DNA from: Oceaniglobus roseus
Lineage (GTDB): Bacteria > Pseudomonadota > Alphaproteobacteria > Rhodobacterales > Rhodobacteraceae
Direction of reading: 5' to 3'
NCBI RefSeq assembly: GCF_002869745.1
Contig: NZ_PNOS01000020.1
Location: 1-64,000 of the forward strand
Length of the DNA stretch: 64,000 nt
Shown one piece after another: positions 1-64,000 of this stretch (the first letter of the stretch is position 1; the number at the start of each line of letters is the position of its first letter). The notes beneath the pieces are model-generated. The model made no database searches, was not told the origin of the DNA, and worked only from the letters and a program-made list of their open reading frames with translations. The translations under genes were made by a program, and so were the position numbers.

Positions 1-596
1 AAGAGCCGCGGCCAGCGCCCGGTCAGCCGGTGCCCGGCGTCGGCAAGGGCCGCCAGCAGCGCGGGCCGCGTGGCGACGGCCGCGCCGATCAGCGCCAGCA
101 CCGTGACCGGCACCCCACCGGCGATTCCCGTGGCCGAGAGCGACAGCGCGAGGGCCAGCAGCAGGCCCATGGCGGCCAGATCCCCGGCGCGGTCCATCAG
201 CACCAGGGGCGCGGTGCGCTCGAAGCTCCAGCCGGTGTCGCGGTAGAGCCAGCGCATCCGCACCAGCTCGCCTACCCGGCCGGGGGTGACGGACATGGCG
301 AAGCCGCCGAGGAAGTGCAGGAGGTTCCGCCGAAGTCCCGTGCCAAGCCCCAGCCGCCGCGCGAAGAGGTGCCAGCGCAGGCCGCGCAGCAGGTAGTTGG
401 CGAGGCTCAGGGCCAGCAGCACGATGATCTGCCAGGGGCGGATGCGCGCGATCTGCCGGGCGACCTCGGACCAGCCCGTGGCGCTGCCGAGCCCGACGAG
501 GCCGACCAGCATCAGCGCCAGCAGGCCGCCCAGCAGCAGGCGGTCGCGCCGGATGTTGCGCCGTCGGGGCGCGGGAGAGGGGGCTGACTCGATCAT
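1..596 (-). CDS. LPG-synthase-type transmembrane protein (partial, C-terminus outside window)
   Basis: The leftward frame opens at the ATG ending at 596 and runs off the window after about 198 codons. After a basic N-terminus (about residues 11-17) there is a membrane segment, a second hydrophobic segment around residues 55-65, and the conserved loop TPGRVGELVR typical of the lysylphosphatidylglycerol synthase transmembrane-region family (PF03706, UPF0104). Members of this family include the membrane part of MprF and flippase-like or glycolipid-associated proteins; many are uncharacterised. It lies 97 bases downstream of the cyclic-nucleotide-binding gene and probably ends the glycosyltransferase/ABC operon, which suggests a lipid-linked substrate. 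The soluble domain that would mark a true MprF is not visible, so the activity is not assigned. Confidence 0.8.
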   Translation of the reverse strand, partial: MIESAPSPAPRRRNIRRDRLLLGGLLALMLVGLVGLGSATGWSEVARQIARIRPWQIIVLLALSLANYLLRGLRWHLFARRLGLGTGLRRNLLHFLGGFAMSVTPGRVGELVRMRWLYRDTGWSFERTAPLVLMDRAGDLAAMGLLLALALSLSATGIAGGVPVTVLALIGAAVATRPALLAALADAGHRLTGRWPRL

Positions 597-693
597 TGCC
601 CGACCGCTAGAGGAGCATTGGGGCAATACTATGAAACTGTTTCCGGATTCGGAACGCCCCCCGGCACCCCCGGCGCTTCGGGGCCGCCCGGAC

Positions 694-1119
694 CTAGCAG
701 AGGGTGGCGTTCATCCGTTCGCCGAGCAGCCGGATCGTCTGCGCGGTGGAATGCGGGCAGTCCGCCACCAGCCGCATGTAGCAGTCGCGGTTGACGCGCA
801 GCGCCACGACCTCGGTCTTGGCGGTGACGCTGGCGATGCGGGGGCGTTCGCACAGCAGCGCGGATTCGCCGATCACGTCCCGCTCTCCGATCAGGCCGCT
901 GACGGTGCTGCCGACCCCGGCTGGCGCGCTGACCTCGGCTTCGCCGCAGAGGATGACATAGGCGACGCTGGACATCTCGCCTTCGCGGGCGATGGGATCG
1001 CCGGGCGCGAAATGCACCCGCTCCGACGTGAAGGCGAGCATCCGGAGCTTCTGGACGGGCATCCGCGCGAACAGCGGAACGGCCTTCAGGATCTGGACTT
1101 CGTCTTTCATGCACATCAT
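694..1119 (-). CDS. stand-alone cyclic-nucleotide-binding domain protein
   Basis: This 141-residue protein is almost entirely one CRP/PKA-type cNMP-binding beta-roll, with no helix-turn-helix or kinase domain. The phosphate-binding cassette is complete: IGESALLCERPRIASV (about residues 83-98) has the ribose-contacting Glu85 and the phosphate-contacting Arg94, nine residues apart as in PKA. It is therefore likely to bind cAMP or cGMP. The start is the first of three close ATGs because AAGGAGG lies 7 bases upstream. It follows the degenerate ABC protein by 31 bases, so the two are probably co-transcribed and may form a complex in which the cNMP domain acts as a sensor. That partnership is inferred from the gene order only. 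Confidence 0.88.
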   Translation of the reverse strand: MMCMKDEVQILKAVPLFARMPVQKLRMLAFTSERVHFAPGDPIAREGEMSSVAYVILCGEAEVSAPAGVGSTVSGLIGERDVIGESALLCERPRIASVTAKTEVVALRVNRDCYMRLVADCPHSTAQTIRLLGERMNATLC

Positions 1120-1150
1120 GACGGACCCTCCTTGCGAAGACCCCGAGCGG

Positions 1151-3877
1151 TCAGGCCGAGGCCTCTACGCCTTCAGTCCTAGCACTTTCGCGTGAGAATG
1201 TCTCGGAATAATGATCCGAGACGACCGAGCCGTTCTCGAACCGCACGATCCGGTCGAAGCCGTCGACGTCCGCCTCGTCCGCCGTGACCCAGACGATGCC
1301 CGGCCGGTCGGGGCGTCCGGCCAGGAAATCCACCACGTCCACGCGGATTTTCCGGCGCGCCGCGGCGTCGAGCCCGGTCAGCGGCTGATTCAGGATATAG
1401 TAGTCCGAGGGCCGGATCATCGCGCGGGCCAGGTTCAGCTTCTGCCGCTGCACGGCCTGCAACCGGCGGCCGGCGGGCCCGATCCCGTAGCACAGGCCGA
1501 TGGTCTGCACGTCGCGGCACAGCGCGGGGTCGCGGCCCAGAACCTCGCTCGCCACCGTGCGGACCTTGCGCTCGGCATCGCTCTGGAAGGTGTCGACCTT
1601 GCCGAACAGCAGGTTCTCCAGCAGCGTGGCCGAGCGGATGTAGCGGCCCGTCTCGTAGACCTCGATCAGCGGTTTCAGCGCATCCGGCATCCCCGCGTGG
1701 ATCTTTCCGCGCACCTCGACGATCCGCCGCATCAGCGCCTCGTCCAGCACCCCGAAACGGAACCAGCGTTCGTTGTAGTAGAAGGCGAGGCGCATCAGCG
1801 CGATCCGGTCGGCATCGGCGGCGGTGGCGAAGGACTTGCCCTCCAGCCGGTGCAGCAGGGCGGTGTAATCCGGGATCTCCTCGGGGCGCATCAGCGTCAT
1901 GCGCTGGAAGAAGACGTGGTCGGGCGGCATGTCGCGGAACAGGTCCACCGTGATCTCGGCGATGGCGCGGCCCATGGCGAACAGGTCCTCGCCGATGCCG
2001 TCGCTGAAGATCAGCTCGCGGAAGAAGCGGCTGCGCACGATCCGGCGCAGCGAATCCTCCTCGCCGGTCAGCTGGCCGAACAGGAGGTTCTCGCCCACCG
2101 TGGCGCCGCTGTTGTAGCAGCCCGGCCGGAACTGCGACACCATGGCGCCGAGCCCCGCCTCGCGCAGCGCCGCGGCCAGGGGCGCGCGCAGGGCGACGAT
2201 CCGCTCGGCCAGGGTCTGCCGCTGCGCCTCGTCCAGCGTGGTGTGCAGCGCCATGTCCAGCACGTCGTCGGACAGGCCGACGCAGTCGAACACCGCCATC
2301 ACCGAGGACAGCAGATCGGCCTCCCCGGTGTGGCGGGCGATCGCGGCCTCGTCGATCCAGCTGTCGTTCAGGTCGAAGACAGGGTTGCCCGAAAGCCCGG
2401 CCTCCATCACCTCCCAGTCGCGCAGCCTGCGCGCCCGCCCGGTATAGACGCGCGGCACCCGGGGTTCGTTCTTCAGTCCATACAGCAGGTTGTCCTCGAG
2501 CGTGCCGTCGAACAGGTGCCCCTCGCCCGAAGCATAGGAGATCTTCCGCCCCACCAGCGACTCCGGCAGGTGCAGCAGGTCGTGCTCTCCGGCGAGAATG
2601 TTGCCGGAGGTCGGCCAGACAAGCCGGCCGAGCGCCTCGGCCAATGCCCCGCCGCCGCTGCCCGAGGGGCCGAGGAAGGCCACCCGCTCGCCCGTCTCGA
2701 TCTTCAGCGACACCTGGTCCAGCACCAGGCTGCCGCTGTCGTCCACCAGCGACACGTTGCGCACGCTCAGCGGATGGCCGAACGCGGCGTCGGGATCGGG
2801 CGTGGGAGACTGCAGGTCGGCGTCGATCAGCACGTCGGATTCGAACTGCTCGACCACCTGTTCATATTTCACCTGCACGTCCTGGCGGGTCAGGTCCCAG
2901 TCGATCAGCTCCTTTAGGGGGCCCGGCAGCTCCTTGTAGGCGTTGATGACCGCGACCAGCTGGCCGACGTCCAGCGTGCCCTTGATCGTCAGGTAGCCGC
3001 CGAAGCTGTAGAACAGGAACGGCGTCAACTGGGCCAGGAAGTTGTTCAGGAACTTAACGAGGAACTTCCACTGGTAGATGTCGTAGCGGATGCGGAAGAT
3101 CCGGCTGAGCCTGTGGGCGATGTCCGCCCGCTCGAAGTTCGTGGTGTCGTGGGCGCGGATCGTGTCGATGCCGGTCACGATGTCGCTGACCCGGCCCGCC
3201 AGCTGGCGCGCGGTCAGCTGCCGTTCGCGGCCGAGCACGATCAGCCGCTGGCGCATCTTCGGGATCACCAGCACCTGTACCATGGCCACGCCGAAGGTCA
3301 GCATCCCGAGCCAGAAATGCTGGATGAAGATGAACAGAAGCGCCGTCAGCGCCTGCCCGCCCAGAAGCGCGGGCTGCACAAAGGCGTCGGCGGTGAAGCC
3401 GCCCAGCGGCTCGACCTCGTCCTTCACCATGCTGGAGATCTCGCCCGGTTTCAGCGCCTTAAGCCGCGCGGGCGGAAAGCGCAGGATCCGGTCCACCAGC
3501 GCGAAGCGGATGCGGCGCAGCAGCCGTTCGCCGAGGCGGCCCTTGTAGGTGTTGATGTAGAACTTGAACAGGCCGTTGACGATCACCAGCGCGAGGAAGG
3601 CCATGCTGAGTGCCAGCAGCATCGGCAGCCGTTCCAGCGGAATGCCCTGGAACAGCTCGACCTGGCCGAGCCACGGCAGGTCGAGGGTGATGTTGCCGAA
3701 GGTCTGGGTGGCGTCCGGCGTCTCGAAGCCCTCGCCCTGGATCGGGCCGTTGACGATCAGCTTGGGCAGGTTGAACGCCATGTAGTAGGGAATCATCGAC
3801 GCCCCGACCACCAGCAGGATCCAGAGCTGCTGGCGCTTCGTGTTCGTCCAGATGTAGCGGGAAAGGATCGGCTCCAT
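1151..3877 (-). CDS. ABC exporter-like membrane protein with degenerate nucleotide-binding domain
   Basis: This 908-residue protein has an ABC type-I exporter membrane region (about residues 15-330, with segments near 20-40, 85-105, 170-205 and 275-300) followed by an NBD-like region starting near 370. The NBD keeps the fold motifs but not the chemistry. Walker A is GPSGSGGGA (403-411), with the lysine replaced by glycine. The signature is LQAVQ (806-810). Walker B ends ILNQP (828-832), Asp to Asn and Glu to Gln. The H-loop histidine position reads VTAD (864-867). About 340 residues separate Walker A from the signature, and the T..(E/D)NLL(Y/F)G segment occurs three times, at 459, 593 and 751. 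ATP hydrolysis is unlikely. The uninterrupted frame argues for a functional, non-hydrolysing protein. It precedes the cNMP-domain gene in the operon. Confidence 0.85.
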   Translation of the reverse strand: MEPILSRYIWTNTKRQQLWILLVVGASMIPYYMAFNLPKLIVNGPIQGEGFETPDATQTFGNITLDLPWLGQVELFQGIPLERLPMLLALSMAFLALVIVNGLFKFYINTYKGRLGERLLRRIRFALVDRILRFPPARLKALKPGEISSMVKDEVEPLGGFTADAFVQPALLGGQALTALLFIFIQHFWLGMLTFGVAMVQVLVIPKMRQRLIVLGRERQLTARQLAGRVSDIVTGIDTIRAHDTTNFERADIAHRLSRIFRIRYDIYQWKFLVKFLNNFLAQLTPFLFYSFGGYLTIKGTLDVGQLVAVINAYKELPGPLKELIDWDLTRQDVQVKYEQVVEQFESDVLIDADLQSPTPDPDAAFGHPLSVRNVSLVDDSGSLVLDQVSLKIETGERVAFLGPSGSGGGALAEALGRLVWPTSGNILAGEHDLLHLPESLVGRKISYASGEGHLFDGTLEDNLLYGLKNEPRVPRVYTGRARRLRDWEVMEAGLSGNPVFDLNDSWIDEAAIARHTGEADLLSSVMAVFDCVGLSDDVLDMALHTTLDEAQRQTLAERIVALRAPLAAALREAGLGAMVSQFRPGCYNSGATVGENLLFGQLTGEEDSLRRIVRSRFFRELIFSDGIGEDLFAMGRAIAEITVDLFRDMPPDHVFFQRMTLMRPEEIPDYTALLHRLEGKSFATAADADRIALMRLAFYYNERWFRFGVLDEALMRRIVEVRGKIHAGMPDALKPLIEVYETGRYIRSATLLENLLFGKVDTFQSDAERKVRTVASEVLGRDPALCRDVQTIGLCYGIGPAGRRLQAVQRQKLNLARAMIRPSDYYILNQPLTGLDAAARRKIRVDVVDFLAGRPDRPGIVWVTADEADVDGFDRIVRFENGSVVSDHYSETFSRESARTEGVEASA

Positions 3878-3961
3878 CGACGGCGGCCTTCAACTTGAAA
3901 CTCTTCAGCACCCGCAACGCAGAGGCCGGAACGTCGTGGGGCGCAACGCGGCTATGTCATG

Positions 3962-5101
3962 TCATGTGGCGAGAGTTGTAAGGAGATGTGCCGATCGTGC
4001 CGCTCCGTCAAGGCGCAAACGGCCCGAAACATCTGCCGGGACGCTGTCCATCGCCTGCTGCATGGCTCGGGCCAGCGTTTCGCCGCCGATCTCGGCCTCG
4101 GGCAGCATCCGGACGCGTCCCATCGCCTGAAGCCGGGCGGCGCGCTCGGTCTGTTCCGTCTCGCCGCCGGTGGCGAAGGGCACCAGCACCGCGCGGCATC
4201 CGGCCTGGAGGATGTCGCAGACCGTGTTGTAGCCGGCCTGCGAGACCGAGAGGCGGCAGGCGGCGAGCAGGGCGGGGAAATCGGCGCGGAAGCGCACCAC
4301 CTCGACCCCGTCGCGGGCCTGCGCCGAGAGGCGGGTGAAGTCCCGCTCGGGCAGGTTCGGCCCCGAGATCACGCACCACCGCTTCAGCGCGGGAAGCCGG
4401 GGCGCGGCGTCGAGCGCGGCCCCGATCAGCGCCGCCCCCACCGCGCCGCCGCCTGCCGAGACGACGACATCGTAGCGGTCGGGCGAGGGTTCGGGCGGAG
4501 GTGCCGCGACGAGACCGGTATAGGCCACCCGGTCGGCGATGGCGGCGGCGTGGGGGAAGGTGTCTTCCAGCCGCACGAAGCCGGGATCGCCGTGGACCAG
4601 CACCCGGTCGAAGTGCCGCTGCACGAGCTCCGCCGTCTCGGCGTCGCGCTCGGGCTTCCTCGCCTGGAGGATGTCGCGGACCGAGCTGACGAGGGCGGGG
4701 CGCGGTTTCGTCGCCTCGATGGCCTCGATCAGCGGCAGAAGCTCGAACCGGACCTGGCGGCGGCCGAAGGGAAAGGCCTCCAGCACCACCACGTCGGGGC
4801 GGAACCCGCGGAAGGCCTCCAGCAGGCGCGCCGCCCGGTCGCCGCGGAAGCTGTCGTCGAGCGGCTGGCCGGCCGCGTCGACCAGGGTCGAGAATCCGTC
4901 CTCGGCGATGGCGATGGGCGGCAGCGCGACGTGGCCGATCCCCTCGCCCGGGAAGCCTTTCACGGGCAGGCCGCCGGTGACCACGCAGACCTCGGCCCCC
5001 TCCGCCGCCAGCGCCCCGGCGATGCGGCTGGCCCGGGCAAGGTGGCCGATCCCCAGCAGGTGCTGGACGTAGAACAGGATCCGGGGGGCGGGGCGGGTCA
5101 T
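3962..5101 (-). CDS. COG4671-like glycosyltransferase (MurG/GT28-type fold)
   Basis: A 379-residue GT-B-type protein. The N-terminus carries the glycine-rich loop GIGHLARASRIAGALAAEG, and the C-terminal half has SQAGYNTVCDILQAG followed by a basic/acidic segment TEQTERAARL (about residues 305-335), as in nucleotide-sugar-binding MurG and COG4671 proteins. It has no signal peptide or membrane segment, so it should act in the cytoplasm or at the inner face of the membrane. The ATG overlaps the TGA of the upstream GT4 gene (ATGA), indicating translational coupling. It is a probable paralogue of the 402-residue transferase two genes upstream. Donor and acceptor cannot be told from the sequence. 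Confidence 0.85.
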   Translation of the reverse strand: MTRPAPRILFYVQHLLGIGHLARASRIAGALAAEGAEVCVVTGGLPVKGFPGEGIGHVALPPIAIAEDGFSTLVDAAGQPLDDSFRGDRAARLLEAFRGFRPDVVVLEAFPFGRRQVRFELLPLIEAIEATKPRPALVSSVRDILQARKPERDAETAELVQRHFDRVLVHGDPGFVRLEDTFPHAAAIADRVAYTGLVAAPPPEPSPDRYDVVVSAGGGAVGAALIGAALDAAPRLPALKRWCVISGPNLPERDFTRLSAQARDGVEVVRFRADFPALLAACRLSVSQAGYNTVCDILQAGCRAVLVPFATGGETEQTERAARLQAMGRVRMLPEAEIGGETLARAMQQAMDSVPADVSGRLRLDGAARSAHLLTTLAT

Positions 5102-6357
5102 GGGCGATCTCCGACGCCTTCGGCAAAGAGGTCCGCCAGTTGGCGGATGCTGTCGTGGAAGTCGAACTCCGCCCGCACCTGCGCCTCGGCCGCCTGACCC
5201 AGGGTGCGGCGGCGGGCGGGATCGCTGATCGCCTGCGCCAGCGCGGCGGACAGGGCGGCGACGTCTTCCGGCGGTACGACCCATGCGTTCTGGCCGTCGC
5301 GGAACAGGTCGCCGATGCCCGAGACGTCGGTGGTGACGCAGGCCAGCCCCTGGCTTGCCGCCTCGACCAGCACGTTGGGCAGCCCGTCGCGGTCGCCGTC
5401 GCCCGCCACCCGGCAGGCCAGCGCGAAGAGATCGGCCGCGCGATAGGCCTCCAGCACCCCCGTCTGGTCCATCGCCCCGCGCCACTCGACCCGCTCCGCG
5501 ATGCCAAGTTCGTCCGCCAGCGCCTGCATCGCCTTCGCCTCGGTCCCCGCACCGATATGGACGAAGCGCCAGTTCAGCCCCTCCGGCAGCGCGGCCAGCG
5601 CCCGGAGCAGGAGGTCATACCCCTTCTTCGGCACCGCCCGCCCGACGCTCAGCACCTCCACCGGCGCGCCGGTGCCGTCCTTCGGCGGGCGCGGCGCGTC
5701 CGGGGTCGGGAAGCGGTGCAGGTCGAGACCATGGTGGCTCAGCACCACCTTGCCTGGCGCCTCCGCGAGCCCCGCGAGGTGATCCCGCCCCACGGCGGTG
5801 CAGGTGACGCACCAGGCGGCGCCGTCCAGTTTCCGCGCGAGATCCCGGTCGGGCGAGGTCCAGATGTCCTTCGCATGGGCCGAGACGGAATAGGGCACGC
5901 CGGTCATCAGGCTGGCGTATTGCGCGACCGACCCCGGCGTGTGGATGAAATGGGCGTAGATCCAGTCGCCATCCTTCGGCCACTCGGCCGCCAGCACCGA
6001 CGCCTGTCCGAAGCGGCGGACGCGGTTGCGGGAAAGGTCGCGCGAAAGGTCGCCGAGGAAGGCCGACAGCGCGGCGCGGAAGCCGGGCCGCCGGAGGCTG
6101 CGCCAGAGCCCGCGCAGCACACGCAGGGGTTCGTGGTGCAGGTACTCGGGCAGGTAGGTGACGGGCGCGCGGATCTCGTCGTGGACCGGGTGGCGGCGGG
6201 TGTCGGTCGGGTGGCGCATGGAGATCAGCGACAGCGCGAAGCCCGCCCGCTCGAGCCCGTAGAGCTCCTGCGCGATGAAGGTCTCGGACAGGCGGGGATA
6301 GCCCTTGAGGATCACGACGATCCGTTTCGGCCCCCGCGGCCCCGCGTCCCCCGCCAT
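5098..6357 (-). CDS. GT4-family glycosyltransferase
   Basis: A 419-residue protein of the WcaL/colanic-acid-type GT4 group. The N-terminal domain begins with KGYPRLSETFIAQELYGLER, the hallmark of this group. The C-terminal nucleotide-sugar domain has DGLPNVLVEAASQGLACV (EX7E region) and ends near residue 410. I chose the ATG at 6357 because it overlaps the upstream stop as TAATG; an in-frame ATG at 6405 would add 16 residues and overlap the upstream gene by 49 bases. It sits between two COG4671-like transferases with overlapping ends on both sides, so the three enzymes are probably made together to assemble one glycan. Substrates are unknown. Confidence 0.87.
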   Translation of the reverse strand: MAGDAGPRGPKRIVVILKGYPRLSETFIAQELYGLERAGFALSLISMRHPTDTRRHPVHDEIRAPVTYLPEYLHHEPLRVLRGLWRSLRRPGFRAALSAFLGDLSRDLSRNRVRRFGQASVLAAEWPKDGDWIYAHFIHTPGSVAQYASLMTGVPYSVSAHAKDIWTSPDRDLARKLDGAAWCVTCTAVGRDHLAGLAEAPGKVVLSHHGLDLHRFPTPDAPRPPKDGTGAPVEVLSVGRAVPKKGYDLLLRALAALPEGLNWRFVHIGAGTEAKAMQALADELGIAERVEWRGAMDQTGVLEAYRAADLFALACRVAGDGDRDGLPNVLVEAASQGLACVTTDVSGIGDLFRDGQNAWVVPPEDVAALSAALAQAISDPARRRTLGQAAEAQVRAEFDFHDSIRQLADLFAEGVGDRP

Positions 6358-7565
6358 TACTCTCCGGCCACCGCCGCGGGGCGGCTTCCGCGGGCCGAAA
6401 GCCATTCGCCGATCATCCGCGAGATGTTGTCGAGCCCGTCCATCTGCACCGCGCCCCCCGCCTGCGACGGCGGCGCGCGGAAGGGCAGGGCGCGCAGCAT
6501 CCCGGCAAGGCGGGGCGCATCCCGGGCCTCGTCCGGGGTCAGCATGTCGACCAGCCCCATCGCCTCAGCCCGGCGGGTGCGGATCAGCTGCTCTTCCCGC
6601 GGGGTGACACGGGGCAGGATCAGGGCCGGCTTGTCGAAGGACAGGATCTCGCAATAGGTGTTGTAGCCGCCCATCGCCACCACCGCCTGCGCGCCCGCCA
6701 TCAGCTCTTCAAGCCGGGAGTCGAAGTGGATCAGCTCGATCCGCTCCAGCCCTTCGGCCGCCTTCTCCAGCGTCGCCCGCTGTTCTGCGGGCATGTAGGG
6801 CCCCAGCACGACCAGCGCCTTGTGCGGCAGCTCCGGATCGGCGCGATAGGCCCCGAGCACCGCCGAAACCAGGTCGAACCCGTCGCCGCCGCCCCCGGTG
6901 GTGACGAGGATGTAATTGCCCTTGGGCCGGTTGTGGGAAGGGGCCGCGCTGTCGGCGCTGCGCTTGAGGAAGCCGGTATACTGCATCCGGTCGCGCACCG
7001 CCTGCGGCGCGTCGAGGCCGGTCAGCGGATCGTAGAAGTCGGGCGGGCCGTAGACCCAGACGTTGTCGTAGAAGCGGCCGATCTTGGTCAGCACGTCGTT
7101 GCGCGCCCACTCGGCCTCCAGCAGGTGCGGGGCGTCCATCACCTCGCGCAGGCCGAGGACCAGCCGCGTGCCCCGCGCCTTCAGGAAGGCGAGCGTGTCC
7201 TCGATCTCGCCCCGCAGGCCCATCGGCTCCTTGTCGGTGATGAAGATGTCGGGCTTGAAGGTCTCGGCGGTGTGGCGGATGATCGACCGGCGCATCGCCA
7301 GCGTGTCCCGGACGTCGATATGCTCGGACAGCGAGGTGTATTCGCCGTTGCGAAGCTTGATGACGCTCGGAATCTTCACGAAATCCACGCGGGCGCGATA
7401 GTCGAAGGTGCCCGCGATGCTGGCGCCCGAGACGATCAGGACGGTGACGCCGCTGAACCGCTCGACAAGGGCATGGGCGATGGTGCGGCAGCGCCTGAGA
7501 TGGCCCAGCCCGAAGGTGTCGTGCGAGTACATCAGGACGCGGGCGTCGTCGAACCATGTCTTCAT
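6357..7565 (-). CDS. COG4671-like glycosyltransferase
   Basis: A 402-residue predicted glycosyltransferase. The N-terminal motif is DTFGLGHLRRCRTIAHAL, a middle stretch has NYILVTTGGGGDG (about residues 213-225), and the C-terminal motif GGYNTYCEILSFDKPALILP is followed by PREEQLIRTRRAEAMG, matching the GT28/MurG-type donor site. There is no leader or membrane segment. It starts 54 bases after the oligopeptide-type permease gene and overlaps the next transferase by one base. It thus links the importer genes to the glycosyltransferase genes on one strand. It resembles the 379-residue enzyme at 3962-5101 in motif layout, which suggests duplication. Confidence 0.86.
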   Translation of the reverse strand: MKTWFDDARVLMYSHDTFGLGHLRRCRTIAHALVERFSGVTVLIVSGASIAGTFDYRARVDFVKIPSVIKLRNGEYTSLSEHIDVRDTLAMRRSIIRHTAETFKPDIFITDKEPMGLRGEIEDTLAFLKARGTRLVLGLREVMDAPHLLEAEWARNDVLTKIGRFYDNVWVYGPPDFYDPLTGLDAPQAVRDRMQYTGFLKRSADSAAPSHNRPKGNYILVTTGGGGDGFDLVSAVLGAYRADPELPHKALVVLGPYMPAEQRATLEKAAEGLERIELIHFDSRLEELMAGAQAVVAMGGYNTYCEILSFDKPALILPRVTPREEQLIRTRRAEAMGLVDMLTPDEARDAPRLAGMLRALPFRAPPSQAGGAVQMDGLDNISRMIGEWLSARGSRPAAVAGE

Positions 7566-7619
7566 CGTCCGGCCTTTCGTCTCTCGTGCCGCCGGACGTG
7601 CCGGGGATCGGTTTTCGGG

Positions 7620-8795
7620 CTACTTATAGGGGTCGGCGGCGTCGCGCAAACCGTCACCCAGAAAGTTGAACGCAAGTATCACCAGAATCACGGGCACTAT
7701 CGGAAACAGCAGCCACGGAAAGATCGCGATGACGTTCACGTTCCGCGCCTCGGTCAGCAGGATCCCCCAGCTGGTGATCGGCGGGCGCAGGCCGAGGCCG
7801 AGGAAGCTGAGCGCGGTCTCGCCGAGGATCATGCCGGGCACCGTCAGCGTGGCTGAGGCGATCAGGTGCGACATGAAGCCGGGCACGAGATGGCGCGAGA
7901 TGATCCGCCCACTCTTCGCCCCCATGACCTGCGCCGCGGTGACGTAATCCTCTTCGCGGAGCGAGAACAGCTTGGATCTTACGGCCCGCGCGAGGCCGGT
8001 CCAGTCCAGGAGCCCGAGGATCATGGTGATCCCGAGATAGACGAAGATTGGGTTCCATGTGACGGGGATGATCGCCGCCATCGCCATCCAGAGCGGGATC
8101 GACGGGATCGACTGCAAGACCTCGGTGATCCGCGTCAGCGCCATGTCGATCCAGCCGCCGTGGTATCCGGCCAGCCCGCCGATCACGATCCCGAGGATGA
8201 AGCTGACCGCCACGCCGAACAGCCCGATCGTCAGCGAGATCCGCGCGCCATAGAGGATGCGCGACAGCTGGTCCCGCCCCAGCCGGTCGGTGCCGAGCAG
8301 GAACATCTCGCCGCCCTCGGCCGGGCAGACGAGGTGCAGGTCGGCGTCAATGAGCCCCCAGAACCGGTAGCGGTCGCCATGGCAGAAGAAGCGCAGCGGC
8401 TGCACCTCGCCCGGTGCGTCGGTGTAGACCCGGCGCAGCGTCTCCATGTTCAGCTCCATCGACCGGCCATAGACGAAGGGGCCGACGAACTCGCCCTCGT
8501 GGAACAGGTGGATGCGCTGCGGCGGCTCGTAGATCGCGTCGACGTTGCGGGTGTGGAGGTTGTAGGGGGCCAGGAACTCGGTGATCAGGATGCTGGCGTA
8601 CATCAGCAGCAGGAACACCCCCGACACCACCGCCAGCCGGTGCCGGCGGAACTTGTACCAGATCATGTGCCATTGCGAGGTGGTCAGGACCCCGCTCGCC
8701 TCCTCGGCCTGGCGCGCGGCGGCATCGGGGTCGAACGGCGCGTCCGAGACGTAGTGCGGCAGCGGCGCGCCGGGCGGGGGCAGGGGCATGCTCAT
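7620..8795 (-). CDS. family 5 ABC importer permease (OppC/DppC/YejE type)
   Basis: A 391-residue inner-membrane permease. A soluble N-terminus of about 45 residues precedes the first membrane helix (IWYKFRRHRLAVVSG). A periplasmic insert of roughly 100 residues follows, ending in FLLGTDRLGRDQLSRILYG, the standard OppC signature. The later helices contain the EAA loop EEDYVTAAQVMGAKSGRII that contacts the ATPase. It ends with a short DAADPYK tail like other OppC proteins. The start codon overlaps the stop of the partner permease (ATGA). Family members move oligopeptides, microcin C-like molecules or oligosaccharides. Neighbouring glycosyltransferases make a glycan or glycopeptide substrate worth considering, but this is inference. 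Confidence 0.9.
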   Translation of the reverse strand: MSMPLPPPGAPLPHYVSDAPFDPDAAARQAEEASGVLTTSQWHMIWYKFRRHRLAVVSGVFLLLMYASILITEFLAPYNLHTRNVDAIYEPPQRIHLFHEGEFVGPFVYGRSMELNMETLRRVYTDAPGEVQPLRFFCHGDRYRFWGLIDADLHLVCPAEGGEMFLLGTDRLGRDQLSRILYGARISLTIGLFGVAVSFILGIVIGGLAGYHGGWIDMALTRITEVLQSIPSIPLWMAMAAIIPVTWNPIFVYLGITMILGLLDWTGLARAVRSKLFSLREEDYVTAAQVMGAKSGRIISRHLVPGFMSHLIASATLTVPGMILGETALSFLGLGLRPPITSWGILLTEARNVNVIAIFPWLLFPIVPVILVILAFNFLGDGLRDAADPYK

Positions 8796-9796
8796 TTCCG
8801 CGCCTCCCCGCCAAGACGGATCCGCGGGTCGAGGAAGGCGAGGGCGATGTCGCTGACCAGCATCCCGATCACCGTGAGGAAGGCGAGGAACATCAGGAAC
8901 GACCCGGCAAGATACATGTCCTGGCTTTGCAGCGCGTTGATCAGCATTGGCCCCGTGGTTTCAAGCGACAGCACGATCGCCGTCACCTCGGCCCCGGAGA
9001 TGATCGAGGGCAGGATCGAGCCGATGTCGGAGATGAAGAAGTTCAGCGCCATCCTCAGCGGGTACTTCCGCAGCAGCGGCCCCGGCGCCATCCCCTTGGC
9101 CCGCGCCGTGGTGACGTACTGCTTGTGCAGCTCGTCCAGCAGGTTGGCGCGAAGCCGCCGGATCATCGCAGCGGTCCCGGCGGTGCCGATGATGATGACC
9201 GGGATCCAGATGTGCGACAGAATCGAGCGGAACTTCTCCCAGCTCATCGGCTCGCCCAGGAACTTCTGGTCCATCAGGTGGCCGATGGAGACGCCGAACC
9301 ACTGGTTGGCGAAATACATCAGGATCACCGCCAGCATGAAGTTCGGCACCGAGATGCCGATCATCCCCACCAGCGTCAGCCCGTAGTCGCCCCAGGAATA
9401 CTGGTGCGTGGCCGAGTAGATGCCGATGGGAAAGGCGATCAGCCAGGTGAAGACGATGGTGACGAAGGAGACGAGGATCGTCAGCCACAGCCGGTCGCCG
9501 ACGACCTCGGACACCGGCAGGCGGTATTCGAAGGAATAGCCGAAGTCGCCGTGCAGCATCCCCCCGAGCCAGTAGAAATACCGCACCACCGCCGGTTCGT
9601 CGAAATGGTACTTGGTCCGCAGCTGCTCGATCTCGGCCAGGTCGGCGGATTCACCCATGGCCTGCAACTCGGTGATGTAGCTTTCGAAATAGTCGCCCGG
9701 CGGCAGTTCAATGATGGTGAAGACCAGCGCCGAGATCAGCAGCAGCGTCGGCACCATCACCGCCAGCCGCCAGAGGATGTAGCGCGCGAGGCTCAT
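8792..9796 (-). CDS. family 5 ABC importer permease (OppB/DppB/YejB type)
   Basis: A 334-residue integral membrane protein with six predicted helices, the first at residues 8-30 (YILWRLAVMVPTLLLISALV). The periplasmic region between helices 1 and 2 is about 80 residues long. The EAA-type cytoplasmic loop is near residues 210-235 (DELHKQYVTTARAKGMAPG). The arrangement matches the B-type permease of peptide/nickel/oligosaccharide importers. Both ends overlap neighbours by ATGA, so it is translated in series with the binding-protein gene upstream and the C-type permease downstream. Confidence 0.9.
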   Translation of the reverse strand: MSLARYILWRLAVMVPTLLLISALVFTIIELPPGDYFESYITELQAMGESADLAEIEQLRTKYHFDEPAVVRYFYWLGGMLHGDFGYSFEYRLPVSEVVGDRLWLTILVSFVTIVFTWLIAFPIGIYSATHQYSWGDYGLTLVGMIGISVPNFMLAVILMYFANQWFGVSIGHLMDQKFLGEPMSWEKFRSILSHIWIPVIIIGTAGTAAMIRRLRANLLDELHKQYVTTARAKGMAPGPLLRKYPLRMALNFFISDIGSILPSIISGAEVTAIVLSLETTGPMLINALQSQDMYLAGSFLMFLAFLTVIGMLVSDIALAFLDPRIRLGGEARK

Positions 9797-11694
9797 CCGC
9801 GCCTCCCGTCCCAGAAGGTGTCAGGCATGTAGGCCCCGAGATAGCTGGTGGGATCGTAGCCCAGCAGGCCCTCGTCCGGCACGTTCTTCAGCCAGTCCGC
9901 CCGCACCAGCGGCGCCAGCGCGCCGTTCACGGTGCCGATGGTGAACACCTGGTCGGCGCGGATCGCCAGCATCCGGTGCCAGATCTCCGCCCGCTCGTCC
10001 GTCGAGGCGCTGCGCCGCCACTGCCGGAGCAGCTGCATCAGGTCGACCACCGGCGCGAGGTCCGGTGGCACGCCGCTGCTTTCGGCCGACATGAAGAACA
10101 TCCCCCAGTTCGGCCACTGGAGCTGCGCGTCGTCCGTGGGCGCCAGCTCCAGCGGCGGCATGTCCGCCGTCGGCACGGCATTGTCCAGCCCGATGCCCAC
10201 CGACATCAGAAGCCCGCCGCCCATGGCGCGGCTTCTCAGCAGTTCGCGCTGCGAGGTGCGGGTGTAGATCGCCACGCCGACGTCGAAGAAGGTGTCGTGG
10301 ATCAGCTCCAGGATATCGGTCTCGAGCGTGCTTTCCCCGGCCGACTCCACCACGATCTGCACCGGCCGGCCGTCCGGCAGCTTGCGCATCCCGAAGCGGT
10401 CGCGCTTGTCGAGCCCGGCGAGATCCAGCAGCGCGTTCGCCTTCTCGGGGTCGAAGGCGGCATAGGCGCTCGCATATTCCTCGCGGTAGAGCGGGCTTTC
10501 CGGCAGCACCGTGTCGGCACTCTCCCGCGCCAGCCCGAAGAACAGCGCCTTGTTGATCTCCTCGCGGTCCACGGCCAGCGACAGGCCGCGGCGGAAGTTC
10601 GCGTCCTGCAATACCGCCCGCCACACCGGATCGGCGCAGTTGAGGTTCGGCAGCAGCGCCATCTTCGAGCCCTGGGGCTGCTTCCAGAGGTCTACCTTCA
10701 CCGGCTGCACCCGCTCGGCCCGCTTCAGGAGCGTGTAGTCGTTGAAGCTGAGGCCCATGTACTGCAAGTCCGCCTCGCCCGTCGCCGCCTTGGCGGGGAT
10801 GATCTCGGAGGACGAGATGTTCAGCAGCACCCGGTCGATGTAGGGCAGCTGCGTGCCCGCCTCGTCGACCCGGTGGAAATAGGGGTTCCGCTCGAACACG
10901 AACTGTTCGGCCGGGGGGGAGGTGCGGGGCCGCCAGGGCTCGGTCGTGGGCAGGTCGGGGTTTTCCGGGCGGTTCTGGCGCGACTGCTTCTGGAACAGCG
11001 AGGTCCAGTCGTCGACGCGGAACTGCTCGATGTATTCCTCCAGCTTCTCCGCCGTCTGGTAGGCCGGGTGGAACTGCTTCATGTAGACGGAAGGCAGGAA
11101 CAGCTTCAGCGGCGAGGGCTTGGCGAGGTTCGGCAGGAAATCCGGCACCGGCGTCGCCCAGGCATAGCGCACCGTCACCTCGTCCAGAACCTCGAACGTC
11201 GGCCCGTCGCCCGCCACCAGCATCTCGGCCGGGATGCCGCCCGGCGACAGCTCCTCGTCGTGGTAGACGTCTTCCCAGACGAAGCGGAAATCCTCGCTGG
11301 TCAACGGATTGCCGTCGGACCAGCGGTGGCCTTCGCGCAGGCGGAAGGTGAAGATGCGGCCCTCCTCCACCTCGCAGCTTTCCAGGATGTCGGGCTGCAG
11401 CACCAGGTCGGGGCCGTAGCCGACCAGCCGGGCATAGCCATTGATCGGCATGATCCGGATGTCGCGCTGCCCGCCGATCAGGGTGCGCACGGTCCCGCCC
11501 TGCACCCCCGGGGTCCGGCCGAGCGACCCCATGTCGATCACCCGCGGCACCTTCGGCAGCCGTTCGTTCACCGGCGGCAGGCGGCCCGCGGCCACGTCGG
11601 CGGCGAAGACCTCGGGCTCCTGCGGGGCGGCGCGCAAGGTGCCGGGCAGGAAGGCCGCGCCCATCAGCGCGAGGGTCCGGCGGCGGGAGATCAT
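9793..11694 (-). CDS. extracellular solute-binding protein, family 5
   Basis: A 633-residue periplasmic binding protein, longer than typical DppA/OppA (about 530) and closer in size to YejA or rhizobial AgpA. The leader begins [18 protein letters not shown] and has a twin-arginine-like SRRRTLAL core, so Tat export is plausible. Family 5 landmarks are present: [20 protein letters not shown] (about residue 120) and [20 protein letters not shown] in the second half. The ATG overlaps the stop of the ATPase gene (ATGA). Its ligand should define what the importer brings in. Peptide, microcin-like and oligosaccharide ligands are all compatible with the family. Confidence 0.88.
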
Positions 11695-13583
11695 GCGCGC
11701 AGCTCCGCCGCGTCGGCGCCGGTCCTCGCCAGCACGAAATGCCCGTTCCCGAGATCCGCGGGCGCCAGCGTGCCGCCGTCGCCCTCGCGGAAGGCGGGCG
11801 CCCACATCTTGCGCGCCTCGCGGCTCGACAGCGCGGCGGTGGCGAAGTCGAGCGGGCGGCCGAGGTCGGGATAGGGCACTGCGGCCAGCAGGGCGCGGGT
11901 ATAGGGATGGACGGGGGCCGACATCAGCACCTCGACCGGGGCCAACTCCACGATCCGTCCCGCCCACATCACCGCCACCCGGTCGGCCATGTAGTTCACC
12001 ACGGCGAGGTTGTGGGAGATGAAGAGATAGGTCAGCCCGATGTCGCGCTGAAGGTCTTTCAGGAGGTTCAGCACCTGCGCCTGCACCGACACGTCCAGCG
12101 CCGACACCGGCTCGTCGCAGATGATGAGCTCGGGCGACAGCGCCAGCGCCCGCGCGATCCCGATCCGCTGCCGCTGCCCGCCCGAGAAGGAATGCGGATA
12201 GCGGCGCAGGGCGTTCTCCTCCAGCCCCACGGCCTTCAGCAGCACCCGCGCCGCCTCGACCCGCTCGGCCCTGGTGCCGAGGTCGTGGATCTCCATCGGC
12301 TCCAGCAGGATGTTGCCCACGCTCATCCGGGGCGACAGCGAGGACACCGGATCCTGGAAGATCATCTGGATCCGCCGTTGCAGGGTGCGCAGCTCCGCCC
12401 CCTCGGCGCGCAGCACGTCGATCCGCTGCGCCCCGTTGTCGAACGTCACCTCGCCCGCGTCGGCCGACACGGCCCGCATCAGCATCTTCGACACCGTCGT
12501 CTTGCCGCAGCCGGACTCGCCCACCAGCCCGAGGCACTCGCCCCGGCGGATGTCGAAGCCCACGTCGTCCACCGCGGGGGCAGGGGGCGGGGCGGAGGAC
12601 AGCCAGCCGTCGCCCTTGCGGCTGCCGAAGGTCTTGGAGAGCCCGCGCACCTTCAGCAGCACCTCCGGCGCCTTGCCTGTCGGCGCAGCCACCTTCCCCG
12701 GCATCTTCGCCAGCAGTCCGCCACCCAGCGTCTCGATCTCGCGCAGGGGTTTCAGGCGTTCGGACCGGCCCATGTCGAAATGCGGGATCGCCCCGAGCAG
12801 CCCCTTCAGATAGGCGTGGGTCGGGTTGCAGAAGATCGCCTCGACCGGCCCCGCCTCCATGATCCTGCCGTGATAGATCACCACCACCTCGTCGGCGCTG
12901 TTCGCCACCACGCCAAGGTCGTGGGTGATCAGCAGCACCGCCATGCCGAGCTGTCGCTGGAGGTCGCCGAGCAGTTTCATGATCTGCGCCTGGATCGTCA
13001 CGTCCAGCGCCGTCGTCGGCTCGTCCGCGATCAGCAGCGACGGGCGGCAGATCAGCGCCATGGCGATCATCGCCCGCTGCCGCATCCCGCCCGACAGTTC
13101 GAACGGATACTTGTCGAACACCTTTCCGGGCTGGTCGAAGCCGACGAGGCGCAGCATCTCCTCGGTCTCGCGGCGTCGGGCGGCGGCGGGGCCGGGTTCG
13201 TGGATCTTCAGCACCTCCGACACCTGGTCGCCGATGGTGTGCAGCGGCGAGAACGAGGTCATCGGCTCCTGGAAGATCTGGCCGATCCGGGCGCCGCGGA
13301 TCGCCCGCGCCTCGATCCCGTCGCGGGGCAGCTTCAGGATGTCGACCGGCCCGGCGCCGTCGTCGAACAGGATCCGGCCGCTGACCTTCGCCGCGGCAGG
13401 GGCGAGGCCCATGATCGCCTGGCCGATCACCGACTTGCCCGACCCCGACTCGCCCACCAGCGCCGTGACCTTGCCGGGCAGGATCCGGAGGCTCGCGTCG
13501 TCCACCGCGGTCAGCATGCCGCGCATGAGGGGGAAGGTGACGCTCAGCCCCTCGATCCGCAGCAGATCCTTGCCAGCAGCCAT
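11691..13583 (-). CDS. ABC importer ATPase with two fused nucleotide-binding domains (YejF/DppDF type)
   Basis: A 630-residue protein with two complete ABC domains in tandem, like YejF or a DppD-DppF fusion. Domain 1 (about 8-270) has Walker A GESGSGKS (44-51), a degenerate-free signature [10 protein letters not shown] and Walker [13 protein letters not shown]. Domain 2 (about 320-600) has [24 protein letters not shown] and [12 protein letters not shown]. Both domains look catalytically competent, in contrast to the pseudo-ABC protein further down the operon. The ATG at 13583 is preceded by GGGAG at a good distance; upstream in-frame ATGs lack this. It is the first gene of the leftward run, facing a divergent GT32-type gene. 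Confidence 0.9.
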
Positions 13584-13792
13584 CCGTTCTCCCGCGCGGC
13601 GCGCGCTCACCCCGTCTGTCGCGACCTTACCCATTCGGGCGGGCCTGTCCATCGCCAAGCCGCCGCAGCCGACGCGCCGCCCGCGAACTGCCGCAAGGTC
13701 GCGCAATGCGGCGTGTCGGGGGCTGCGCCCCGGGCCGCGCGGGGATATGAGGGACGGCAGGACACCGGCGCATCCGGCAGCGAGGCAGCGCG
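13584..13792. promoter_or_regulatory. divergent intergenic region of the ABC/glycosyltransferase locus
   Basis: This 209-base gap separates the first gene of the long leftward operon from the rightward GT32-type gene, so it should hold promoters for both. I see no clear sigma-70 boxes, operators or strong hairpins in it; the assignment rests on gene orientation only. Confidence 0.4.
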
Positions 13793-14743
13793 ATGACACC
13801 GAAGGACGAGGCACGCGCGCGGCTCGACGCCGCGGGAGAGCTGCGCGCCGCGGGCGACCTTGCGGGGGCGCGCGCGGTGCTCGACGGGCTGCGCGGCGAC
13901 GGCGCGCCGGACGCGATGGGTCCCCTGACCGCGCTCGGCCTGCCGCGCCGCCTGCACGCGGCCTACCTCAAGCTCGCCAAGGCCGAAGGCGATGCGGCCG
14001 CGCGCATCGCGCTCCAGTATTTCCTCGTCCCGCCGCCCGAGGCGCTGTCGGCGCTGGCCCGGATGCCCGACGAGGCGCGCCGCGCCTGTTCCGCGGCGGC
14101 GCGCGCGGCGGTGCCCGACGTGCTGCACCAGGTCTGGATCGGCCCCGCCCCGGTGCCCCCCGCCTGTGCCGCCTGGGCCGGGGTGGCACGGCGGAACGGC
14201 TTCGAGTACCGGCTCTGGCGGGAGGACGATCTGGAGATCGCCGGGTTCACGGACGCCCCGGCCTTCCGCGAACGGCTGGAGCGGGGCGATTATCCCGGTG
14301 CCGTGGATGCCGCCCGCTACCTGATCCTCGCGCGGGAAGGCGGCGTCTATCTCGACTGCGACTGGTACCCGGCGCGCGACGATCTGGGACTGGCGGAGGC
14401 GCTGCCGATGCTGGGCCTGGCCGCGCTGGCCGAGGACACGCCGCGCCTCACCGGGGCGGGCAGCCCGTTCCTCACCAACTCGCTGATCGCCTGTCCCCCG
14501 GCGCACCCGGTGATGGCGCACCTGAACGCCATCCTGCCCGATGTCGTCGCGACCCTGCCCGGCGGGCCTGCCTGGTGGGTGACGGGGCCGCTGATCTTCA
14601 CCCTTGTCGCCGCGCAGGCGCCGGTGACGCTGGCGCCGCGCGGGCTGGTGCAGGGCAATCTGGCGAAAGGCGCGGGCGCGGCGGAGCTGGACGCGATGCG
14701 CGAGACGGCCGGAGGATTCCTGATCGGCTGGAAGCCGTGGTGA
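13793..14743 (+). CDS. GT32-type glycosyltransferase with DXD motif
   Basis: A 316-residue protein. The first 100 residues are alpha-helical and alanine-rich and are not recognised. From about residue 103 ([11 protein letters not shown]) it follows the sugar-binding-region DXD family (PF04488, GT32/Och1-like): the acceptor of the motif is [20 protein letters not shown] near residues 165-185, giving the metal-binding DCD. No leader or membrane segment is present. It faces away from the importer/glycosyltransferase operon and is flanked by further carbohydrate genes, so it probably contributes to the same glycan. It converges with the histidine phosphatase gene. Confidence 0.82.
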
Positions 14744-14747
14744 AGGG

Positions 14748-15338
14748 TCAGCCGGGGCAGGCGATCCGCTCGATGACGCCCTCGCCGGACAGGGCGAAGA
14801 AGGCCTCCTGCGGAATCTCCAGCCGCGCCGCCTTCAGGGGATCGAGCCCGAGGTAGATCCCGCGCAGCAGACGGCCCACCACGGCATGGCTGACGAGGAT
14901 CCTCACCGGCTCGGGCCGCGCCCCTGCCGCGGCGAGCGCCCGGCCGACGCGCCGCGTGGCCGAGGCGAGGTCTTCGCCGTCCGGCGCATGGAAGAACCAC
15001 ATGTTGCGGGGCACGGCATCGCGCGCGCCGGGCCATCCGGCATCGATCTCGGCGGCGGTCCGCCCTTCCCAGGCGCCGAGGGACAGCTCCGTCAGATCCG
15101 GCTCGACCACGACAGGCGCGCCGCCGAGCGCTTCGCCGACGATGGCGGCGGTCTGCCGGGCGCGGGACAGGGGGCTGGACAGGATCACGCACTCGGACGC
15201 GCGGACCCGCGGCTTCAGCGCCGCCGCATAGGCAAGGGCCTGCGCGCGCCCCCGCTCCGTGAGCGAGGACTCCGCCCGGCCCTGGTAACGGCCTTCGGCG
15301 TTGTATTCGGTCTGGCCATGGCGCAGGAGATAGATCAT
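14748..15338 (-). CDS. histidine phosphatase family protein (cofactor-independent phosphoglycerate mutase-like)
   Basis: A 196-residue single-domain histidine phosphatase. The phosphoacceptor motif YLLRHGQTEYN is at residues 3-13, the second arginine motif LSSPLSRARQTA near 55, and the second catalytic histidine in LVSHAVVGRLLRG near 150. I start at the ATG placing RHG seven residues in, as usual for the family; an upstream ATG at 15386 would add 16 unlikely residues. Family members dephosphorylate sugar phosphates, nucleotides or cobalamin precursors. Its position between glycosyltransferase genes hints at a sugar-phosphate substrate, but that is weak. Confidence 0.88.
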   Translation of the reverse strand: MIYLLRHGQTEYNAEGRYQGRAESSLTERGRAQALAYAAALKPRVRASECVILSSPLSRARQTAAIVGEALGGAPVVVEPDLTELSLGAWEGRTAAEIDAGWPGARDAVPRNMWFFHAPDGEDLASATRRVGRALAAAGARPEPVRILVSHAVVGRLLRGIYLGLDPLKAARLEIPQEAFFALSGEGVIERIACPG

Positions 15339-15425
15339 CGGCCGGGTGGTGGCCGAGGGGCCGGGCGCTGTCAAGCCGGGCCACATCGCCGTGGCGGGGG
15401 CTTCCGGCGCGGTCTATGGAGAGGC

Positions 15426-16523
15426 ATGCGCCGCATCGCCTTCCACGCTCCGCTGAAGAGTCCCGACCATCCCGTGCCCTCGGGCGACCGGCTGATGGCG
15501 CGCCAGCTGATGGATTGCCTCGCGCGCGGCGGCCACGATGTGACGCCGGTCTCGGACCTGCGCAGCTTCCTGCGCGATCCCGGGGACGCGGCGACGCGCG
15601 ACGCCATCCTCGCGCGGGCCGAAGCCGCGCGGCGGGATCTGGCAGCGGCCTGGCGAAAGGACGGGGCGCCGGACCTGTGGATGTGCTATCATCCCTACTA
15701 CAAGTCGCCGGACCTGCTTGGCCCGCCGCTCTGTGCCGCGTTCGGGGTGCCCTATGTGACCGTCGAAGCCTCGTACTCGCCGCGCCGCTCGGTCGGGCTC
15801 TGGCGGGACTGGCAGGCGCGTGCGGTCGCGGGCATCCGGCAGGCGGCGCTGAACATCTGCCTGACCCGGCGCGACCGCGACGGGCTGGCCGGGATCGTCG
15901 CGCCGGAGCGTCTGGGCTGGCTCGGGCCGTTCATCGACGCCGCGCCCTTCCTGGCGTCCGAAACCCGCCCCGCGCCGGGGCGGCTCGGGGTGGTGGCGAT
16001 GATGCGGCCGGGCGACAAGCTGGAGAGCTATGCCCGGCTGGCCGCGGCGCTGGCGCTGCTGGAGGACGCGGACTGGCGGCTGGAGGGGATCGGCGACGGC
16101 CCGGCGCGGGGACAGGGGGCGGACCTGTTCGCGCGCTTCGGCGAACGGATCGACTGGGCCGGGGCGGTGGCGCGCGAGGATCTGCCCGCACGGCTTGCCC
16201 GGTTCTGGGCCCATGCCTGGCCCGGGGTGGGAGAGGCCTATGGCCTTGCCTATCTCGAGGCGCAGGCCTGCGGTGTGCCGGTCGTCGCCGAGGCGCGGGC
16301 GGGGGTGCCGGAGGTGGTGACGGACGGCGTGACGGGGCTCCTGACCGCCGAGGGCGACACGGGCGCCTATGCCGCGGCGCTGCGGCGGGTGCTGGAGGAT
16401 GGCGCGCTGCGCGACCTGCTGGGCCGCGCCGCGCGCGGGACGGTGGCGCGGGAGCATGACATGGCGGGGGCCGCGGCACGGCTGAACGGGCTTTTGGCCC
16501 CGCTTCTGGAGGGACGGCGATGA
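15426..16523 (+). CDS. GT4-family glycosyltransferase
   Basis: A 365-residue GT-B enzyme. It starts MRRIAFHAPLKSPDHPVPSG with a good ribosome-binding sequence (GGAGAGG) just upstream; the frame is open further upstream but without homology. The C-terminal domain has EAYGLAYLEAQACGVPVV (EX7E motif, about residues 275-295) and GVPEVVTDGVTGLL, typical of GT4 nucleotide-sugar binding. Its stop overlaps the ATG of the downstream deacetylase-like gene (ATGA), so the two are coupled. A transferase followed by a NodB-type deacetylase suggests an N-acetylated sugar is added and then trimmed. Confidence 0.86.
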   Translation: MRRIAFHAPLKSPDHPVPSGDRLMARQLMDCLARGGHDVTPVSDLRSFLRDPGDAATRDAILARAEAARRDLAAAWRKDGAPDLWMCYHPYYKSPDLLGPPLCAAFGVPYVTVEASYSPRRSVGLWRDWQARAVAGIRQAALNICLTRRDRDGLAGIVAPERLGWLGPFIDAAPFLASETRPAPGRLGVVAMMRPGDKLESYARLAAALALLEDADWRLEGIGDGPARGQGADLFARFGERIDWAGAVAREDLPARLARFWAHAWPGVGEAYGLAYLEAQACGVPVVAEARAGVPEVVTDGVTGLLTAEGDTGAYAAALRRVLEDGALRDLLGRAARGTVAREHDMAGAAARLNGLLAPLLEGRR

Positions 16524-17269
16524 CGCAGGATCACGGGCTTTCCGACCTGGCCGCGGCACTGGACGCGGCGGCGGCCGAGGGGCGTCCGCTGACGTTCTGG
16601 CTGCGCGACGACGACGCGGTGGACCCGACACCGGCGCTCGACCGGCTGATCGGGCTGACGGAAGCGCATGGCATCCCCTGCCTTTTGGCGGTGATCCCGG
16701 AACGGACGGGCCCGGCGCTGGCCGCGCGGCTGGACGCGGCGCCGACGATGAGCGTCGCCCTGCACGGCTGGGCCCACGAAAGCCACGCCCCGGCGGGCGA
16801 GAAGAAGCGGGAGCTGGGGGACGATCGCCCCCTGGCCGACACCCTGGGCGAGTTGGAAGAGGGGCGGGACAGGCTGTCGGAACTGCACGGCACGCGGGCG
16901 CTGCCGATCGTCGTGCCGCCCTGGAACCGCATCGGGCCGCAGGTCGAGGCGCGGCTGGCGGCGCTGGGCTTTTCCGCGCTGTCGGTGTTCGGGCCGGAGC
17001 GGCCGGGGCCGATCCGCCGGATCAACACCCACGCCGACCTGATCGACTGGCGCGGCACCCGCGGTGGGCGGAGCGATGCCGCGATGACGGCGGACATCCT
17101 TGCCGCCGCGGAGGCGGGCGTCGGCTGCGTGGGGCTGCTGACGCATCACCTGGTGCATGACGATGCCGCCTGGGACTTTCTGGAACGCTTCCTCGCCCTG
17201 ACCGCGGCGCATCCGGGGTGCGCCTGGCGCAGCGCGGGCGCGCTTCTGTCGGGGGGACAGGCGGGCTGA
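16520..17269 (+). CDS. NodB-like polysaccharide deacetylase family protein
   Basis: A 249-residue protein with the metal-site motifs of carbohydrate esterase family 4: an aspartate cluster LRDDDA (28-33), HGWAH (82-86) supplying the HXXXH pair, and VVPPWNRI near residue 130. It has no signal peptide, so it would act in the cytoplasm, unlike secreted chitin or peptidoglycan deacetylases. It may therefore act on a lipid-linked or nucleotide-activated intermediate made by the coupled GT4 enzyme. It converges with the GNAT gene with only 6 bases between stops. Confidence 0.8.
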   Translation: MTQDHGLSDLAAALDAAAAEGRPLTFWLRDDDAVDPTPALDRLIGLTEAHGIPCLLAVIPERTGPALAARLDAAPTMSVALHGWAHESHAPAGEKKRELGDDRPLADTLGELEEGRDRLSELHGTRALPIVVPPWNRIGPQVEARLAALGFSALSVFGPERPGPIRRINTHADLIDWRGTRGGRSDAAMTADILAAAEAGVGCVGLLTHHLVHDDAAWDFLERFLALTAAHPGCAWRSAGALLSGGQAG

Positions 17270-17275
17270 CGGCGC

Positions 17276-17566
17276 TCAGACCTGGAACACGTCAGCCCAT
17301 TCGGGATGGCGGCGGCGCTGGGCGTTGACGAAGGGGCAGAGGGGCACGATCTTCACCCCCTCCGCCCGTGCGTCGGCGACCAGGCGTTCCACCAGCGCCT
17401 GGCCCACGCCCCGGCCACGGAAGGCATCCGGAACGCCGGTGTGGTCGGCGATGATCAGCGTCGGCGTGGTGATGGAATAGGTCAGCTCGGCCTCGTCCCC
17501 GCCCTCGCGGAAGACGTAGCGGCCCTTGGAGCCCTGCACCTCGCGCAGGATCTTGCGCTCAGACAA
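17276..17566 (-). CDS. GNAT-like N-acetyltransferase, COG2388 type
   Basis: A 96-residue protein with the compact COG2388/YidJ-type acetyltransferase fold. The acetyl-CoA loop is [20 protein letters not shown] (about 45-65), and the conserved C-terminal [17 protein letters not shown] follows. Its start lies inside the last codons of scoB (8-base overlap), so it is co-translated with the CoA-transferase. The acetylated substrate is unknown for this family. Confidence 0.85.
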
Positions 17567-18185
17567 GGGTGGCGTCCGTCGCGGCGCGCAGCTCGTCCTC
17601 GGACACGCCCTCGGCCGTCTCCACGATCCTCAGCCCGCCCTCGACCACGTCGAGCACGCCAAGGTTGGTGATGATCCGGTCGACGACGCCGGTTCCGGTC
17701 AGCGGCAGGGTGCATTCCTTCAGGAGCTTCGATTCGCCCGCCTTGTTGGCGTGGTCCATGACCACGATCACCCGGCCGACGCCGGCGACAAGGTCCATGG
17801 CGCCGCCCATGCCCTTCACGAGCTTGCCCGGGATCATCCAGTTCGCAAGGTCGCCCTTTTCGGACACTTCCATCGCGCCGAGGATCGCCATGGCGATCTT
17901 GCCGCCGCGGATCATGCCGAAGGAGGTGGCGCTGTCGAAATAGGCGGTCTTCGGAATCTCGGTGATGGTCTGCTTGCCCGCGTTGATGAGGTCGGGATCC
18001 TCCTCGCCCTCGATCGGGAAGGGGCCCATGCCGAGCATGCCGTTCTCGGACTGCAGCGTGACCTCGACACCTTCGGGGATGTAGTTGGACACCAGCGTCG
18101 GGATGCCGATGCCGAGGTTGACGTACATCCCGTCTTCCAGTTCCTGCGCCGCGCGGGCGGCCATCTGATTGCGGTCCCAGGCCAT
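17559..18185 (-). CDS. scoB: 3-oxoacid CoA-transferase subunit B
   Basis: The 208-residue beta subunit of succinyl-CoA:3-ketoacid CoA-transferase, which activates acetoacetate using succinyl-CoA. The CoA-transferase family II active-site stretch is present: [12 protein letters not shown] (about 43-54) holds the glutamate that forms the CoA thioester. [13 protein letters not shown] and [16 protein letters not shown] are also conserved. Its partner subunit A is on the same strand, but a LOV histidine kinase gene of about 1 kb lies between them rather than the usual adjacency. The downstream GNAT gene overlaps its end. Confidence 0.94.
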
Positions 18186-18250
18186 GGTCGATCCTCGTTT
18201 GCGTTCGGTCTCAGGTATCTATGTCAACGCTTCCGGTTGCAAGCCGGGTC

Positions 18251-19294
18251 TCAGTCCGTGGGCGCCGGGACGAAGCTTTCGGCGGGCACGTCCAATGTCA
18301 CGACGGTGCCCGAAGCGGCGCGGGTCACGTCGAAGGTGCCGCCCAGCCCGTCGATCAGTCCCATGACGATCCGCCCGCCCAGCGAATTGGTCTCGGGCCA
18401 GTTGATGCCCTCGGGGATGCCCACCCCGTCGTCCGAGATGGTCACGCGCGCGCCGCCGCCGGTCAGCGCGGCCAGCCTGACGTCGACCACTCCCTCCTCG
18501 CGGCCGTCGAAGGCGTGCTGCATGGCATTGGTCAGCACCTCGGACAGGATCAGCCCCATCCGCGTGGCGTGGTCCACCGGCATGTCCATGGCGTCGGCGA
18601 CGATGTTCACGCGGATGCCGGCGCGCCCGTCGATATGGGCGATCGCGTTGGCGACCCGCGACAGGTAGGAGCCGAGCGGGATCGTCTGCGGCCCGTTCTG
18701 GTCCGTGGGCTCGGTCAGTTCCTCGTAGAGCAGCTGCAGGCTCTCGATCCGGCGCGACAGGCTCTTGTATTCCTCGGCGGCGGTGCTTTGGCGGGCCTGC
18801 ATGCGGATCATGCCGACGATCATCGACAGGTGGTTCTTCACCCGGTGCTGGATCTCGCGCAGGGCCTTGTCGGCGGTGGCCTGCATCCCCTGGGCCGAGG
18901 TCTTGTCGAGCCGGACCTGGATGCCGAGGAAATAGGAAAGCTCGTCCTCGCTGTCGAACACGGGGGTGATCAGCAGGCGGTTCATGAAGGTCGTGCCGTC
19001 GGCGCGGTAGTTCAGGATGTCGACCGAGACGTCCTGCTGTTTCTCGAGGGCGCGACGGATCTTGCGGGTGTCGTCGGGATCGGTCCGCTGGCCCTGGAGG
19101 AAGCGGCAGTTCCGCCCCACAGAGGCATCGCGCGAATAGCCGGTCAGGCGGACGAAGGCATCGTTCACGTAGACGATGGGATTGTCCTCGAACCGCGGGT
19201 TGGTGAGGACCATCGCGACGCTCGATTTCGAGAACGTGGCAAATGCCTCGTCGCTGCTGATGTCCCCGGCGCCCTTCGTCTTCTGTGTGTCCAT
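18251..19294 (-). CDS. LOV-domain sensor histidine kinase (HisKA_2/HWE type)
   Basis: A 347-residue soluble blue-light receptor kinase. The LOV core spans about residues 18-130 and has the diagnostic GRNCRFLQG, with Cys63 as the flavin-adduct cysteine. The kinase region begins with LREIQHRVKNHL, placing the phosphoacceptor at His150, followed by an HATPase domain with LILSEVLTNAMQHAF (N box) and ISDDGVGIP (G1). This matches the short LOV-HK architecture known from Brucella and Erythrobacter. No response regulator is encoded nearby. It sits between scoA (20-base gap) and scoB (65-base gap), so it is probably transcribed with the CoA-transferase. Confidence 0.92.
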   Translation of the reverse strand: MDTQKTKGAGDISSDEAFATFSKSSVAMVLTNPRFEDNPIVYVNDAFVRLTGYSRDASVGRNCRFLQGQRTDPDDTRKIRRALEKQQDVSVDILNYRADGTTFMNRLLITPVFDSEDELSYFLGIQVRLDKTSAQGMQATADKALREIQHRVKNHLSMIVGMIRMQARQSTAAEEYKSLSRRIESLQLLYEELTEPTDQNGPQTIPLGSYLSRVANAIAHIDGRAGIRVNIVADAMDMPVDHATRMGLILSEVLTNAMQHAFDGREEGVVDVRLAALTGGGARVTISDDGVGIPEGINWPETNSLGGRIVMGLIDGLGGTFDVTRAASGTVVTLDVPAESFVPAPTD

Positions 19295-19314
19295 GGCCCT
19301 GTCCAAATCGCCTG

Positions 19315-20010
19315 TCAGGCGGCCCGAGTGGTGCGCTGTTCGATGCGCTTCTCGTGCTCGCCCTGAATGATACGATGGACATAGATCCCCGGCAGGTGAA
19401 TTCCATCGGGGTCGAGTTCGCCGCGCGGCACGATCTCTTCCACCTCGGCGACGCAGACCTTGCCGCACATCGCCGCGGGCGGGTTGAAGTTGCGGGCGGT
19501 CTTGCGGAAGACGAGGTTGCCGGTGTCGTCGGCCTTCCACGCCTTCACGATCGAAAGGTCGGCCACGATCCCGCGTTCGAGGATGTAGGTCTGGCCGTCG
19601 AACTCCTTGTGCTCCTTGCCCTCGGCGATCACCGTGCCGACGCCGGTCTTCGTGTAGAAGCCGGGGATGCCCGCCCCGCCCGCACGCATCCGTTCGGCCA
19701 GCGTGCCCTGCGGGTTGAACTCCAGCTCCAGCTCGCCGCCGAGATACTGGCGCATGAACTCCTTGTTCTCGCCGACGTAGGACGAGATCATCTTCTTCAC
19801 CTGCCGCGTCTGCAGCAGGATGCCGATGCCGAAATCGTCGACGCCCGCGTTGTTCGAGGCGAAGGTCAGGTCCCTGGTCCCGGCCTCCTTGATCGCCTGC
19901 AGCAGCAGCTCGGGGATGCCGCAGAGGCCGAAACCTCCGGCGGCGATGAACATTCCGTCGAACAGCAGCCCGTCCAGCGCCTCGGCCGCCGATCCATACA
20001 CCTTCTTCAT
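19315..20010 (-). CDS. scoA: 3-oxoacid CoA-transferase subunit A
   Basis: The 231-residue alpha subunit of succinyl-CoA:3-ketoacid CoA-transferase. It begins MKKVYGSAAEALDGLLFDG with the CoA-binding glycine loop AAGGFGLCGIPELL (about 23-36), and has the conserved GGELELEFNPQGTLAER near residue 92. It pairs with scoB for ketone-body or acetoacetyl-CoA interconversion, a step that connects polyhydroxybutyrate turnover with central metabolism in this group. The start was chosen at MKK; an ATG 20 residues upstream is less consistent with the family. Confidence 0.94.
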   Translation of the reverse strand: MKKVYGSAAEALDGLLFDGMFIAAGGFGLCGIPELLLQAIKEAGTRDLTFASNNAGVDDFGIGILLQTRQVKKMISSYVGENKEFMRQYLGGELELEFNPQGTLAERMRAGGAGIPGFYTKTGVGTVIAEGKEHKEFDGQTYILERGIVADLSIVKAWKADDTGNLVFRKTARNFNPPAAMCGKVCVAEVEEIVPRGELDPDGIHLPGIYVHRIIQGEHEKRIEQRTTRAA

Positions 20011-20109
20011 CGCATCCGTTCCCGTTGTTCCGTGTCTCGGGGCCCAGCTTTCGCCGCGCCGTCCGTCCAAGTCAATCGCACCCCGGTCCGCAGGGCACGC
20101 GCGGCGGCG

Positions 20110-22794
20110 TCAGTCTTCGCCGTCGTCCTTCGCGGCCTTCTTCGCCTTCGCCGTCTTCGCGGTCGAGGCCTTGGCGGCGGCGGTCTTCGTCTTCGTCGCG
20201 GTTTTCGTGGTCTTTGCCGCCTTCGGCTTTGCAGCGGGCTTCTTCGCCGCCGTCTTCCTGGTCGCCGTCTTGCGCGTGCCCTTCTTCGCCGCCTTCTCGG
20301 CGATCAGCTCGACCGCCTGTTCCATCGTCACCTGTTCGGGCTCGGTGTCCTTCGGCAGCGTCGCGTTGACCTTGCCCCACTTCACGTAGGGGCCGTAACG
20401 CCCCTCCATGATGCTGACCGCGCCGCCCTCGGACGGATGTTCGCCCATCTCGCGCAGGGGTTTCGCCGCCGCGCCGCGCCCGCCGCGGCTGGCCGCCTTC
20501 TGGGCCAGCAGTTCGACCGCGCGGTTCATGCCGATGGTGAAGACGTCGTCGAGTTCGGGCAGCGGCGCGGTCGAGCCGCCCCGCCCGGTATCCTCGTTGT
20601 GCTTCAGGTAGGGCCCGTAACGGCCTATGGTCGACCAGACGTTCACCCCGTCCTCGGGATGCTGGCCGACGAGGCGGGGCAGGGCCAGCAGCTTCAGCGC
20701 CTGGGCCAGGTCCACGTCCTCGGGCGGCCATTCGCGGGGGATCGACTGGCGCGGGGGCTTCTTGTTCTCCTCCGTCGCGTCGCCGCGCTGGACATAGGGG
20801 CCGAACCGGCCCTTGAAGGCCCAGATCTTGTCGCCCTGGTCCTCGCCCAGCAGCTTGCCCTCGGGCGGGATGCCCCCCGCGTTCGGGTCGTCCGCCTCGG
20901 ACGGGGGGCCGAAGGGGCGGGTATAGCGGCACTCGGGATAGTTCGAGCAGCCGATGAAGGCGCCGCCCGAGCGGGCCGTGCGCATCGACAGCGTGCCCTT
21001 CTCGCAGTTCGGGCACAGCCGCGGATCCTTGCCGTCCTCGCGCGGCGGGAACAGGTGCGGTGCCAGCACCTCGTTGATCTTCTCCAGCACCTCGCCGATG
21101 CGGAGGTCCGAGGTTTCCGCGATGGCCGCCGAGAAGTCGCGCCAGAACTGGCCCAGCACTTCCTTGTAATCGCGGCTGCCGGCCGAGACGTCGTCGAGCT
21201 CTTCCTCGAGCGCGGCGGTGAAGTCGTATTCCACGTAGCGGCGGAAGTAGTTGGTGAGGAAGGCCGTTACCAGCCGCCCCTTGTCCTCGGGGAACAGGCG
21301 GTTGCCCTCCTTGCGGACGTATTCGCGGTCCTGGATCGTGGTCACGATGCTGGCATAGGTCGAGGGCCGCCCAATCCCCAGCTCTTCCATCCGCTTCACC
21401 AGCGTCGCCTCGGTATAGCGGGGCGGGGGCTGGGTGAAGTGCTGCTCGGGCGTGACGCCGAGCTTCTTCATCGCTTCGTCCTTCGCGATCTGCGGCAGGC
21501 GCTTGTCGTCCTCGTCCTCGGTATCGTCGCGCCCTTCCTCGTAGACGCGGATGAAGCCGTCGAACAGCACCACTTGGCCGGTGGCGCGCAGCTCGACCTG
21601 GCCGTCGCGGCTGCCGATGTCGACCGTGGTGCGTTCCAGCCGGGCGGATTCCATCTGGCTCGCCAGCGTCCGCTTCCAGATCAGGTCGTAGAGCTTCCTC
21701 TGGTCGGCATCCGGGATCCTCAGCGCGGCGGCGTCCTTCGTCATGTCGGTCGGCCGGATGCACTCGTGCGCTTCCTGCGCGTTCTTCGCCTTGTTCTTGT
21801 AGATGCGCGGGCTCGCGGGAACGTACCTGTCGCCGTAGCGCTCCTTGATCGCGTCACGGGCGGCGCTGACCGCCTCGGGCGCCATGTCGATGCCGTCGGT
21901 CCGCATGTAGGTGATGTAGCCCGCCTCGTAGAGCCTCTGCGCCGCGCTCATGGTCTGGCGGGCGCCCATCCCGAACTTGCGGCTGGCCTCCTGCTGCAGC
22001 GTCGAGGTCATGAACGGGGCCGAGGGGTTGCGGCTGGCCGGTTTCGCCTCGACCGAGGTCACGGCCAGGTCGCGGCTTTCGATCGCCTGCACCGCCATTT
22101 CGGCCGCGGTGGTGTTCTCGAGGCTGAAGCGGTCCAGCTTCTTGCCGCCGAGCACCGTCAGGCGGGCCTCGAAGCTCTGGCCGCGGGGCGTTTCGAGCAG
22201 CGCCTTGACCGACCAGTATTCCCGGGCGCGGAACGCTTCGATCTCCATCTCGCGCTCGACGATCAGGCGCAGGCAGACCGATTGCACGCGGCCGGCGGAT
22301 TTCGCGCCGGGCAACTTGCGCCAGAGCACGGGCGAAAGGTTGAAGCCGACGAGATAATCCAGCGCGCGGCGGGCGAGATAGGCCTGCACCAGCGGGCCGT
22401 CGACCTGGCGGGGGGCCTTCATCGCCTCGGTCACGGCCGACTTCGTGATGGCATTGAAGACGACGCGGCTGACCGGCGTGTCCTTCCTGATGGACTTCCT
22501 TTTGCGCAGTGTCTCTTCGAGGTGCCACGAGATCGCCTCGCCCTCGCGGTCGGGGTCGGTGGCGAGGATCAGCGCGTTGTCGTCGGCGAGCGCGTCGGCG
22601 ATGGCCTTGACGTGCTTCCTGCTGTCCGGCGAGACCTCCCAGGTCATGTCGAAATCGTGCTCGGGATCGACCGAGCCGTCCTTCGGCGGAAGGTCGCGGA
22701 CATGGCCGAAGGACGCCAGAACCGTGAAGCCGGGGCCGAGATACTTGTTTATTGTCTTGGCCTTGGCCGGGGATTCGACGACGACGACAGGCAT
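20110..22794 (-). CDS. topA: DNA topoisomerase I
   Basis: An 894-residue type IA topoisomerase that relaxes negatively supercoiled DNA. The Toprim domain is at the start (VVVESPAKAKTINKYLG; acidic DPDREGEA near 80-87). The catalytic tyrosine is Tyr296 in YITYMRTDG. A single clear zinc-ribbon repeat (CPNCEKGTL and CSNYPECRY, about 710-740) is followed by repeats of the RYGPY/LKHN type. The last 60 residues form a Lys/Ala/Thr-rich, histone H1-like tail. The ATG at 22794 places the Toprim motif at the N-terminus as in homologues. It follows dprA on the same strand after an unusually long gap. Confidence 0.96.
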   Translation of the reverse strand: MPVVVVESPAKAKTINKYLGPGFTVLASFGHVRDLPPKDGSVDPEHDFDMTWEVSPDSRKHVKAIADALADDNALILATDPDREGEAISWHLEETLRKRKSIRKDTPVSRVVFNAITKSAVTEAMKAPRQVDGPLVQAYLARRALDYLVGFNLSPVLWRKLPGAKSAGRVQSVCLRLIVEREMEIEAFRAREYWSVKALLETPRGQSFEARLTVLGGKKLDRFSLENTTAAEMAVQAIESRDLAVTSVEAKPASRNPSAPFMTSTLQQEASRKFGMGARQTMSAAQRLYEAGYITYMRTDGIDMAPEAVSAARDAIKERYGDRYVPASPRIYKNKAKNAQEAHECIRPTDMTKDAAALRIPDADQRKLYDLIWKRTLASQMESARLERTTVDIGSRDGQVELRATGQVVLFDGFIRVYEEGRDDTEDEDDKRLPQIAKDEAMKKLGVTPEQHFTQPPPRYTEATLVKRMEELGIGRPSTYASIVTTIQDREYVRKEGNRLFPEDKGRLVTAFLTNYFRRYVEYDFTAALEEELDDVSAGSRDYKEVLGQFWRDFSAAIAETSDLRIGEVLEKINEVLAPHLFPPREDGKDPRLCPNCEKGTLSMRTARSGGAFIGCSNYPECRYTRPFGPPSEADDPNAGGIPPEGKLLGEDQGDKIWAFKGRFGPYVQRGDATEENKKPPRQSIPREWPPEDVDLAQALKLLALPRLVGQHPEDGVNVWSTIGRYGPYLKHNEDTGRGGSTAPLPELDDVFTIGMNRAVELLAQKAASRGGRGAAAKPLREMGEHPSEGGAVSIMEGRYGPYVKWGKVNATLPKDTEPEQVTMEQAVELIAEKAAKKGTRKTATRKTAAKKPAAKPKAAKTTKTATKTKTAAAKASTAKTAKAKKAAKDDGED

Positions 22795-23463
22795 GGGCTT
22801 CCTTCCGACTCGGGGTCTGCAAGCGACGGCGCTAGATGTGGGGTCTGCCCTTGGGTTGTCAATCGGCCTTGCCCCGGGCCCGGTCCCGCGGGCGGCACGG
22901 TTGGCGGGAGGCATGGTCCGAAACGGGTGCCGGTGTCGCGTCCGGTCGTCCGTTCGCGCGCCTGGTCCGGGCGCACTGAACGAGTCCTGCCAGGCCATGA
23001 CAGCCACGAATTGTGGGTCGGACTGCATCCGGTGGCGTCGGGTGGTGCGCAATGGCGACGCGCGGAGGCCCGCGCCGGGGACCGTGCCCCGTTGGTGGGT
23101 CCGCCTGGCGGGCCGACATCGCCTCCGTCGCTGACCCGTGCCTTGCACGGATGGTTTCGCCGGACTGCGGACACGGCGCGTCCGTTCCGGGGCCGGACCG
23201 CCATGGCCGTGCCGGGCACCCGGGCTTGCGGCACCGGGCGTCTATCACGCATCGACCCCACACCGGGGAGGTTCAGCGGACAGATCGGCCCACCTGCGGG
23301 ACAGCCGACCGAACGGAGGAACGGTCGTCTCGCATTGCGCATCGGCGTCGGCAGGGGCCGCTTGCGGTATGTGCGCCGGTTCCGCCTCGGCGAGGCAGAC
23401 GTCGTGCAGGGGGCACGAGGGTCTGCCGGTGTGCACAGGGGGCTTCTGCCGCCCGGTCCGGCG
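22795..23463. other. 669-base gap between dprA and topA without a convincing gene
   Basis: Open frames exist on both strands but are Arg/Pro/Gly-rich, have no recognisable motif and conflict with one another, as expected in GC-rich non-coding DNA. Apart from the likely topA promoter near its left end I see no repeat array, tRNA or strong terminator. Such a gap is unusual in this otherwise tightly packed window. Confidence 0.5.
22834..22862 (-). promoter_or_regulatory. putative topA promoter
   Basis: Reading leftward there is a perfect -35 hexamer TTGACA (22862-22857). A weak -10 candidate ACATCT lies 17 bases on, about 40 bases before the topA start. Only the -35 box is strong. Confidence 0.4.
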
Positions 23464-24918
23464 TCAGGCGCGGCTGAGGAAGCCACCCGGCTGGCGGATG
23501 ATGCGGCCCTCCAGTTCGAGGTTGACCAGCTGCGGGGCGATCTCGCCGGCGGGGACGGCAAGATCGCGGATCAGCTGATCTTCGGCGACCGGGCTGACGC
23601 CAAGTCGGTCGAGAATCTGCTGATGCAGGGCGTTGGTCTCGCGAAGGCTGCGTTTCGCCTCCTTGATTGGCCCGGCAAGCGGCAGGGCCGCGACTTTCCC
23701 GTTCCGTGCGCCGGCAACGATAGTGTCTGTAGGCCCCACCGGAACAACAGGCGCGGTACCGCGCCTTTCGCTGAGGACGTGGATCACGGCGTCGTCATCT
23801 TCGTCCGTCCGTGCCGGGCGGGCGCTGACGCCTGCCGGTCCCCTCCCTTCTGACGCAGGCGCCGGGTCGTCGGCGGCGCGGAGCGCCGTCGAAGGCGGCT
23901 TCCGGCGGGAGTGGGAGGGTTTCGCCGCGTCCGTTTCGCCGGATCCTGGCCCGGCGGTTTCGATCCGGTGCGCCCCGGGGGCCGCCGGATCATGTCTTTG
24001 CAGGGCAGCGTCCGCGACGAAGACTTCCCGCGCTTCGGCCAGGGCCGCGAGGATGTCGTCGGCGCCGCGCACGAGGAGGGCGCCGTCGCGGATCAGCATG
24101 TTGCAGCCCGAGGCGCGGGCGTCGAACGGATGACCCGGCACCGCCATCACCTCCCTACCTTGGTCCAGAGCGTCGCGGGCGGTGATGAGGCTGCCGGATT
24201 TCGCCGCGGCCTCGACCACGACGACGGCGCGCGACAGGCCCGAGACGATGCGGTTGCGGCGGGGGAAATGGCGGGCCAGCGGTTGCAGGCCCATGGGCTG
24301 TTCGGACAGGCGCAGGCCGGTTTCGGCGATCTCCTGGGCGAGGACGGCGTTCTCCGCCGGATAGACCACGTCGACCCCGCCGGCCATCACGGCGATGGTG
24401 CCGGTCTTCAGCGCGCCGAGGTGCGCGGCGGCATCGACCCCGCGGGCGAGACCCGAAACGACGACGTGGCCCGCCGCGCCAAGGTCGGCGGCCAGGCGTC
24501 GGGCCATGCGGGTGCCGAGGGAGGAGGCGTTGCGGGCGCCGACCAGCGCCACGGCCGGACGGCCGAGCAGGGCGAGGTCGCCGAGCGCCCAGAGCAGCGG
24601 CGGCGGGTCGGACAGGCCGAGGAGGGCGGCGGGATAGTCCGGCGCTCCGTAGGCGACGAGCCTGGCCCCCGCCAGGCGACCTGCGCGCAGTTCGGCGGCG
24701 GCGACGGCGGCGGGGCAGGGCTGGTAATCGTCGACGCCCGCGGCGCGGGCGATGGAAGGGAGGGCGTCCAGTGCGTCGGCGGCGCTGCCGCATTCGCGCA
24801 GGAGGCGGAAGAAGGTGCTGACGCCGACGCGGCGAGAGCGCAAGAGACGAAGCCAGACCAACCGATCTTCCTCGGAGTGGGGTGGGGTGAGGGGGGTGAG
24901 GGAAGGGATGAAATCCAC
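23464..24918 (-). CDS. dprA: DNA-processing protein DprA
   Basis: A 484-residue DprA, which loads RecA onto incoming single-stranded DNA during transformation or gene-transfer-agent uptake. The Rossmann-type domain has VALVGARNASSLGTRMARRL and VVSGLARGVDAAAHLGAL, then AKSGSLITARDALDQGREVM. A disordered Pro/Ala/Arg-rich linker of about 100 residues (roughly 310-410) leads to the C-terminal winged-helix domain (LHQQILDRLGVSPVAEDQLI). The linker makes it longer than the usual 360-400 residues. I chose a GTG start (VDFIPSLTPLTPPH), which gives the normal N-terminus. A CtrA-like half-site lies 46 bases upstream. Confidence 0.93.
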   Translation of the reverse strand: MDFIPSLTPLTPPHSEEDRLVWLRLLRSRRVGVSTFFRLLRECGSAADALDALPSIARAAGVDDYQPCPAAVAAAELRAGRLAGARLVAYGAPDYPAALLGLSDPPPLLWALGDLALLGRPAVALVGARNASSLGTRMARRLAADLGAAGHVVVSGLARGVDAAAHLGALKTGTIAVMAGGVDVVYPAENAVLAQEIAETGLRLSEQPMGLQPLARHFPRRNRIVSGLSRAVVVVEAAAKSGSLITARDALDQGREVMAVPGHPFDARASGCNMLIRDGALLVRGADDILAALAEAREVFVADAALQRHDPAAPGAHRIETAGPGSGETDAAKPSHSRRKPPSTALRAADDPAPASEGRGPAGVSARPARTDEDDDAVIHVLSERRGTAPVVPVGPTDTIVAGARNGKVAALPLAGPIKEAKRSLRETNALHQQILDRLGVSPVAEDQLIRDLAVPAGEIAPQLVNLELEGRIIRQPGGFLSRA

Positions 24919-24963
24919 CGGCCAACCTGTCTTCGTCTGCTTGCAAGGACAAGATGAGGCCGC

Positions 24964-24972
24964 AATGGTTAA
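24964..24972 (-). promoter_or_regulatory. CtrA-like half-site upstream of dprA
   Basis: On the leftward strand the sequence TTAACCATT occurs about 46 bases before the dprA GTG start, within an unusually AT-rich stretch. TTAACCAT is the half-site form recognised by CtrA in alphaproteobacteria. No second TTAA with 7-base spacing is visible. CtrA control of DNA-uptake genes, dprA among them, is known in Rhodobacter capsulatus. Confidence 0.5.
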
Positions 24973-25034
24973 GGGTGTATGAAGACCGAACCTTATTTTG
25001 TTCTTCGGGTCCAACCTGCTGATATAAGGGCGTA

Positions 25035-25439
25035 TTAGTCTTCCGGCCGCGTGCGGGCCGGGTTCTTGCGCAGCAGGAGTTCGAGAATCACTCCGAATGT
25101 CAGCCCGTAGGCGCCACTGACGAGCGCCACGAAGACGGCGGCCTCCGCGCCGGTTCCGGCAATGAAGGCGGAAACCGCGCCGACGCTGCCGGCGCCGAGC
25201 GGCGGCGACCACCAGGGCAGCGCCACGCGGCGTCGGATCAGCCAGTGCAGCGCCGCGGCGGGCAGCATGAAGGTCCAGGCGAACAGCCCCGACAGCATCA
25301 CCAGCCGTCCCATCAGGGCCGGGACGCTGCCCGCGTCGCCGGTGATGCCGCCCGCCAGGATCTCGGCCACGATGCCGAGGCCGGGGACGACGATCAGCGC
25401 GGCGAGCGCCGCCAGCGCGTGGGCGAGGGCCGCGTTCAC
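25035..25439 (-). CDS. hypothetical four-helix membrane protein
   Basis: A 134-residue protein, not recognised as a named family. Four hydrophobic segments are visible (about 7-29, 42-66, 81-97 and 99-123), with a short charged C-terminus (RKNPARTRPED). It starts 4 bases after tldD ends on the same strand, so it is probably expressed from the tldD transcript. No catalytic or binding motif is evident. Confidence 0.7.
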   Translation of the reverse strand: MNAALAHALAALAALIVVPGLGIVAEILAGGITGDAGSVPALMGRLVMLSGLFAWTFMLPAAALHWLIRRRVALPWWSPPLGAGSVGAVSAFIAGTGAEAAVFVALVSGAYGLTFGVILELLLRKNPARTRPED

Positions 25440-25443
25440 GGCC

Positions 25444-26865
25444 TCAGGCCGCGCTGCCGCCCACGGTGAGGCCGCCGATCAGCAGGGTCGGCTGGCCGAC
25501 GCCGACGGGCACCCATTGCCCCGCCTTGCCGCAGTTGCCGATGCCGGGGTCGAGGCTGAAGTCGTTGCCGACGGCGCGGATCTTCTGGAGCGCCGTGGCG
25601 CCGTCGCCGATCAGGGTCGCGCCCTTCACCGGGGCGCCGACCTTGCCGTTCTTCACGCGGTAGGCCTCGGTGCAGGAGAAGACGAACTTGCCGTTGGTGA
25701 TGTCGACCTGGCCGCCGCCGAAGCCCACCGCATATATGCCGTCCTTGACGTCGGCCACGATGTCGCCCGGCGTCGCGTCGCCGTTCAGCATGTAGGTGTT
25801 GGTCATCCGCGGCATCGGCGCGTGGGCGAAGCTCTGCCGCCGCCCGTTGCCGGTGGCGGGCACGCCCATCAGGCGGGCGTTCTGGCGGTCGTGCATGTAA
25901 CCGACCAGCACGCCGTCCTCGATCAGCACGTTCTTGCCCGAGGGGGTGCCCTCGTCATCGACCGAGATCGAGCCGCGGCGGTCGGGAATCGTCCCATCGT
26001 CCAGAACGGTGACGCCCTTCGCGGCGATCCGCTGGCCCATGAGGCCGGCGAAGGCCGAGGTCTTCTTGCGGTTGAAATCGCCCTCCAGCCCGTGGCCGAT
26101 GGCCTCGTGCAGCAGGATGCCCGGCCAGCCCGCGCCGAGGGCCACGTCCATCACCCCGGCGGGGGCGGGTTCGGCCGAGAGGTTGACCAGCGCGATCCTC
26201 AGCGCCTCGCGGGTCACGTCCTCCCAGTGCGCGCGGTCGATCAGGCCGGTCAGGCCGAATCGCCCGCCGCCGCCCATGCCGCCCGATTCGCGGCGGCCGT
26301 TCTCCTCGACGATGACGCTGACGTTCAGGCGGGTCATCGGCCGGACGTCGCGCACCAGGTGGCCTTCGGGGCGCAGGATCTCGACCTCCTGGATCGAGGC
26401 GGCGAGGGTCGCCGTGACCTGCACCACCCGGCGGTCGAGGCCGCGGGCGAAGGCGTCGATCTCGCGCAACGTGTCGAGTTTTAAGGAGAAAACCGCGTCG
26501 GTCATCGGGTCGTTGTCGGTGTAGAGCTTCACGTTGGTATGGCGCGGCGCCTCGGCCAGGGTGCCGCCGCCGTCGCCCACGGCGAGGCGCGCCGTTTCGC
26601 AGGCACGCTTCAGAGCGGCTTCGGAAATCTCGGTGGAATGGGCATAGCCCGAGGTCTCGCCCCGGACCGCGCGCAGGCCGAAACCTTCGGCGGCATCGTA
26701 GCTTGCCTGCCGCACGCGGCCGTCGTCGAAGGACAGCACCTCGGACCGGCGGCGTTCGAGGAACAGCTCGCCGTCGTCCGCGCCGTCCACGGCGCCCCGG
26801 AGCAGCGCCAGCGCCTGGCCCTCGTCCAGCAGGGTTTCGAACGGGCGGAAGGGGGTATCGGGCAT
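25444..26865 (-). CDS. tldD: metalloprotease TldD
   Basis: A 473-residue TldD/PmbA family protein. The zinc-binding motif HEAIGHGLEGD lies near residue 260 (LLHEAIGHGLEGDFNRKK) and supplies the HEXXXH ligands of TldD. TldD forms a heterodimer with TldE/PmbA and degrades unfolded peptides; it is involved in microcin B17 maturation and CcdA turnover in E. coli. No tldE is present in this window. The ATG at 26865 has AAGGAG 6 bases upstream, preferable to an in-frame ATG 21 codons earlier. It is divergent from ctaC. Confidence 0.94.
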   Translation of the reverse strand: MPDTPFRPFETLLDEGQALALLRGAVDGADDGELFLERRRSEVLSFDDGRVRQASYDAAEGFGLRAVRGETSGYAHSTEISEAALKRACETARLAVGDGGGTLAEAPRHTNVKLYTDNDPMTDAVFSLKLDTLREIDAFARGLDRRVVQVTATLAASIQEVEILRPEGHLVRDVRPMTRLNVSVIVEENGRRESGGMGGGGRFGLTGLIDRAHWEDVTREALRIALVNLSAEPAPAGVMDVALGAGWPGILLHEAIGHGLEGDFNRKKTSAFAGLMGQRIAAKGVTVLDDGTIPDRRGSISVDDEGTPSGKNVLIEDGVLVGYMHDRQNARLMGVPATGNGRRQSFAHAPMPRMTNTYMLNGDATPGDIVADVKDGIYAVGFGGGQVDITNGKFVFSCTEAYRVKNGKVGAPVKGATLIGDGATALQKIRAVGNDFSLDPGIGNCGKAGQWVPVGVGQPTLLIGGLTVGGSAA

Positions 26866-26914
26866 GGAGGCTCCTTCGGGCAGGGGGCAGGCGAGCGGCG
26901 CATTGCCGCAACGG

Positions 26915-26941
26915 TTTGGCTTGTCCAATCGGGTCTAATAT
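26915..26941 (+). promoter_or_regulatory. putative ctaC promoter
   Basis: A good -10 box TAATAT (26936-26941) is preceded at 15 bases by a weak -35 TTTGGC (26915-26920). It lies about 95 bases before the ctaC start in the divergent tldD/ctaC gap. The -35 match and spacing are poor, so only the position of the -10 is suggestive. Confidence 0.35.
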
Positions 26942-27035
26942 GGTTTCAGGACGCAAGAACACAACGGGAGGCGCCCCGAGGGCGGCATCCCGGGACTGGG
27001 CGGCCAATCCGCCCGCAGCCGAACGGGAACGAGAG

Positions 27036-27959
27036 ATGCGCATTCAGACCAGATTTGCGGGCCTTCTGGCCGGATTCACCGCCGCCATGGCAGGCGGTGC
27101 CGCCATGGCGCAGGAGAACATCGACGCCATCGAGGGGCTCGAGATCATCGGCAAGCCGCACCAGGGCGGAATCGGCTTCCAGCCCGCGGCGACCGAGCTG
27201 GCGGCGGACATCCACTGGCTGGACGGCATGGTGCTGGTCATCATCACCGCGATCACGCTCTTCGTCGTCGCTCTGCTGGCGCTGGTGGCGATCCTGCACA
27301 ACCGCCGCCGCAATCCCGTTCCGGCGAAGTTCACCCACAACACCCCGATCGAGATCACCTGGACGGTGGTGCCGATCGTCATCCTGATCTTCATCGGCGC
27401 CTTCTCGCTGCCGGTGCTGTTCAAGCAGCAGGAGATCCCGGACGCCGACCTGACGATCAAGGTCACCGGCTACCAGTGGTACTGGAGCTACGAATATGTC
27501 GACGACGGCTTCGGCTTCGACAGCTACATGATCGGTTCGCCCGCCACCGGCGGCGACAACCGGCTGACCCCCGAGGTGGTGCAGCAGCTCGAAGCGGCCG
27601 GATATTCGGCGGACGAGTTCCGCCTGGCCACCGACACCGCCGTGGTCGTGCCCGTGAACAAGGTCGTGGTGATGCAGGTCACCGGTGCCGACGTGATCCA
27701 CTCCTGGACCATCCCCGCCTTCGGCGTGAAGCAGGACGCGGTGCCCGGCCGCCTGGCCGAGCTGTGGTTCAAGGCCGAGAAGGAAGGCATCTACTTCGGC
27801 CAGTGCTCCGAGCTCTGCGGGATCAACCACGCCTACATGCCGATCACCGTCAAGGTCGTGAGCCAGGAAGAGTACGACGCATGGCTCGGCCGGGCGAAAG
27901 GGCTCTATGCCGCCGACACCTCGGTGAAGCCGACCGTGCAGGTCGCCTCGGCCGAGTGA
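27036..27959 (+). CDS. ctaC: aa3-type cytochrome c oxidase subunit II
   Basis: The 307-residue CuA-carrying subunit of the aa3 oxidase. A cleavable leader ends near AAMAQEN (about residue 24). Two membrane hairpin helices (about 60-90 and 105-130) are followed by the cupredoxin domain. The aromatic motif GYQWYWSYEY (about 147-156) and the CuA site GQCSELCGINHAYMP supply the electron entry point. A loop insert of about 35 residues after FDSYMIG is typical of Rhodobacterales and Paracoccus. It leads the oxidase biogenesis cluster; subunit I is not in the window. Confidence 0.96.
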   Translation: MRIQTRFAGLLAGFTAAMAGGAAMAQENIDAIEGLEIIGKPHQGGIGFQPAATELAADIHWLDGMVLVIITAITLFVVALLALVAILHNRRRNPVPAKFTHNTPIEITWTVVPIVILIFIGAFSLPVLFKQQEIPDADLTIKVTGYQWYWSYEYVDDGFGFDSYMIGSPATGGDNRLTPEVVQQLEAAGYSADEFRLATDTAVVVPVNKVVVMQVTGADVIHSWTIPAFGVKQDAVPGRLAELWFKAEKEGIYFGQCSELCGINHAYMPITVKVVSQEEYDAWLGRAKGLYAADTSVKPTVQVASAE

Positions 27960-28101
27960 TGCGGCCGCGCGGCGCGGAGGCTCCGCGCCGCACCGACCCT
28001 TGCCGCGGCGCCCGGCGCGCCGCGCTATGCCTTTGCAGCGCGGCCCAAAGGGCGGCGCGATCCCCTGCAATGCGGGGCCCCTCAGTTCAGGGATCGACAG
28101 G

Positions 28102-29031
28102 ATGACCGACGCCACCACGATGATCGAGACGGAGTACGAGGCCGGCTTCGGCGACTACTTCGCGCTGCTGAAGCCGCGGGTGATGTCGCTGGTGGTGTTC
28201 ACGGCCTTCGCGGGCCTGATGGTCGCCCCGGTCGAGATGCATCCGCTGGTCGCCTTCTGCGCGATCCTGTTCATCGCCGTGGGCGGCGGCGCCTCGGGCG
28301 CGCTGAACATGTGGTGGGACGCCGACATTGACGCCAAGATGCGCCGCACCGCAAAGCGTCCGATCCCGGCGGGCAAGGTCACGGGGGACGAGGCGCTGGC
28401 GATCGGGCTGGCGCTGTCGGGCTTCTCGGTCGTGATGCTGGGACTGGCGACGAACTGGCTGGCCGCCGCGATCCTGGCCTTCACCATCTTCTTCTACGCC
28501 GTCGTCTATTCGATGTGGCTGAAGCGGTCGACACCGCAGAACATCGTCATCGGCGGCGCCGCGGGCGCCTTCCCGCCGCTGATCGGCTGGGTCGCGGCCA
28601 CGGGTCAGGTCAGCGTCGAGGCGCTCCTGATGTTCGGACTGATCTTCATGTGGACCCCGCCGCATTTCTGGGCGCTCGCGCTGTTCCTCAAGAAGGATTA
28701 CGACACCGCGGGCGTGCCGATGCTCACCGTGACCCACGGGCGCAAGGTGACGCGGGCGCACATCCTCGTCTACACCCTGCTGCTGGCGCCGGTCGCGCTG
28801 TGGCTCGGCTTCACCCAAGTGGGCGGGCCGGTCTACCTGGCGGTCGCGGTGCTGGCGAACGGCTGGTTCGTCAAGGGCGCGATCGACATCTTCCGCCGCA
28901 CCGAGGAGGTGGCCGAGGCCGACGGCTATGCCACCGAGAAGGCCTTCTTCAAGTTCTCGCTGCTTTACCTGTTCCTTCATTTCGGCGCGCTCATGGTCGA
29001 CCAGGGCCTGCGCACCGCGGGAGTACTGTGA
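28102..29031 (+). CDS. ctaB: protoheme IX farnesyltransferase
   Basis: A 309-residue UbiA-superfamily membrane enzyme that converts heme B to heme O, the first step to heme A for the aa3 oxidase. The prenyl-diphosphate motif NMWWDADIDAKMRRTAKRP (about 69-87) carries the Asp-rich magnesium site, and the second site is LFLKKDYDTAGVPML. Eight or nine hydrophobic segments are visible. The ATG at 28102 follows a short leader with no homology in the longer frame. It lies between ctaC and ctaG as in other alphaproteobacteria. Confidence 0.96.
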   Translation: MTDATTMIETEYEAGFGDYFALLKPRVMSLVVFTAFAGLMVAPVEMHPLVAFCAILFIAVGGGASGALNMWWDADIDAKMRRTAKRPIPAGKVTGDEALAIGLALSGFSVVMLGLATNWLAAAILAFTIFFYAVVYSMWLKRSTPQNIVIGGAAGAFPPLIGWVAATGQVSVEALLMFGLIFMWTPPHFWALALFLKKDYDTAGVPMLTVTHGRKVTRAHILVYTLLLAPVALWLGFTQVGGPVYLAVAVLANGWFVKGAIDIFRRTEEVAEADGYATEKAFFKFSLLYLFLHFGALMVDQGLRTAGVL

Positions 29032-29032
29032 C

Positions 29033-29230
29033 ATGGCCATCCACGCCGAACACGAACTGCACAAGCGCCGCTTCTCGCGCAACCTCGGGGTCGGGCTTCT
29101 GCTCGCCGGGTTCGTCGCGCTGGTCTTCGGGCTGACCGTGGTCAAGGTCGAGCAGCTGGGCGCGGTCCAGGGCTTCGACCACGTCCTGCGGTCCGAGATG
29201 CTGCCGAAGGAGGAGGCGCCGAAGCCGTGA
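29033..29230 (+). CDS. small single-helix protein of the ctaB-ctaG interval (CoxF-like)
   Basis: A 65-residue protein with one membrane helix (about residues 19-40) between a basic cytoplasmic N-terminus (HELHKRRFSRN) and a charged tail. A small protein in this exact position is found in cytochrome oxidase clusters of Rhodobacterales and is sometimes called CoxF or an oxidase assembly protein. It starts one base after the ctaB stop and its own stop overlaps the next start codon (GTGA), so it is tightly coupled to the assembly genes. Confidence 0.8.
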   Translation: MAIHAEHELHKRRFSRNLGVGLLLAGFVALVFGLTVVKVEQLGAVQGFDHVLRSEMLPKEEAPKP

Positions 29231-29796
29231 GGAACATGAATCCCAACACCCGCGTCGCCGTCAGCGCCCTTGCCGTGGTCGCGTTCATGGGCTCGATGGC
29301 TTGGGCGGCGATCCCGTTCTACAGCTGGTTCTGCCGCGTCACCGGCTATGGCGGCGCGACCGTCGAGGGGCAGGGGGCGTCCGAGGTGCTGGACCGCACC
29401 ATGGCAATCCGCTTCGACGCCTCGACCGAGCCGGGGATGCCCTGGGAGTTCAAGCCGGTGGAGCGGCAGACCGAGATCCGCATTGGCGAGACCGGGCTTG
29501 CCTTCTACGAAGCCTACAACCCGACCGACCGCGTCGTCGCGGGCCAGGCGAGCTACAACGTCGCCCCCTACGAGGCCGGTGGTTACTTCACCAAGATCGA
29601 CTGCTTCTGCTTCACCGAGCAGGTGCTGCAACCGGGCGAGCGGGTGATGATGCCCGTCACCTACTACGTCGACCCGGAAATCGTGAAGGACCGCGACGCG
29701 AAGTTTGTCAAACACATCACGTTGTCCTACACGTTCTACGAGATCCCGCTGCCGGAAAAGCAGGCCGCCCTGGATGGCGACCTGACCGACCAATAA
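29227..29796 (+). CDS. ctaG: cytochrome c oxidase assembly protein CtaG (Cox11)
   Basis: A 189-residue Cox11/CtaG copper chaperone that delivers copper to the CuB site of subunit I. It has an N-terminal membrane anchor (about 10-30) and a periplasmic beta-domain with the copper-binding CFC motif in [10 protein letters not shown] (about residue 120). I use the GTG at 29227, which overlaps the previous stop and has AAGGAGGAGG about 10 bases upstream; an ATG at 29236 is also possible but has its purine run too close. Confidence 0.94.
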
Positions 29797-29836
29797 CAAG
29801 CCCGCCCCAAGGGCCCGAGACGAGAGACCAGCGACC

Positions 29837-30637
29837 ATGGCGCACGAGAAGAACCACGACTACCACATCCTCCACCCCTCGATCTGGCCGCTGATGGGCG
29901 CCGTCGGCGGCTTCGTCATGCTGTTCGGCGCGGTGCTGTGGATGAAGGCGATCACGCCCTACATGTTCTTCATCGGCCTCGCGCTGGTGCTGTACGTCAT
30001 GTACGCCTGGTGGTCCGAGGTAATCGCCGAGAGCAACCAGGGCGACCACACGCCGGTCGTGCGGATCGGCCTGCGCTACGGCTTCATCCTGTTCATCATG
30101 TCCGAGGTGATGTTCTTCGCCGCCTGGTTCTGGATGTTCTTCAAGCACGCCATGTACCCGGGCGGCCCCGAGCTTCCGGCCGAGTTCCAGACCTGGCCGC
30201 CGACCAACATCGAGGCCTTCGATCCCTGGCACCTGCCGCTGATCAACACGCTGATCCTGCTGTGCTCGGGCTGCGCGGCGACCTGGGCGCACCATGCGCT
30301 GGTGCACGAGAACAACCGCAAGGACATGGCCTGGGGCCTGATCATCGCGGTGGTCCTCGGCCTGCTGTTCACCGTCTTCCAGGCCTACGAATACAGCCAC
30401 GCCGCCTTCGGCTTCTCCGGCAACATCTATGCCGCGACCTTCTTCATGGCGACGGGCTTCCACGGCGCGCACGTGATCATCGGCACGATCTTCCTGTTCG
30501 TCTGCTTCCTCCGCGTCCGTCAGGGCCATTTCACGCCCGAGAAGCATGTCGGCTTCGAGGCGGCGGCCTGGTACTGGCATTTCGTCGACGTGGTCTGGCT
30601 GTTCCTCTTCGCCGCCGTCTACATCTGGGGCAGCTGA
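29837..30637 (+). CDS. ctaE: cytochrome c oxidase subunit III
   Basis: A 266-residue subunit III with seven predicted membrane helices. Conserved stretches include [15 protein letters not shown] at the N-terminus, [17 protein letters not shown] (about 80-97, with the conserved glutamate) and the C-terminal [17 protein letters not shown]. It stabilises the catalytic core and forms the oxygen-entry side. It lies 40 bases after ctaG and is followed by a 134-base gap before surf1. Confidence 0.96.
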
Positions 30638-30688
30638 GGCTTCGGGGGACGCGACGGACTGCGGCCGATACGCCGCTGGCGCGGCGTT

Positions 30689-30721
30689 GCCTTCGGCGAG
30701 GATATTTGTGAAGCAAAGATG
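30689..30721 (+). repeat. possible Rhodobacterales dispersed intergenic element
   Basis: The stretch after CCTTCGGCGAGGATATTTG with an A-rich end resembles a short intergenic sequence I recall seeing often in Rhodobacterales genomes (GC-rich half, GATATTT core, A-rich tail). Only one copy is in this window, so the repeat status rests on recollection. Confidence 0.35.
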
Positions 30722-30732
30722 GGGGGCGTTCG

Positions 30733-30749
30733 GGCGAAAGTCCGGCGCC
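30733..30749 (+). repeat. 17-base intergenic repeat, copy 1
   Basis: GGCGAAAGTCCGGCGCC between ctaE and surf1. An identical 17-mer occurs at 56239-56255 in the gap before gatB. Here it can pair with the preceding G-rich run to form a hairpin. Confidence 0.6.
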
Positions 30750-30771
30750 CCTCGCGGTTTCGGGGAGTTCC

Positions 30772-31455
30772 ATGCGATTCGTTGTTCCGGTCCTGTTCGG
30801 CATCGTCGGCTGCGCGATCCTGCTGTCCCTCGGCACCTGGCAGGTGCGCAGGCTGGCCTGGAAGGAGGGGATCCTCGCGTCGATCGAGGCGCGGATCGCG
30901 GCCGACCCCGTCGCGGTGCCGGAGACTCCCGACCCGGTGGCGGACAAGTACCTGCCGGTGACGGCGGAGGGCCGGGTGGGCAACGCGATGCTGCGGGTGC
31001 TGGTCAGCGCCCAGGGGATGGGGGCCGGGTATCGCATCATCTCGCCCTTCACGACCGACGGGGGGCGGGTGCTGCTGCTGGACCGCGGGATCGTGCCGGT
31101 GGACCAGGCGGCGCCGGTGGGTCACGCGGGCGAGGTGCGGGTGGTCGGGAACCTGCACTGGCCGGAAGAGACCGACGGCTTCACGCCCGCGCCGGACCTC
31201 GACGCCAACATCTGGTTCGCGCGGGACGTTGCCGCGATGGCAAAGGCGCTTGGCACCGAGCCGGTGCTGATCGTGCTGAGGGAGCGCAGCTTCGACGATG
31301 GCGCGGTGGTGCCGCGGCCGGTGGGCACCGAGGGAATCCCCAACGATCATTTCGGTTACGCCATCACCTGGTTTTCGCTGGCCGCCGTCTGGCTGGGGAT
31401 GACAGGGGTTCTGCTCTGGCGTATGAGGCGGACCGGACGGAAGGAAACCCCATGA
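30772..31455 (+). CDS. SURF1 family cytochrome oxidase assembly protein
   Basis: A 227-residue SURF1 homologue that helps insert heme a into the aa3 oxidase. It has the expected two-helix layout: one at residues 5-23 (VVPVLFGIVGCAILLSLGTW with QVRR after it) and one near the C-terminus (YAITWFSLAAVWLGMTG). The family signatures GTWQVRRLAWKE and IPNDHFGYAITWF are both present. The stop overlaps the thrC start (ATGA). Confidence 0.94.
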   Translation: MRFVVPVLFGIVGCAILLSLGTWQVRRLAWKEGILASIEARIAADPVAVPETPDPVADKYLPVTAEGRVGNAMLRVLVSAQGMGAGYRIISPFTTDGGRVLLLDRGIVPVDQAAPVGHAGEVRVVGNLHWPEETDGFTPAPDLDANIWFARDVAAMAKALGTEPVLIVLRERSFDDGAVVPRPVGTEGIPNDHFGYAITWFSLAAVWLGMTGVLLWRMRRTGRKETP

Positions 31456-32837
31456 ACTACATTTCCACCCGCGGCCGCGCGCCCGAGCTTGGCTTCGAGG
31501 ACACGATGCTGGCGGGGCTGGCGCGGGACGGCGGGCTGTACGTCCCGGACGAGATCCCGCAGATGAGCGCGGACGAGATCGTGGCGCTGGCGGGGCTGCC
31601 CTACGAGGAGGCGGCCCTTCGGGTCATGCGGCCCTTCGTGGACCTGTCGGACGAGGTGCTGTCGGACCTCATCGCCAGGGCCTACGGCGGTTTCGGGCAC
31701 GCGGCGCGTGCGCCCCTGAAACAGCTCGAGCCGGGGCTGTTCCTGCTGGAGCTGTTCCACGGCCCGACGCTGGCCTTCAAGGACTTCGCGATGCAGCTGA
31801 TCGGTCAGCTCTTCGCCGAGTCCATGGCGCGGCGGGGGAGCCGGATCACCATCGTCGGCGCGACCTCGGGCGACACCGGGTCGGCGGCGATCGAGGCGTT
31901 CCGCGGGCTCGACAATGTCGACGTGTTCATCCTCTACCCCCATGGCCGGGTCTCCGAGGTGCAGCGGCGGCAGATGACGACGCCGGCCGAGGCGAACGTC
32001 CATGCGCTGGCGCTGGACGGCGATTTCGACGACTGCCAGGCGGCGGTCAAGGCGATGTTCAACGATTTCGAGTTCCGCGACGGCGTGGGGCTGACGGCGG
32101 TGAACTCGATCAACTGGGCGCGGGTGCTGGCGCAGGTGGTCTATTTCTTCACCTCCGCCGTGGCGCTTGGCGCGCCGCACCGCAAGGTCAGCTTCACGGT
32201 GCCCACCGGCAATTTCGGCGACATCTTCGCGGGCTACGTCGCCAAGCGGATGGGCCTGCCGATCGACCGGCTGGTGGTGGCGACGAACCGGAACGACATC
32301 CTGCACCGCACCCTGGCCGAGGGCGAGCACCGCAAGATGGGGGTCGCGCCGACGATCAGCCCGTCGATGGACATCCAAGTGTCTTCCAACTTCGAGCGGG
32401 CGCTGTTCGATGCCTACGGGCGGGATGGCGCGGCCGTGTCCCGGCTGATGGACGAGCTGTCGAAGGACGGCGGTTTCCCCGTCTCGCAGGGCGCGCTCCA
32501 GGCGCTGCGCGAGAGCTTCGATTCGGGCCGCGCCTCGGAGGAGGAGACGGTGGCGACGATCCGCGCCGTCCATGCCGCGACGGGCGAGGTGCTGTGCCCG
32601 CACTCCGCCGTGGGCGTGAAGGTGGCGCAGGAGCATCTGGACCCCGCCGTGCCGATGATCGCGTTGGCGACGGCCCATCCGGCGAAGTTCCCTGACGCCG
32701 TGGAAGGCGCCGTGGGGATGCGGCCCCCCCTTCCCAATCGCATGGCCGATCTCTATGACAGGCCGGAACGCCTGACCGAGGTGCCGAACGACCTCGACAG
32801 GCTCAAATCCCTGATCCGAGAGCGTATCGCCCCTTGA
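31452..32837 (+). CDS. thrC: threonine synthase
   Basis: A 461-residue PLP enzyme converting O-phosphohomoserine to threonine. The N-terminus MNYISTRGRAPELGFEDTML is typical of the long (yeast/gamma-type) class. The cofactor lysine is in GPTLAFKDFAMQLIG (near residue 110), and the phosphate loop is GATSGDTGSAA (near 137). It is placed between surf1 and the M16 protease, a standard alphaproteobacterial arrangement, and overlaps both neighbours by 4 bases. Confidence 0.96.
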   Translation: MNYISTRGRAPELGFEDTMLAGLARDGGLYVPDEIPQMSADEIVALAGLPYEEAALRVMRPFVDLSDEVLSDLIARAYGGFGHAARAPLKQLEPGLFLLELFHGPTLAFKDFAMQLIGQLFAESMARRGSRITIVGATSGDTGSAAIEAFRGLDNVDVFILYPHGRVSEVQRRQMTTPAEANVHALALDGDFDDCQAAVKAMFNDFEFRDGVGLTAVNSINWARVLAQVVYFFTSAVALGAPHRKVSFTVPTGNFGDIFAGYVAKRMGLPIDRLVVATNRNDILHRTLAEGEHRKMGVAPTISPSMDIQVSSNFERALFDAYGRDGAAVSRLMDELSKDGGFPVSQGALQALRESFDSGRASEEETVATIRAVHAATGEVLCPHSAVGVKVAQEHLDPAVPMIALATAHPAKFPDAVEGAVGMRPPLPNRMADLYDRPERLTEVPNDLDRLKSLIRERIAP

Positions 32838-34096
32838 CCGTACAGACCCACACGCTTGCCAACGGCCTGCGCATCGTCACCGAGAACATGCCGGGCCTCA
32901 AATCGGCCTCGGTCGGCATCTGGGTGAATGCGGGCGGGCGGCACGAGCGGCCCGAGCAGAACGGGATCGCGCATTTCCTGGAACACATGGCGTTCAAGGG
33001 GACCGAGCGGCGGACCGCCCTGCAGATCGCCGAGGCGATCGAGGACGTGGGCGGCTACATCAACGCCTATACCAGCCGCGAGATGACGGCCTATTACGCG
33101 CGGGTGCTGGAGGCGGACGTGCCGCTGGCGCTGGACGTGATCTCGGACATCGTGCTGAACCCGATCTTCGATCCGACCGAGATCGAGGTCGAGCGGGGGG
33201 TGATCCTGCAGGAGATCGGGCAGGTGCTGGACACGCCCGACGACATCGTCTTCGACTGGCTGCAGGAAGTCGCCTATCCGAACCAGCCCATGGGCCGGTC
33301 GATCCTGGGCCCGGCCGAGCGGGTTAGCGCCTTTTCCAAGGAGGACCTCTCCGGTTTCGTGAAGGAGCGCTACAGTCCGGGCGAGATGATCCTTGCCGCC
33401 GCGGGCGCGGTGGATCACGACGCGATCTGCAAGGCGGCCGAGGCGATCTTCGCGGGCATCGAGCGGCGGCCGTCCGAGCCGGTCAGCCCGGCCCTGTTCA
33501 TGGGCGGCGAGCGGCGCGAGGCGCGGCCGCTGGAGCAGGTGCATTTCACGCTGGCCATGGAGGCGCCCGGATACCGCGATCCGGCGATGTACACCGCGCA
33601 GATCTATGCCTCGGCCCTCGGCGGCGGCATGTCCTCGCGGCTGTTCCAGGAGGCGCGGGAGAAGCGGGGCCTCTGCTATTCGATCTTCGCGCAGGCCGGG
33701 GCCTATGCGGACACCGGGATGCTGACGATCTATGCCGGCACCTCGGCCGCGCAGATCGCCGGGCTGGCCGAGCTGACGGTGGACGAGATGGCGCGCGCCG
33801 CGTCCGACATGACGCCGGAAGAGGTGGCGCGGGCGCGGGCGCAGATGAAGGCGGGACTTTTGATGGGGCTCGAAAGCCCGTCGAGCCGGGCCGAGCGCCT
33901 GGCGCGGCTGCTCGCCATCTGGGACCGCGTGCCGGATCTGGACGAGACCATCGCCAAGATCGACGACGTGACCACCGGCGACGTGAAGGAGTTCGCGGGC
34001 AAGGTCGCGGGCGGGCACCAGACGGCGATGGCGCTCTACGGTCCGGCCGAGAGCGCGCCGTCGCTGGAGGCCCTGACCGCGCGGCTTGCCGCCTGA
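32834..34096 (+). CDS. M16 family zinc peptidase (mitochondrial processing peptidase-like)
   Basis: A 420-residue single-copy M16B peptidase with the inverted zinc motif HFLEH (47-51) in GIAHFLEHMAFKGT and the downstream glutamate in VERGVILQEIGQ. The glycine-rich substrate loop GGGMSSRLFQEAREKRGLCY is near residue 255. These are relatives of the beta subunit of mitochondrial processing peptidase. Translation appears to start at TTG, overlapping the thrC stop (TTGA), with MTVQTHTLANGLR as the N-terminus. The next ORF begins at TGATG. Confidence 0.92.
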   Translation: MTVQTHTLANGLRIVTENMPGLKSASVGIWVNAGGRHERPEQNGIAHFLEHMAFKGTERRTALQIAEAIEDVGGYINAYTSREMTAYYARVLEADVPLALDVISDIVLNPIFDPTEIEVERGVILQEIGQVLDTPDDIVFDWLQEVAYPNQPMGRSILGPAERVSAFSKEDLSGFVKERYSPGEMILAAAGAVDHDAICKAAEAIFAGIERRPSEPVSPALFMGGERREARPLEQVHFTLAMEAPGYRDPAMYTAQIYASALGGGMSSRLFQEAREKRGLCYSIFAQAGAYADTGMLTIYAGTSAAQIAGLAELTVDEMARAASDMTPEEVARARAQMKAGLLMGLESPSSRAERLARLLAIWDRVPDLDETIAKIDDVTTGDVKEFAGKVAGGHQTAMALYGPAESAPSLEALTARLAA

Positions 34097-34680
34097 TGTT
34101 CCTGTCGCGGCGCCGGGTCCGGATCGAGACCGAGCGTCTGACCCTGCGCGCGCCCCAGCATGCCGATTTCCGGTCCTGGGCGGCGCTGCGCAGCTCCAGC
34201 GCCGAATTCCTGACGCCGTGGGAACCGACCTGGTCCCCCGACCACCTGAGCCGCAAGAGCTTCACCAACCGCGTCTACTGGGCCCAGCGGTCGATTTCGG
34301 GCGGCACCGCGCTGCCGCTGTTCCTGATCCGGCGGGAGGACCAGGTGCTGCTGGGGGCCGTGACGCTCGACAACATCCGCCGCGGCCCGGCGCAGGCGGG
34401 GACGGTGGGCTACTGGATCGGCGAGCCCCATGCGCGGGCGGGCTACATGCGCGAGGCGGTGACAGCGCTGATCCACCACGCCTTCACCGCGCTGGACCTG
34501 TCGCGGATCGAAAGCGCCTGCCTGCCCGAGAACGCCGCGTCGCGCGGGCTGCTGGAGAAATGCGGCTACAAGTACGAAGGCGTCGCGCAGAGCTATCTCC
34601 AGATCGACGGGCGGTGGCGCAACCATGTGCTCTACGCCAACCTTCGTGGCGACCGGCGGGGCAAGACCACCGTCGGCTGA
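34096..34680 (+). CDS. RimJ/RimL-like GNAT N-acetyltransferase
   Basis: A 194-residue acetyltransferase of the RimJ type. ETERLTLRAP is at the N-terminus, the acetyl-CoA region is GYWIGEPHARAGYMREAV (about 115-132), and SRIESACLPENAASRGLLEKCG follows, the latter being the usual RimJ C-terminal motif. Known members acetylate the N-terminus of ribosomal protein S5. Its start shares a base with the M16 stop, ending the surf1-thrC-M16 coupled run. Confidence 0.9.
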   Translation: MFLSRRRVRIETERLTLRAPQHADFRSWAALRSSSAEFLTPWEPTWSPDHLSRKSFTNRVYWAQRSISGGTALPLFLIRREDQVLLGAVTLDNIRRGPAQAGTVGYWIGEPHARAGYMREAVTALIHHAFTALDLSRIESACLPENAASRGLLEKCGYKYEGVAQSYLQIDGRWRNHVLYANLRGDRRGKTTVG

Positions 34681-34762
34681 GGCGGCGGACGGGCGGAGCG
34701 TGACACCGTCTGCCCGCGGCCTAACTGCTTCCCGAGACTTGCGCGCAAGACCCGGGAAGGAC

Positions 34763-35308
34763 ATGCCGATGCTGAAGCTCTGCCTGCTGCTGCTGGTTCT
34801 GCCCGCCGCCGCGCTCGCCGACGACTGGCAGGCGCTGGAACGGCCGGGCGTCATGGCGATCATGCGTCATGCGCTGGCTCCGGGCACGGGCGATCCGGCC
34901 GGCTTCACGCCTGGCGATTGCAGCACGCAGCGCAACCTCGACGACCGCGGCCGCTCGCAGGCGCGGGCCCTCGGCGCCGCCTTCCGCGACCGTGGAATCG
35001 CTTTCGACCGGGTGCTGGCGTCCGAGTGGTGCCGCGCGACGGAGACCGCGGCGCTGCTGGACCTCGGGCCGGTGGAGCCTGCGCCGGCGCTGAACTCCTT
35101 CTTCGCCGAGCGGCGGGACAATGCGCCCGCGCAGACGGCGGCGCTGCGCGACATCGTCACCGGGGCCGAGGGGCGGCTGATGATGGTCACGCACCAGGTG
35201 AACATCCGGGCGCTGACCGGGCGGTCCACCCGCTCGGGCGAAGTGCTGCTGATCCGCGAGGGCGAGGGCGGGATCGAGGTTGTCGGCTCGCTCCTTATCG
35301 GGCCCTGA
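34763..35308 (+). CDS. secreted histidine phosphatase family protein
   Basis: A 181-residue protein with a Sec signal peptide (MPMLKLCLLLLVLPAAALAD). The phosphatase motif is shortened to VMAIMRHALAPGTGDP (about 34-49, RH phosphoacceptor), with LASEWCRATETAALL near residue 96 and the second histidine in MMVTHQVNIRALTG. Periplasmic members of this clade are small and poorly characterised. GGGAAGGAC precedes the ATG. It is probably a stand-alone gene. Confidence 0.85.
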   Translation: MPMLKLCLLLLVLPAAALADDWQALERPGVMAIMRHALAPGTGDPAGFTPGDCSTQRNLDDRGRSQARALGAAFRDRGIAFDRVLASEWCRATETAALLDLGPVEPAPALNSFFAERRDNAPAQTAALRDIVTGAEGRLMMVTHQVNIRALTGRSTRSGEVLLIREGEGGIEVVGSLLIGP

Positions 35309-35436
35309 GGCGGCATGGACGGCAGGGTTTCGCGTGGCACCGGCCCAAGGTCGGCGGGGCCGGTCCTGCGCCGGGGGGCTTGGTTGACACGCCCCATGAC
35401 GCTTCGTATCCCGCTGCCCGACGCCGGGACCGCGCC

Positions 35437-35469
35437 GGATCGGGGCCGGATCGGGGCCGGATCGGGGCC
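35437..35469 (+). repeat. three tandem copies of an 11-base unit
   Basis: GGATCGGGGCC is repeated three times without interruption in the gap between the histidine phosphatase and the MscS-type channel gene. Confidence 0.75.
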
Positions 35470-35563
35470 GGGGCGATGCGGCGCAGGTGTGCATGACAGG
35501 TTCGGCGGGAACGCGCGTGCGGCGCCTCCCCCGGGATATGGTGAAGAGGACGAGGGGTTTGCG

Positions 35564-38032
35564 ATGACGACAGGGTTTGCCAGCAGGACGCTACATCTCG
35601 CGGGGGCGCTTGCCGCCACGCTGTTCCTGGTCCTCGCCGTGGCGTTCGCCTCGTCGGCCCATGCGCAGTCGCCCCTGACGGGGGGATCCTCGGCCGCGAC
35701 GGGCGAGGCGGAGGCGGAGAAATCGGCGAACGATGCGCCGCTGGCGACGCTGCTCGCGATCCTGAAGGACGACGCGGCCCGTGCCGACCTGATCGCCGAG
35801 CTGGAAAAGACCGTGGGCGAGAATCCCAAGGCCGGCGAGGAAGCAACCGCAGAGGCAGGCGATACCGCCGCCGACAACGCGCCGCTCGCGCAGCGTCTGG
35901 GCGATGCGGTCGGAGGCGACGGCGTGTCCTTCGGCCGGGCCGTCGCGCAGGTCACGCAGGAGGTTGCGCAGAACGCCGTCGCCTCGCTGACCGCGGTCTG
36001 GGAAACGCTGCGCTCGGGCGGGGCCGGGGGCGCCTTCGCGGGGCTGCGCGGTGACGAGCTGAGCGTGCTGGTCGACGCCATCCCGGGGCTTCTGGCGGTA
36101 ATCGCCGTCACCGTGGCGATCTTCCTGCTGCTGCGCAGCCTGGCGAAGGGGTTCTATGCAAGGATGGGCCGCAAGGCCGAGAACAGCGGCATCGTCCGCT
36201 CGATCGGGCTGTTCCTGGGGTCCAACCTGACCGACGCGGCGATCGTCATCGTCGCATGGGCGGCCGGTTACGCGATCACCCTGCTGGTCCTCGGCAGCTA
36301 TGGCCAGATCGGGATCCGCCAGACGCTGTACCTGAACGCCTTCCTGCTGGTCGAGATGTGCAAGGTGGTGATCCGCTCCTTCCTGTCGCCCATCGCCTCG
36401 GGCCTCCGGATCATCCCGGTGGGGGATGCGGCGGCGCGGGCGATGACGCGCTATCTCAGCATCGTGGTCAGCATCCTCGGCTACGGCCAGCTGCTGATCG
36501 TGCCGATCGTGAACCAGAGCATCAACTTCGCCGCCGCCAACGCCGTCTCGGCGCTGCTGTCGGCGCTGGTGGTGCTCTACCTCGCCTACATCGTGCTGCG
36601 TCGACGCCGCCAGGTGACGGCCTGGCTCCAGCGGGACGAGGGGCGGGACGTGGCGGCGGCCGAGGCATCGACCGCCGACCCCGAGGCGGTGCAGGAGGCC
36701 CGGCGCTCGTGGTCCTATCGGCTGATCCACGGGCTCGCCCGGCTCTGGCACTGGGTGGCGCTGATCTATCTGCTGGTGATGTTCGTCATCGTGCTGACGC
36801 AGGACGCCCAGACGACGCTGAACGCGCTGGTGGGATCGGCCAAGATCGTGGCCGCCCTGATCGTCGCCTCGATCGTCTCGCGCTGGCTGACCATGGCGAT
36901 CCGTCGCGGCATCTCGCTGCCCGCGGACCTGAACGCGAAGCTGCCGCTGCTCGAACGTCGGATCAACGCCTTCGTGCCGCGCGCCTTCGGGGTGCTGCGG
37001 CTGGTGCTGCTGGTCTGCCTTCTGTTCTTCACGCTGGACGTGCTGGGGGTCGTGGACCTGCGCGGATGGATGAACAGCGAATTCGGGCTGGCCTTCACCG
37101 GCCGCGCGGTGTCGGTGGCGCTGATCCTCGTCGTCGCCTTCGCGATCTGGCTGGCGCTCAGCTCCTTCGTCGACTACCGGCTGAACCCGGAGTACGGCAG
37201 CGTTCCGACCTCGCGCGAGACGACGCTGCTGACGCTGCTCAGGAACGCCGCGACCATCGCGCTGGTGATCCTGACGCTGATGTTCGTGCTGTCCGAGATC
37301 GGGCTGAACATCGGGCCGCTTCTGGCCTCGGCCGGGGTGCTGGGCCTTGCCATCGGGTTCGGCGCGCAGAAGATGGTGCAGGACATCATCACCGGCGTGT
37401 TCATCCAGTTCGAGAACGTCATCAACGTGGGCGACGTCATTACCGTGGGCGGCACCACCGGCACGGTCGAGAAGCTGTCGGTGCGCTCGGTCTCGCTGCG
37501 CGACCTGCAGGGCGTCTTCCACATGATCCCGTTCTCGGGCGTGGATTCGGTCAGCAACTACAACCGCGGCTTCGCCTATGCGGTGATCGACATGGGCATC
37601 GCCTATCGCGAGAACGTGGACGACGCCAAGCAGGCGATGTTCGACGCCTTCGACATGATGATCGAGAACGAGCCTGACACGGCGGCGACGATCATCGGCG
37701 GGCTGGAGTGGTTCGGCCTGAACAGCTTCGGTGACAGCGCCGTGGTGCTGCGGGCGCGGATCAAGACCCAGCCGGGCAAGCAGTGGGGCGCCGGGCGCGT
37801 CTACAACGGCTACCTGAAGAAGGTCTTCGACGAGCGCGACATCGAGATCCCGTTCCCGCAGCAGACCCTGTGGTTCGGCGAGGCGAAGGACGGCAGCACC
37901 CAGCCGATCCGCATCGCCAACCCGAAACCGGAAAGGAAAGCGGTCGAGGGGTCGCGCCGGCACGGCGATGTCGAGGCGGGGCAGGATTTCCCCGACAGCG
38001 ACGACGAGGACGGAGACGAGGGGCAGGTCTGA
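35564..38032 (+). CDS. large MscS-family mechanosensitive channel
   Basis: An 822-residue MscS-type channel of the large (YbiO-like) class. A signal peptide (1-35, cleaving after SAHAQ) leads to a periplasmic domain of about 130 residues, then a membrane array of roughly nine to ten helices. The pore and beta-domain are at about 585-690: LASAGVLGLAIGFGAQKMVQ, the pore helix, followed by DIITGVFIQFENVINVGD and the lateral VGGTTGTVEKLSVRS. The C-terminal alpha/beta domain ends in an acidic, low-complexity tail. It releases solutes at hypo-osmotic shock. A start at 35564 gives a clear leader; upstream in-frame codons look non-coding. Confidence 0.9.
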   Translation: MTTGFASRTLHLAGALAATLFLVLAVAFASSAHAQSPLTGGSSAATGEAEAEKSANDAPLATLLAILKDDAARADLIAELEKTVGENPKAGEEATAEAGDTAADNAPLAQRLGDAVGGDGVSFGRAVAQVTQEVAQNAVASLTAVWETLRSGGAGGAFAGLRGDELSVLVDAIPGLLAVIAVTVAIFLLLRSLAKGFYARMGRKAENSGIVRSIGLFLGSNLTDAAIVIVAWAAGYAITLLVLGSYGQIGIRQTLYLNAFLLVEMCKVVIRSFLSPIASGLRIIPVGDAAARAMTRYLSIVVSILGYGQLLIVPIVNQSINFAAANAVSALLSALVVLYLAYIVLRRRRQVTAWLQRDEGRDVAAAEASTADPEAVQEARRSWSYRLIHGLARLWHWVALIYLLVMFVIVLTQDAQTTLNALVGSAKIVAALIVASIVSRWLTMAIRRGISLPADLNAKLPLLERRINAFVPRAFGVLRLVLLVCLLFFTLDVLGVVDLRGWMNSEFGLAFTGRAVSVALILVVAFAIWLALSSFVDYRLNPEYGSVPTSRETTLLTLLRNAATIALVILTLMFVLSEIGLNIGPLLASAGVLGLAIGFGAQKMVQDIITGVFIQFENVINVGDVITVGGTTGTVEKLSVRSVSLRDLQGVFHMIPFSGVDSVSNYNRGFAYAVIDMGIAYRENVDDAKQAMFDAFDMMIENEPDTAATIIGGLEWFGLNSFGDSAVVLRARIKTQPGKQWGAGRVYNGYLKKVFDERDIEIPFPQQTLWFGEAKDGSTQPIRIANPKPERKAVEGSRRHGDVEAGQDFPDSDDEDGDEGQV

Positions 38033-38062
38033 GCCTGCCCCAGTCCGGCGGCGGCGGGGCGG

Positions 38063-39034
38063 TCAGTCGCCGCCCTGGGCCGCCATCCGCTCGTGCCCCT
38101 CGCGGGACTGGACTTCGAGGAAGACACGGCGCACGACGGGGAAGCGCTCCTTGATGCGGGCCTCGGCCTCGGTCACCATCCGCTCGATCTTGCCTGCGTT
38201 CACGTTGTCGCGGAAGTCCACGCTGACCGTCACCAGAACGTCGCGCGGCCCGAAGTGGAGCGTGCGGATCTCGTTCAGGGCGATGATCTCGTCCGGGCTG
38301 CCGATGATCTCGCGCACGCCCTCGACCACATCCGGGTCGGTGCCTTCGCCGACCAGCAGCCCCTTCACCTCGATGGCGAGGAAGAAGGCGGTGCAGCCCA
38401 GCAGAATGCCGATCAGGATCGAAGCGCCCGCGTCCCAGACCGGGTTGCCGGTGAGCCAGGAGAGCGCGAGGCCGACCGCGGCGATGACGAGGCCGATGCA
38501 GGCGGCGGTGTCCTCGGCGAGGACGACGAACACCGACGGATCCTTCATGTCCTGAAGGTCGCGCAGCAGGCCGCGGTGCTTGCGGCTTTCGCGGAACTCG
38601 CGGATCGCGACGGACAGCGAATAGCCCTCGAAACACAGCGCGATGCCGAGGACGGCGAAGGGGATCCACGGGATCTCGTTGTGCTCCGACTCGCCGTGGA
38701 GCAGCGCGCGCACGCCCTCGTAGATCGACAGGCCCGAACCAAGCGCGAAGAGCATCACCGCGACGACGAAGGCCCAGAAGTAGATCTCGGCGCCATAGCC
38801 GAAGGGATGCCGGTCGTCCGCGGGCTGCTTCGCCCGCGCCATGCCGAGCAGGAGGAACCCCTGGTTGCCGGTGTCGATGACCGAGTGGATGCCCTCGGCC
38901 AGCATCGCGGAAGAGCCCGAGAAGGCCGCCGCGACGAACTTCGTCACCGCGATCCCGCAGTTGGCCGCCAGTGCGGCGATGACCGTGGCCTTGCCGTCGC
39001 CGCCGCCGTCCTTCGAGGTGTCGGATCCGCTCAT
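38063..39034 (-). CDS. cation diffusion facilitator, ZnT9-like clade
   Basis: A 323-residue CDF membrane protein. Helix 2 carries EGIHSVIDTGNQ, giving the HXXXD pair, while helix 5 has VVLAEDTAACIG with an acidic pair rather than HXXXD, as in the SLC30A9/ZnT9-like group. A cytoplasmic C-terminal domain (about 230-315) contains LHFGPRDVLVTVSVDFRD. The start at 39034 has AGGAGG upstream. It differs from the second CDF gene at 54410, which has both zinc motifs. The transported ion is not predictable. Confidence 0.86.
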   Translation of the reverse strand: MSGSDTSKDGGGDGKATVIAALAANCGIAVTKFVAAAFSGSSAMLAEGIHSVIDTGNQGFLLLGMARAKQPADDRHPFGYGAEIYFWAFVVAVMLFALGSGLSIYEGVRALLHGESEHNEIPWIPFAVLGIALCFEGYSLSVAIREFRESRKHRGLLRDLQDMKDPSVFVVLAEDTAACIGLVIAAVGLALSWLTGNPVWDAGASILIGILLGCTAFFLAIEVKGLLVGEGTDPDVVEGVREIIGSPDEIIALNEIRTLHFGPRDVLVTVSVDFRDNVNAGKIERMVTEAEARIKERFPVVRRVFLEVQSREGHERMAAQGGD

Positions 39035-39249
39035 GGGCTGCTGCCTCCTGTCCTGCTGTACGGTGCAGAACGCGGCGGGAGGGCGCAGGGTTCGGAATCC
39101 GTTCACGGTTTCTTCAGAATCCGTGATCGCAAGACGCGCTTCGCCCAACCCCTGACCCGCGCAAACGTGATCCGGCCGATCCCCTCGCGACGGATGACCT
39201 GCCGTCACGTCATGCTAGGCTTGGCGCGTCACAGGAAAGGATCCGCCCC

Positions 39250-40068
39250 ATGCGCCGCCTTCTCGCCCTGCTGCTGATGCTGCCCGCCGCCGCCACGGCG
39301 CAGGACCGCCGACCCTCGCACTGCATCGCCATCGCGGACTCGACGCCGGGGCTGGAGTATGTCCAGAAGGCATCCTGGTCCGAGCCGGTGCCGGACTACG
39401 AGGTGCGGATCTCCTACCTCAACCACGCGATGTTCCTGATCCAGACGCCCGGCGGGCTTTCGGCCGTGACCGACTATACCGGGTACCTCGGGCCCGCCGA
39501 TTTCGTGCCGGACGTGGCCACCATGAACCACGCCCATTCCTCGCACTGGACGGCGATGCCGGACGAGCGGATCCCGAACCTGCTGAAGGGCTGGGGCGAC
39601 GGGCGGGTGCCGAACGAGCATCACGTCGATCTGGGCGAGATGCTGGTCAGGAACGTGCCGACCGACATCCGCTCTCCCTGGGACGCGGGGGTCGAGAAAT
39701 ACGGCAACTCGATCTTCGTGTTCGAGGTCGAGGGGCTGTGCATCGGCCATCTCGGCCACCTTCATCACGAACCCGACGACATGCAGTATGCCGCGCTCGG
39801 CCGGCTCGACGTGGTGATGGCGGCGGTGGACGGGGGGATGACGGTGGACCTGCCGACGATGATCCGGATCCTGAAGCGGCTGAAGTCGTCGGTGGTGATC
39901 CCGATGCACTGGTTCGGGCCGTCGAACCTCGAACGCTTCATCGCCGGGATGGCCGACGAGTTCGACATCGTGCGCACCGGCGAGACCAGCCTGACCGTGG
40001 GCCTGCGCAGCCTGCCCGAGCGGCCCACCGTCATGGTGCTGGACCCGAGGCCGCTCTTCGACGAGTGA
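39250..40068 (+). CDS. exported metallo-beta-lactamase-fold protein with altered metal ligands
   Basis: A 272-residue protein of the UlaG/UPF0173-like MBL group with a signal peptide (MRRLLALLLMLPAAATAQ). The zinc motif HXHXDH reads HAHSSH (94-99), so the aspartate is Ser98. The position normally carrying the GD of the second site reads IGHLGHLHH (165-173), replacing Asp with His. The last histidine, VIPMHWFG (His220), is kept. Hydrolase activity may be changed or lost, or the metal site re-formed by the extra histidines. It follows the divergent CDF gene. The substrate is unknown. Confidence 0.75.
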   Translation: MRRLLALLLMLPAAATAQDRRPSHCIAIADSTPGLEYVQKASWSEPVPDYEVRISYLNHAMFLIQTPGGLSAVTDYTGYLGPADFVPDVATMNHAHSSHWTAMPDERIPNLLKGWGDGRVPNEHHVDLGEMLVRNVPTDIRSPWDAGVEKYGNSIFVFEVEGLCIGHLGHLHHEPDDMQYAALGRLDVVMAAVDGGMTVDLPTMIRILKRLKSSVVIPMHWFGPSNLERFIAGMADEFDIVRTGETSLTVGLRSLPERPTVMVLDPRPLFDE

Positions 40069-40105
40069 TCTTGCGCCTGTCCCGGTCCTCGGTATTCATG
40101 CCTTC

Positions 40106-41521
40106 ATGCTGAATGCGATGACCGAGGCGCTGATCGCGCCGCTGACCGAACGGCTGGGGGCGAAGGCCCTGCGTCCGCTCTCCGATGCCTACCTGACCGA
40201 GCCGCGCGGCAAGTGGCGGGGCCATGCCGCCTGCGTCGTCGCCCCCGACAGCACCGAGGCGGTCGCCGAGGTGGTGCGCTTCGCCGCCGAGCACCGGGTG
40301 GGCATCGTGCCCTGGAGCGGCGGCACGGGGCTTGTGGGCGGGCAGACGGCACCCGATGGCCCGGCGCCGATCCTGCTGTCGCTCGAACGGATGACGCGGA
40401 TACGCGGCGTCCACCCCGAGGAGAACGTGCTGGTGGCCGAGGCGGGCGCGATCCTTGCCGACGTGCAGGCGGCGGCGGCCGAGGCGGGGCGGCTGTTCCC
40501 GCTGTCCCTCGCCTCCGAAGGCTCCTGCCGGATCGGCGGCAACCTTGCGACCAACGCGGGCGGGGTGAACGTGCTGCGCTACGGCAATGCGCGCGAGCTG
40601 TGCCTCGGGGTAGAGGCGGTGCTGCCCGACGGCTCGATCCACCACGGCGCGCGGCGGCTGAGGAAGGACAACACCGGCTACGACCTGCGCCACCTGCTGA
40701 TCGGGGCGGAGGGCACGCTTGGCATCATCACCGCGGCCAGCCTGCGGCTGTTCCCCGTCCCGGCCGAGCAGGGCGCGGCGCTGATGGTGGTCGAAAGCCC
40801 GGCGGCGGCGCTGTCGCTGCTGGCCATCGCGCAGGGGCTGACGGGCGGCGGCGTTTCAGCTTTCGAGCTGATCTCGGGCGTGGGCCTTCGTTTCCGCGCG
40901 GCGACCGGCCTTGCCCCGGCGCAGCCCTTCGAGACGGTGCCGGAGTGGCTGGTGCTTGTCGACCTCGGCCTCTCGGGCGGCGGCGATCCGGCCGAGGCGC
41001 TGGCGGCGATCTTCGAGGCGGGACTGGAGCAGGGGCTGGTCAGCGACGGGGTGATCGCCAGTTCGCTCGCGCAGCGCGACGAGTTCTGGGCGATCCGCGA
41101 GACGATCCCCGAGGCGAACAAGCGGATTGGCGCGGTGGTGTCGAACGACATCTCGCTGCCGCTGTCGGCGGTGCCGACCTTCATTGACCGCGCGAAGCAG
41201 GAAATCGCGCGGGTCGCGGATGTGCGGATCAACTGCTTCGGCCACCTTGGCGACGGCAACCTGCATTTCAACCTGTTCCCGCCCGAAGGCCGCGACAAGG
41301 TCGAGTACCGCGACCGGGAGACGGAGCTGCGGCGGGTGGTGGACGACCTCGTGGCATCGCTCGACGGCTCGTTCAGCGCCGAGCACGGGGTGGGGCGGCT
41401 GAAGGTGGGAGAACTGGAGCGCTACGGCGATCCCGCGAAGCTGGCGGCGATGCGGGCGATCAAGGCCGCGCTCGACCCACTCGGGATCATGAACCCGGGC
41501 GCTGTGCTGCGGGAGGGCTGA
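40106..41521 (+). CDS. FAD-linked D-2-hydroxyacid dehydrogenase (GlcD/D-2-hydroxyglutarate dehydrogenase type)
   Basis: A 471-residue flavoprotein. The PCMH FAD-binding domain (about 38-220) has VPWSGGTGLVGGQTAPDG and GGNLATNAGGVNVLRYGNAR. The C-terminal FAD-oxidase domain carries CFGHLGDGNLHFNLFPP and ends SAEHGVGRLKVGELERYGD. Members oxidise D-2-hydroxyglutarate, D-lactate or glycolate with electron transfer to quinone or ETF. No GlcE/GlcF partners are adjacent, favouring the single-subunit D2HGDH type. It converges with the alpha-glucosidase gene with 3 bases between stops. Confidence 0.88.
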   Translation: MLNAMTEALIAPLTERLGAKALRPLSDAYLTEPRGKWRGHAACVVAPDSTEAVAEVVRFAAEHRVGIVPWSGGTGLVGGQTAPDGPAPILLSLERMTRIRGVHPEENVLVAEAGAILADVQAAAAEAGRLFPLSLASEGSCRIGGNLATNAGGVNVLRYGNARELCLGVEAVLPDGSIHHGARRLRKDNTGYDLRHLLIGAEGTLGIITAASLRLFPVPAEQGAALMVVESPAAALSLLAIAQGLTGGGVSAFELISGVGLRFRAATGLAPAQPFETVPEWLVLVDLGLSGGGDPAEALAAIFEAGLEQGLVSDGVIASSLAQRDEFWAIRETIPEANKRIGAVVSNDISLPLSAVPTFIDRAKQEIARVADVRINCFGHLGDGNLHFNLFPPEGRDKVEYRDRETELRRVVDDLVASLDGSFSAEHGVGRLKVGELERYGDPAKLAAMRAIKAALDPLGIMNPGAVLREG

Positions 41522-41524
41522 GGC

Positions 41525-43213
<1,689 letters not shown>

Positions 43214-43281
43214 CGGCTCCGGTCTTCCTCCTTCGGAGGGAAAACACGGGGGCCGGGACTGTGTTCCCGGGGCCTGGTCGC

Positions 43282-43815
43282 TCAGGCGCCCTCGAACGCG
43301 CAGAGGGCGTGGACATCCATGCCCATCTCCTCCAGCACCTTCCGCCCGCCAAGCTCGGGCAGGTCGACGATGAAGGCGCAGCCGACGATCTCGGCGCCCA
43401 GCCGCTCGATCAGTGCGATCCCGGCCGCGGCGGTGCCGCCGGTGGCCAGCAGGTCGTCGACAAGCAGCACCTTCTCGCCCGGTTGCAGGGCGTCGTCGTG
43501 GATCTCGACGATGGCCTCGCCGTATTCCAGCTTGTACTCTTGGCTGATCGTGGTGCCGGGCAGCTTGCCCTTCTTCCGGACCGGCACGAAGCCGGTGCCA
43601 AGCTGGTGCGCGATGGCGCCGCCCAGGATGAAGCCCCGCGCCTCCAGTCCCACGACCTTGTCGATGTCCTGCCCGGCATAGGGGTGCAGCATCTGGTCGA
43701 CGCACATGCGGAAGCCGCGCGGATCGGCGAACAGGGTCGTCACGTCGCGGAACAGGATGCCTTCGTGGGGGAAGTCGACGATGGTGCGGATATAGTCGCG
43801 GACGGTCTTGGCCAT
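43282..43815 (-). CDS. apt: adenine phosphoribosyltransferase
   Basis: A 177-residue PRTase converting adenine and PRPP to AMP. The N-terminus is [20 protein letters not shown], the flexible loop [10 protein letters not shown] is near residue 80, and the PRPP motif [18 protein letters not shown] lies at about 114-131. It recycles the adenine released by MtnP, which is encoded 3.2 kb upstream on the same strand. Four unrelated genes now lie between the two salvage genes. Confidence 0.96.
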
Positions 43816-43895
43816 GGGGCGGGCTCCGGCAAGTGCAGGGCGTCATGGCCCGGTGCCCTGCGTACAAAACCGCATCCCCGGGGACAATACGCAAT

Positions 43896-43921
43896 GCGGG
43901 CGGCCCGTGGGGACCGCCCGC
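43896..43921 (-). terminator. GC-rich hairpin between GMC dehydrogenase and apt
   Basis: GCGGGCGG and CCGCCCGC form an 8-bp stem around a 10-base loop that can pair further. It is the second hairpin after the GMC gene stop. No U-run follows, so function as an intrinsic terminator is uncertain. Confidence 0.45.
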
Positions 43922-43934
43922 TTGCGTGACAGGT

Positions 43935-43956
43935 CCGGGGCCCGGTCGGGCCCCGG
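43935..43956 (-). terminator. hairpin immediately after the GMC dehydrogenase stop
   Basis: A perfect 10-bp inverted repeat, CCGGGGCCCG and CGGGCCCCGG, separated by 2 bases, begins 8 bases after the GMC stop codon. It is a likely terminator or RNA-end stabiliser separating that unit from apt. Confidence 0.5.
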
Positions 43957-43964
43957 CGCAGGGA

Positions 43965-45533
43965 TCAGATGTTGCCCGCCGACATCTCGCTGGCGATGTG
44001 GTCGGCCTGGCGGATCGCCAGGGCGACGATCGTCAGCGTCGGGTTCTCGGCCGCGCCGGTGGTGAACTGCGAGCCGTCCGAGACGAACAGGTTCGCGATG
44101 TCGTGGGTCTGGCCCCACTTGTTCACCACGCCGTCCTCGGGCTTCTCCGACATCCGGTTGGTGCCGAGGTTGTGGGTCGAGGGGTAGGGCGGCGTCGGCA
44201 TCGTCCGCGTCGCGCCGAGGCTGTCGTAGATCTGCGAGCCGACCTTGTAGGCATAGTCGCGCATCGCCCGGTCATTGGCGTGATCCGAATAGTTCACGTT
44301 GGCGACCTTCAGCCCGTGCTGGTCCTCGACGTCCGAGAGGGTGACGCGGTTGTCCGCCTGCGGCATGTCCTCGCCGACGATCCACATGCCCGCCATGTTC
44401 TCGTACTGGTCGAGCGCCGAGGTGAACTCGCGGCCCCAGGCGCCGGGGTCGAGGAAGGCGGCCATGAACGGCAGCCCGAGGCTCAGCGTCTCGAGCTCGA
44501 ACCCGCCGGAGAAGCCGCGGGAGGGGTCGTGGCGCGCTTCGTCGCGGACGATGCCGGCCATGGTCGTGCCGCGCCACATCTTCACCGGCTTGTCGAAGAT
44601 GCCGTAGACCGATCCGGTGAGGTGCCGCATGTAGTTGCGCCCGACCTGGCCCGACGAGTTGGCCAGCCCGTCGGGGAACATCGACGAGGCCGAGTTCAGC
44701 AGCAGACGCGGGCTTTCCATCGAGTTGCCGGCCACGGCGACGATCCGCGCCTTCTGCATCTGCAGGTTGCCCGCCTCGTCGAAGTACTCGACGCCCGTGA
44801 CCTTGCCCGCCTCGTTGTGCAGGATCCGCGCGACATGGCACTTCGAGCGCACCTCGAGGTTGCCCGTCGCCTCGCCCTCGGGGATGTCGGTGTAGGCGGC
44901 CGACCACTTGGCGCCCCACTTGCAGCCCTGGAAGCAGAAGCCGGTCTGCTGGCAGGACATCCGGTCGGTGTTGTCACGGCTGTTGATCGCCATGTTGCCG
45001 GTGTGGACTTCCTTGTAGCCTAGCTTCTTCGCGCCGGCCTCGAACACCTTGAAGTTGTTGTTTCCGGGCAGGCCGGGGTTGCCGTTGGTTCGGGTGACGT
45101 TCAGCTTCTTCTCGGCCTTGTCGTACCACGGCGCCATCTCGGCGTCGTCGATCGGCCAGTCGATCAGGCTTGCGCCGTCGATCGCGCCGTAGGTCGTCAG
45201 CGCCTTCCACTCGTGAGGCTGGAAGCGGAGCGAGGCGCCGGCCCAGTGGATCGTGGTGCCGCCCACGGCCTTGACGATCCAGGCGGGCAGGCCGGAGAAG
45301 TCCTTGGCCACCCGCCAGTCGCCCGACGTGGTGCGCGGGTCGGTCCAGGCCAGCTGGCCGAAACTGTCCCACTCGTCGTTGATGTAGTCCTCGGGCAGGT
45401 ACCGCCCGCCCGCTTCCAGCGCGACCACCGAGACGCCCTTCTGGGCCAGTTCGTTGGCCAGGACACCGCCGCCCGCGCCGGTGCCGATGATGACGACGAC
45501 GCTGTCGTCGTTCCTGTCGAAAGGTGCAGCCAT
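43965..45533 (-). CDS. GMC-family dehydrogenase, large subunit (gluconate 2-dehydrogenase-like)
   Basis: A 522-residue flavoprotein of the GMC oxidoreductase family. The FAD-binding site is VVVIIGTGAGGGVLANELA (about 12-30), and the C-terminal domain has HNLGTNRM and ANLFVSDGSQFTTGAAENPT, typical of this family. It lacks its own signal peptide and probably crosses the membrane attached to the Tat-leader-bearing small subunit encoded just upstream. The substrate would be a polyol, sugar acid or alcohol. The usual cytochrome c subunit is not encoded next to it, so its electron acceptor is unknown. Confidence 0.88.
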   Translation of the reverse strand: MAAPFDRNDDSVVVIIGTGAGGGVLANELAQKGVSVVALEAGGRYLPEDYINDEWDSFGQLAWTDPRTTSGDWRVAKDFSGLPAWIVKAVGGTTIHWAGASLRFQPHEWKALTTYGAIDGASLIDWPIDDAEMAPWYDKAEKKLNVTRTNGNPGLPGNNNFKVFEAGAKKLGYKEVHTGNMAINSRDNTDRMSCQQTGFCFQGCKWGAKWSAAYTDIPEGEATGNLEVRSKCHVARILHNEAGKVTGVEYFDEAGNLQMQKARIVAVAGNSMESPRLLLNSASSMFPDGLANSSGQVGRNYMRHLTGSVYGIFDKPVKMWRGTTMAGIVRDEARHDPSRGFSGGFELETLSLGLPFMAAFLDPGAWGREFTSALDQYENMAGMWIVGEDMPQADNRVTLSDVEDQHGLKVANVNYSDHANDRAMRDYAYKVGSQIYDSLGATRTMPTPPYPSTHNLGTNRMSEKPEDGVVNKWGQTHDIANLFVSDGSQFTTGAAENPTLTIVALAIRQADHIASEMSAGNI

Positions 45534-45547
45534 CTTGTCGTCCTCCC

Positions 45548-46075
45548 TCAGCCTACCCAGGTGATGTCGTCGAAGCCGCGGTTGATGTAACCGCCCTGCG
45601 AGTAGGACTCGCCCTCGTAGCCGAAGATCGGCCAGATCGCCTTCTGGTTATAAAGTCCAGTCACCAGCCCGCCGCGGACGGTCTGGAAGAAGGCGTCGTC
45701 CTCCATCGAGCGTAGCACGTCCACGCGGTCGCGCTCCCAGCCGATGTTCAGGTAATCGTCGCCCTTCATCTCCATCGCCCTGGCGTTCAGCGCGGCGATG
45801 CCCTGCTCGGCCATCTCGGCCTTGTCCTGGGTGTCGTACCCCTTGACCGCGGCGGCATAGTATTCGTCGGCCACCCGGTCGTGGGGATAGATGTCGCGGG
45901 CCATCTGCACGAGCGTGGCGAAGCCCTCGGGGCTCATCGCCTGCATCTCGGTCGCCCAGGCGGCGTTCGATCCGGCGACATAGCCCGATCCGATGACGAA
46001 GGCGCCCATGGCGGTGGCCCCCGTCAGAAGCTGCCGCCGGGTCATGCCCCGCAGCGGTTTGGTGTGGGTGTTCAC
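45548..46075 (-). CDS. gluconate 2-dehydrogenase subunit 3-like Tat protein
   Basis: A 175-residue small subunit with a twin-arginine leader: the motif MTRRQLLTGATAMGAFVIG (11-29) is followed by a hydrophobic stretch and an ATEMQA cleavage region. The mature part matches the gluconate 2-dehydrogenase subunit 3 family and includes RDIYPHDRVADEYY. It is 14 bases upstream of the GMC large subunit, which has no leader, supporting co-export of the folded complex. Only these two subunits are present. Confidence 0.85.
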   Translation of the reverse strand: MNTHTKPLRGMTRRQLLTGATAMGAFVIGSGYVAGSNAAWATEMQAMSPEGFATLVQMARDIYPHDRVADEYYAAAVKGYDTQDKAEMAEQGIAALNARAMEMKGDDYLNIGWERDRVDVLRSMEDDAFFQTVRGGLVTGLYNQKAIWPIFGYEGESYSQGGYINRGFDDITWVG

Positions 46076-46132
46076 AACAGTCTCCTCCCTGTTTGTTGCT
46101 GGACCCGGCCCCGGCGCCCGGGGCCGGGCGCC

Positions 46133-46528
46133 CTACTTGAAGCGGCCCGACCGCTCCAGCACCTCGATCTGGTAGCCGTCGGGATCGGCGATGAAGAAGA
46201 ACCGCCCGACGAGCTTTCCGTCCGGGGCGAACTCGACGATCTTGCGCGGGGAAAGCCCGGCCTCGGTCAGCCGGGCATGCTCGGCATCGAGGTCGGCGAC
46301 CGAGACGGCGAGATGGCCATAGCCGTCGCCGAGGTCATAGGGCTCGGTCCGGCCCTTGTTCACGGTGAACTCGACCTCGAAATCGCTCTCGCCGTTCGAC
46401 ATGTAGACGAGGGTGAAGTCGCTGAAATCCAGCCTGTCCGCGATCTCCAGCCCGAAGGCGGTGCGGTAGAACGAGACCGCACGATCCTCGTCCAGCACCC
46501 GGATCATGCTGTGAATGGTTTTTGCCAT
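46133..46528 (-). CDS. gloA: lactoylglutathione lyase (glyoxalase I), VOC superfamily
   Basis: A 131-residue VOC protein. Metal-ligand positions of glyoxalase I are recognisable: His6 in KTIHSMIRV, Glu in DFEVEFTVN, His in GYGHLAVSV and Glu in YQIEVLER. It converts the hemithioacetal of methylglyoxal and glutathione to S-lactoylglutathione. It lies in a leftward run after the RHH protein and before the GMC dehydrogenase subunits. Confidence 0.9.
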   Translation of the reverse strand: MAKTIHSMIRVLDEDRAVSFYRTAFGLEIADRLDFSDFTLVYMSNGESDFEVEFTVNKGRTEPYDLGDGYGHLAVSVADLDAEHARLTEAGLSPRKIVEFAPDGKLVGRFFFIADPDGYQIEVLERSGRFK

Positions 46529-46597
46529 GGGTCCTTCCTGTCTTCCGATGACAGGCAGGATAGGCCGGATTCGCGCGGCGGTGGTGGTAGCGGGTTA

Positions 46598-46888
46598 CTA
46601 CGCGGCGACGGATCCGCTGCGACCTTGGTCGTGGTTCTCGAGGAAGATCAGGCAGGAGGCGCGCAGGATCGAGGAGAAGTTCATCGGCCCCTCGCGCCGC
46701 GACTCGACCTCGCGGTGCAGTTCGGCGATCAGGTCGCTCAGCGCGCGCCCCTCGCTCGCCGCCATGCGTTCCAGCACCTCCCAGAAGGCGTTCTCCAGCC
46801 GGATGCTGGTCGAATAGCCCTCAAGCCGCAGGCTGCGCGTGGTCAGCGCATAGCGGTCCGGATCCTGACGGGAATAGATGCTGCACAT
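46598..46888 (-). CDS. ribbon-helix-helix domain protein (RHH_4 type)
   Basis: A 96-residue protein that follows the PF13467 pattern: MCSIYSRQDPDRYALTTRSL, then STSIRLENAFWEVLERMA (beta strand and first helix, about 26-43) and a C-terminal NFSSILRASCLIFLE. Such proteins are common in Rhodobacterales and rhizobia. A DNA-binding role is implied by the fold only. It may control the glyoxalase/GMC genes that follow on the strand. Confidence 0.85.
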   Translation of the reverse strand: MCSIYSRQDPDRYALTTRSLRLEGYSTSIRLENAFWEVLERMAASEGRALSDLIAELHREVESRREGPMNFSSILRASCLIFLENHDQGRSGSVAA

Positions 46889-46991
46889 GGGGCCCTCCGC
46901 GCACGGTTCTCTGGGTGCCTGACGAACAGGCTAACCGCACAGATCCTGCGAGTCCACATAACACCTGCGTGTCCCGTGGCCCCTTCGGGCC

Positions 46992-47867
<876 letters not shown>

Positions 47868-47933
47868 GCTGTAACCCCGCGTTGTTGCGCCGGGATACTT
47901 GCCGCTCGCCGGGGAAGTTTCAACCGCGCGCCG

Positions 47934-48425
47934 TCAGATCACGAAGGTCTTCGCCGCCGCGCCAAGCTTGTAGCACTCCTGAAGCGTCGTGCCGACGGCG
48001 ATGAGCGTGTTCGCATGGGCCGCCGTTTCGCCGAGCGTGCCGGCGATGAAGGCCGGCCCGCCGAACTGCGAGCAGGTGATGTCGCAGATCACGGTCTGGT
48101 TGTCCCGCTTCGCCACGACGAAATAGTGATCGCCCGGGTTGGCGATGCGCACCACCCGCGACTCGTAGAAATGGGCGCGGTGACGCATGAACTTGGCCGC
48201 GACGACCGAGGCGTAGATGCACCAGCCCTTCAGCCCCTGGGCCGGCTTCTTGATGCCCATCGGGCTGCCCTTCCGGTCGGTCAGGTCGATCAGGGCCGCG
48301 GCCACGGTGTTGCTCATCCCGTAGGGGCCGCCCGCGGCGTCGGGCAATTCCGCGGCCCCGACGGCATTGTAGAGGTCGCAACAGAACTGGATGAAAAGGT
48401 TGTCTGGATTAAGGACTTCGGCCAT
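47934..48425 (-). CDS. hypothetical protein with possible Cys-His-Asp catalytic triad
   Basis: A 163-residue soluble protein, family not recognised. It has a helical start, then KGWCIYASVVAAKFM with Cys69 at a helix start, GDHYFVVAKR with His100 in a strand and TVICDITCSQFGG with Asp115. This order (Cys, His, Asp) resembles papain- or transglutaminase-fold hydrolases, including deamidase-type toxins. No signal peptide or immunity-like partner is seen. It faces the SulP gene divergently and follows mtnP in opposite order on its strand by 66 bases. Function is not assigned. Confidence 0.75.
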   Translation of the reverse strand: MAEVLNPDNLFIQFCCDLYNAVGAAELPDAAGGPYGMSNTVAAALIDLTDRKGSPMGIKKPAQGLKGWCIYASVVAAKFMRHRAHFYESRVVRIANPGDHYFVVAKRDNQTVICDITCSQFGGPAFIAGTLGETAAHANTLIAVGTTLQECYKLGAAAKTFVI

Positions 48426-48622
48426 GGCTCAATTCTCCGGGTCGCGGCACCAATTGCCGCACATCCGAGGCTGACGCAGGGTCAGTGCCGTGGCAAGCGG
48501 GCCGGAGGCAGGGTTTTCCGCCATTGCCGGGCCTGCGGCGATTGGCGGTGGCGTCCTGGGGGCGAGCCTGCTAGGGGATGCCGCACAGCAGAAAATCCTG
48601 ATTTCCGGACGAGGTCATTCCC

Positions 48623-50239
48623 GTGGCAAAGACGCTTTTGGCAACCTTCGGCGATGCGCTGAACCTGAAACCCCAGTCGGTCGAACTCTCGCCCGCGCGG
48701 CTGAAGACCGAGATCCTGTCGGGCCTCACGGTGGCGCTCGCGTTGGTCCCCGAGGCGGTGGCCTTCGCCTTCGTCGCCGGGGTGAACCCGCTGGTCGGTC
48801 TTTACGCCGCTTTCATCGTTGGGCTGATCACCGCGCTGATCGGCGGCCGGCCCGGCATGATCTCGGGTGCGACGGGGGCGCTGGCGGTGGTGATGGTCAG
48901 CCTCGTCGCGCAGCACGGGGTCGAGTACCTGTTCGCCACGGTTGTGCTGATGGGGCTGATCCAGATCTTCGCGGGCGTCATGCGGTGGGGCAAGTTCATC
49001 CGGCTGGTGCCGCATCCGGTGATGCTGGGCTTCGTCAACGGGCTGGCCATCGTGATCTTCCTCGCCCAGCTCGGCCAGTTCCAGGTGCCGGGCACCGCCA
49101 CGGGCGGCGGCCACGGCGTGGCGAGCGGGCAGTGGCTGAGCGGCGTGCCTCTGTACCTGATGCTGGCGCTGACGGCGCTGACCATGGCGATCATCTGGGC
49201 CACGCCGAAGCTGACCACGGCCATTCCCGCGCCGCTCGCGGGCATCGCGATCACGGCGGTTCTCGTGATCGCCCTCGGAATCGAAGTGCCGCGGGTGGGC
49301 GATCTCGCCTCCATCCAGGGCGGGTTGCCGACGTTCCACATCCCGATGGTGCCTCTCACGCTCGAAACGCTCGAGATCGTCCTGCCCTACGCGCTGATCC
49401 TCGCCGCGATCGGGCTGATCGAGTCGCTGTTGACGCTGAACCTCGTGGGCGAGATCACGGGCGAGCGCGGCGGCGCTTCGCAGGAGTGCATCGCGCAGGG
49501 GGCGGCGAACACCGTCACCGGCTTCTTCGGCGGCATGGGCGGCTGCGCAATGATCGGCCAGTCGATGATCAACGTGAAATCCGGCGGGCGCACCCGCATA
49601 GCCGGGGCCGCCGCCGCGCTGTTCCTGCTGGTGTTCATCGTCGTCGCCGCGCCGCTGATCGAGCAGATCCCGCTCGCCGCGCTCGTCGGCGTGATGTTCA
49701 TGGTGGTGATCGGCACCTTCGCCTGGAATTCGATCAGGATCCTGAGGAAGGTGCCGCTGACCGATGCCTTCGTGATCGTGCTGGTCACGGTGGTGACGGT
49801 GATGACCGACCTTGCGACCGCCGTGGTCGTCGGCGTCATCGTCTCCGCCCTGGCCTATGCCTGGCAGAACGCGACACGGATCGCCGCCAGCACCTATCGC
49901 ACGCCGGAGGGGGCGAAGGTCTACAAGGTCACGGGGCCGCTGTTCTTCGGCTCGGCCGACGGCTTTGCCGAGCTGTTCGATCCGGCGAACGATCCGCAGA
50001 CGGTGATCGTCGATTTCGAGGGCAGCCGCGTCGCCGACCAGTCGGCGCTGTCCGCGATCGAAAGCGTCGCCGCGAAGTACGAGGCGGCGGGCAAGCGGCT
50101 GCAACTGCGCCACCTGAGCCGCGACTGCCACTACCTGCTGAAGAAGGCGGGCCAGCTTGTCGTCGACAGCGACGACGACCCCGACTACCAGATCGCGACC
50201 GACTACGGCGTGCGGACGGGCCAGCTCGGCGGGCACTGA
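48623..50239 (+). CDS. SulP family anion transporter with STAS domain
   Basis: A 538-residue secondary transporter for sulfate, bicarbonate or dicarboxylates. It has about 12-14 membrane segments (residues 25-420), beginning with ILSGLTVALALVPEAVAFAF, the conserved substrate-site region, and contains VGEITGERGGASQECIAQGA and GCAMIGQSMINVKSGG. A C-terminal STAS domain (about 425-520) follows. The short loop set resembles BicA-type bicarbonate members. It starts at GTG (48623). A hairpin covers its stop codon. Confidence 0.92.
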   Translation: MAKTLLATFGDALNLKPQSVELSPARLKTEILSGLTVALALVPEAVAFAFVAGVNPLVGLYAAFIVGLITALIGGRPGMISGATGALAVVMVSLVAQHGVEYLFATVVLMGLIQIFAGVMRWGKFIRLVPHPVMLGFVNGLAIVIFLAQLGQFQVPGTATGGGHGVASGQWLSGVPLYLMLALTALTMAIIWATPKLTTAIPAPLAGIAITAVLVIALGIEVPRVGDLASIQGGLPTFHIPMVPLTLETLEIVLPYALILAAIGLIESLLTLNLVGEITGERGGASQECIAQGAANTVTGFFGGMGGCAMIGQSMINVKSGGRTRIAGAAAALFLLVFIVVAAPLIEQIPLAALVGVMFMVVIGTFAWNSIRILRKVPLTDAFVIVLVTVVTVMTDLATAVVVGVIVSALAYAWQNATRIAASTYRTPEGAKVYKVTGPLFFGSADGFAELFDPANDPQTVIVDFEGSRVADQSALSAIESVAAKYEAAGKRLQLRHLSRDCHYLLKKAGQLVVDSDDDPDYQIATDYGVRTGQLGGH

Positions 50240-50248
50240 GGCCCGCCG
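50227..50248 (+). terminator. hairpin across the SulP stop codon
   Basis: CGGCGGGC and GCCCGCCG pair as an 8-bp stem around ACTGAG, the loop containing the stop codon. It sits between convergent genes and may terminate either transcript; no U-tract follows. Confidence 0.45.
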
Positions 50249-50257
50249 CTTCGGCGC

Positions 50258-51001
50258 TCAGCCGCGGCCGATGAAGGGCATGTTGGTGGCCATGATGGTC
50301 ATGAACTGGACGTTGGCCTCCAGCGGAAGCTGCGCCATGTGGACCACGGCGTTGGCGACATGGGTCACGTCCATCACCGGCTCGGGCTTAATCGACAGGT
50401 CCGCCTGGGGGACGCCCCCGCCCATGCGGCTGGTCATCTCCGACGCCGCGTTGCCGATGTCGATCTGACCGCAGGCGATGTTGTAGGGCCGCCCGTCCAG
50501 CGACAGCGTGCGGGTCAGCCCGCTGATCGCGTGCTTCGAGGCGGTGTAGGGGGCCGAGCCGGGGCGCGGGACATGGGCCGAGATCGAGCCGTTGTTGATG
50601 ATCCGCCCGCCCTGGGGATCCTGCTTGCGCATCAGGATGAAGGCCGCGCGGGCGACGATGAAGGCGCCGTTGAGGTTGACGTTGATCGTGTGCAGCCAGT
50701 CCTTCACCGGCACGTCGCCCACCGGCGCGGCGGGCACGTTCACGCCCGCGTTGTTGAACAGCACGTCGAGGCGGCCGTGGTCCTTCTCGATCCGCGCGAA
50801 CAGCGCATCGGTGGCCTCGGGATCGGTGACATCGCAGGAGATCGCGCTGGCGCGGCCCTCGCCGATCATCGCCACCGTCTCTTCCAGCGCGTCCATGCGC
50901 CGCCCGGTGACGACGGTGTGGAACCCGGCCTCGGCCAGGGCCTTCGCGCAGGCCCGGCCCACGCCGGAGCCGCCGCCGGTCACGAGTGCGATCTGTGTCA
51001 T
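50258..51001 (-). CDS. short-chain dehydrogenase/reductase
   Basis: A 247-residue classical SDR. The cofactor motif [15 protein letters not shown] is at residues 8-22, NNAG near 89, the catalytic tyrosine/lysine in YTASK (about 155), and the catalytic serine in NNGSISAH. The GRR after strand 2 (VVTGRR) favours NADPH. The substrate is unknown. It converges with the SulP gene. Confidence 0.93.
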
Positions 51002-51125
51002 TGGAGTGTCCCTTCCGTTTCGCCGCGCCTGTCGTCGGCGTTCGGCGGCACTGTTGCCGCGGGGTGCCGGGGCGTCAAGGGAAGGGGAGGGGCCGGAGGC
51101 GGGCGTGCCGCCCCCGGCCGGGGTC

Positions 51126-54405
<3,280 letters not shown>

Positions 54406-54409
54406 CCGC

Positions 54410-55378
54410 TCAGGCGGGCTCCGGCTCTCCGCCGCCGCCGAGGGGGCAGTGGCTGCGGCCGGTACCCCAGTCGATCTCGACCGTGGCGTGCTCGATCCCG
54501 TTCTCCTCGGCCAGCCGCCGCTTCAGCGCCTGCACCGTGACGGCGGGATCCGCGCCCTCGGCCAGCCGCACCTCCATCGTCGCCGCGGGCTGGCCCGAGG
54601 TGATGGACCAGACGTGGAGGTGGTGCAGGTCCGCGACGCCCGGAACGCCGCGCCGCAGGTCGCGGCGCATCTCTTCCAGGTCGATGCCCTTGGGTGTCCC
54701 CTCCATCAGGATGTTCAGCGAGTCCCGCAGCAGGCTCCAGGCGGAACGCAGGATCAGCGCCGAGAGCAGGACCGACAGGATCGGGTCGATCGGCGTCCAG
54801 CCGGTGAACCAGATCACGATCGCCGCGACGATGGCCGCGACCGAGCCCAGCAGGTCGCCGAGGACGTGCAGCAGCGCGCCGCGGATATTGACGTGGTCGC
54901 GGTCGCCCTGGCGCAGCATGAAGAAAACGCCGACGTTGACGAGAAGGCCCAGCACCGCCACCCAGAACATCGGCCCCGCCAGCACCGGGTCGGGGTCGGC
55001 CAGCCGCAGCACCGCCTCGTAGGCGATCCAGAGGACGAGGCCGATCAGAACGATCGCGTTGACGAAACCGGCCAGGATCTCGAACCGCATGTAGCCGAAG
55101 GTGCGCTTGGCGTCGCGGCCCCTCCGGCCGAAGCGGAACGCGGCCCAGGCCAGCGCCAGAGCCGCGGCGTCCGTCAGCATGTGACCGGAGTCGGCGATCA
55201 GGGCGAGCGATCCCGACAGAAGCCCGCCGACCAGTTCCGCCAGCATGAAACCGAAGGTCAGGAGCATCGCGTAGAAGACGACCTGCGCGTTGCTCCGGCC
55301 CACCTCGGGGGCGTGGCTGTGGTGCCCGTCGTCGTGGGAGTGGCCGTGCCCGTGATCGTGGCCGTCGTGATCGCTCAT
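54410..55378 (-). CDS. cation diffusion facilitator, zinc type (CzcD/ZitB-like)
   Basis: A 322-residue CDF transporter. The N-terminus is histidine-rich (HDHGHGHSHDDGHHSH, residues 8-23), typical of zinc CDFs. The transport sites are complete: HMLTD in helix 2 (about residue 66) and HVLGD in helix 5 (about 170). A cytoplasmic domain (about 225-300) contains DLHHLHVWSITSGQPA. It exports zinc, or cobalt and cadmium, from the cytoplasm. It converges with oxyR with 4 bases between stops. Confidence 0.92.
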   Translation of the reverse strand: MSDHDGHDHGHGHSHDDGHHSHAPEVGRSNAQVVFYAMLLTFGFMLAELVGGLLSGSLALIADSGHMLTDAAALALAWAAFRFGRRGRDAKRTFGYMRFEILAGFVNAIVLIGLVLWIAYEAVLRLADPDPVLAGPMFWVAVLGLLVNVGVFFMLRQGDRDHVNIRGALLHVLGDLLGSVAAIVAAIVIWFTGWTPIDPILSVLLSALILRSAWSLLRDSLNILMEGTPKGIDLEEMRRDLRRGVPGVADLHHLHVWSITSGQPAATMEVRLAEGADPAVTVQALKRRLAEENGIEHATVEIDWGTGRSHCPLGGGGEPEPA

Positions 55379-55482
55379 CTCGCCTCGCAGTCTGTCGGAT
55401 AGGCGGAGCGGCGGCTCCGCCTGGACACTACATAAGGCATGCGGCGCCGGGGTCTAGCCGTGCAGGGCGCCGCCGAGGGGTG

Positions 55483-56061
55483 TCAGCCCGCCTTGCAATA
55501 GGGCTGCTCGCGGGTCCAGGCCTGCATCTCGGCACGCTTCTGGGCCGAGTGGAACGGACCCCAGTCGCGCATCCCGGTGCTGACCGTGCCGCGCTTCGTC
55601 ACCTGGGCCGAGGCGATCCTAACCGCGCAGCGCAGGTTCGCCGCGCCGTCCTTCAGGGCCGAGCCGGTCCTGGCCGCGCAGCCATAGCCGCGGGCGGTGC
55701 GCGGGTCGATCTGGACGAGCCCGTACCACAGCCCGCCGCCGCCGACCGCGGCGGGGTTCCAGGTGCTCTCGTGCTTGGCCAGGGCGCTCAGGAGGCCTGC
55801 CCAGAACGCCGCCCGGTTCTGTTCGGAAGCCTCGGCGTATCCGGGGCAATAGGCGGCGATGTCGGCAGGCACGAAGGAGGGGAGCATGGCGCCGTGGTCC
55901 TCGAGGGCCGTCAGGGTGGCGGCGGTCCACAGCTTCGCTTCGGGGCGGTGATCCCAGCGCATGGCGGGAAGGGTGGCGGCTTCGTCGGGCTTCGGCGCGA
56001 CGGTGGCGCAGGCGGCAAGCGACATCATTAGCGCAAGCGCAGCAGCAAACGATCGTTTCAT
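55483..56061 (-). CDS. lipoprotein with lytic transglycosylase-like domain
   Basis: A 192-residue predicted lipoprotein. The lipobox is LAAC (Cys18) after [14 protein letters not shown]. The middle contains [16 protein letters not shown] followed by [18 protein letters not shown] (about 108-145), the ES and GL.Q motifs of SLT-type transglycosylases with a likely catalytic glutamate. It may act on peptidoglycan. Four to five cysteines suggest disulfides. The start at 56061 was chosen because it gives the lipoprotein leader. Confidence 0.78.
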
Positions 56062-56464
56062 GTCTTCTCTATTGGCAGCGCCGGAAATCCCCACCGGCGG
56101 CACGGGTTATACGGCAGGTCCGAATTCCATCAACCCGGCCGCCGGCGGATCGGCGGAAATCCACCCGTTCCGATGGAGCGGCCTTCGGAAAACGCTCGAT
56201 TTTGTGCCGCTTTTCGTGGAGGCCACAACGGAGTGTCCGGCGAAAGTCCGGCGCCTTCGGCGGAATCGGCGGACACCCGCTGCTGCGCGGAATGCGGGGG
56301 GCTCGCGGGCCCGGGTCATTCCCCCGCGAACGAATCTCCGACAGCGCAACCAGGCCGTGCATCGCCGCGGTCCCCGGAACGCACCGTCGCCACCGGGGCA
56401 ACGCCACTTGCCGCGGTGCGGCCCCTGTCCTAAAACCGCACCGCTCATCCGGAGGACGTCACCC
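56062..56464. other. 403-base gap before gatB with a 17-base repeat
   Basis: No convincing gene on either strand; short open frames are proline- and arginine-rich. It should hold promoters for the divergent lipoprotein gene and gatB. It also contains GTCCGGCG twice, 3 bases apart, and the 17-base repeat shared with the ctaE-surf1 gap. Confidence 0.5.
56239..56255 (+). repeat. 17-base intergenic repeat, copy 2
   Basis: GGCGAAAGTCCGGCGCC, identical to 30733-30749. It overlaps a local direct repeat of GTCCGGCG. Confidence 0.6.
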
Positions 56465-57976
56465 ATGCTCGATCTCACTTACGAGGCCCCGAAACCCAAG
56501 GTCATCCAGGGTGCGAAGCACGACTGGGAGCTGGTGATCGGGCTCGAGGTCCACGCCCAGGTCGCGAGCCGGGCCAAGCTGTTCTCCGGCGCCTCGACCC
56601 AGTTCGGGGCCGAGCCGAACTCGAACGTCGCCTTCGTGGACGCGGGGATGCCGGGGATGCTGCCGGTCATCAACGAGGGCTGCGTGGCGCTGGCGGTGAA
56701 GACGGGGCTGGGGCTGAAGGCGAAGATCAACCTCGTCTCGGCCTTCGACCGGAAGAACTATTTCTACCCGGACCTGCCGCAGGGCTACCAGATTTCGCAG
56801 CTCTACCATCCCATCGTGGGCGAGGGCGAGGTGCTGGTCGATATGGCGCCCGGCATCGCGCGGCTGGTGCGGATCGAGCGGATCCACCTCGAGCAGGACG
56901 CGGGCAAGTCGATCCACGACATGGATCCGAACATGTCCTTCGTCGACCTGAACCGCACCGGCGTCGCGTTGATGGAGATCGTCAGCCGCCCCGACATCCG
57001 CGGCCCGGAAGAGGCGGCGGCCTATGTCGGCAAGCTGCGCCAGATCATGCGCTATCTAGGCACCTGCGACGGCAACATGCAGAACGGGAACCTGCGCGCC
57101 GACGTGAACGTGTCGGTCTGCCGTCCCGGCGACTACGAGAAATACCAGGAGACCCAGGACTTCTCGCACCTCGGGACGCGCTGCGAGATCAAGAACATGA
57201 ACTCCATGCGGTTCATCCAGCAGGCCATCGAGGTCGAGGCGCGGCGGCAGATCGCGATCCTCGAGGACGGCGGCACCGTGGTGCAGGAAACACGCCTCTA
57301 CGACCCCGACAAGGGCGAGACGCGGAGCATGCGCAGCAAGGAAGAGGCGCACGATTACCGCTACTTCCCCTGTCCCGACCTGCTGCCGCTGGAGATCGAG
57401 CAGGACTTCGTCGACGGCATCGCCGCCGGTCTGCCGGAACTGCCCGACGAGAAGAAGGCGCGCTTCGTGCTGGACTACGGGATGACCGAGTACGACGCAG
57501 GCGTCCTGACGGCGGACGTCGAGAACGCCGTCTACTTCGAGGAGGTCGCCCGCGGCCGCGACGGCAAGCTGGCCGCGAACTGGGTCATCAACGAGCTGTT
57601 CGGACGCCTGAAGAAGGACGAGAAGACGATCGGCGAGTCGCCGGTCTCGCCGCAGCAGCTGGGCGGGATCATCGAGCTGATCGGCAAGGGCGACATCTCG
57701 GGCAAGATCGCCAAGGACCTGTTCGAGATCGTCTATGTCGAGGGTGGCGATCCCGCCGAAATCGTCGAGAGCCGGGGCATGAGACAGGTCACGGACACCG
57801 GCGCCATCGAGGCCGCCGTGGACCAGATCATCGCCGACAACCCCGCGCAGGTCGAGAAGGCCAAGGTGAACCCGAAGCTCGCCGGCTGGTTCGTGGGCCA
57901 GGTGATGAAGGCCACCGGCGGCAAGGCGAACCCGGCGGCGGTGAACCAGATCGTGGCGGCGAAGCTGGGATTGTGA
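56465..57976 (+). CDS. gatB: aspartyl/glutamyl-tRNA amidotransferase subunit B
   Basis: The 503-residue subunit B of the GatCAB complex, which converts Glu-tRNA(Gln) and Asp-tRNA(Asn) to the amidated forms. The N-terminal cradle has [13 protein letters not shown] and [15 protein letters not shown] (about 95-110), the kinase site [12 protein letters not shown], and [13 protein letters not shown] near residue 297. The C-terminal tRNA-binding YqeY-like domain is complete. GatA and GatC are not in the window. Confidence 0.96.
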
Positions 57977-58048
57977 TCCCGGGGCAGGGGGGGGTGACAT
58001 CACCCATCCCGCGCTCAACATTCCCGTATGCACGGCGGGCAGGAGGCC

Positions 58049-58288
58049 ATGGGACGGATCCGCGACGACCTTGTGGTGTTCAACGAGCGGGTGAAGCTGG
58101 TCGCCAACCTGTTCCACACGACGGCCTTGGGGCTGATCGGCTTCGCCGTGCTGCAACCCATGGTGCGCGACGGCATGGCGCTGGAGTGGCAGGCGCTGTG
58201 GTGGGGACTCGGCGGACTCGCTTTTCACCTCGCGGCGCACTATATTCTGGGTACGCTGCGAAAGGAGCATGCCGATGACCCTGTATGA
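58049..58288 (+). CDS. small two-helix membrane protein
   Basis: A 79-residue protein with two hydrophobic segments (about 25-42 and 55-72) after a basic start GRIRDDLVVFNERVKLVANL. I place the start at the ATG behind CAGGAGGCC; an in-frame ATG at 58028 would add 7 residues but has no ribosome-binding site. Its end overlaps the next small gene by 14 bases. No family recognised; it follows gatB by about 70 bases. Confidence 0.65.
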   Translation: MGRIRDDLVVFNERVKLVANLFHTTALGLIGFAVLQPMVRDGMALEWQALWWGLGGLAFHLAAHYILGTLRKEHADDPV

Positions 58289-58415
58289 GTTCGCGGTGCC
58301 GCTGGTCCTGTTCGCGGTGATGAGCCCGCTCATCCTGTGGCTGCGCCACGAGGGTCACAAGCTGGACCAGCGCATCGAGGCCGAACGCAAGCGCCGCCAC
58401 CACCCGGCGGAGTGA
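58275..58415 (+). CDS. 46-residue single-helix membrane protein
   Basis: A small protein, MTLYEFAVPLVLFAVMSPLI at its N-terminus forming one membrane helix (about 5-23), then an amphipathic charged tail (HEGHKLDQRIEAERKRRHH). It starts behind AAAGGAG with proper spacing and overlaps the previous small membrane gene. It was found directly by reading the sequence. The pair is probably co-translated and may associate in the membrane. Confidence 0.6.
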   Translation: MTLYEFAVPLVLFAVMSPLILWLRHEGHKLDQRIEAERKRRHHPAE

Positions 58416-58719
58416 CGCCGGCGGACGAGACTGCCCAAAGGCTCTTCGCCCGACCCGGTGCACGGCCGCAGCCTGAATGGCTCGGGAAACGCCCTCGATC
58501 ACTTTCCTCCATTTCCGGGGTTCGCACGCGCTGCCCTGGACCGGGCAGCCGGAGCGCGACCCTGTTGTCCCGTTCGCCTCGGCACATCTTCCCTGTCTGC
58601 ACGTCCGGCGGAGACTGCACGGGCTCGAGGCGCTTTGTTGCCGGTGGCGGGGCGGATCGCTTGGACAAGCCCCCGGCGGTTTGATAGTGTCGCGCGGCGC
58701 TTGATACGAGGAGCCCCAG
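58416..58719. other. 304-base gap before the DUF4177 gene
   Basis: No convincing gene is present on either strand. The only clear signal is the promoter-like TTGGAC/GATAGT pair at its right end. Confidence 0.5.
58661..58688 (+). promoter_or_regulatory. putative promoter of the DUF4177 gene
   Basis: TTGGAC (58661-58666) and GATAGT (58683-58688) with 16-base spacing, about 30 bases before the start codon and its GAGGAG ribosome-binding site. Confidence 0.5.
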
Positions 58720-59220
58720 ATGACGTATGAATATGTGGTCGTGCCGGCCCCGAAGAAGGCGCCGAAGGTGAAGGGGGAGAAGACCTCGGAAGGTCGCTTC
58801 GCCCGCGCCCTGACCGAGGTGATGAACGCCTACGGCGCCGAGGGCTGGGAGTACCTGCGCTCGGACACGCTGCCCTGCGAGGAGCGTGCGGGGCTGACCG
58901 GAACCAGGACGGTGTTCCAGAACCTGCTGGTGTTCCGCCGGGCGCTCGTCGACGAGAGCTATGACATGCCCGCGCCCGAAACGGTGGCGACGCCCGAGGA
59001 ACTGGCGGCGGAACTGGCCCCCGTGCCCGGTCCTGCCCCCGTCTCCGCCCCCGCCCCGGTCGCCGCGCCGAAGCCGCAGGTGATGCCGCGGCTCGGCTCC
59101 AGCCGGGACGCGGGCCACCCCCAGGCGCCGCGGCTTGGGCCCGCCAGCGCCGATCCGGGCCGCGTGACGCCGTTCCCGCTGGCCGGGGCCGAACGCTTCG
59201 ACCGCGGCTCGGGGGACTGA
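58720..59220 (+). CDS. DUF4177 domain protein with Ala/Pro-rich tail
   Basis: A 166-residue protein. The first 75 residues match the DUF4177 pattern (MTYEYVVVPAP, then LTEVMNAYGAEGWEYLRSDT and VFQNLLVFRR). The rest is low-complexity Ala/Pro (about 85-125) and probably disordered. No signal peptide. Function unknown for the family. It converges with bolA with 2 bases between stops. Confidence 0.82.
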   Translation: MTYEYVVVPAPKKAPKVKGEKTSEGRFARALTEVMNAYGAEGWEYLRSDTLPCEERAGLTGTRTVFQNLLVFRRALVDESYDMPAPETVATPEELAAELAPVPGPAPVSAPAPVAAPKPQVMPRLGSSRDAGHPQAPRLGPASADPGRVTPFPLAGAERFDRGSGD

Positions 59221-59222
59221 CC

Positions 59223-59480
59223 TCAGCCCTCGACCTGAAGGGCGAGAGCGTGGATCCGGCCCATGATCGCGGGGCCGAGGGCGGCGTGGATGGCGCGGTG
59301 ACGCTCGATCCGGCTCATTCCCGCGAAGGTCTCGGCGGCGATGGCGACGCGGAAGTGCGACTCGCCCGTGCCGGGGCTTCCGGCATGGCCCGCGTGGGCG
59401 TCGCTCTCGTTCACCACTTCCAGCCGGGCGGGGGAAAAGGCGGCTTCGAGCTTCTGTCGCATTTCATCTGCTACGGCCAT
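59223..59480 (-). CDS. BolA family protein
   Basis: An 85-residue BolA-like protein. The family signature SHFRVAIAAETFAGMSRIERHRAI (conserved FRV, F.g and R) occupies residues 40-65, and the end GRIHALALQ is typical. BolA proteins pair with monothiol glutaredoxins to bind a 2Fe-2S cluster. The gene is divergent from the J-domain protein gene with about 75 bases between them. Confidence 0.92.
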   Translation of the reverse strand: MAVADEMRQKLEAAFSPARLEVVNESDAHAGHAGSPGTGESHFRVAIAAETFAGMSRIERHRAIHAALGPAIMGRIHALALQVEG

Positions 59481-59554
59481 TTTTATCGCTTCCCTGCTTC
59501 ACTTCCTCACCCCCGGGTCTAAACTCCGTGGTCCGAGTCGGAAAGGTGCTTCAC

Positions 59555-60184
59555 ATGGCAAAGAACGATCCCTTCGGTTTCGACATCCGCGTCAGCGCGG
59601 CGAAGAAGAAGAACCCCCGGGGCAAGCGCGGCATGTCGGGCGCCTTCGAGACCTCGATGCGGGTGTGCGAGCATCCCGGCTGCGAGGAGCAGGGACAGTA
59701 CCGCGCGCCGAAATCCCCCGACCACCTGGACGAATACCTGTGGTTCTGCCGCGAGCATGTGCGCGAGTACAATCTGAAGTGGAACTTCTTCAACGGCACC
59801 ACGGAGGAAGAGTTCGAGGCGCAGATCGACAAGGACCGCGTCTGGGGCCGCGAGACGAAGCCGTTCAAGAAGTCCGAGGAGCAGCGCGCCTGGTCGCGCC
59901 TCGGCGTCGACGATCCGCACCAGGTGCTGGGCGGCAATGCCACGCGCAACCCCGGCAAGGCGGTCACGGGCACCCGGCGGCTGCCGCCGACCGAGCGGCG
60001 CGCGCTCGACATCCTCGATGCCAAGGACCACTGGACGAAGCCCGAGATCCGCAAGGCCTACAAGTCGCTGATCAAGGTGCTGCACCCCGACATGAACGGC
60101 GGCGACCGCGGCCACGAGGAGCAGTTGCAGGAGGTCGTCTGGGCCTGGGACCAGATCAAGGACTCGCGCAACTTCACGGGGTGA
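59555..60184 (+). CDS. J-domain co-chaperone with N-terminal Cys/His motif
   Basis: A 209-residue protein with the J domain at the C-terminus: helix 2 is WTKPEIRKAYKSLIKVLHPD, giving HPD at 177-179, followed by an amphipathic helix. The N-terminal half has CEHPGC (38-43) and WFCREH (63-68), which could bind zinc. It should stimulate DnaK ATP hydrolysis. The order (unknown domain then J) differs from DnaJ. The ATG at 59555 is preferred to one 27 bases upstream. It is divergent from bolA. Confidence 0.88.
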   Translation: MAKNDPFGFDIRVSAAKKKNPRGKRGMSGAFETSMRVCEHPGCEEQGQYRAPKSPDHLDEYLWFCREHVREYNLKWNFFNGTTEEEFEAQIDKDRVWGRETKPFKKSEEQRAWSRLGVDDPHQVLGGNATRNPGKAVTGTRRLPPTERRALDILDAKDHWTKPEIRKAYKSLIKVLHPDMNGGDRGHEEQLQEVVWAWDQIKDSRNFTG

Positions 60185-60372
60185 CGGTGCGCTGCTTCCC
60201 GCGCGCGGTGCGGGAAGCAGGAGATCGAGGGTTACGGGTGCCGCGCCGGGTGGGCCGATTCCTGACAGGATCGGACGCCGGCCTCGGCGGATTGCCGCGC
60301 CGGGACCGAACCCCGTGGACCCGGTGCGCAGCGGGCGCGTTCCACCGCCACACGAACTGGAGGAGCGATCCC

Positions 60373-60831
60373 ATGAAACTCGGTCATTTTTGCGCTGTAG
60401 GGGCCACGTCGGCCATCCTGATGGCAGGCGCCGCCGGCGCACAGCAGGCGACCGCGGCATTTTCCGACATCGACACCGACGCCTCCGGCAGCATCAGCTT
60501 CGAGGAGGCCGCGGCCGTCTTCGGGCCGCGCGGCGCGGAAGGGCTTTTCCGCAATGACATCGACGGCGACGGCGAACTCGGCGTCGCCGAGGTGGTGGAG
60601 GGCGGCCGCGCGATCGACAGCGACGGGAACGTCGTGGATGCCGACGACAACGTGATCGACGAGGCGTCCATCGACTACGAGGACATCGACCGGGGCCACG
60701 GCAACGACCCCGACGGGTTCGACGACGACAACCCCGGCCGCGGCCACGACTCCGCCAACGGCGAGCGTGGGGGCGGCCACGGCAACTCCGGGGGCAACGG
60801 CAACTCGGGTGGCAAGGGCAGGAACGGCTGA
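60373..60831 (+). CDS. exported EF-hand calcium-binding protein
   Basis: A 152-residue secreted protein. A signal peptide (MKLGHFCAVGATSAILMAGA, cleaved near AGAQ) is followed by two complete EF loops: DTDASGSISFEE (34-45) and DIDGDGELGVAE (62-73), with all coordinating positions filled. A degenerate acidic third region (DADDNVIDEASIDYEDID) and a Gly/Asn-rich tail follow. It probably binds calcium in the periplasm. GGAG precedes the start. Two hairpins lie downstream. Confidence 0.88.
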   Translation: MKLGHFCAVGATSAILMAGAAGAQQATAAFSDIDTDASGSISFEEAAAVFGPRGAEGLFRNDIDGDGELGVAEVVEGGRAIDSDGNVVDADDNVIDEASIDYEDIDRGHGNDPDGFDDDNPGRGHDSANGERGGGHGNSGGNGNSGGKGRNG

Positions 60832-60847
60832 CCCGGTGACGGAACTT

Positions 60848-60874
60848 CGCTCCCGCCCGTGATAGGCGGGAGCG
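60848..60874 (+). terminator. terminator hairpin after the EF-hand gene
   Basis: A perfect 10-bp stem CGCTCCCGCC and GGCGGGAGCG with a 7-base loop starts 16 bases after the stop. It lies between convergent genes; no U-tract follows. Confidence 0.65.
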
Positions 60875-60881
60875 ACCCCTT

Positions 60882-60905
60882 GCGGGGCGGGGTGTCCCGC
60901 CCCGC
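60882..60905 (-). terminator. second hairpin, probably serving the MFS gene
   Basis: GCGGGGCGGG and CCCGCCCCGC form a 10-bp stem with a GTGT loop. It lies 98 bases after the stop of the leftward MFS gene, so the pair of hairpins may act in both directions. Confidence 0.5.
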
Positions 60906-61003
60906 GCGTTGTCTGGCCTCCGGCCTCGTGCCCCGGTGCGGGCGCCGCGCGGAAGACAAACGATCTCCTCGCATGGCGCCGGGTCCGGTCGAGTAGTTTG
61001 CGG

Positions 61004-62569
61004 TCAGAGTCCTGTCGCGCTCCCCGTCCGGTCGCCGAGAGCAGGGGGCGTCGGCCGCGCATTCGGAGTCCGCGCGAACCACACACCCACCAGCGCGAGG
61101 GCCGTCAGGCCCGCCATCATCGCCCAGGCCTCGTTGATCGCCAGCGTCGTCGCGCCCTTCTCCAGGAGCGGGGCGAGCATGGCGCGGGTGCTTTCCGAGG
61201 GCGGCGCCGAGAGCAGGGCAGGCGGGATCCCGAGGAAGTCGGCGGCGGCGGTGTCGCCCGCCCGCAACCGCTCCAGAAGGGCGTCGGCATGGTGCGGGGT
61301 GCGGCCGTAGATCACCGTGTCGACCAGGGCGAGGCCGATGGCCCCGCCGAGGTTGCGCATCAGGTTGAACAGGCCCGAGGCGTCGGGCACCTCCGCCTCG
61401 GGCAGGTGGCCGAGCGCCATGCGGGTGGGCGGCAGCAGGCAGAACATGATCGCCGCGCCGCGGATCGCCTGCGGCCAGAACATGCCCGCGAAGTCGGTGC
61501 GCGGCGTCTGGTCGTAGCTGAGGGCGAGGCCGAGGGCGAAGAGGGCGAAGCCGACCGCGGTCAGGAGCCGCGCGTTCAGCCGCTGTTCCAGCGCGACGGC
61601 CAGCGGCGCGGTCAGCAGCTGCGCGCATCCGGTGACGAGCATGATCTCCCCGATCCCGAGCGCGTCGTGGCCGCGCACGAAGGCCAGGAACACCGGCATC
61701 AGGTAGGTCGAGCCGAACAGGCCGATCCCGAGCACGAAGCTCAGCAGACAGCCGATGGTGAAGTTGCGGTCGGCGAAGCTGGCCAGCGCCACCACCGGTG
61801 TCGCGCGGTGCAGGGTGCGGCGCACGAAGCCCGCTGCAGAGACGAGGCTGAGGGCGAGAAGGCCGAGGACGAGGGGTGCGGCCCAGCCCCGGTCCGGCGC
61901 CTCCTTCAGCGCGATCTCGAGCGTGGCGAGGGCCAGGGCCAGGGCGGCGAGGGACAGCCAGTCGAGGCGGCGGAGTTCGGCGGGCCGGGCGGCATCGCGG
62001 GGCAGGAGGCCCGCGCCGAGCAGCACGGCGACGATACCCGGCGCGACGTTGACGAGGAACAGCCAGTGCCAGGAGAAGGTCGAGGTGATCCAGCCCCCCG
62101 CGACCGGCCCCACCGTCGGCGCGAGCACGGCAAGGACGCCGGCGAGCGTGGTGGCCAGCCCCTGCCGGGAGGTCGGGAACAGGAGGAAGACGGCGGCGAA
62201 GACCGCCGGGATCAGCGAGCCGCCGGAGAAGCCCTGCAGGATCCGCCAGGCGACGAGTTCGCCGAAGCCCGATGACGACGCACAGCTGATGGAGGCCAGC
62301 GTGAACAGCGTCGTGGCCCCGGTGAAGAGCCAGCGCATGGAGAGCGCCCGCATCAGCACGCCGGTCAGCGGGATCGCGATGACCTCGGCGATCAGGTAGG
62401 CGGTCTGGACCCAGGACATCGCCTCGGGGGACATGGCCAGGGCGTCGCGGATCTCGGGCAGGGAGGTGGCGACGATCTGCACGTCGAGCACCGCCATGAA
62501 CATGCCAAGACCCATGGCCGCGAAACCGATCCAAGTGGCGGCGGCGGTCGGGCGGGCGGTGTCTGGCAT
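61004..62569 (-). CDS. MFS exporter, DHA2 (EmrB/QacA) family
   Basis: A 521-residue, 14-helix drug/proton antiporter. Helix 1 has MFMAVLDVQIVATSLPEI (motif D1, LDVQIVATSLP), loop 2-3 carries the motif A remnant MRALSMRWLF, and helix 5 has the antiporter motif C in VLAVLAPTVGPVAGGWI. No EmrA-type membrane-fusion gene is adjacent, so it probably works alone. Substrates not predictable. Confidence 0.9.
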   Translation of the reverse strand: MPDTARPTAAATWIGFAAMGLGMFMAVLDVQIVATSLPEIRDALAMSPEAMSWVQTAYLIAEVIAIPLTGVLMRALSMRWLFTGATTLFTLASISCASSSGFGELVAWRILQGFSGGSLIPAVFAAVFLLFPTSRQGLATTLAGVLAVLAPTVGPVAGGWITSTFSWHWLFLVNVAPGIVAVLLGAGLLPRDAARPAELRRLDWLSLAALALALATLEIALKEAPDRGWAAPLVLGLLALSLVSAAGFVRRTLHRATPVVALASFADRNFTIGCLLSFVLGIGLFGSTYLMPVFLAFVRGHDALGIGEIMLVTGCAQLLTAPLAVALEQRLNARLLTAVGFALFALGLALSYDQTPRTDFAGMFWPQAIRGAAIMFCLLPPTRMALGHLPEAEVPDASGLFNLMRNLGGAIGLALVDTVIYGRTPHHADALLERLRAGDTAAADFLGIPPALLSAPPSESTRAMLAPLLEKGATTLAINEAWAMMAGLTALALVGVWFARTPNARPTPPALGDRTGSATGL

Positions 62570-62742
62570 GGAAGGGCGTCCGGCTGGGGCTCTGGCGTTC
62601 CCGAAAGATAAGGCCGCGGCGGATTAGGCAAGGCGGGGCGACGCCCGCAAGGCACGGCGGCGGGCCTCACGCCCCGGCAATGATTCGTTGTCAGCGGCGC
62701 CCCGGGGGCGTAGCCTTGGGCCGCGTGGCATCGGGAGACGGC

Positions 62743-64000
62743 ATGGGACGCGGACTCTTCAGCCTGGCGGTGGCGTTGGGCCTGCTGCTGGTCACGCTTG
62801 CCGGGGCCGGCCGCGGACTGGCGCAGGTTCTTCCGGAGGCGTCGACGCAGGCCCCGGCCGCGCCGAAGGTCGCGCTGCCCGACCCGCTGACGCCGGGTGC
62901 GGTGGAGGCGCTGGTGTCGCGCCTCTCCGACACCGAGGTGCGGGCGCTGCTGCTGGACCAGCTCGATGCGAAGGCCACCGCCGCGGCGGCGCCCGCCGCC
63001 AGCGGGGAGTCGCTCGGCGCGCTTCTGGGCGAGACGGCGCGGAAGGTGTCCGAGGCCTTCGTCTACAACCTGACCCATCTGCCGGATTTCCTCGCCGCCG
63101 AGGCGGAAGTGTTCCGCAGGTTCAACGCCCGCTCGGGGTCGGACGGGATGTGGGAGCTGCTGTTCGCCATGGCGGCGGCGATCGCGGCGGGGCTGGCGGC
63201 GGAGCGGGCGGTGGGGTGGCTGCTGTTCCGCAAGGCGCGCGCGCACGCGGCCCCTGCGCCGACGCAGGACCTTGTGCGGACGCTGCGGCGTGCCGGGGCG
63301 CGGCTGTTCTTCGAGGTCGTCGGCGCCACGATCTTCGCCGCCACGGCCTTCGTCGTGCTCCATCTCCTGAAACCGGACGAGCCGGTGCCGGTCGCGGCGC
63401 GGCTGCTGTTCTGGCTGGTCTTCATGCCGCGCTTCGCCATCGCGCTGCTGCGCTTCTTCTTCGCGCGCACGCCGACGCAGCCGCGGCTGCTCAGCGTCGG
63501 CGACCGGATGGCCGGCGTGATCTACTGGAACTTCGTCGGCATCGCCTACGGCCTGGGCCTGACCTTCGCCATGGTGACGCTGAACCGCACCTTCGGCGGC
63601 GCGGCGGGGTTCTGGTTCTGGTTCAACCTCGTCTTCTTCGGCTGGATGGCGCTCCTGTTCTGGTTCACCCGCGACGGCTGGCGGTCGATCATGGCCGGGG
63701 GGCGGGTCGAGCTGACGGGCTTCGACGCCTGGGCGGTGCGCACCTATCCCTGGCTCGCGGTGTTCACGATCCTCGCGACCTGGCTCTTCTGCGTCTCGGT
63801 CAGCGTCATGAACATCGGCGGCGTGCTGGCGGGGGGGCGGCACTTCGTCAGCATGGTGATCGTTCTGGTCGCGCCGCTGCTCGACACGCTGATCCACGCC
63901 GTCGTGCGCCACTTCATGGGCGACATGGAGGGCGAGGGGCCGGTGGCGCGGGCCGCCTTCGCGGCCAGCCGCCGCGCCTATATCCGGATCGGCCGGGTGC
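62743..64000 (+). CDS. MscS-family-like membrane protein (partial, C-terminus outside window)
   Basis: The rightward frame opens at ATG 62743 and stays open for about 419 codons to the window end. A signal peptide (about 1-27, ending GRGLAQ) precedes a periplasmic region with LVSRLSDTEVRALLLDQL, then five or more membrane helices. The N-terminal layout (leader, short helical periplasmic segment, multi-helix membrane region) and the motif resembling ILKDDAARADLIAEL match the 822-residue MscS-type channel at 35564. The MscS pore domain would lie beyond the window, so the assignment is by resemblance only. Confidence 0.68.
   Translation, partial: MGRGLFSLAVALGLLLVTLAGAGRGLAQVLPEASTQAPAAPKVALPDPLTPGAVEALVSRLSDTEVRALLLDQLDAKATAAAAPAASGESLGALLGETARKVSEAFVYNLTHLPDFLAAEAEVFRRFNARSGSDGMWELLFAMAAAIAAGLAAERAVGWLLFRKARAHAAPAPTQDLVRTLRRAGARLFFEVVGATIFAATAFVVLHLLKPDEPVPVAARLLFWLVFMPRFAIALLRFFFARTPTQPRLLSVGDRMAGVIYWNFVGIAYGLGLTFAMVTLNRTFGGAAGFWFWFNLVFFGWMALLFWFTRDGWRSIMAGGRVELTGFDAWAVRTYPWLAVFTILATWLFCVSVSVMNIGGVLAGGRHFVSMVIVLVAPLLDTLIHAVVRHFMGDMEGEGPVARAAFAASRRAYIRIGRV

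Follow-up and report, generated by a model that had tools for sequence, protein, structure and literature searches.

A conserved ABC-exporter-fold pseudo-ATPase linked to a putative cyclic-nucleotide-binding protein

The pseudo-ABC gene and its neighbourhood

The window, a stretch of 64,000 nucleotides from Oceaniglobus roseus (contig NZ_PNOS01000020.1), begins with a run of minus-strand genes in which a protein of ABC-exporter fold without ATPase residues (hereafter pseudo-ABC) stands between a putative cyclic-nucleotide-binding (CNB) protein and three glycosyltransferases. No foreign-DNA signature was seen in its base composition.

3..626, minus: flippase-like LPG_synthase_TM gene (PF03706, E 1.2e-25), running off the contig
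694..1119, minus: CNB protein, 141 aa (PF00027, E 1.5e-14; no other Pfam domain)
1151..3877, minus: pseudo-ABC exporter, 908 aa (ATG at 3877, stop at 1151-1153)
3962..5101, minus: GT28-like glycosyltransferase (PF04101, E 1.1e-12; start chosen by eye)
5098..6405, minus: GT4 glycosyltransferase (PF00534, E 2.9e-33)
6357..7565, minus: second GT28-like glycosyltransferase (PF04101, E 1.1e-6)
7620..13583, minus: peptide-type ABC importer with two permeases, a substrate-binding protein and a double ATPase (outer start approximate)

The 908-codon frame is open, as an earlier note on this DNA had stated without giving the strand, and its identification as an ABC exporter was supported by both domain and structure searches. 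In Pfam, ABC_membrane (PF00664) matches residues 66-311 (E 2e-21) and ABC_tran (PF00005) matches with its N-terminal part only, at residues 386-486 (E 2.5e-11); residues 710-900 aligned with nine canonical exporters at E 3.7e-16, which indicates that the nucleotide-binding domain (NBD) of the ABC ATPase fold is present. The AlphaFold2 model (mean pLDDT 82.4) has ABC exporters as its top Foldseek matches (E 1e-14 to 1e-13), including TmrAB (first), MsbA and PCAT1, with TM-scores by query length of only ~0.34 and an rmsd of 15-17 across the whole chain. The best NCBIfam match, MsbA_lipidA (TIGR02203; E 6e-41), reaches 140.5 bits against a cut-off of 602 bits and thus does not place the protein among the MsbA lipid A flippases. 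Pfam returned no CNB or peptidase match within the 908 residues. A PADLOC match to mad3 (E 1.6e-8), confined to 75 residues near the C-terminus, was taken as generic.

Of 289 alphaproteobacterial genomes sampled with a profile of the insert described below, 98 (about one third) contain the family; easily manipulated rhizobia carry a member as well. A search across the order using the last 199 residues gave no useful signal, since exporters in general match this stretch. Several Sinorhizobium meliloti records name a family member 'ABC transporter ATP-binding protein'. One paper calls the S. meliloti gene SMb20813 the msbA homologue (PMC10945364); a link between that gene and the family was considered but not adopted. 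In the open-access literature, with subscription journals mostly outside the search, the pseudo-ABC/CNB pair appeared in no title or abstract opening among the papers listed.

ATPase residues, the triplicated module and constraint

Within the pseudo-ABC frame, the following features were distinguished.

2843..3877, minus: transmembrane part, residues 1-345, the most conserved part
2648..2671, minus: Walker A remnant GPSGSGGG, residues 403-410 (Lys replaced by Gly409, Ser/Thr by Gly410)
2444..2596, minus: unit 1, residues 428-478, the normal Q-loop module (Gln replaced by Gly451)
1598..2470, minus: insert, residues 470-760, within the helical part of the NBD; used as the family profile
2054..2224, minus: unit 2, residues 552-608, an extra copy (profile-profile comparison)
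1580..1750, minus: unit 3, residues 710-766, a copy leading into the signature (profile-profile comparison)
1448..1462, minus: degenerate signature LQAVQ, residues 806-810 (Gln810 in 78/78 relatives)
1385..1402, minus: Walker B remnant, residues 826-831, with Asn830 and Gln831 (Asn830 in 78/78)
1280..1282, minus: H-loop position, Ala866 (His in 0/78 relatives)

We scored six catalytic residues (Walker A Lys and Ser/Thr, Q-loop Gln, Walker B Asp and Glu, H-loop His) in 115 relatives, comprising 78 close orthologues, 23 core members and 14 members of the window's own family. The window copy keeps none of the six, as do 81 of the 115 relatives, and no relative keeps more than four; Ser/Thr at position 410 is absent from all 115. 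With 0/6 catalytic residues, the window protein is by sequence a relative of the type IV ABC exporter superfamily rather than an active member. The earlier note had declared all ATPase chemistry gone, and Gly409, Asn830, Gln831, LQAVQ and Ala866 indeed lie where it put them; its list was incomplete, lacking the Gly410 and Gly451 losses.

That note also described the changes as of a binding-without-hydrolysis kind, which the close relatives do not support. Their P-loop Lys is replaced by Ala, Gly, Ser or Thr in 78/78, and the next residue is Glu or Asp in 75/78 (Gly in the window copy), a combination that argues against ATP binding. For the same reason, we consider it very unlikely that the pseudo-ABC binds ATP without hydrolysis and serves as an ATP or ADP sensor, even though AlphaFold2 predicts the NBD fold with good confidence and the Walker A Lys is kept in 15/23 core relatives. 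Since core members also keep the Walker B Glu (14/23) and own-family members the Walker B Asp (10/14), some residual nucleotide binding is possible in those groups. The family protein as a whole probably does not use ATP.

Three copies of the motif T..[ED]NLL[YF]G begin at residues 459, 593 and 751, and the internal duplication of part of the NBD that had been proposed from them was borne out by profile-profile comparison, in which the three segments turned out to be related. Units 2 and 3 align with a score of 63.4 (E 4e-14), units 1 and 3 with 29.6 (E 3.5e-6) and units 1 and 2 with 25.4 (E 3e-5), so that all three pairs score above every one of 300 control pairs of segments taken from that alignment (best score 19.6). 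Unit 1 matches the nine canonical exporters at E 8.8e-9 (hhalign), whereas units 2 and 3 score 20.5 and 22.3 against them, barely over the control maximum; their derivation from the canonical Q-loop module is therefore suggestive only, and the case for triplication rests on comparisons within the family. On these comparisons, the NBD contains three copies of its helical/Q-loop module, an arrangement common to the relatives. By sequence the insert has no relative of solved structure (best E 0.23).

In the transmembrane part, 112 of 345 columns are invariant in 79 rows, and the mean pairwise identity among relatives is 0.765 there as opposed to 0.53-0.57 in the NBD parts. The nine canonical exporters show the reverse (membrane part 0.325, NBD 0.47-0.59), so that, judged by identity, the strongest constraint has shifted from the NBD to the membrane domain. 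Across all four regions, dN/dS was 0.00-0.22 in 10 of 12 pairs of relatives and 0.14-0.37 and 0.14-0.33 in the remaining two; these values cover pairs of relatives, and our search found no close relatives of the window copy itself.

A decaying exporter gene, the reading that the lost catalytic residues might invite, is thus contradicted and was rejected as extremely improbable. The frame is open in all 78 full-length relatives, Asn830 is fixed, dN/dS does not exceed 0.37 in any of the 12 pairs and the neighbours are conserved. No orthologue with intact Walker motifs, the sign of decay named by the earlier note, was found among the 115 relatives. Because the loss of the ATPase and the triplication of the NBD are both conserved in relatives, the window copy does not appear to be decaying.

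The CNB partner and other linked genes

The partner gene was present in 77 of 80 close-orthologue loci, 76 times within 173 nt downstream of the pseudo-ABC or overlapping it and once 4.4 kb downstream (L136); two of the three loci without it are contig ends. It also occurs in 19 of 20 hand-picked core loci (fused in two), in 3/3 further distant loci and in all 14 members of the window's own family (13 fused, one neighbouring). When fused, as in other lineages, it stands at the C-terminus of the pseudo-ABC. A midpoint-rooted tree of 61 sequences, without support values, gathers most fused members in a single group that also contains L071, whose partner is separate; one to three fusion events are therefore possible.

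By sequence, the phosphate-binding cassette of the partner is intact. Gly84, Glu85 and Arg94 are present in the window partner, and the corresponding positions in relatives are Gly in 77/77, Glu in 74/77 and Arg in 77/77. The residue after the key Arg is Ile in the window partner as against Thr in 70/77. The protein matches the CNB region of SthK (E 3e-10) and looks able to bind cAMP or cGMP. The database name of the S. meliloti copy, Crp/Fnr transcription regulator, was rejected: Pfam found only PF00027, with no DNA-binding helix-turn-helix in either the window or the S. meliloti partner. In S. meliloti 2011, a laboratory strain and symbiont, the partner is encoded on pSymB.

Class III cyclase-like ORFs lie within ~10 kb in 36/80 orthologue loci; for the fused members L174, L064 and L068, such an ORF lies 29, 598 and 656 nt upstream, respectively. 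No cyclase was found in the window; the source genome has two class III cyclase matches, both outside it. Such cyclases are numerous in some rhizobia, and most class III cyclases are not known to have a target.

Nearly all examined loci thus show a dead ATPase beside, or fused to, a CNB protein, hinting that a signal molecule rather than ATP works the pseudo-ABC. A different possibility is that the pseudo-ABC forms the degenerate half of a heterodimer like TmrAB or TAP and draws its energy from an active half encoded elsewhere. Degenerate sites are normal in such exporters according to PMC12038006, and TmrAB is the top Foldseek match. We nevertheless judge this distinctly unlikely: the losses extend across Walker A, Walker B and the signature, and among linked genes, to which this survey applies, an intact canonical exporter was found in only 1/80 orthologue loci, 0/20 core loci (flanks of only ~3-4 kb) and 1/18 other loci.

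Relatives of the three glycosyltransferases occur within 9 kb in 59/80 (3962..5101 gene, blastp), 60/80 (GT4) and 59/80 loci (second GT28-like gene), a few of the hits for each GT28-like gene being cross-hits of the other. The importer genes are 59-79% identical to those of S. meliloti; depending on the gene, 34 to 50 of the 80 loci have a relative no more than 9 kb away. For the LPG_synthase_TM gene, blastp with the truncated part found no relative in the 80 loci. As the pseudo-ABC adjoins three glycosyltransferases in the window's branch, a glycan may be its cargo there. The glycan link appears branch-specific, since none of 15 fused-member loci (two with flanks of only ~3 kb) falls in the three glycosyltransferase groups.

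This linkage (59-60/80 loci) could also suit a membrane scaffold or receptor for glycosyltransferases that moves nothing and whose partner reports the cyclic-nucleotide level; transport by the pseudo-ABC is itself a prediction. We regard a scaffold as unlikely, given that constraint is strongest in the membrane part rather than in the cytoplasmic part and that fused-member loci are missing from the glycosyltransferase groups.

Proposed mechanism and comparison with known systems

From linkage, fusion and motifs we infer cyclic-nucleotide control, and with moderate confidence we propose that the pseudo-ABC is a conserved pseudo-ATPase of ABC-exporter fold, likely a homodimer (a state that we assume), and that a cyclic nucleotide on the linked or fused partner sets its conformation. 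The partner would dock on the cytoplasmic pseudo-NBD, and cAMP or cGMP made by a cyclase would switch the transmembrane part between two states. In the window's branch, the membrane part might handle the glycan of the three adjoining glycosyltransferases, or its state might control that glycan. Counting against this explanation are the window without a cyclase, two loci (L114 and L176) with no partner gene nearby and the Ile after the key Arg of the window partner. The earlier suggestion of a gated channel persists as a possible gated membrane protein; that of a nucleotide sensor is possible too, but the likely sensor is the neighbouring CNB protein, which the earlier note did not mention.

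More tentatively, the family could form a class of second-messenger effectors, in which an ATP-free conduit or flippase of ABC fold is opened, closed or cycled by the cAMP- or cGMP-bound partner and the helical module of the NBD is triplicated for docking. If the partner gates the pseudo-ABC, bacteria would have an ABC-fold membrane protein under second-messenger control, one that could supply an output for class III cyclases. The family is also a natural experiment on the capabilities of the ABC fold once ATP hydrolysis is lost.

HetC of Nostoc is likewise an ABC exporter joined to a CNB-type domain. PMC10986499 describes it as a PCAT exporter that carries a C39 peptidase and in which an ATPase residue is essential; its N-terminal CNB domain is needed for function, binds ppGpp and gained no stability from cAMP. 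That CNB domains can bind such other ligands counts against the cAMP/cGMP reading. The pseudo-ABC differs from HetC in its dead ATPase and in its CNB, which is either at the C-terminus or encoded as a protein of its own; Pfam found neither a C39 peptidase nor an N-terminal CNB domain, and the ATPase residues are gone. In a 2007 survey of CNB domains, several members of the 'AAA_Atpase' subgroup have an ABC-transporter-like membrane region, and the phosphate-binding Arg, present in 77/77 pseudo-ABC partners, is variable in that subgroup (PMC2246266).

With MsbA-type exporters (type IV; also TmrAB and PCAT1), the pseudo-ABC has the membrane domain and NBD fold in common, and it differs from them by the missing catalytic residues, the ~290-residue insert with two extra Q-loop modules and the CNB partner. 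Cyclic-nucleotide-gated channels such as SthK likewise use a CNB domain to control a membrane protein, although the membrane part of the pseudo-ABC is predicted to have the ABC exporter fold and not that of a voltage-gated channel; MloK1 is another prokaryotic channel of this type. CFTR provides the precedent of an ABC exporter turned gated conduit, and its gating relies on ATP binding and phosphorylation, unlike the cyclic-nucleotide control that we propose for the pseudo-ABC.

Loss of the ATPase site in the pseudo-ABC family

The ABC-exporter-like protein investigated here (pseudo-ABC) and its neighbour (the partner) are encoded as follows.

3877 to 1151, minus strand: pseudo-ABC gene, encoding 908 residues
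1119 to 694, minus strand: partner gene, adjoining the pseudo-ABC gene and encoding a stand-alone cyclic-nucleotide-binding (CNB) domain (PF00027)

Pseudo-ABC combines the membrane part of a type IV ABC exporter with a nucleotide-binding domain (NBD), both detected by Pfam. Foldseek searches with an AlphaFold2 model (input alignment of 40 sequences from the gene family; mean pLDDT 82.4, pTM 0.76) returned TmrAB, MsbA, PCAT1 and like ABC exporters as top matches (E about 1e-14). The whole chain superposed poorly (rmsd 15-17, TM-score about 0.34 when normalised by query length), which is unsurprising given the length of the chain and the large insert within the NBD (residues 470-760). All residues that the earlier note had cited were verified at their positions, and the window copy showed two further losses, the Walker A Ser/Thr and the Q-loop Gln.

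At least 426 stretches encoding a pseudo-ABC relative turned up when a species-level genome collection was scanned, and the best 80 of them were retained as orthologues (44-61% identity to the query in their best segments). Residues were counted over the 78 full-length orthologues, leaving out two cut by contig ends. The Walker A Lys position is occupied by Ala (46), Gly (28), Ser (3) or Thr (1), the Walker B Asp position by Asn in 78/78, and the Walker B Glu position by Arg (64), Gln (6), Lys (5), Glu (2) or Ala (1), while the H-loop His occurs in 0/78. Among 23 more distant core members (three from one search and 20 hand-picked out of 98 genomes positive for the insert profile), the Walker A Lys is found in 15, the Walker B Glu in 14, the His in 8 and the Walker B Asp in 3; the position after the Lys is Glu/Asp in 19/23 and Ser/Thr in 0/23. 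Members of the window's own family lack the Walker A Lys (0/14; Arg in 12/14) and retain the Walker B Asp in 10/14. Across these 115 relatives (78 orthologues, 23 core and 14 own-family members), none has Ser/Thr at position 410, and 81 retain zero of the six catalytic residues (Walker A Lys and Ser/Thr, Q-loop Gln, Walker B Asp and Glu, H-loop His). Based on the residue counts in distant and own-family members, the tree and the tally over 115 relatives, the first catalytic loss seems to have occurred at the root of the pseudo-ABC family, with the window's clade then losing more. In most core members, Walker A residues 409-410 are Lys/Arg followed by Glu/Asp, and the Walker B Asp is often replaced by Asn or Ser; an acid seems to have shifted from Walker B to the P-loop.

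Decay of the gene is rejected on conservation in relatives and low dN/dS. The frame is open and Asn830 fixed in the 78 full-length relatives, and dN/dS was low in 12 pairs of relatives over four regions (0.00 to 0.22 in ten pairs, 0.14-0.37 and 0.14-0.33 in the remaining two), several dS values being near or above 1 and thus saturated; the window copy was excluded because its nearest relatives are too distant. In pseudo-ABC the membrane part has taken over from the NBD as the more constrained region (112/345 invariant columns versus 5/106, 16/280 and 11/140 in three NBD parts), whereas nine canonical exporters show the opposite (8/310 in the membrane part versus 19/105 and 35/125 in the NBD), a comparison valid in direction only, as these nine span different orthologous groups.

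A triplicated module within the NBD

Units of the Q-loop/helical module, taken from the family alignment.
Residues 428-478: unit 1
Residues 552-608: unit 2
Residues 710-766: unit 3

The three-fold repeat suggested in the earlier note was confirmed by profile-profile comparison, all unit pairs being significant (2/3, E = 4.4e-14; 1/3, 3.5e-6; 1/2, 3.1e-5) and even the weakest score lying above 300/300 control pairs. Each unit forms helix, strand, helix in the AlphaFold2 model. The key repeat Asn of units 1, 2 and 3 is retained in 77/78, 78/78 and 78/78 orthologues, respectively, and in 23/23 core members for each unit. Units 2 and 3 weakly resemble canonical exporters, and a sequence search with the insert found no relative of solved structure.

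The cyclic-nucleotide-binding partner and its neighbourhood

The partner's CNB domain is near those of PKG, PKA and SthK, and domain searches of the window and S. meliloti copies found no DNA-binding domain. A partner relative is present in 77/80 best orthologue loci, overlapping or at most 173 nt downstream in 76 and 4.4 kb away in L136; a stricter positional filter gives 74, as three partner frames start far inside the upstream gene. Three loci lack it: in L155 and L156 the gene is truncated by the contig end, and at L114 there is no partner relative in about 10 kb of downstream sequence. Core loci carry a partner in 19/20 cases, fused to the C-terminus of pseudo-ABC in 2 and separate or overlapping in 17 (counting L162, where a partial partner frame overlaps the ABC frame); at L176 it was not found. 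It is separate at L059-L061, and within the window's own family it is fused in 13/14 and separate in L071. At L063, L067 and L069, a conserved, membrane-protein-like frame shares 4 to 40 bases with the end of the fused form. Fusion and linkage suggest that pseudo-ABC and partner work together.

Judged by its residues, the partner retains an intact phosphate-binding cassette (Gly 77/77, Glu 74/77, Arg 77/77 relatives). In the window's partner (gene at 694-1119) the cassette reads RIASV, with Ile after the key Arg where 70/77 relatives have Thr, at a position that presumably influences the choice between cAMP and cGMP.

A cyclase profile seeded with the S. meliloti cyclase-like gene (PF00211, E 1.5e-5) identified cyclase-like frames in 36/80 best orthologue loci (some with short flanks), 2/20 core loci (where flanks span only some 3-4 kb) and 2/18 others; the 36 are not independent, a Mesorhizobium-type arrangement being common to 14. 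Upstream of fused members, such frames lie on the same strand at 29 nt (L174), 598 nt (L064) and 656 nt (L068). By our own arithmetic, a class III cyclase is expected by chance in a comparable stretch at about 4% per locus, averaged over 11 genomes (nine chosen for a nearby cyclase) and obtained with a detector different from that of the linkage count. Repeated linkage is favoured by the fact that placement varies by group: upstream and overlapping in some, downstream or on the opposite strand in others. The genomes of L093 and L104 have two and one class III cyclase matches, respectively, and cyclase-like frames within about 2.2 kb of pseudo-ABC. The profile found no cyclase in the window.

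Two GT28-like and one GT4 glycosyltransferase genes lie upstream of pseudo-ABC, and blastp placed relatives of these no farther than 9 kb away in 59, 59 and 60 of the 80 best loci (a few being cross-hits between paralogues). A peptide-type ABC importer is encoded there too, its parts occurring in 34-50 of the 80. The S. meliloti locus also has a nucleotide-sugar dehydrogenase, a polysaccharide lyase and an FkbM methyltransferase (annotation of CP140883.1). In 48 loci (38 wider-family and 10 orthologue loci), three glycosyltransferase groups occur in 23, 23 and 21, none of them a fused-member locus; on gene content, the glycan link is thus a property of the unfused branch. An LPG_synthase_TM flippase-like gene (window 3-626) comes after the partner and is cut by the contig end; this truncated part has no blastp relative in the 80 best orthologue loci.

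Distribution and proposed mechanism

The insert profile matches 98/289 alphaproteobacterial genomes (73/224 genera) and 25/299 genomes of a phylum sample, all 25 Alphaproteobacteria, the sample's share from other classes not being given. Two of the 80 best loci are gammaproteobacterial MAGs (Granulosicoccus-like), possibly contamination. In the window's own genus, five genomes (one 75% complete) gave generic exporter matches only (best E 3e-16 to 1e-11), so the pseudo-ABC, in the locus at window positions 1-13600, looks accessory there; the base composition of this locus showed nothing unusual. Another contig of the window's genome (G000 contig C30, L065:7938-11081) encodes a fused relative, about 31% identical, with a C-terminal CNB domain. 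A 443-residue frame at L072:9059-10387, with the membrane part only and no partner found, may be a remnant.

Because the partner site is kept while the ATP site is lost, and in view of fusion and linkage, the best-supported reading is that pseudo-ABC would be a homodimeric pseudo-ATPase exporter whose state switches upon binding of cAMP or cGMP by the partner. The dead ATP site, the repeats, the intact partner site and the linkage are its observed elements. Pseudo-ABC would form a homodimer, the partner would dock on the pseudo-NBD with cAMP or cGMP as probable ligand, and the exporter would alternate between two states, its membrane part handling a cargo. That pseudo-ABC is instead the degenerate half of a heterodimeric exporter became less probable, since a linked canonical half-exporter is rare (1/80 orthologue, 0/20 core and 1/18 other loci).

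Each part of the pseudo-ABC/partner pair is a known fold. By titles and abstract openings, no description of a fixed pseudo-ATPase exporter paired with a CNB protein was found among the open-access papers searched. HetC is an ABC exporter joined to a CNB domain, with an essential ATPase (PMC10986499), whereas in pseudo-ABC the ATPase is dead.
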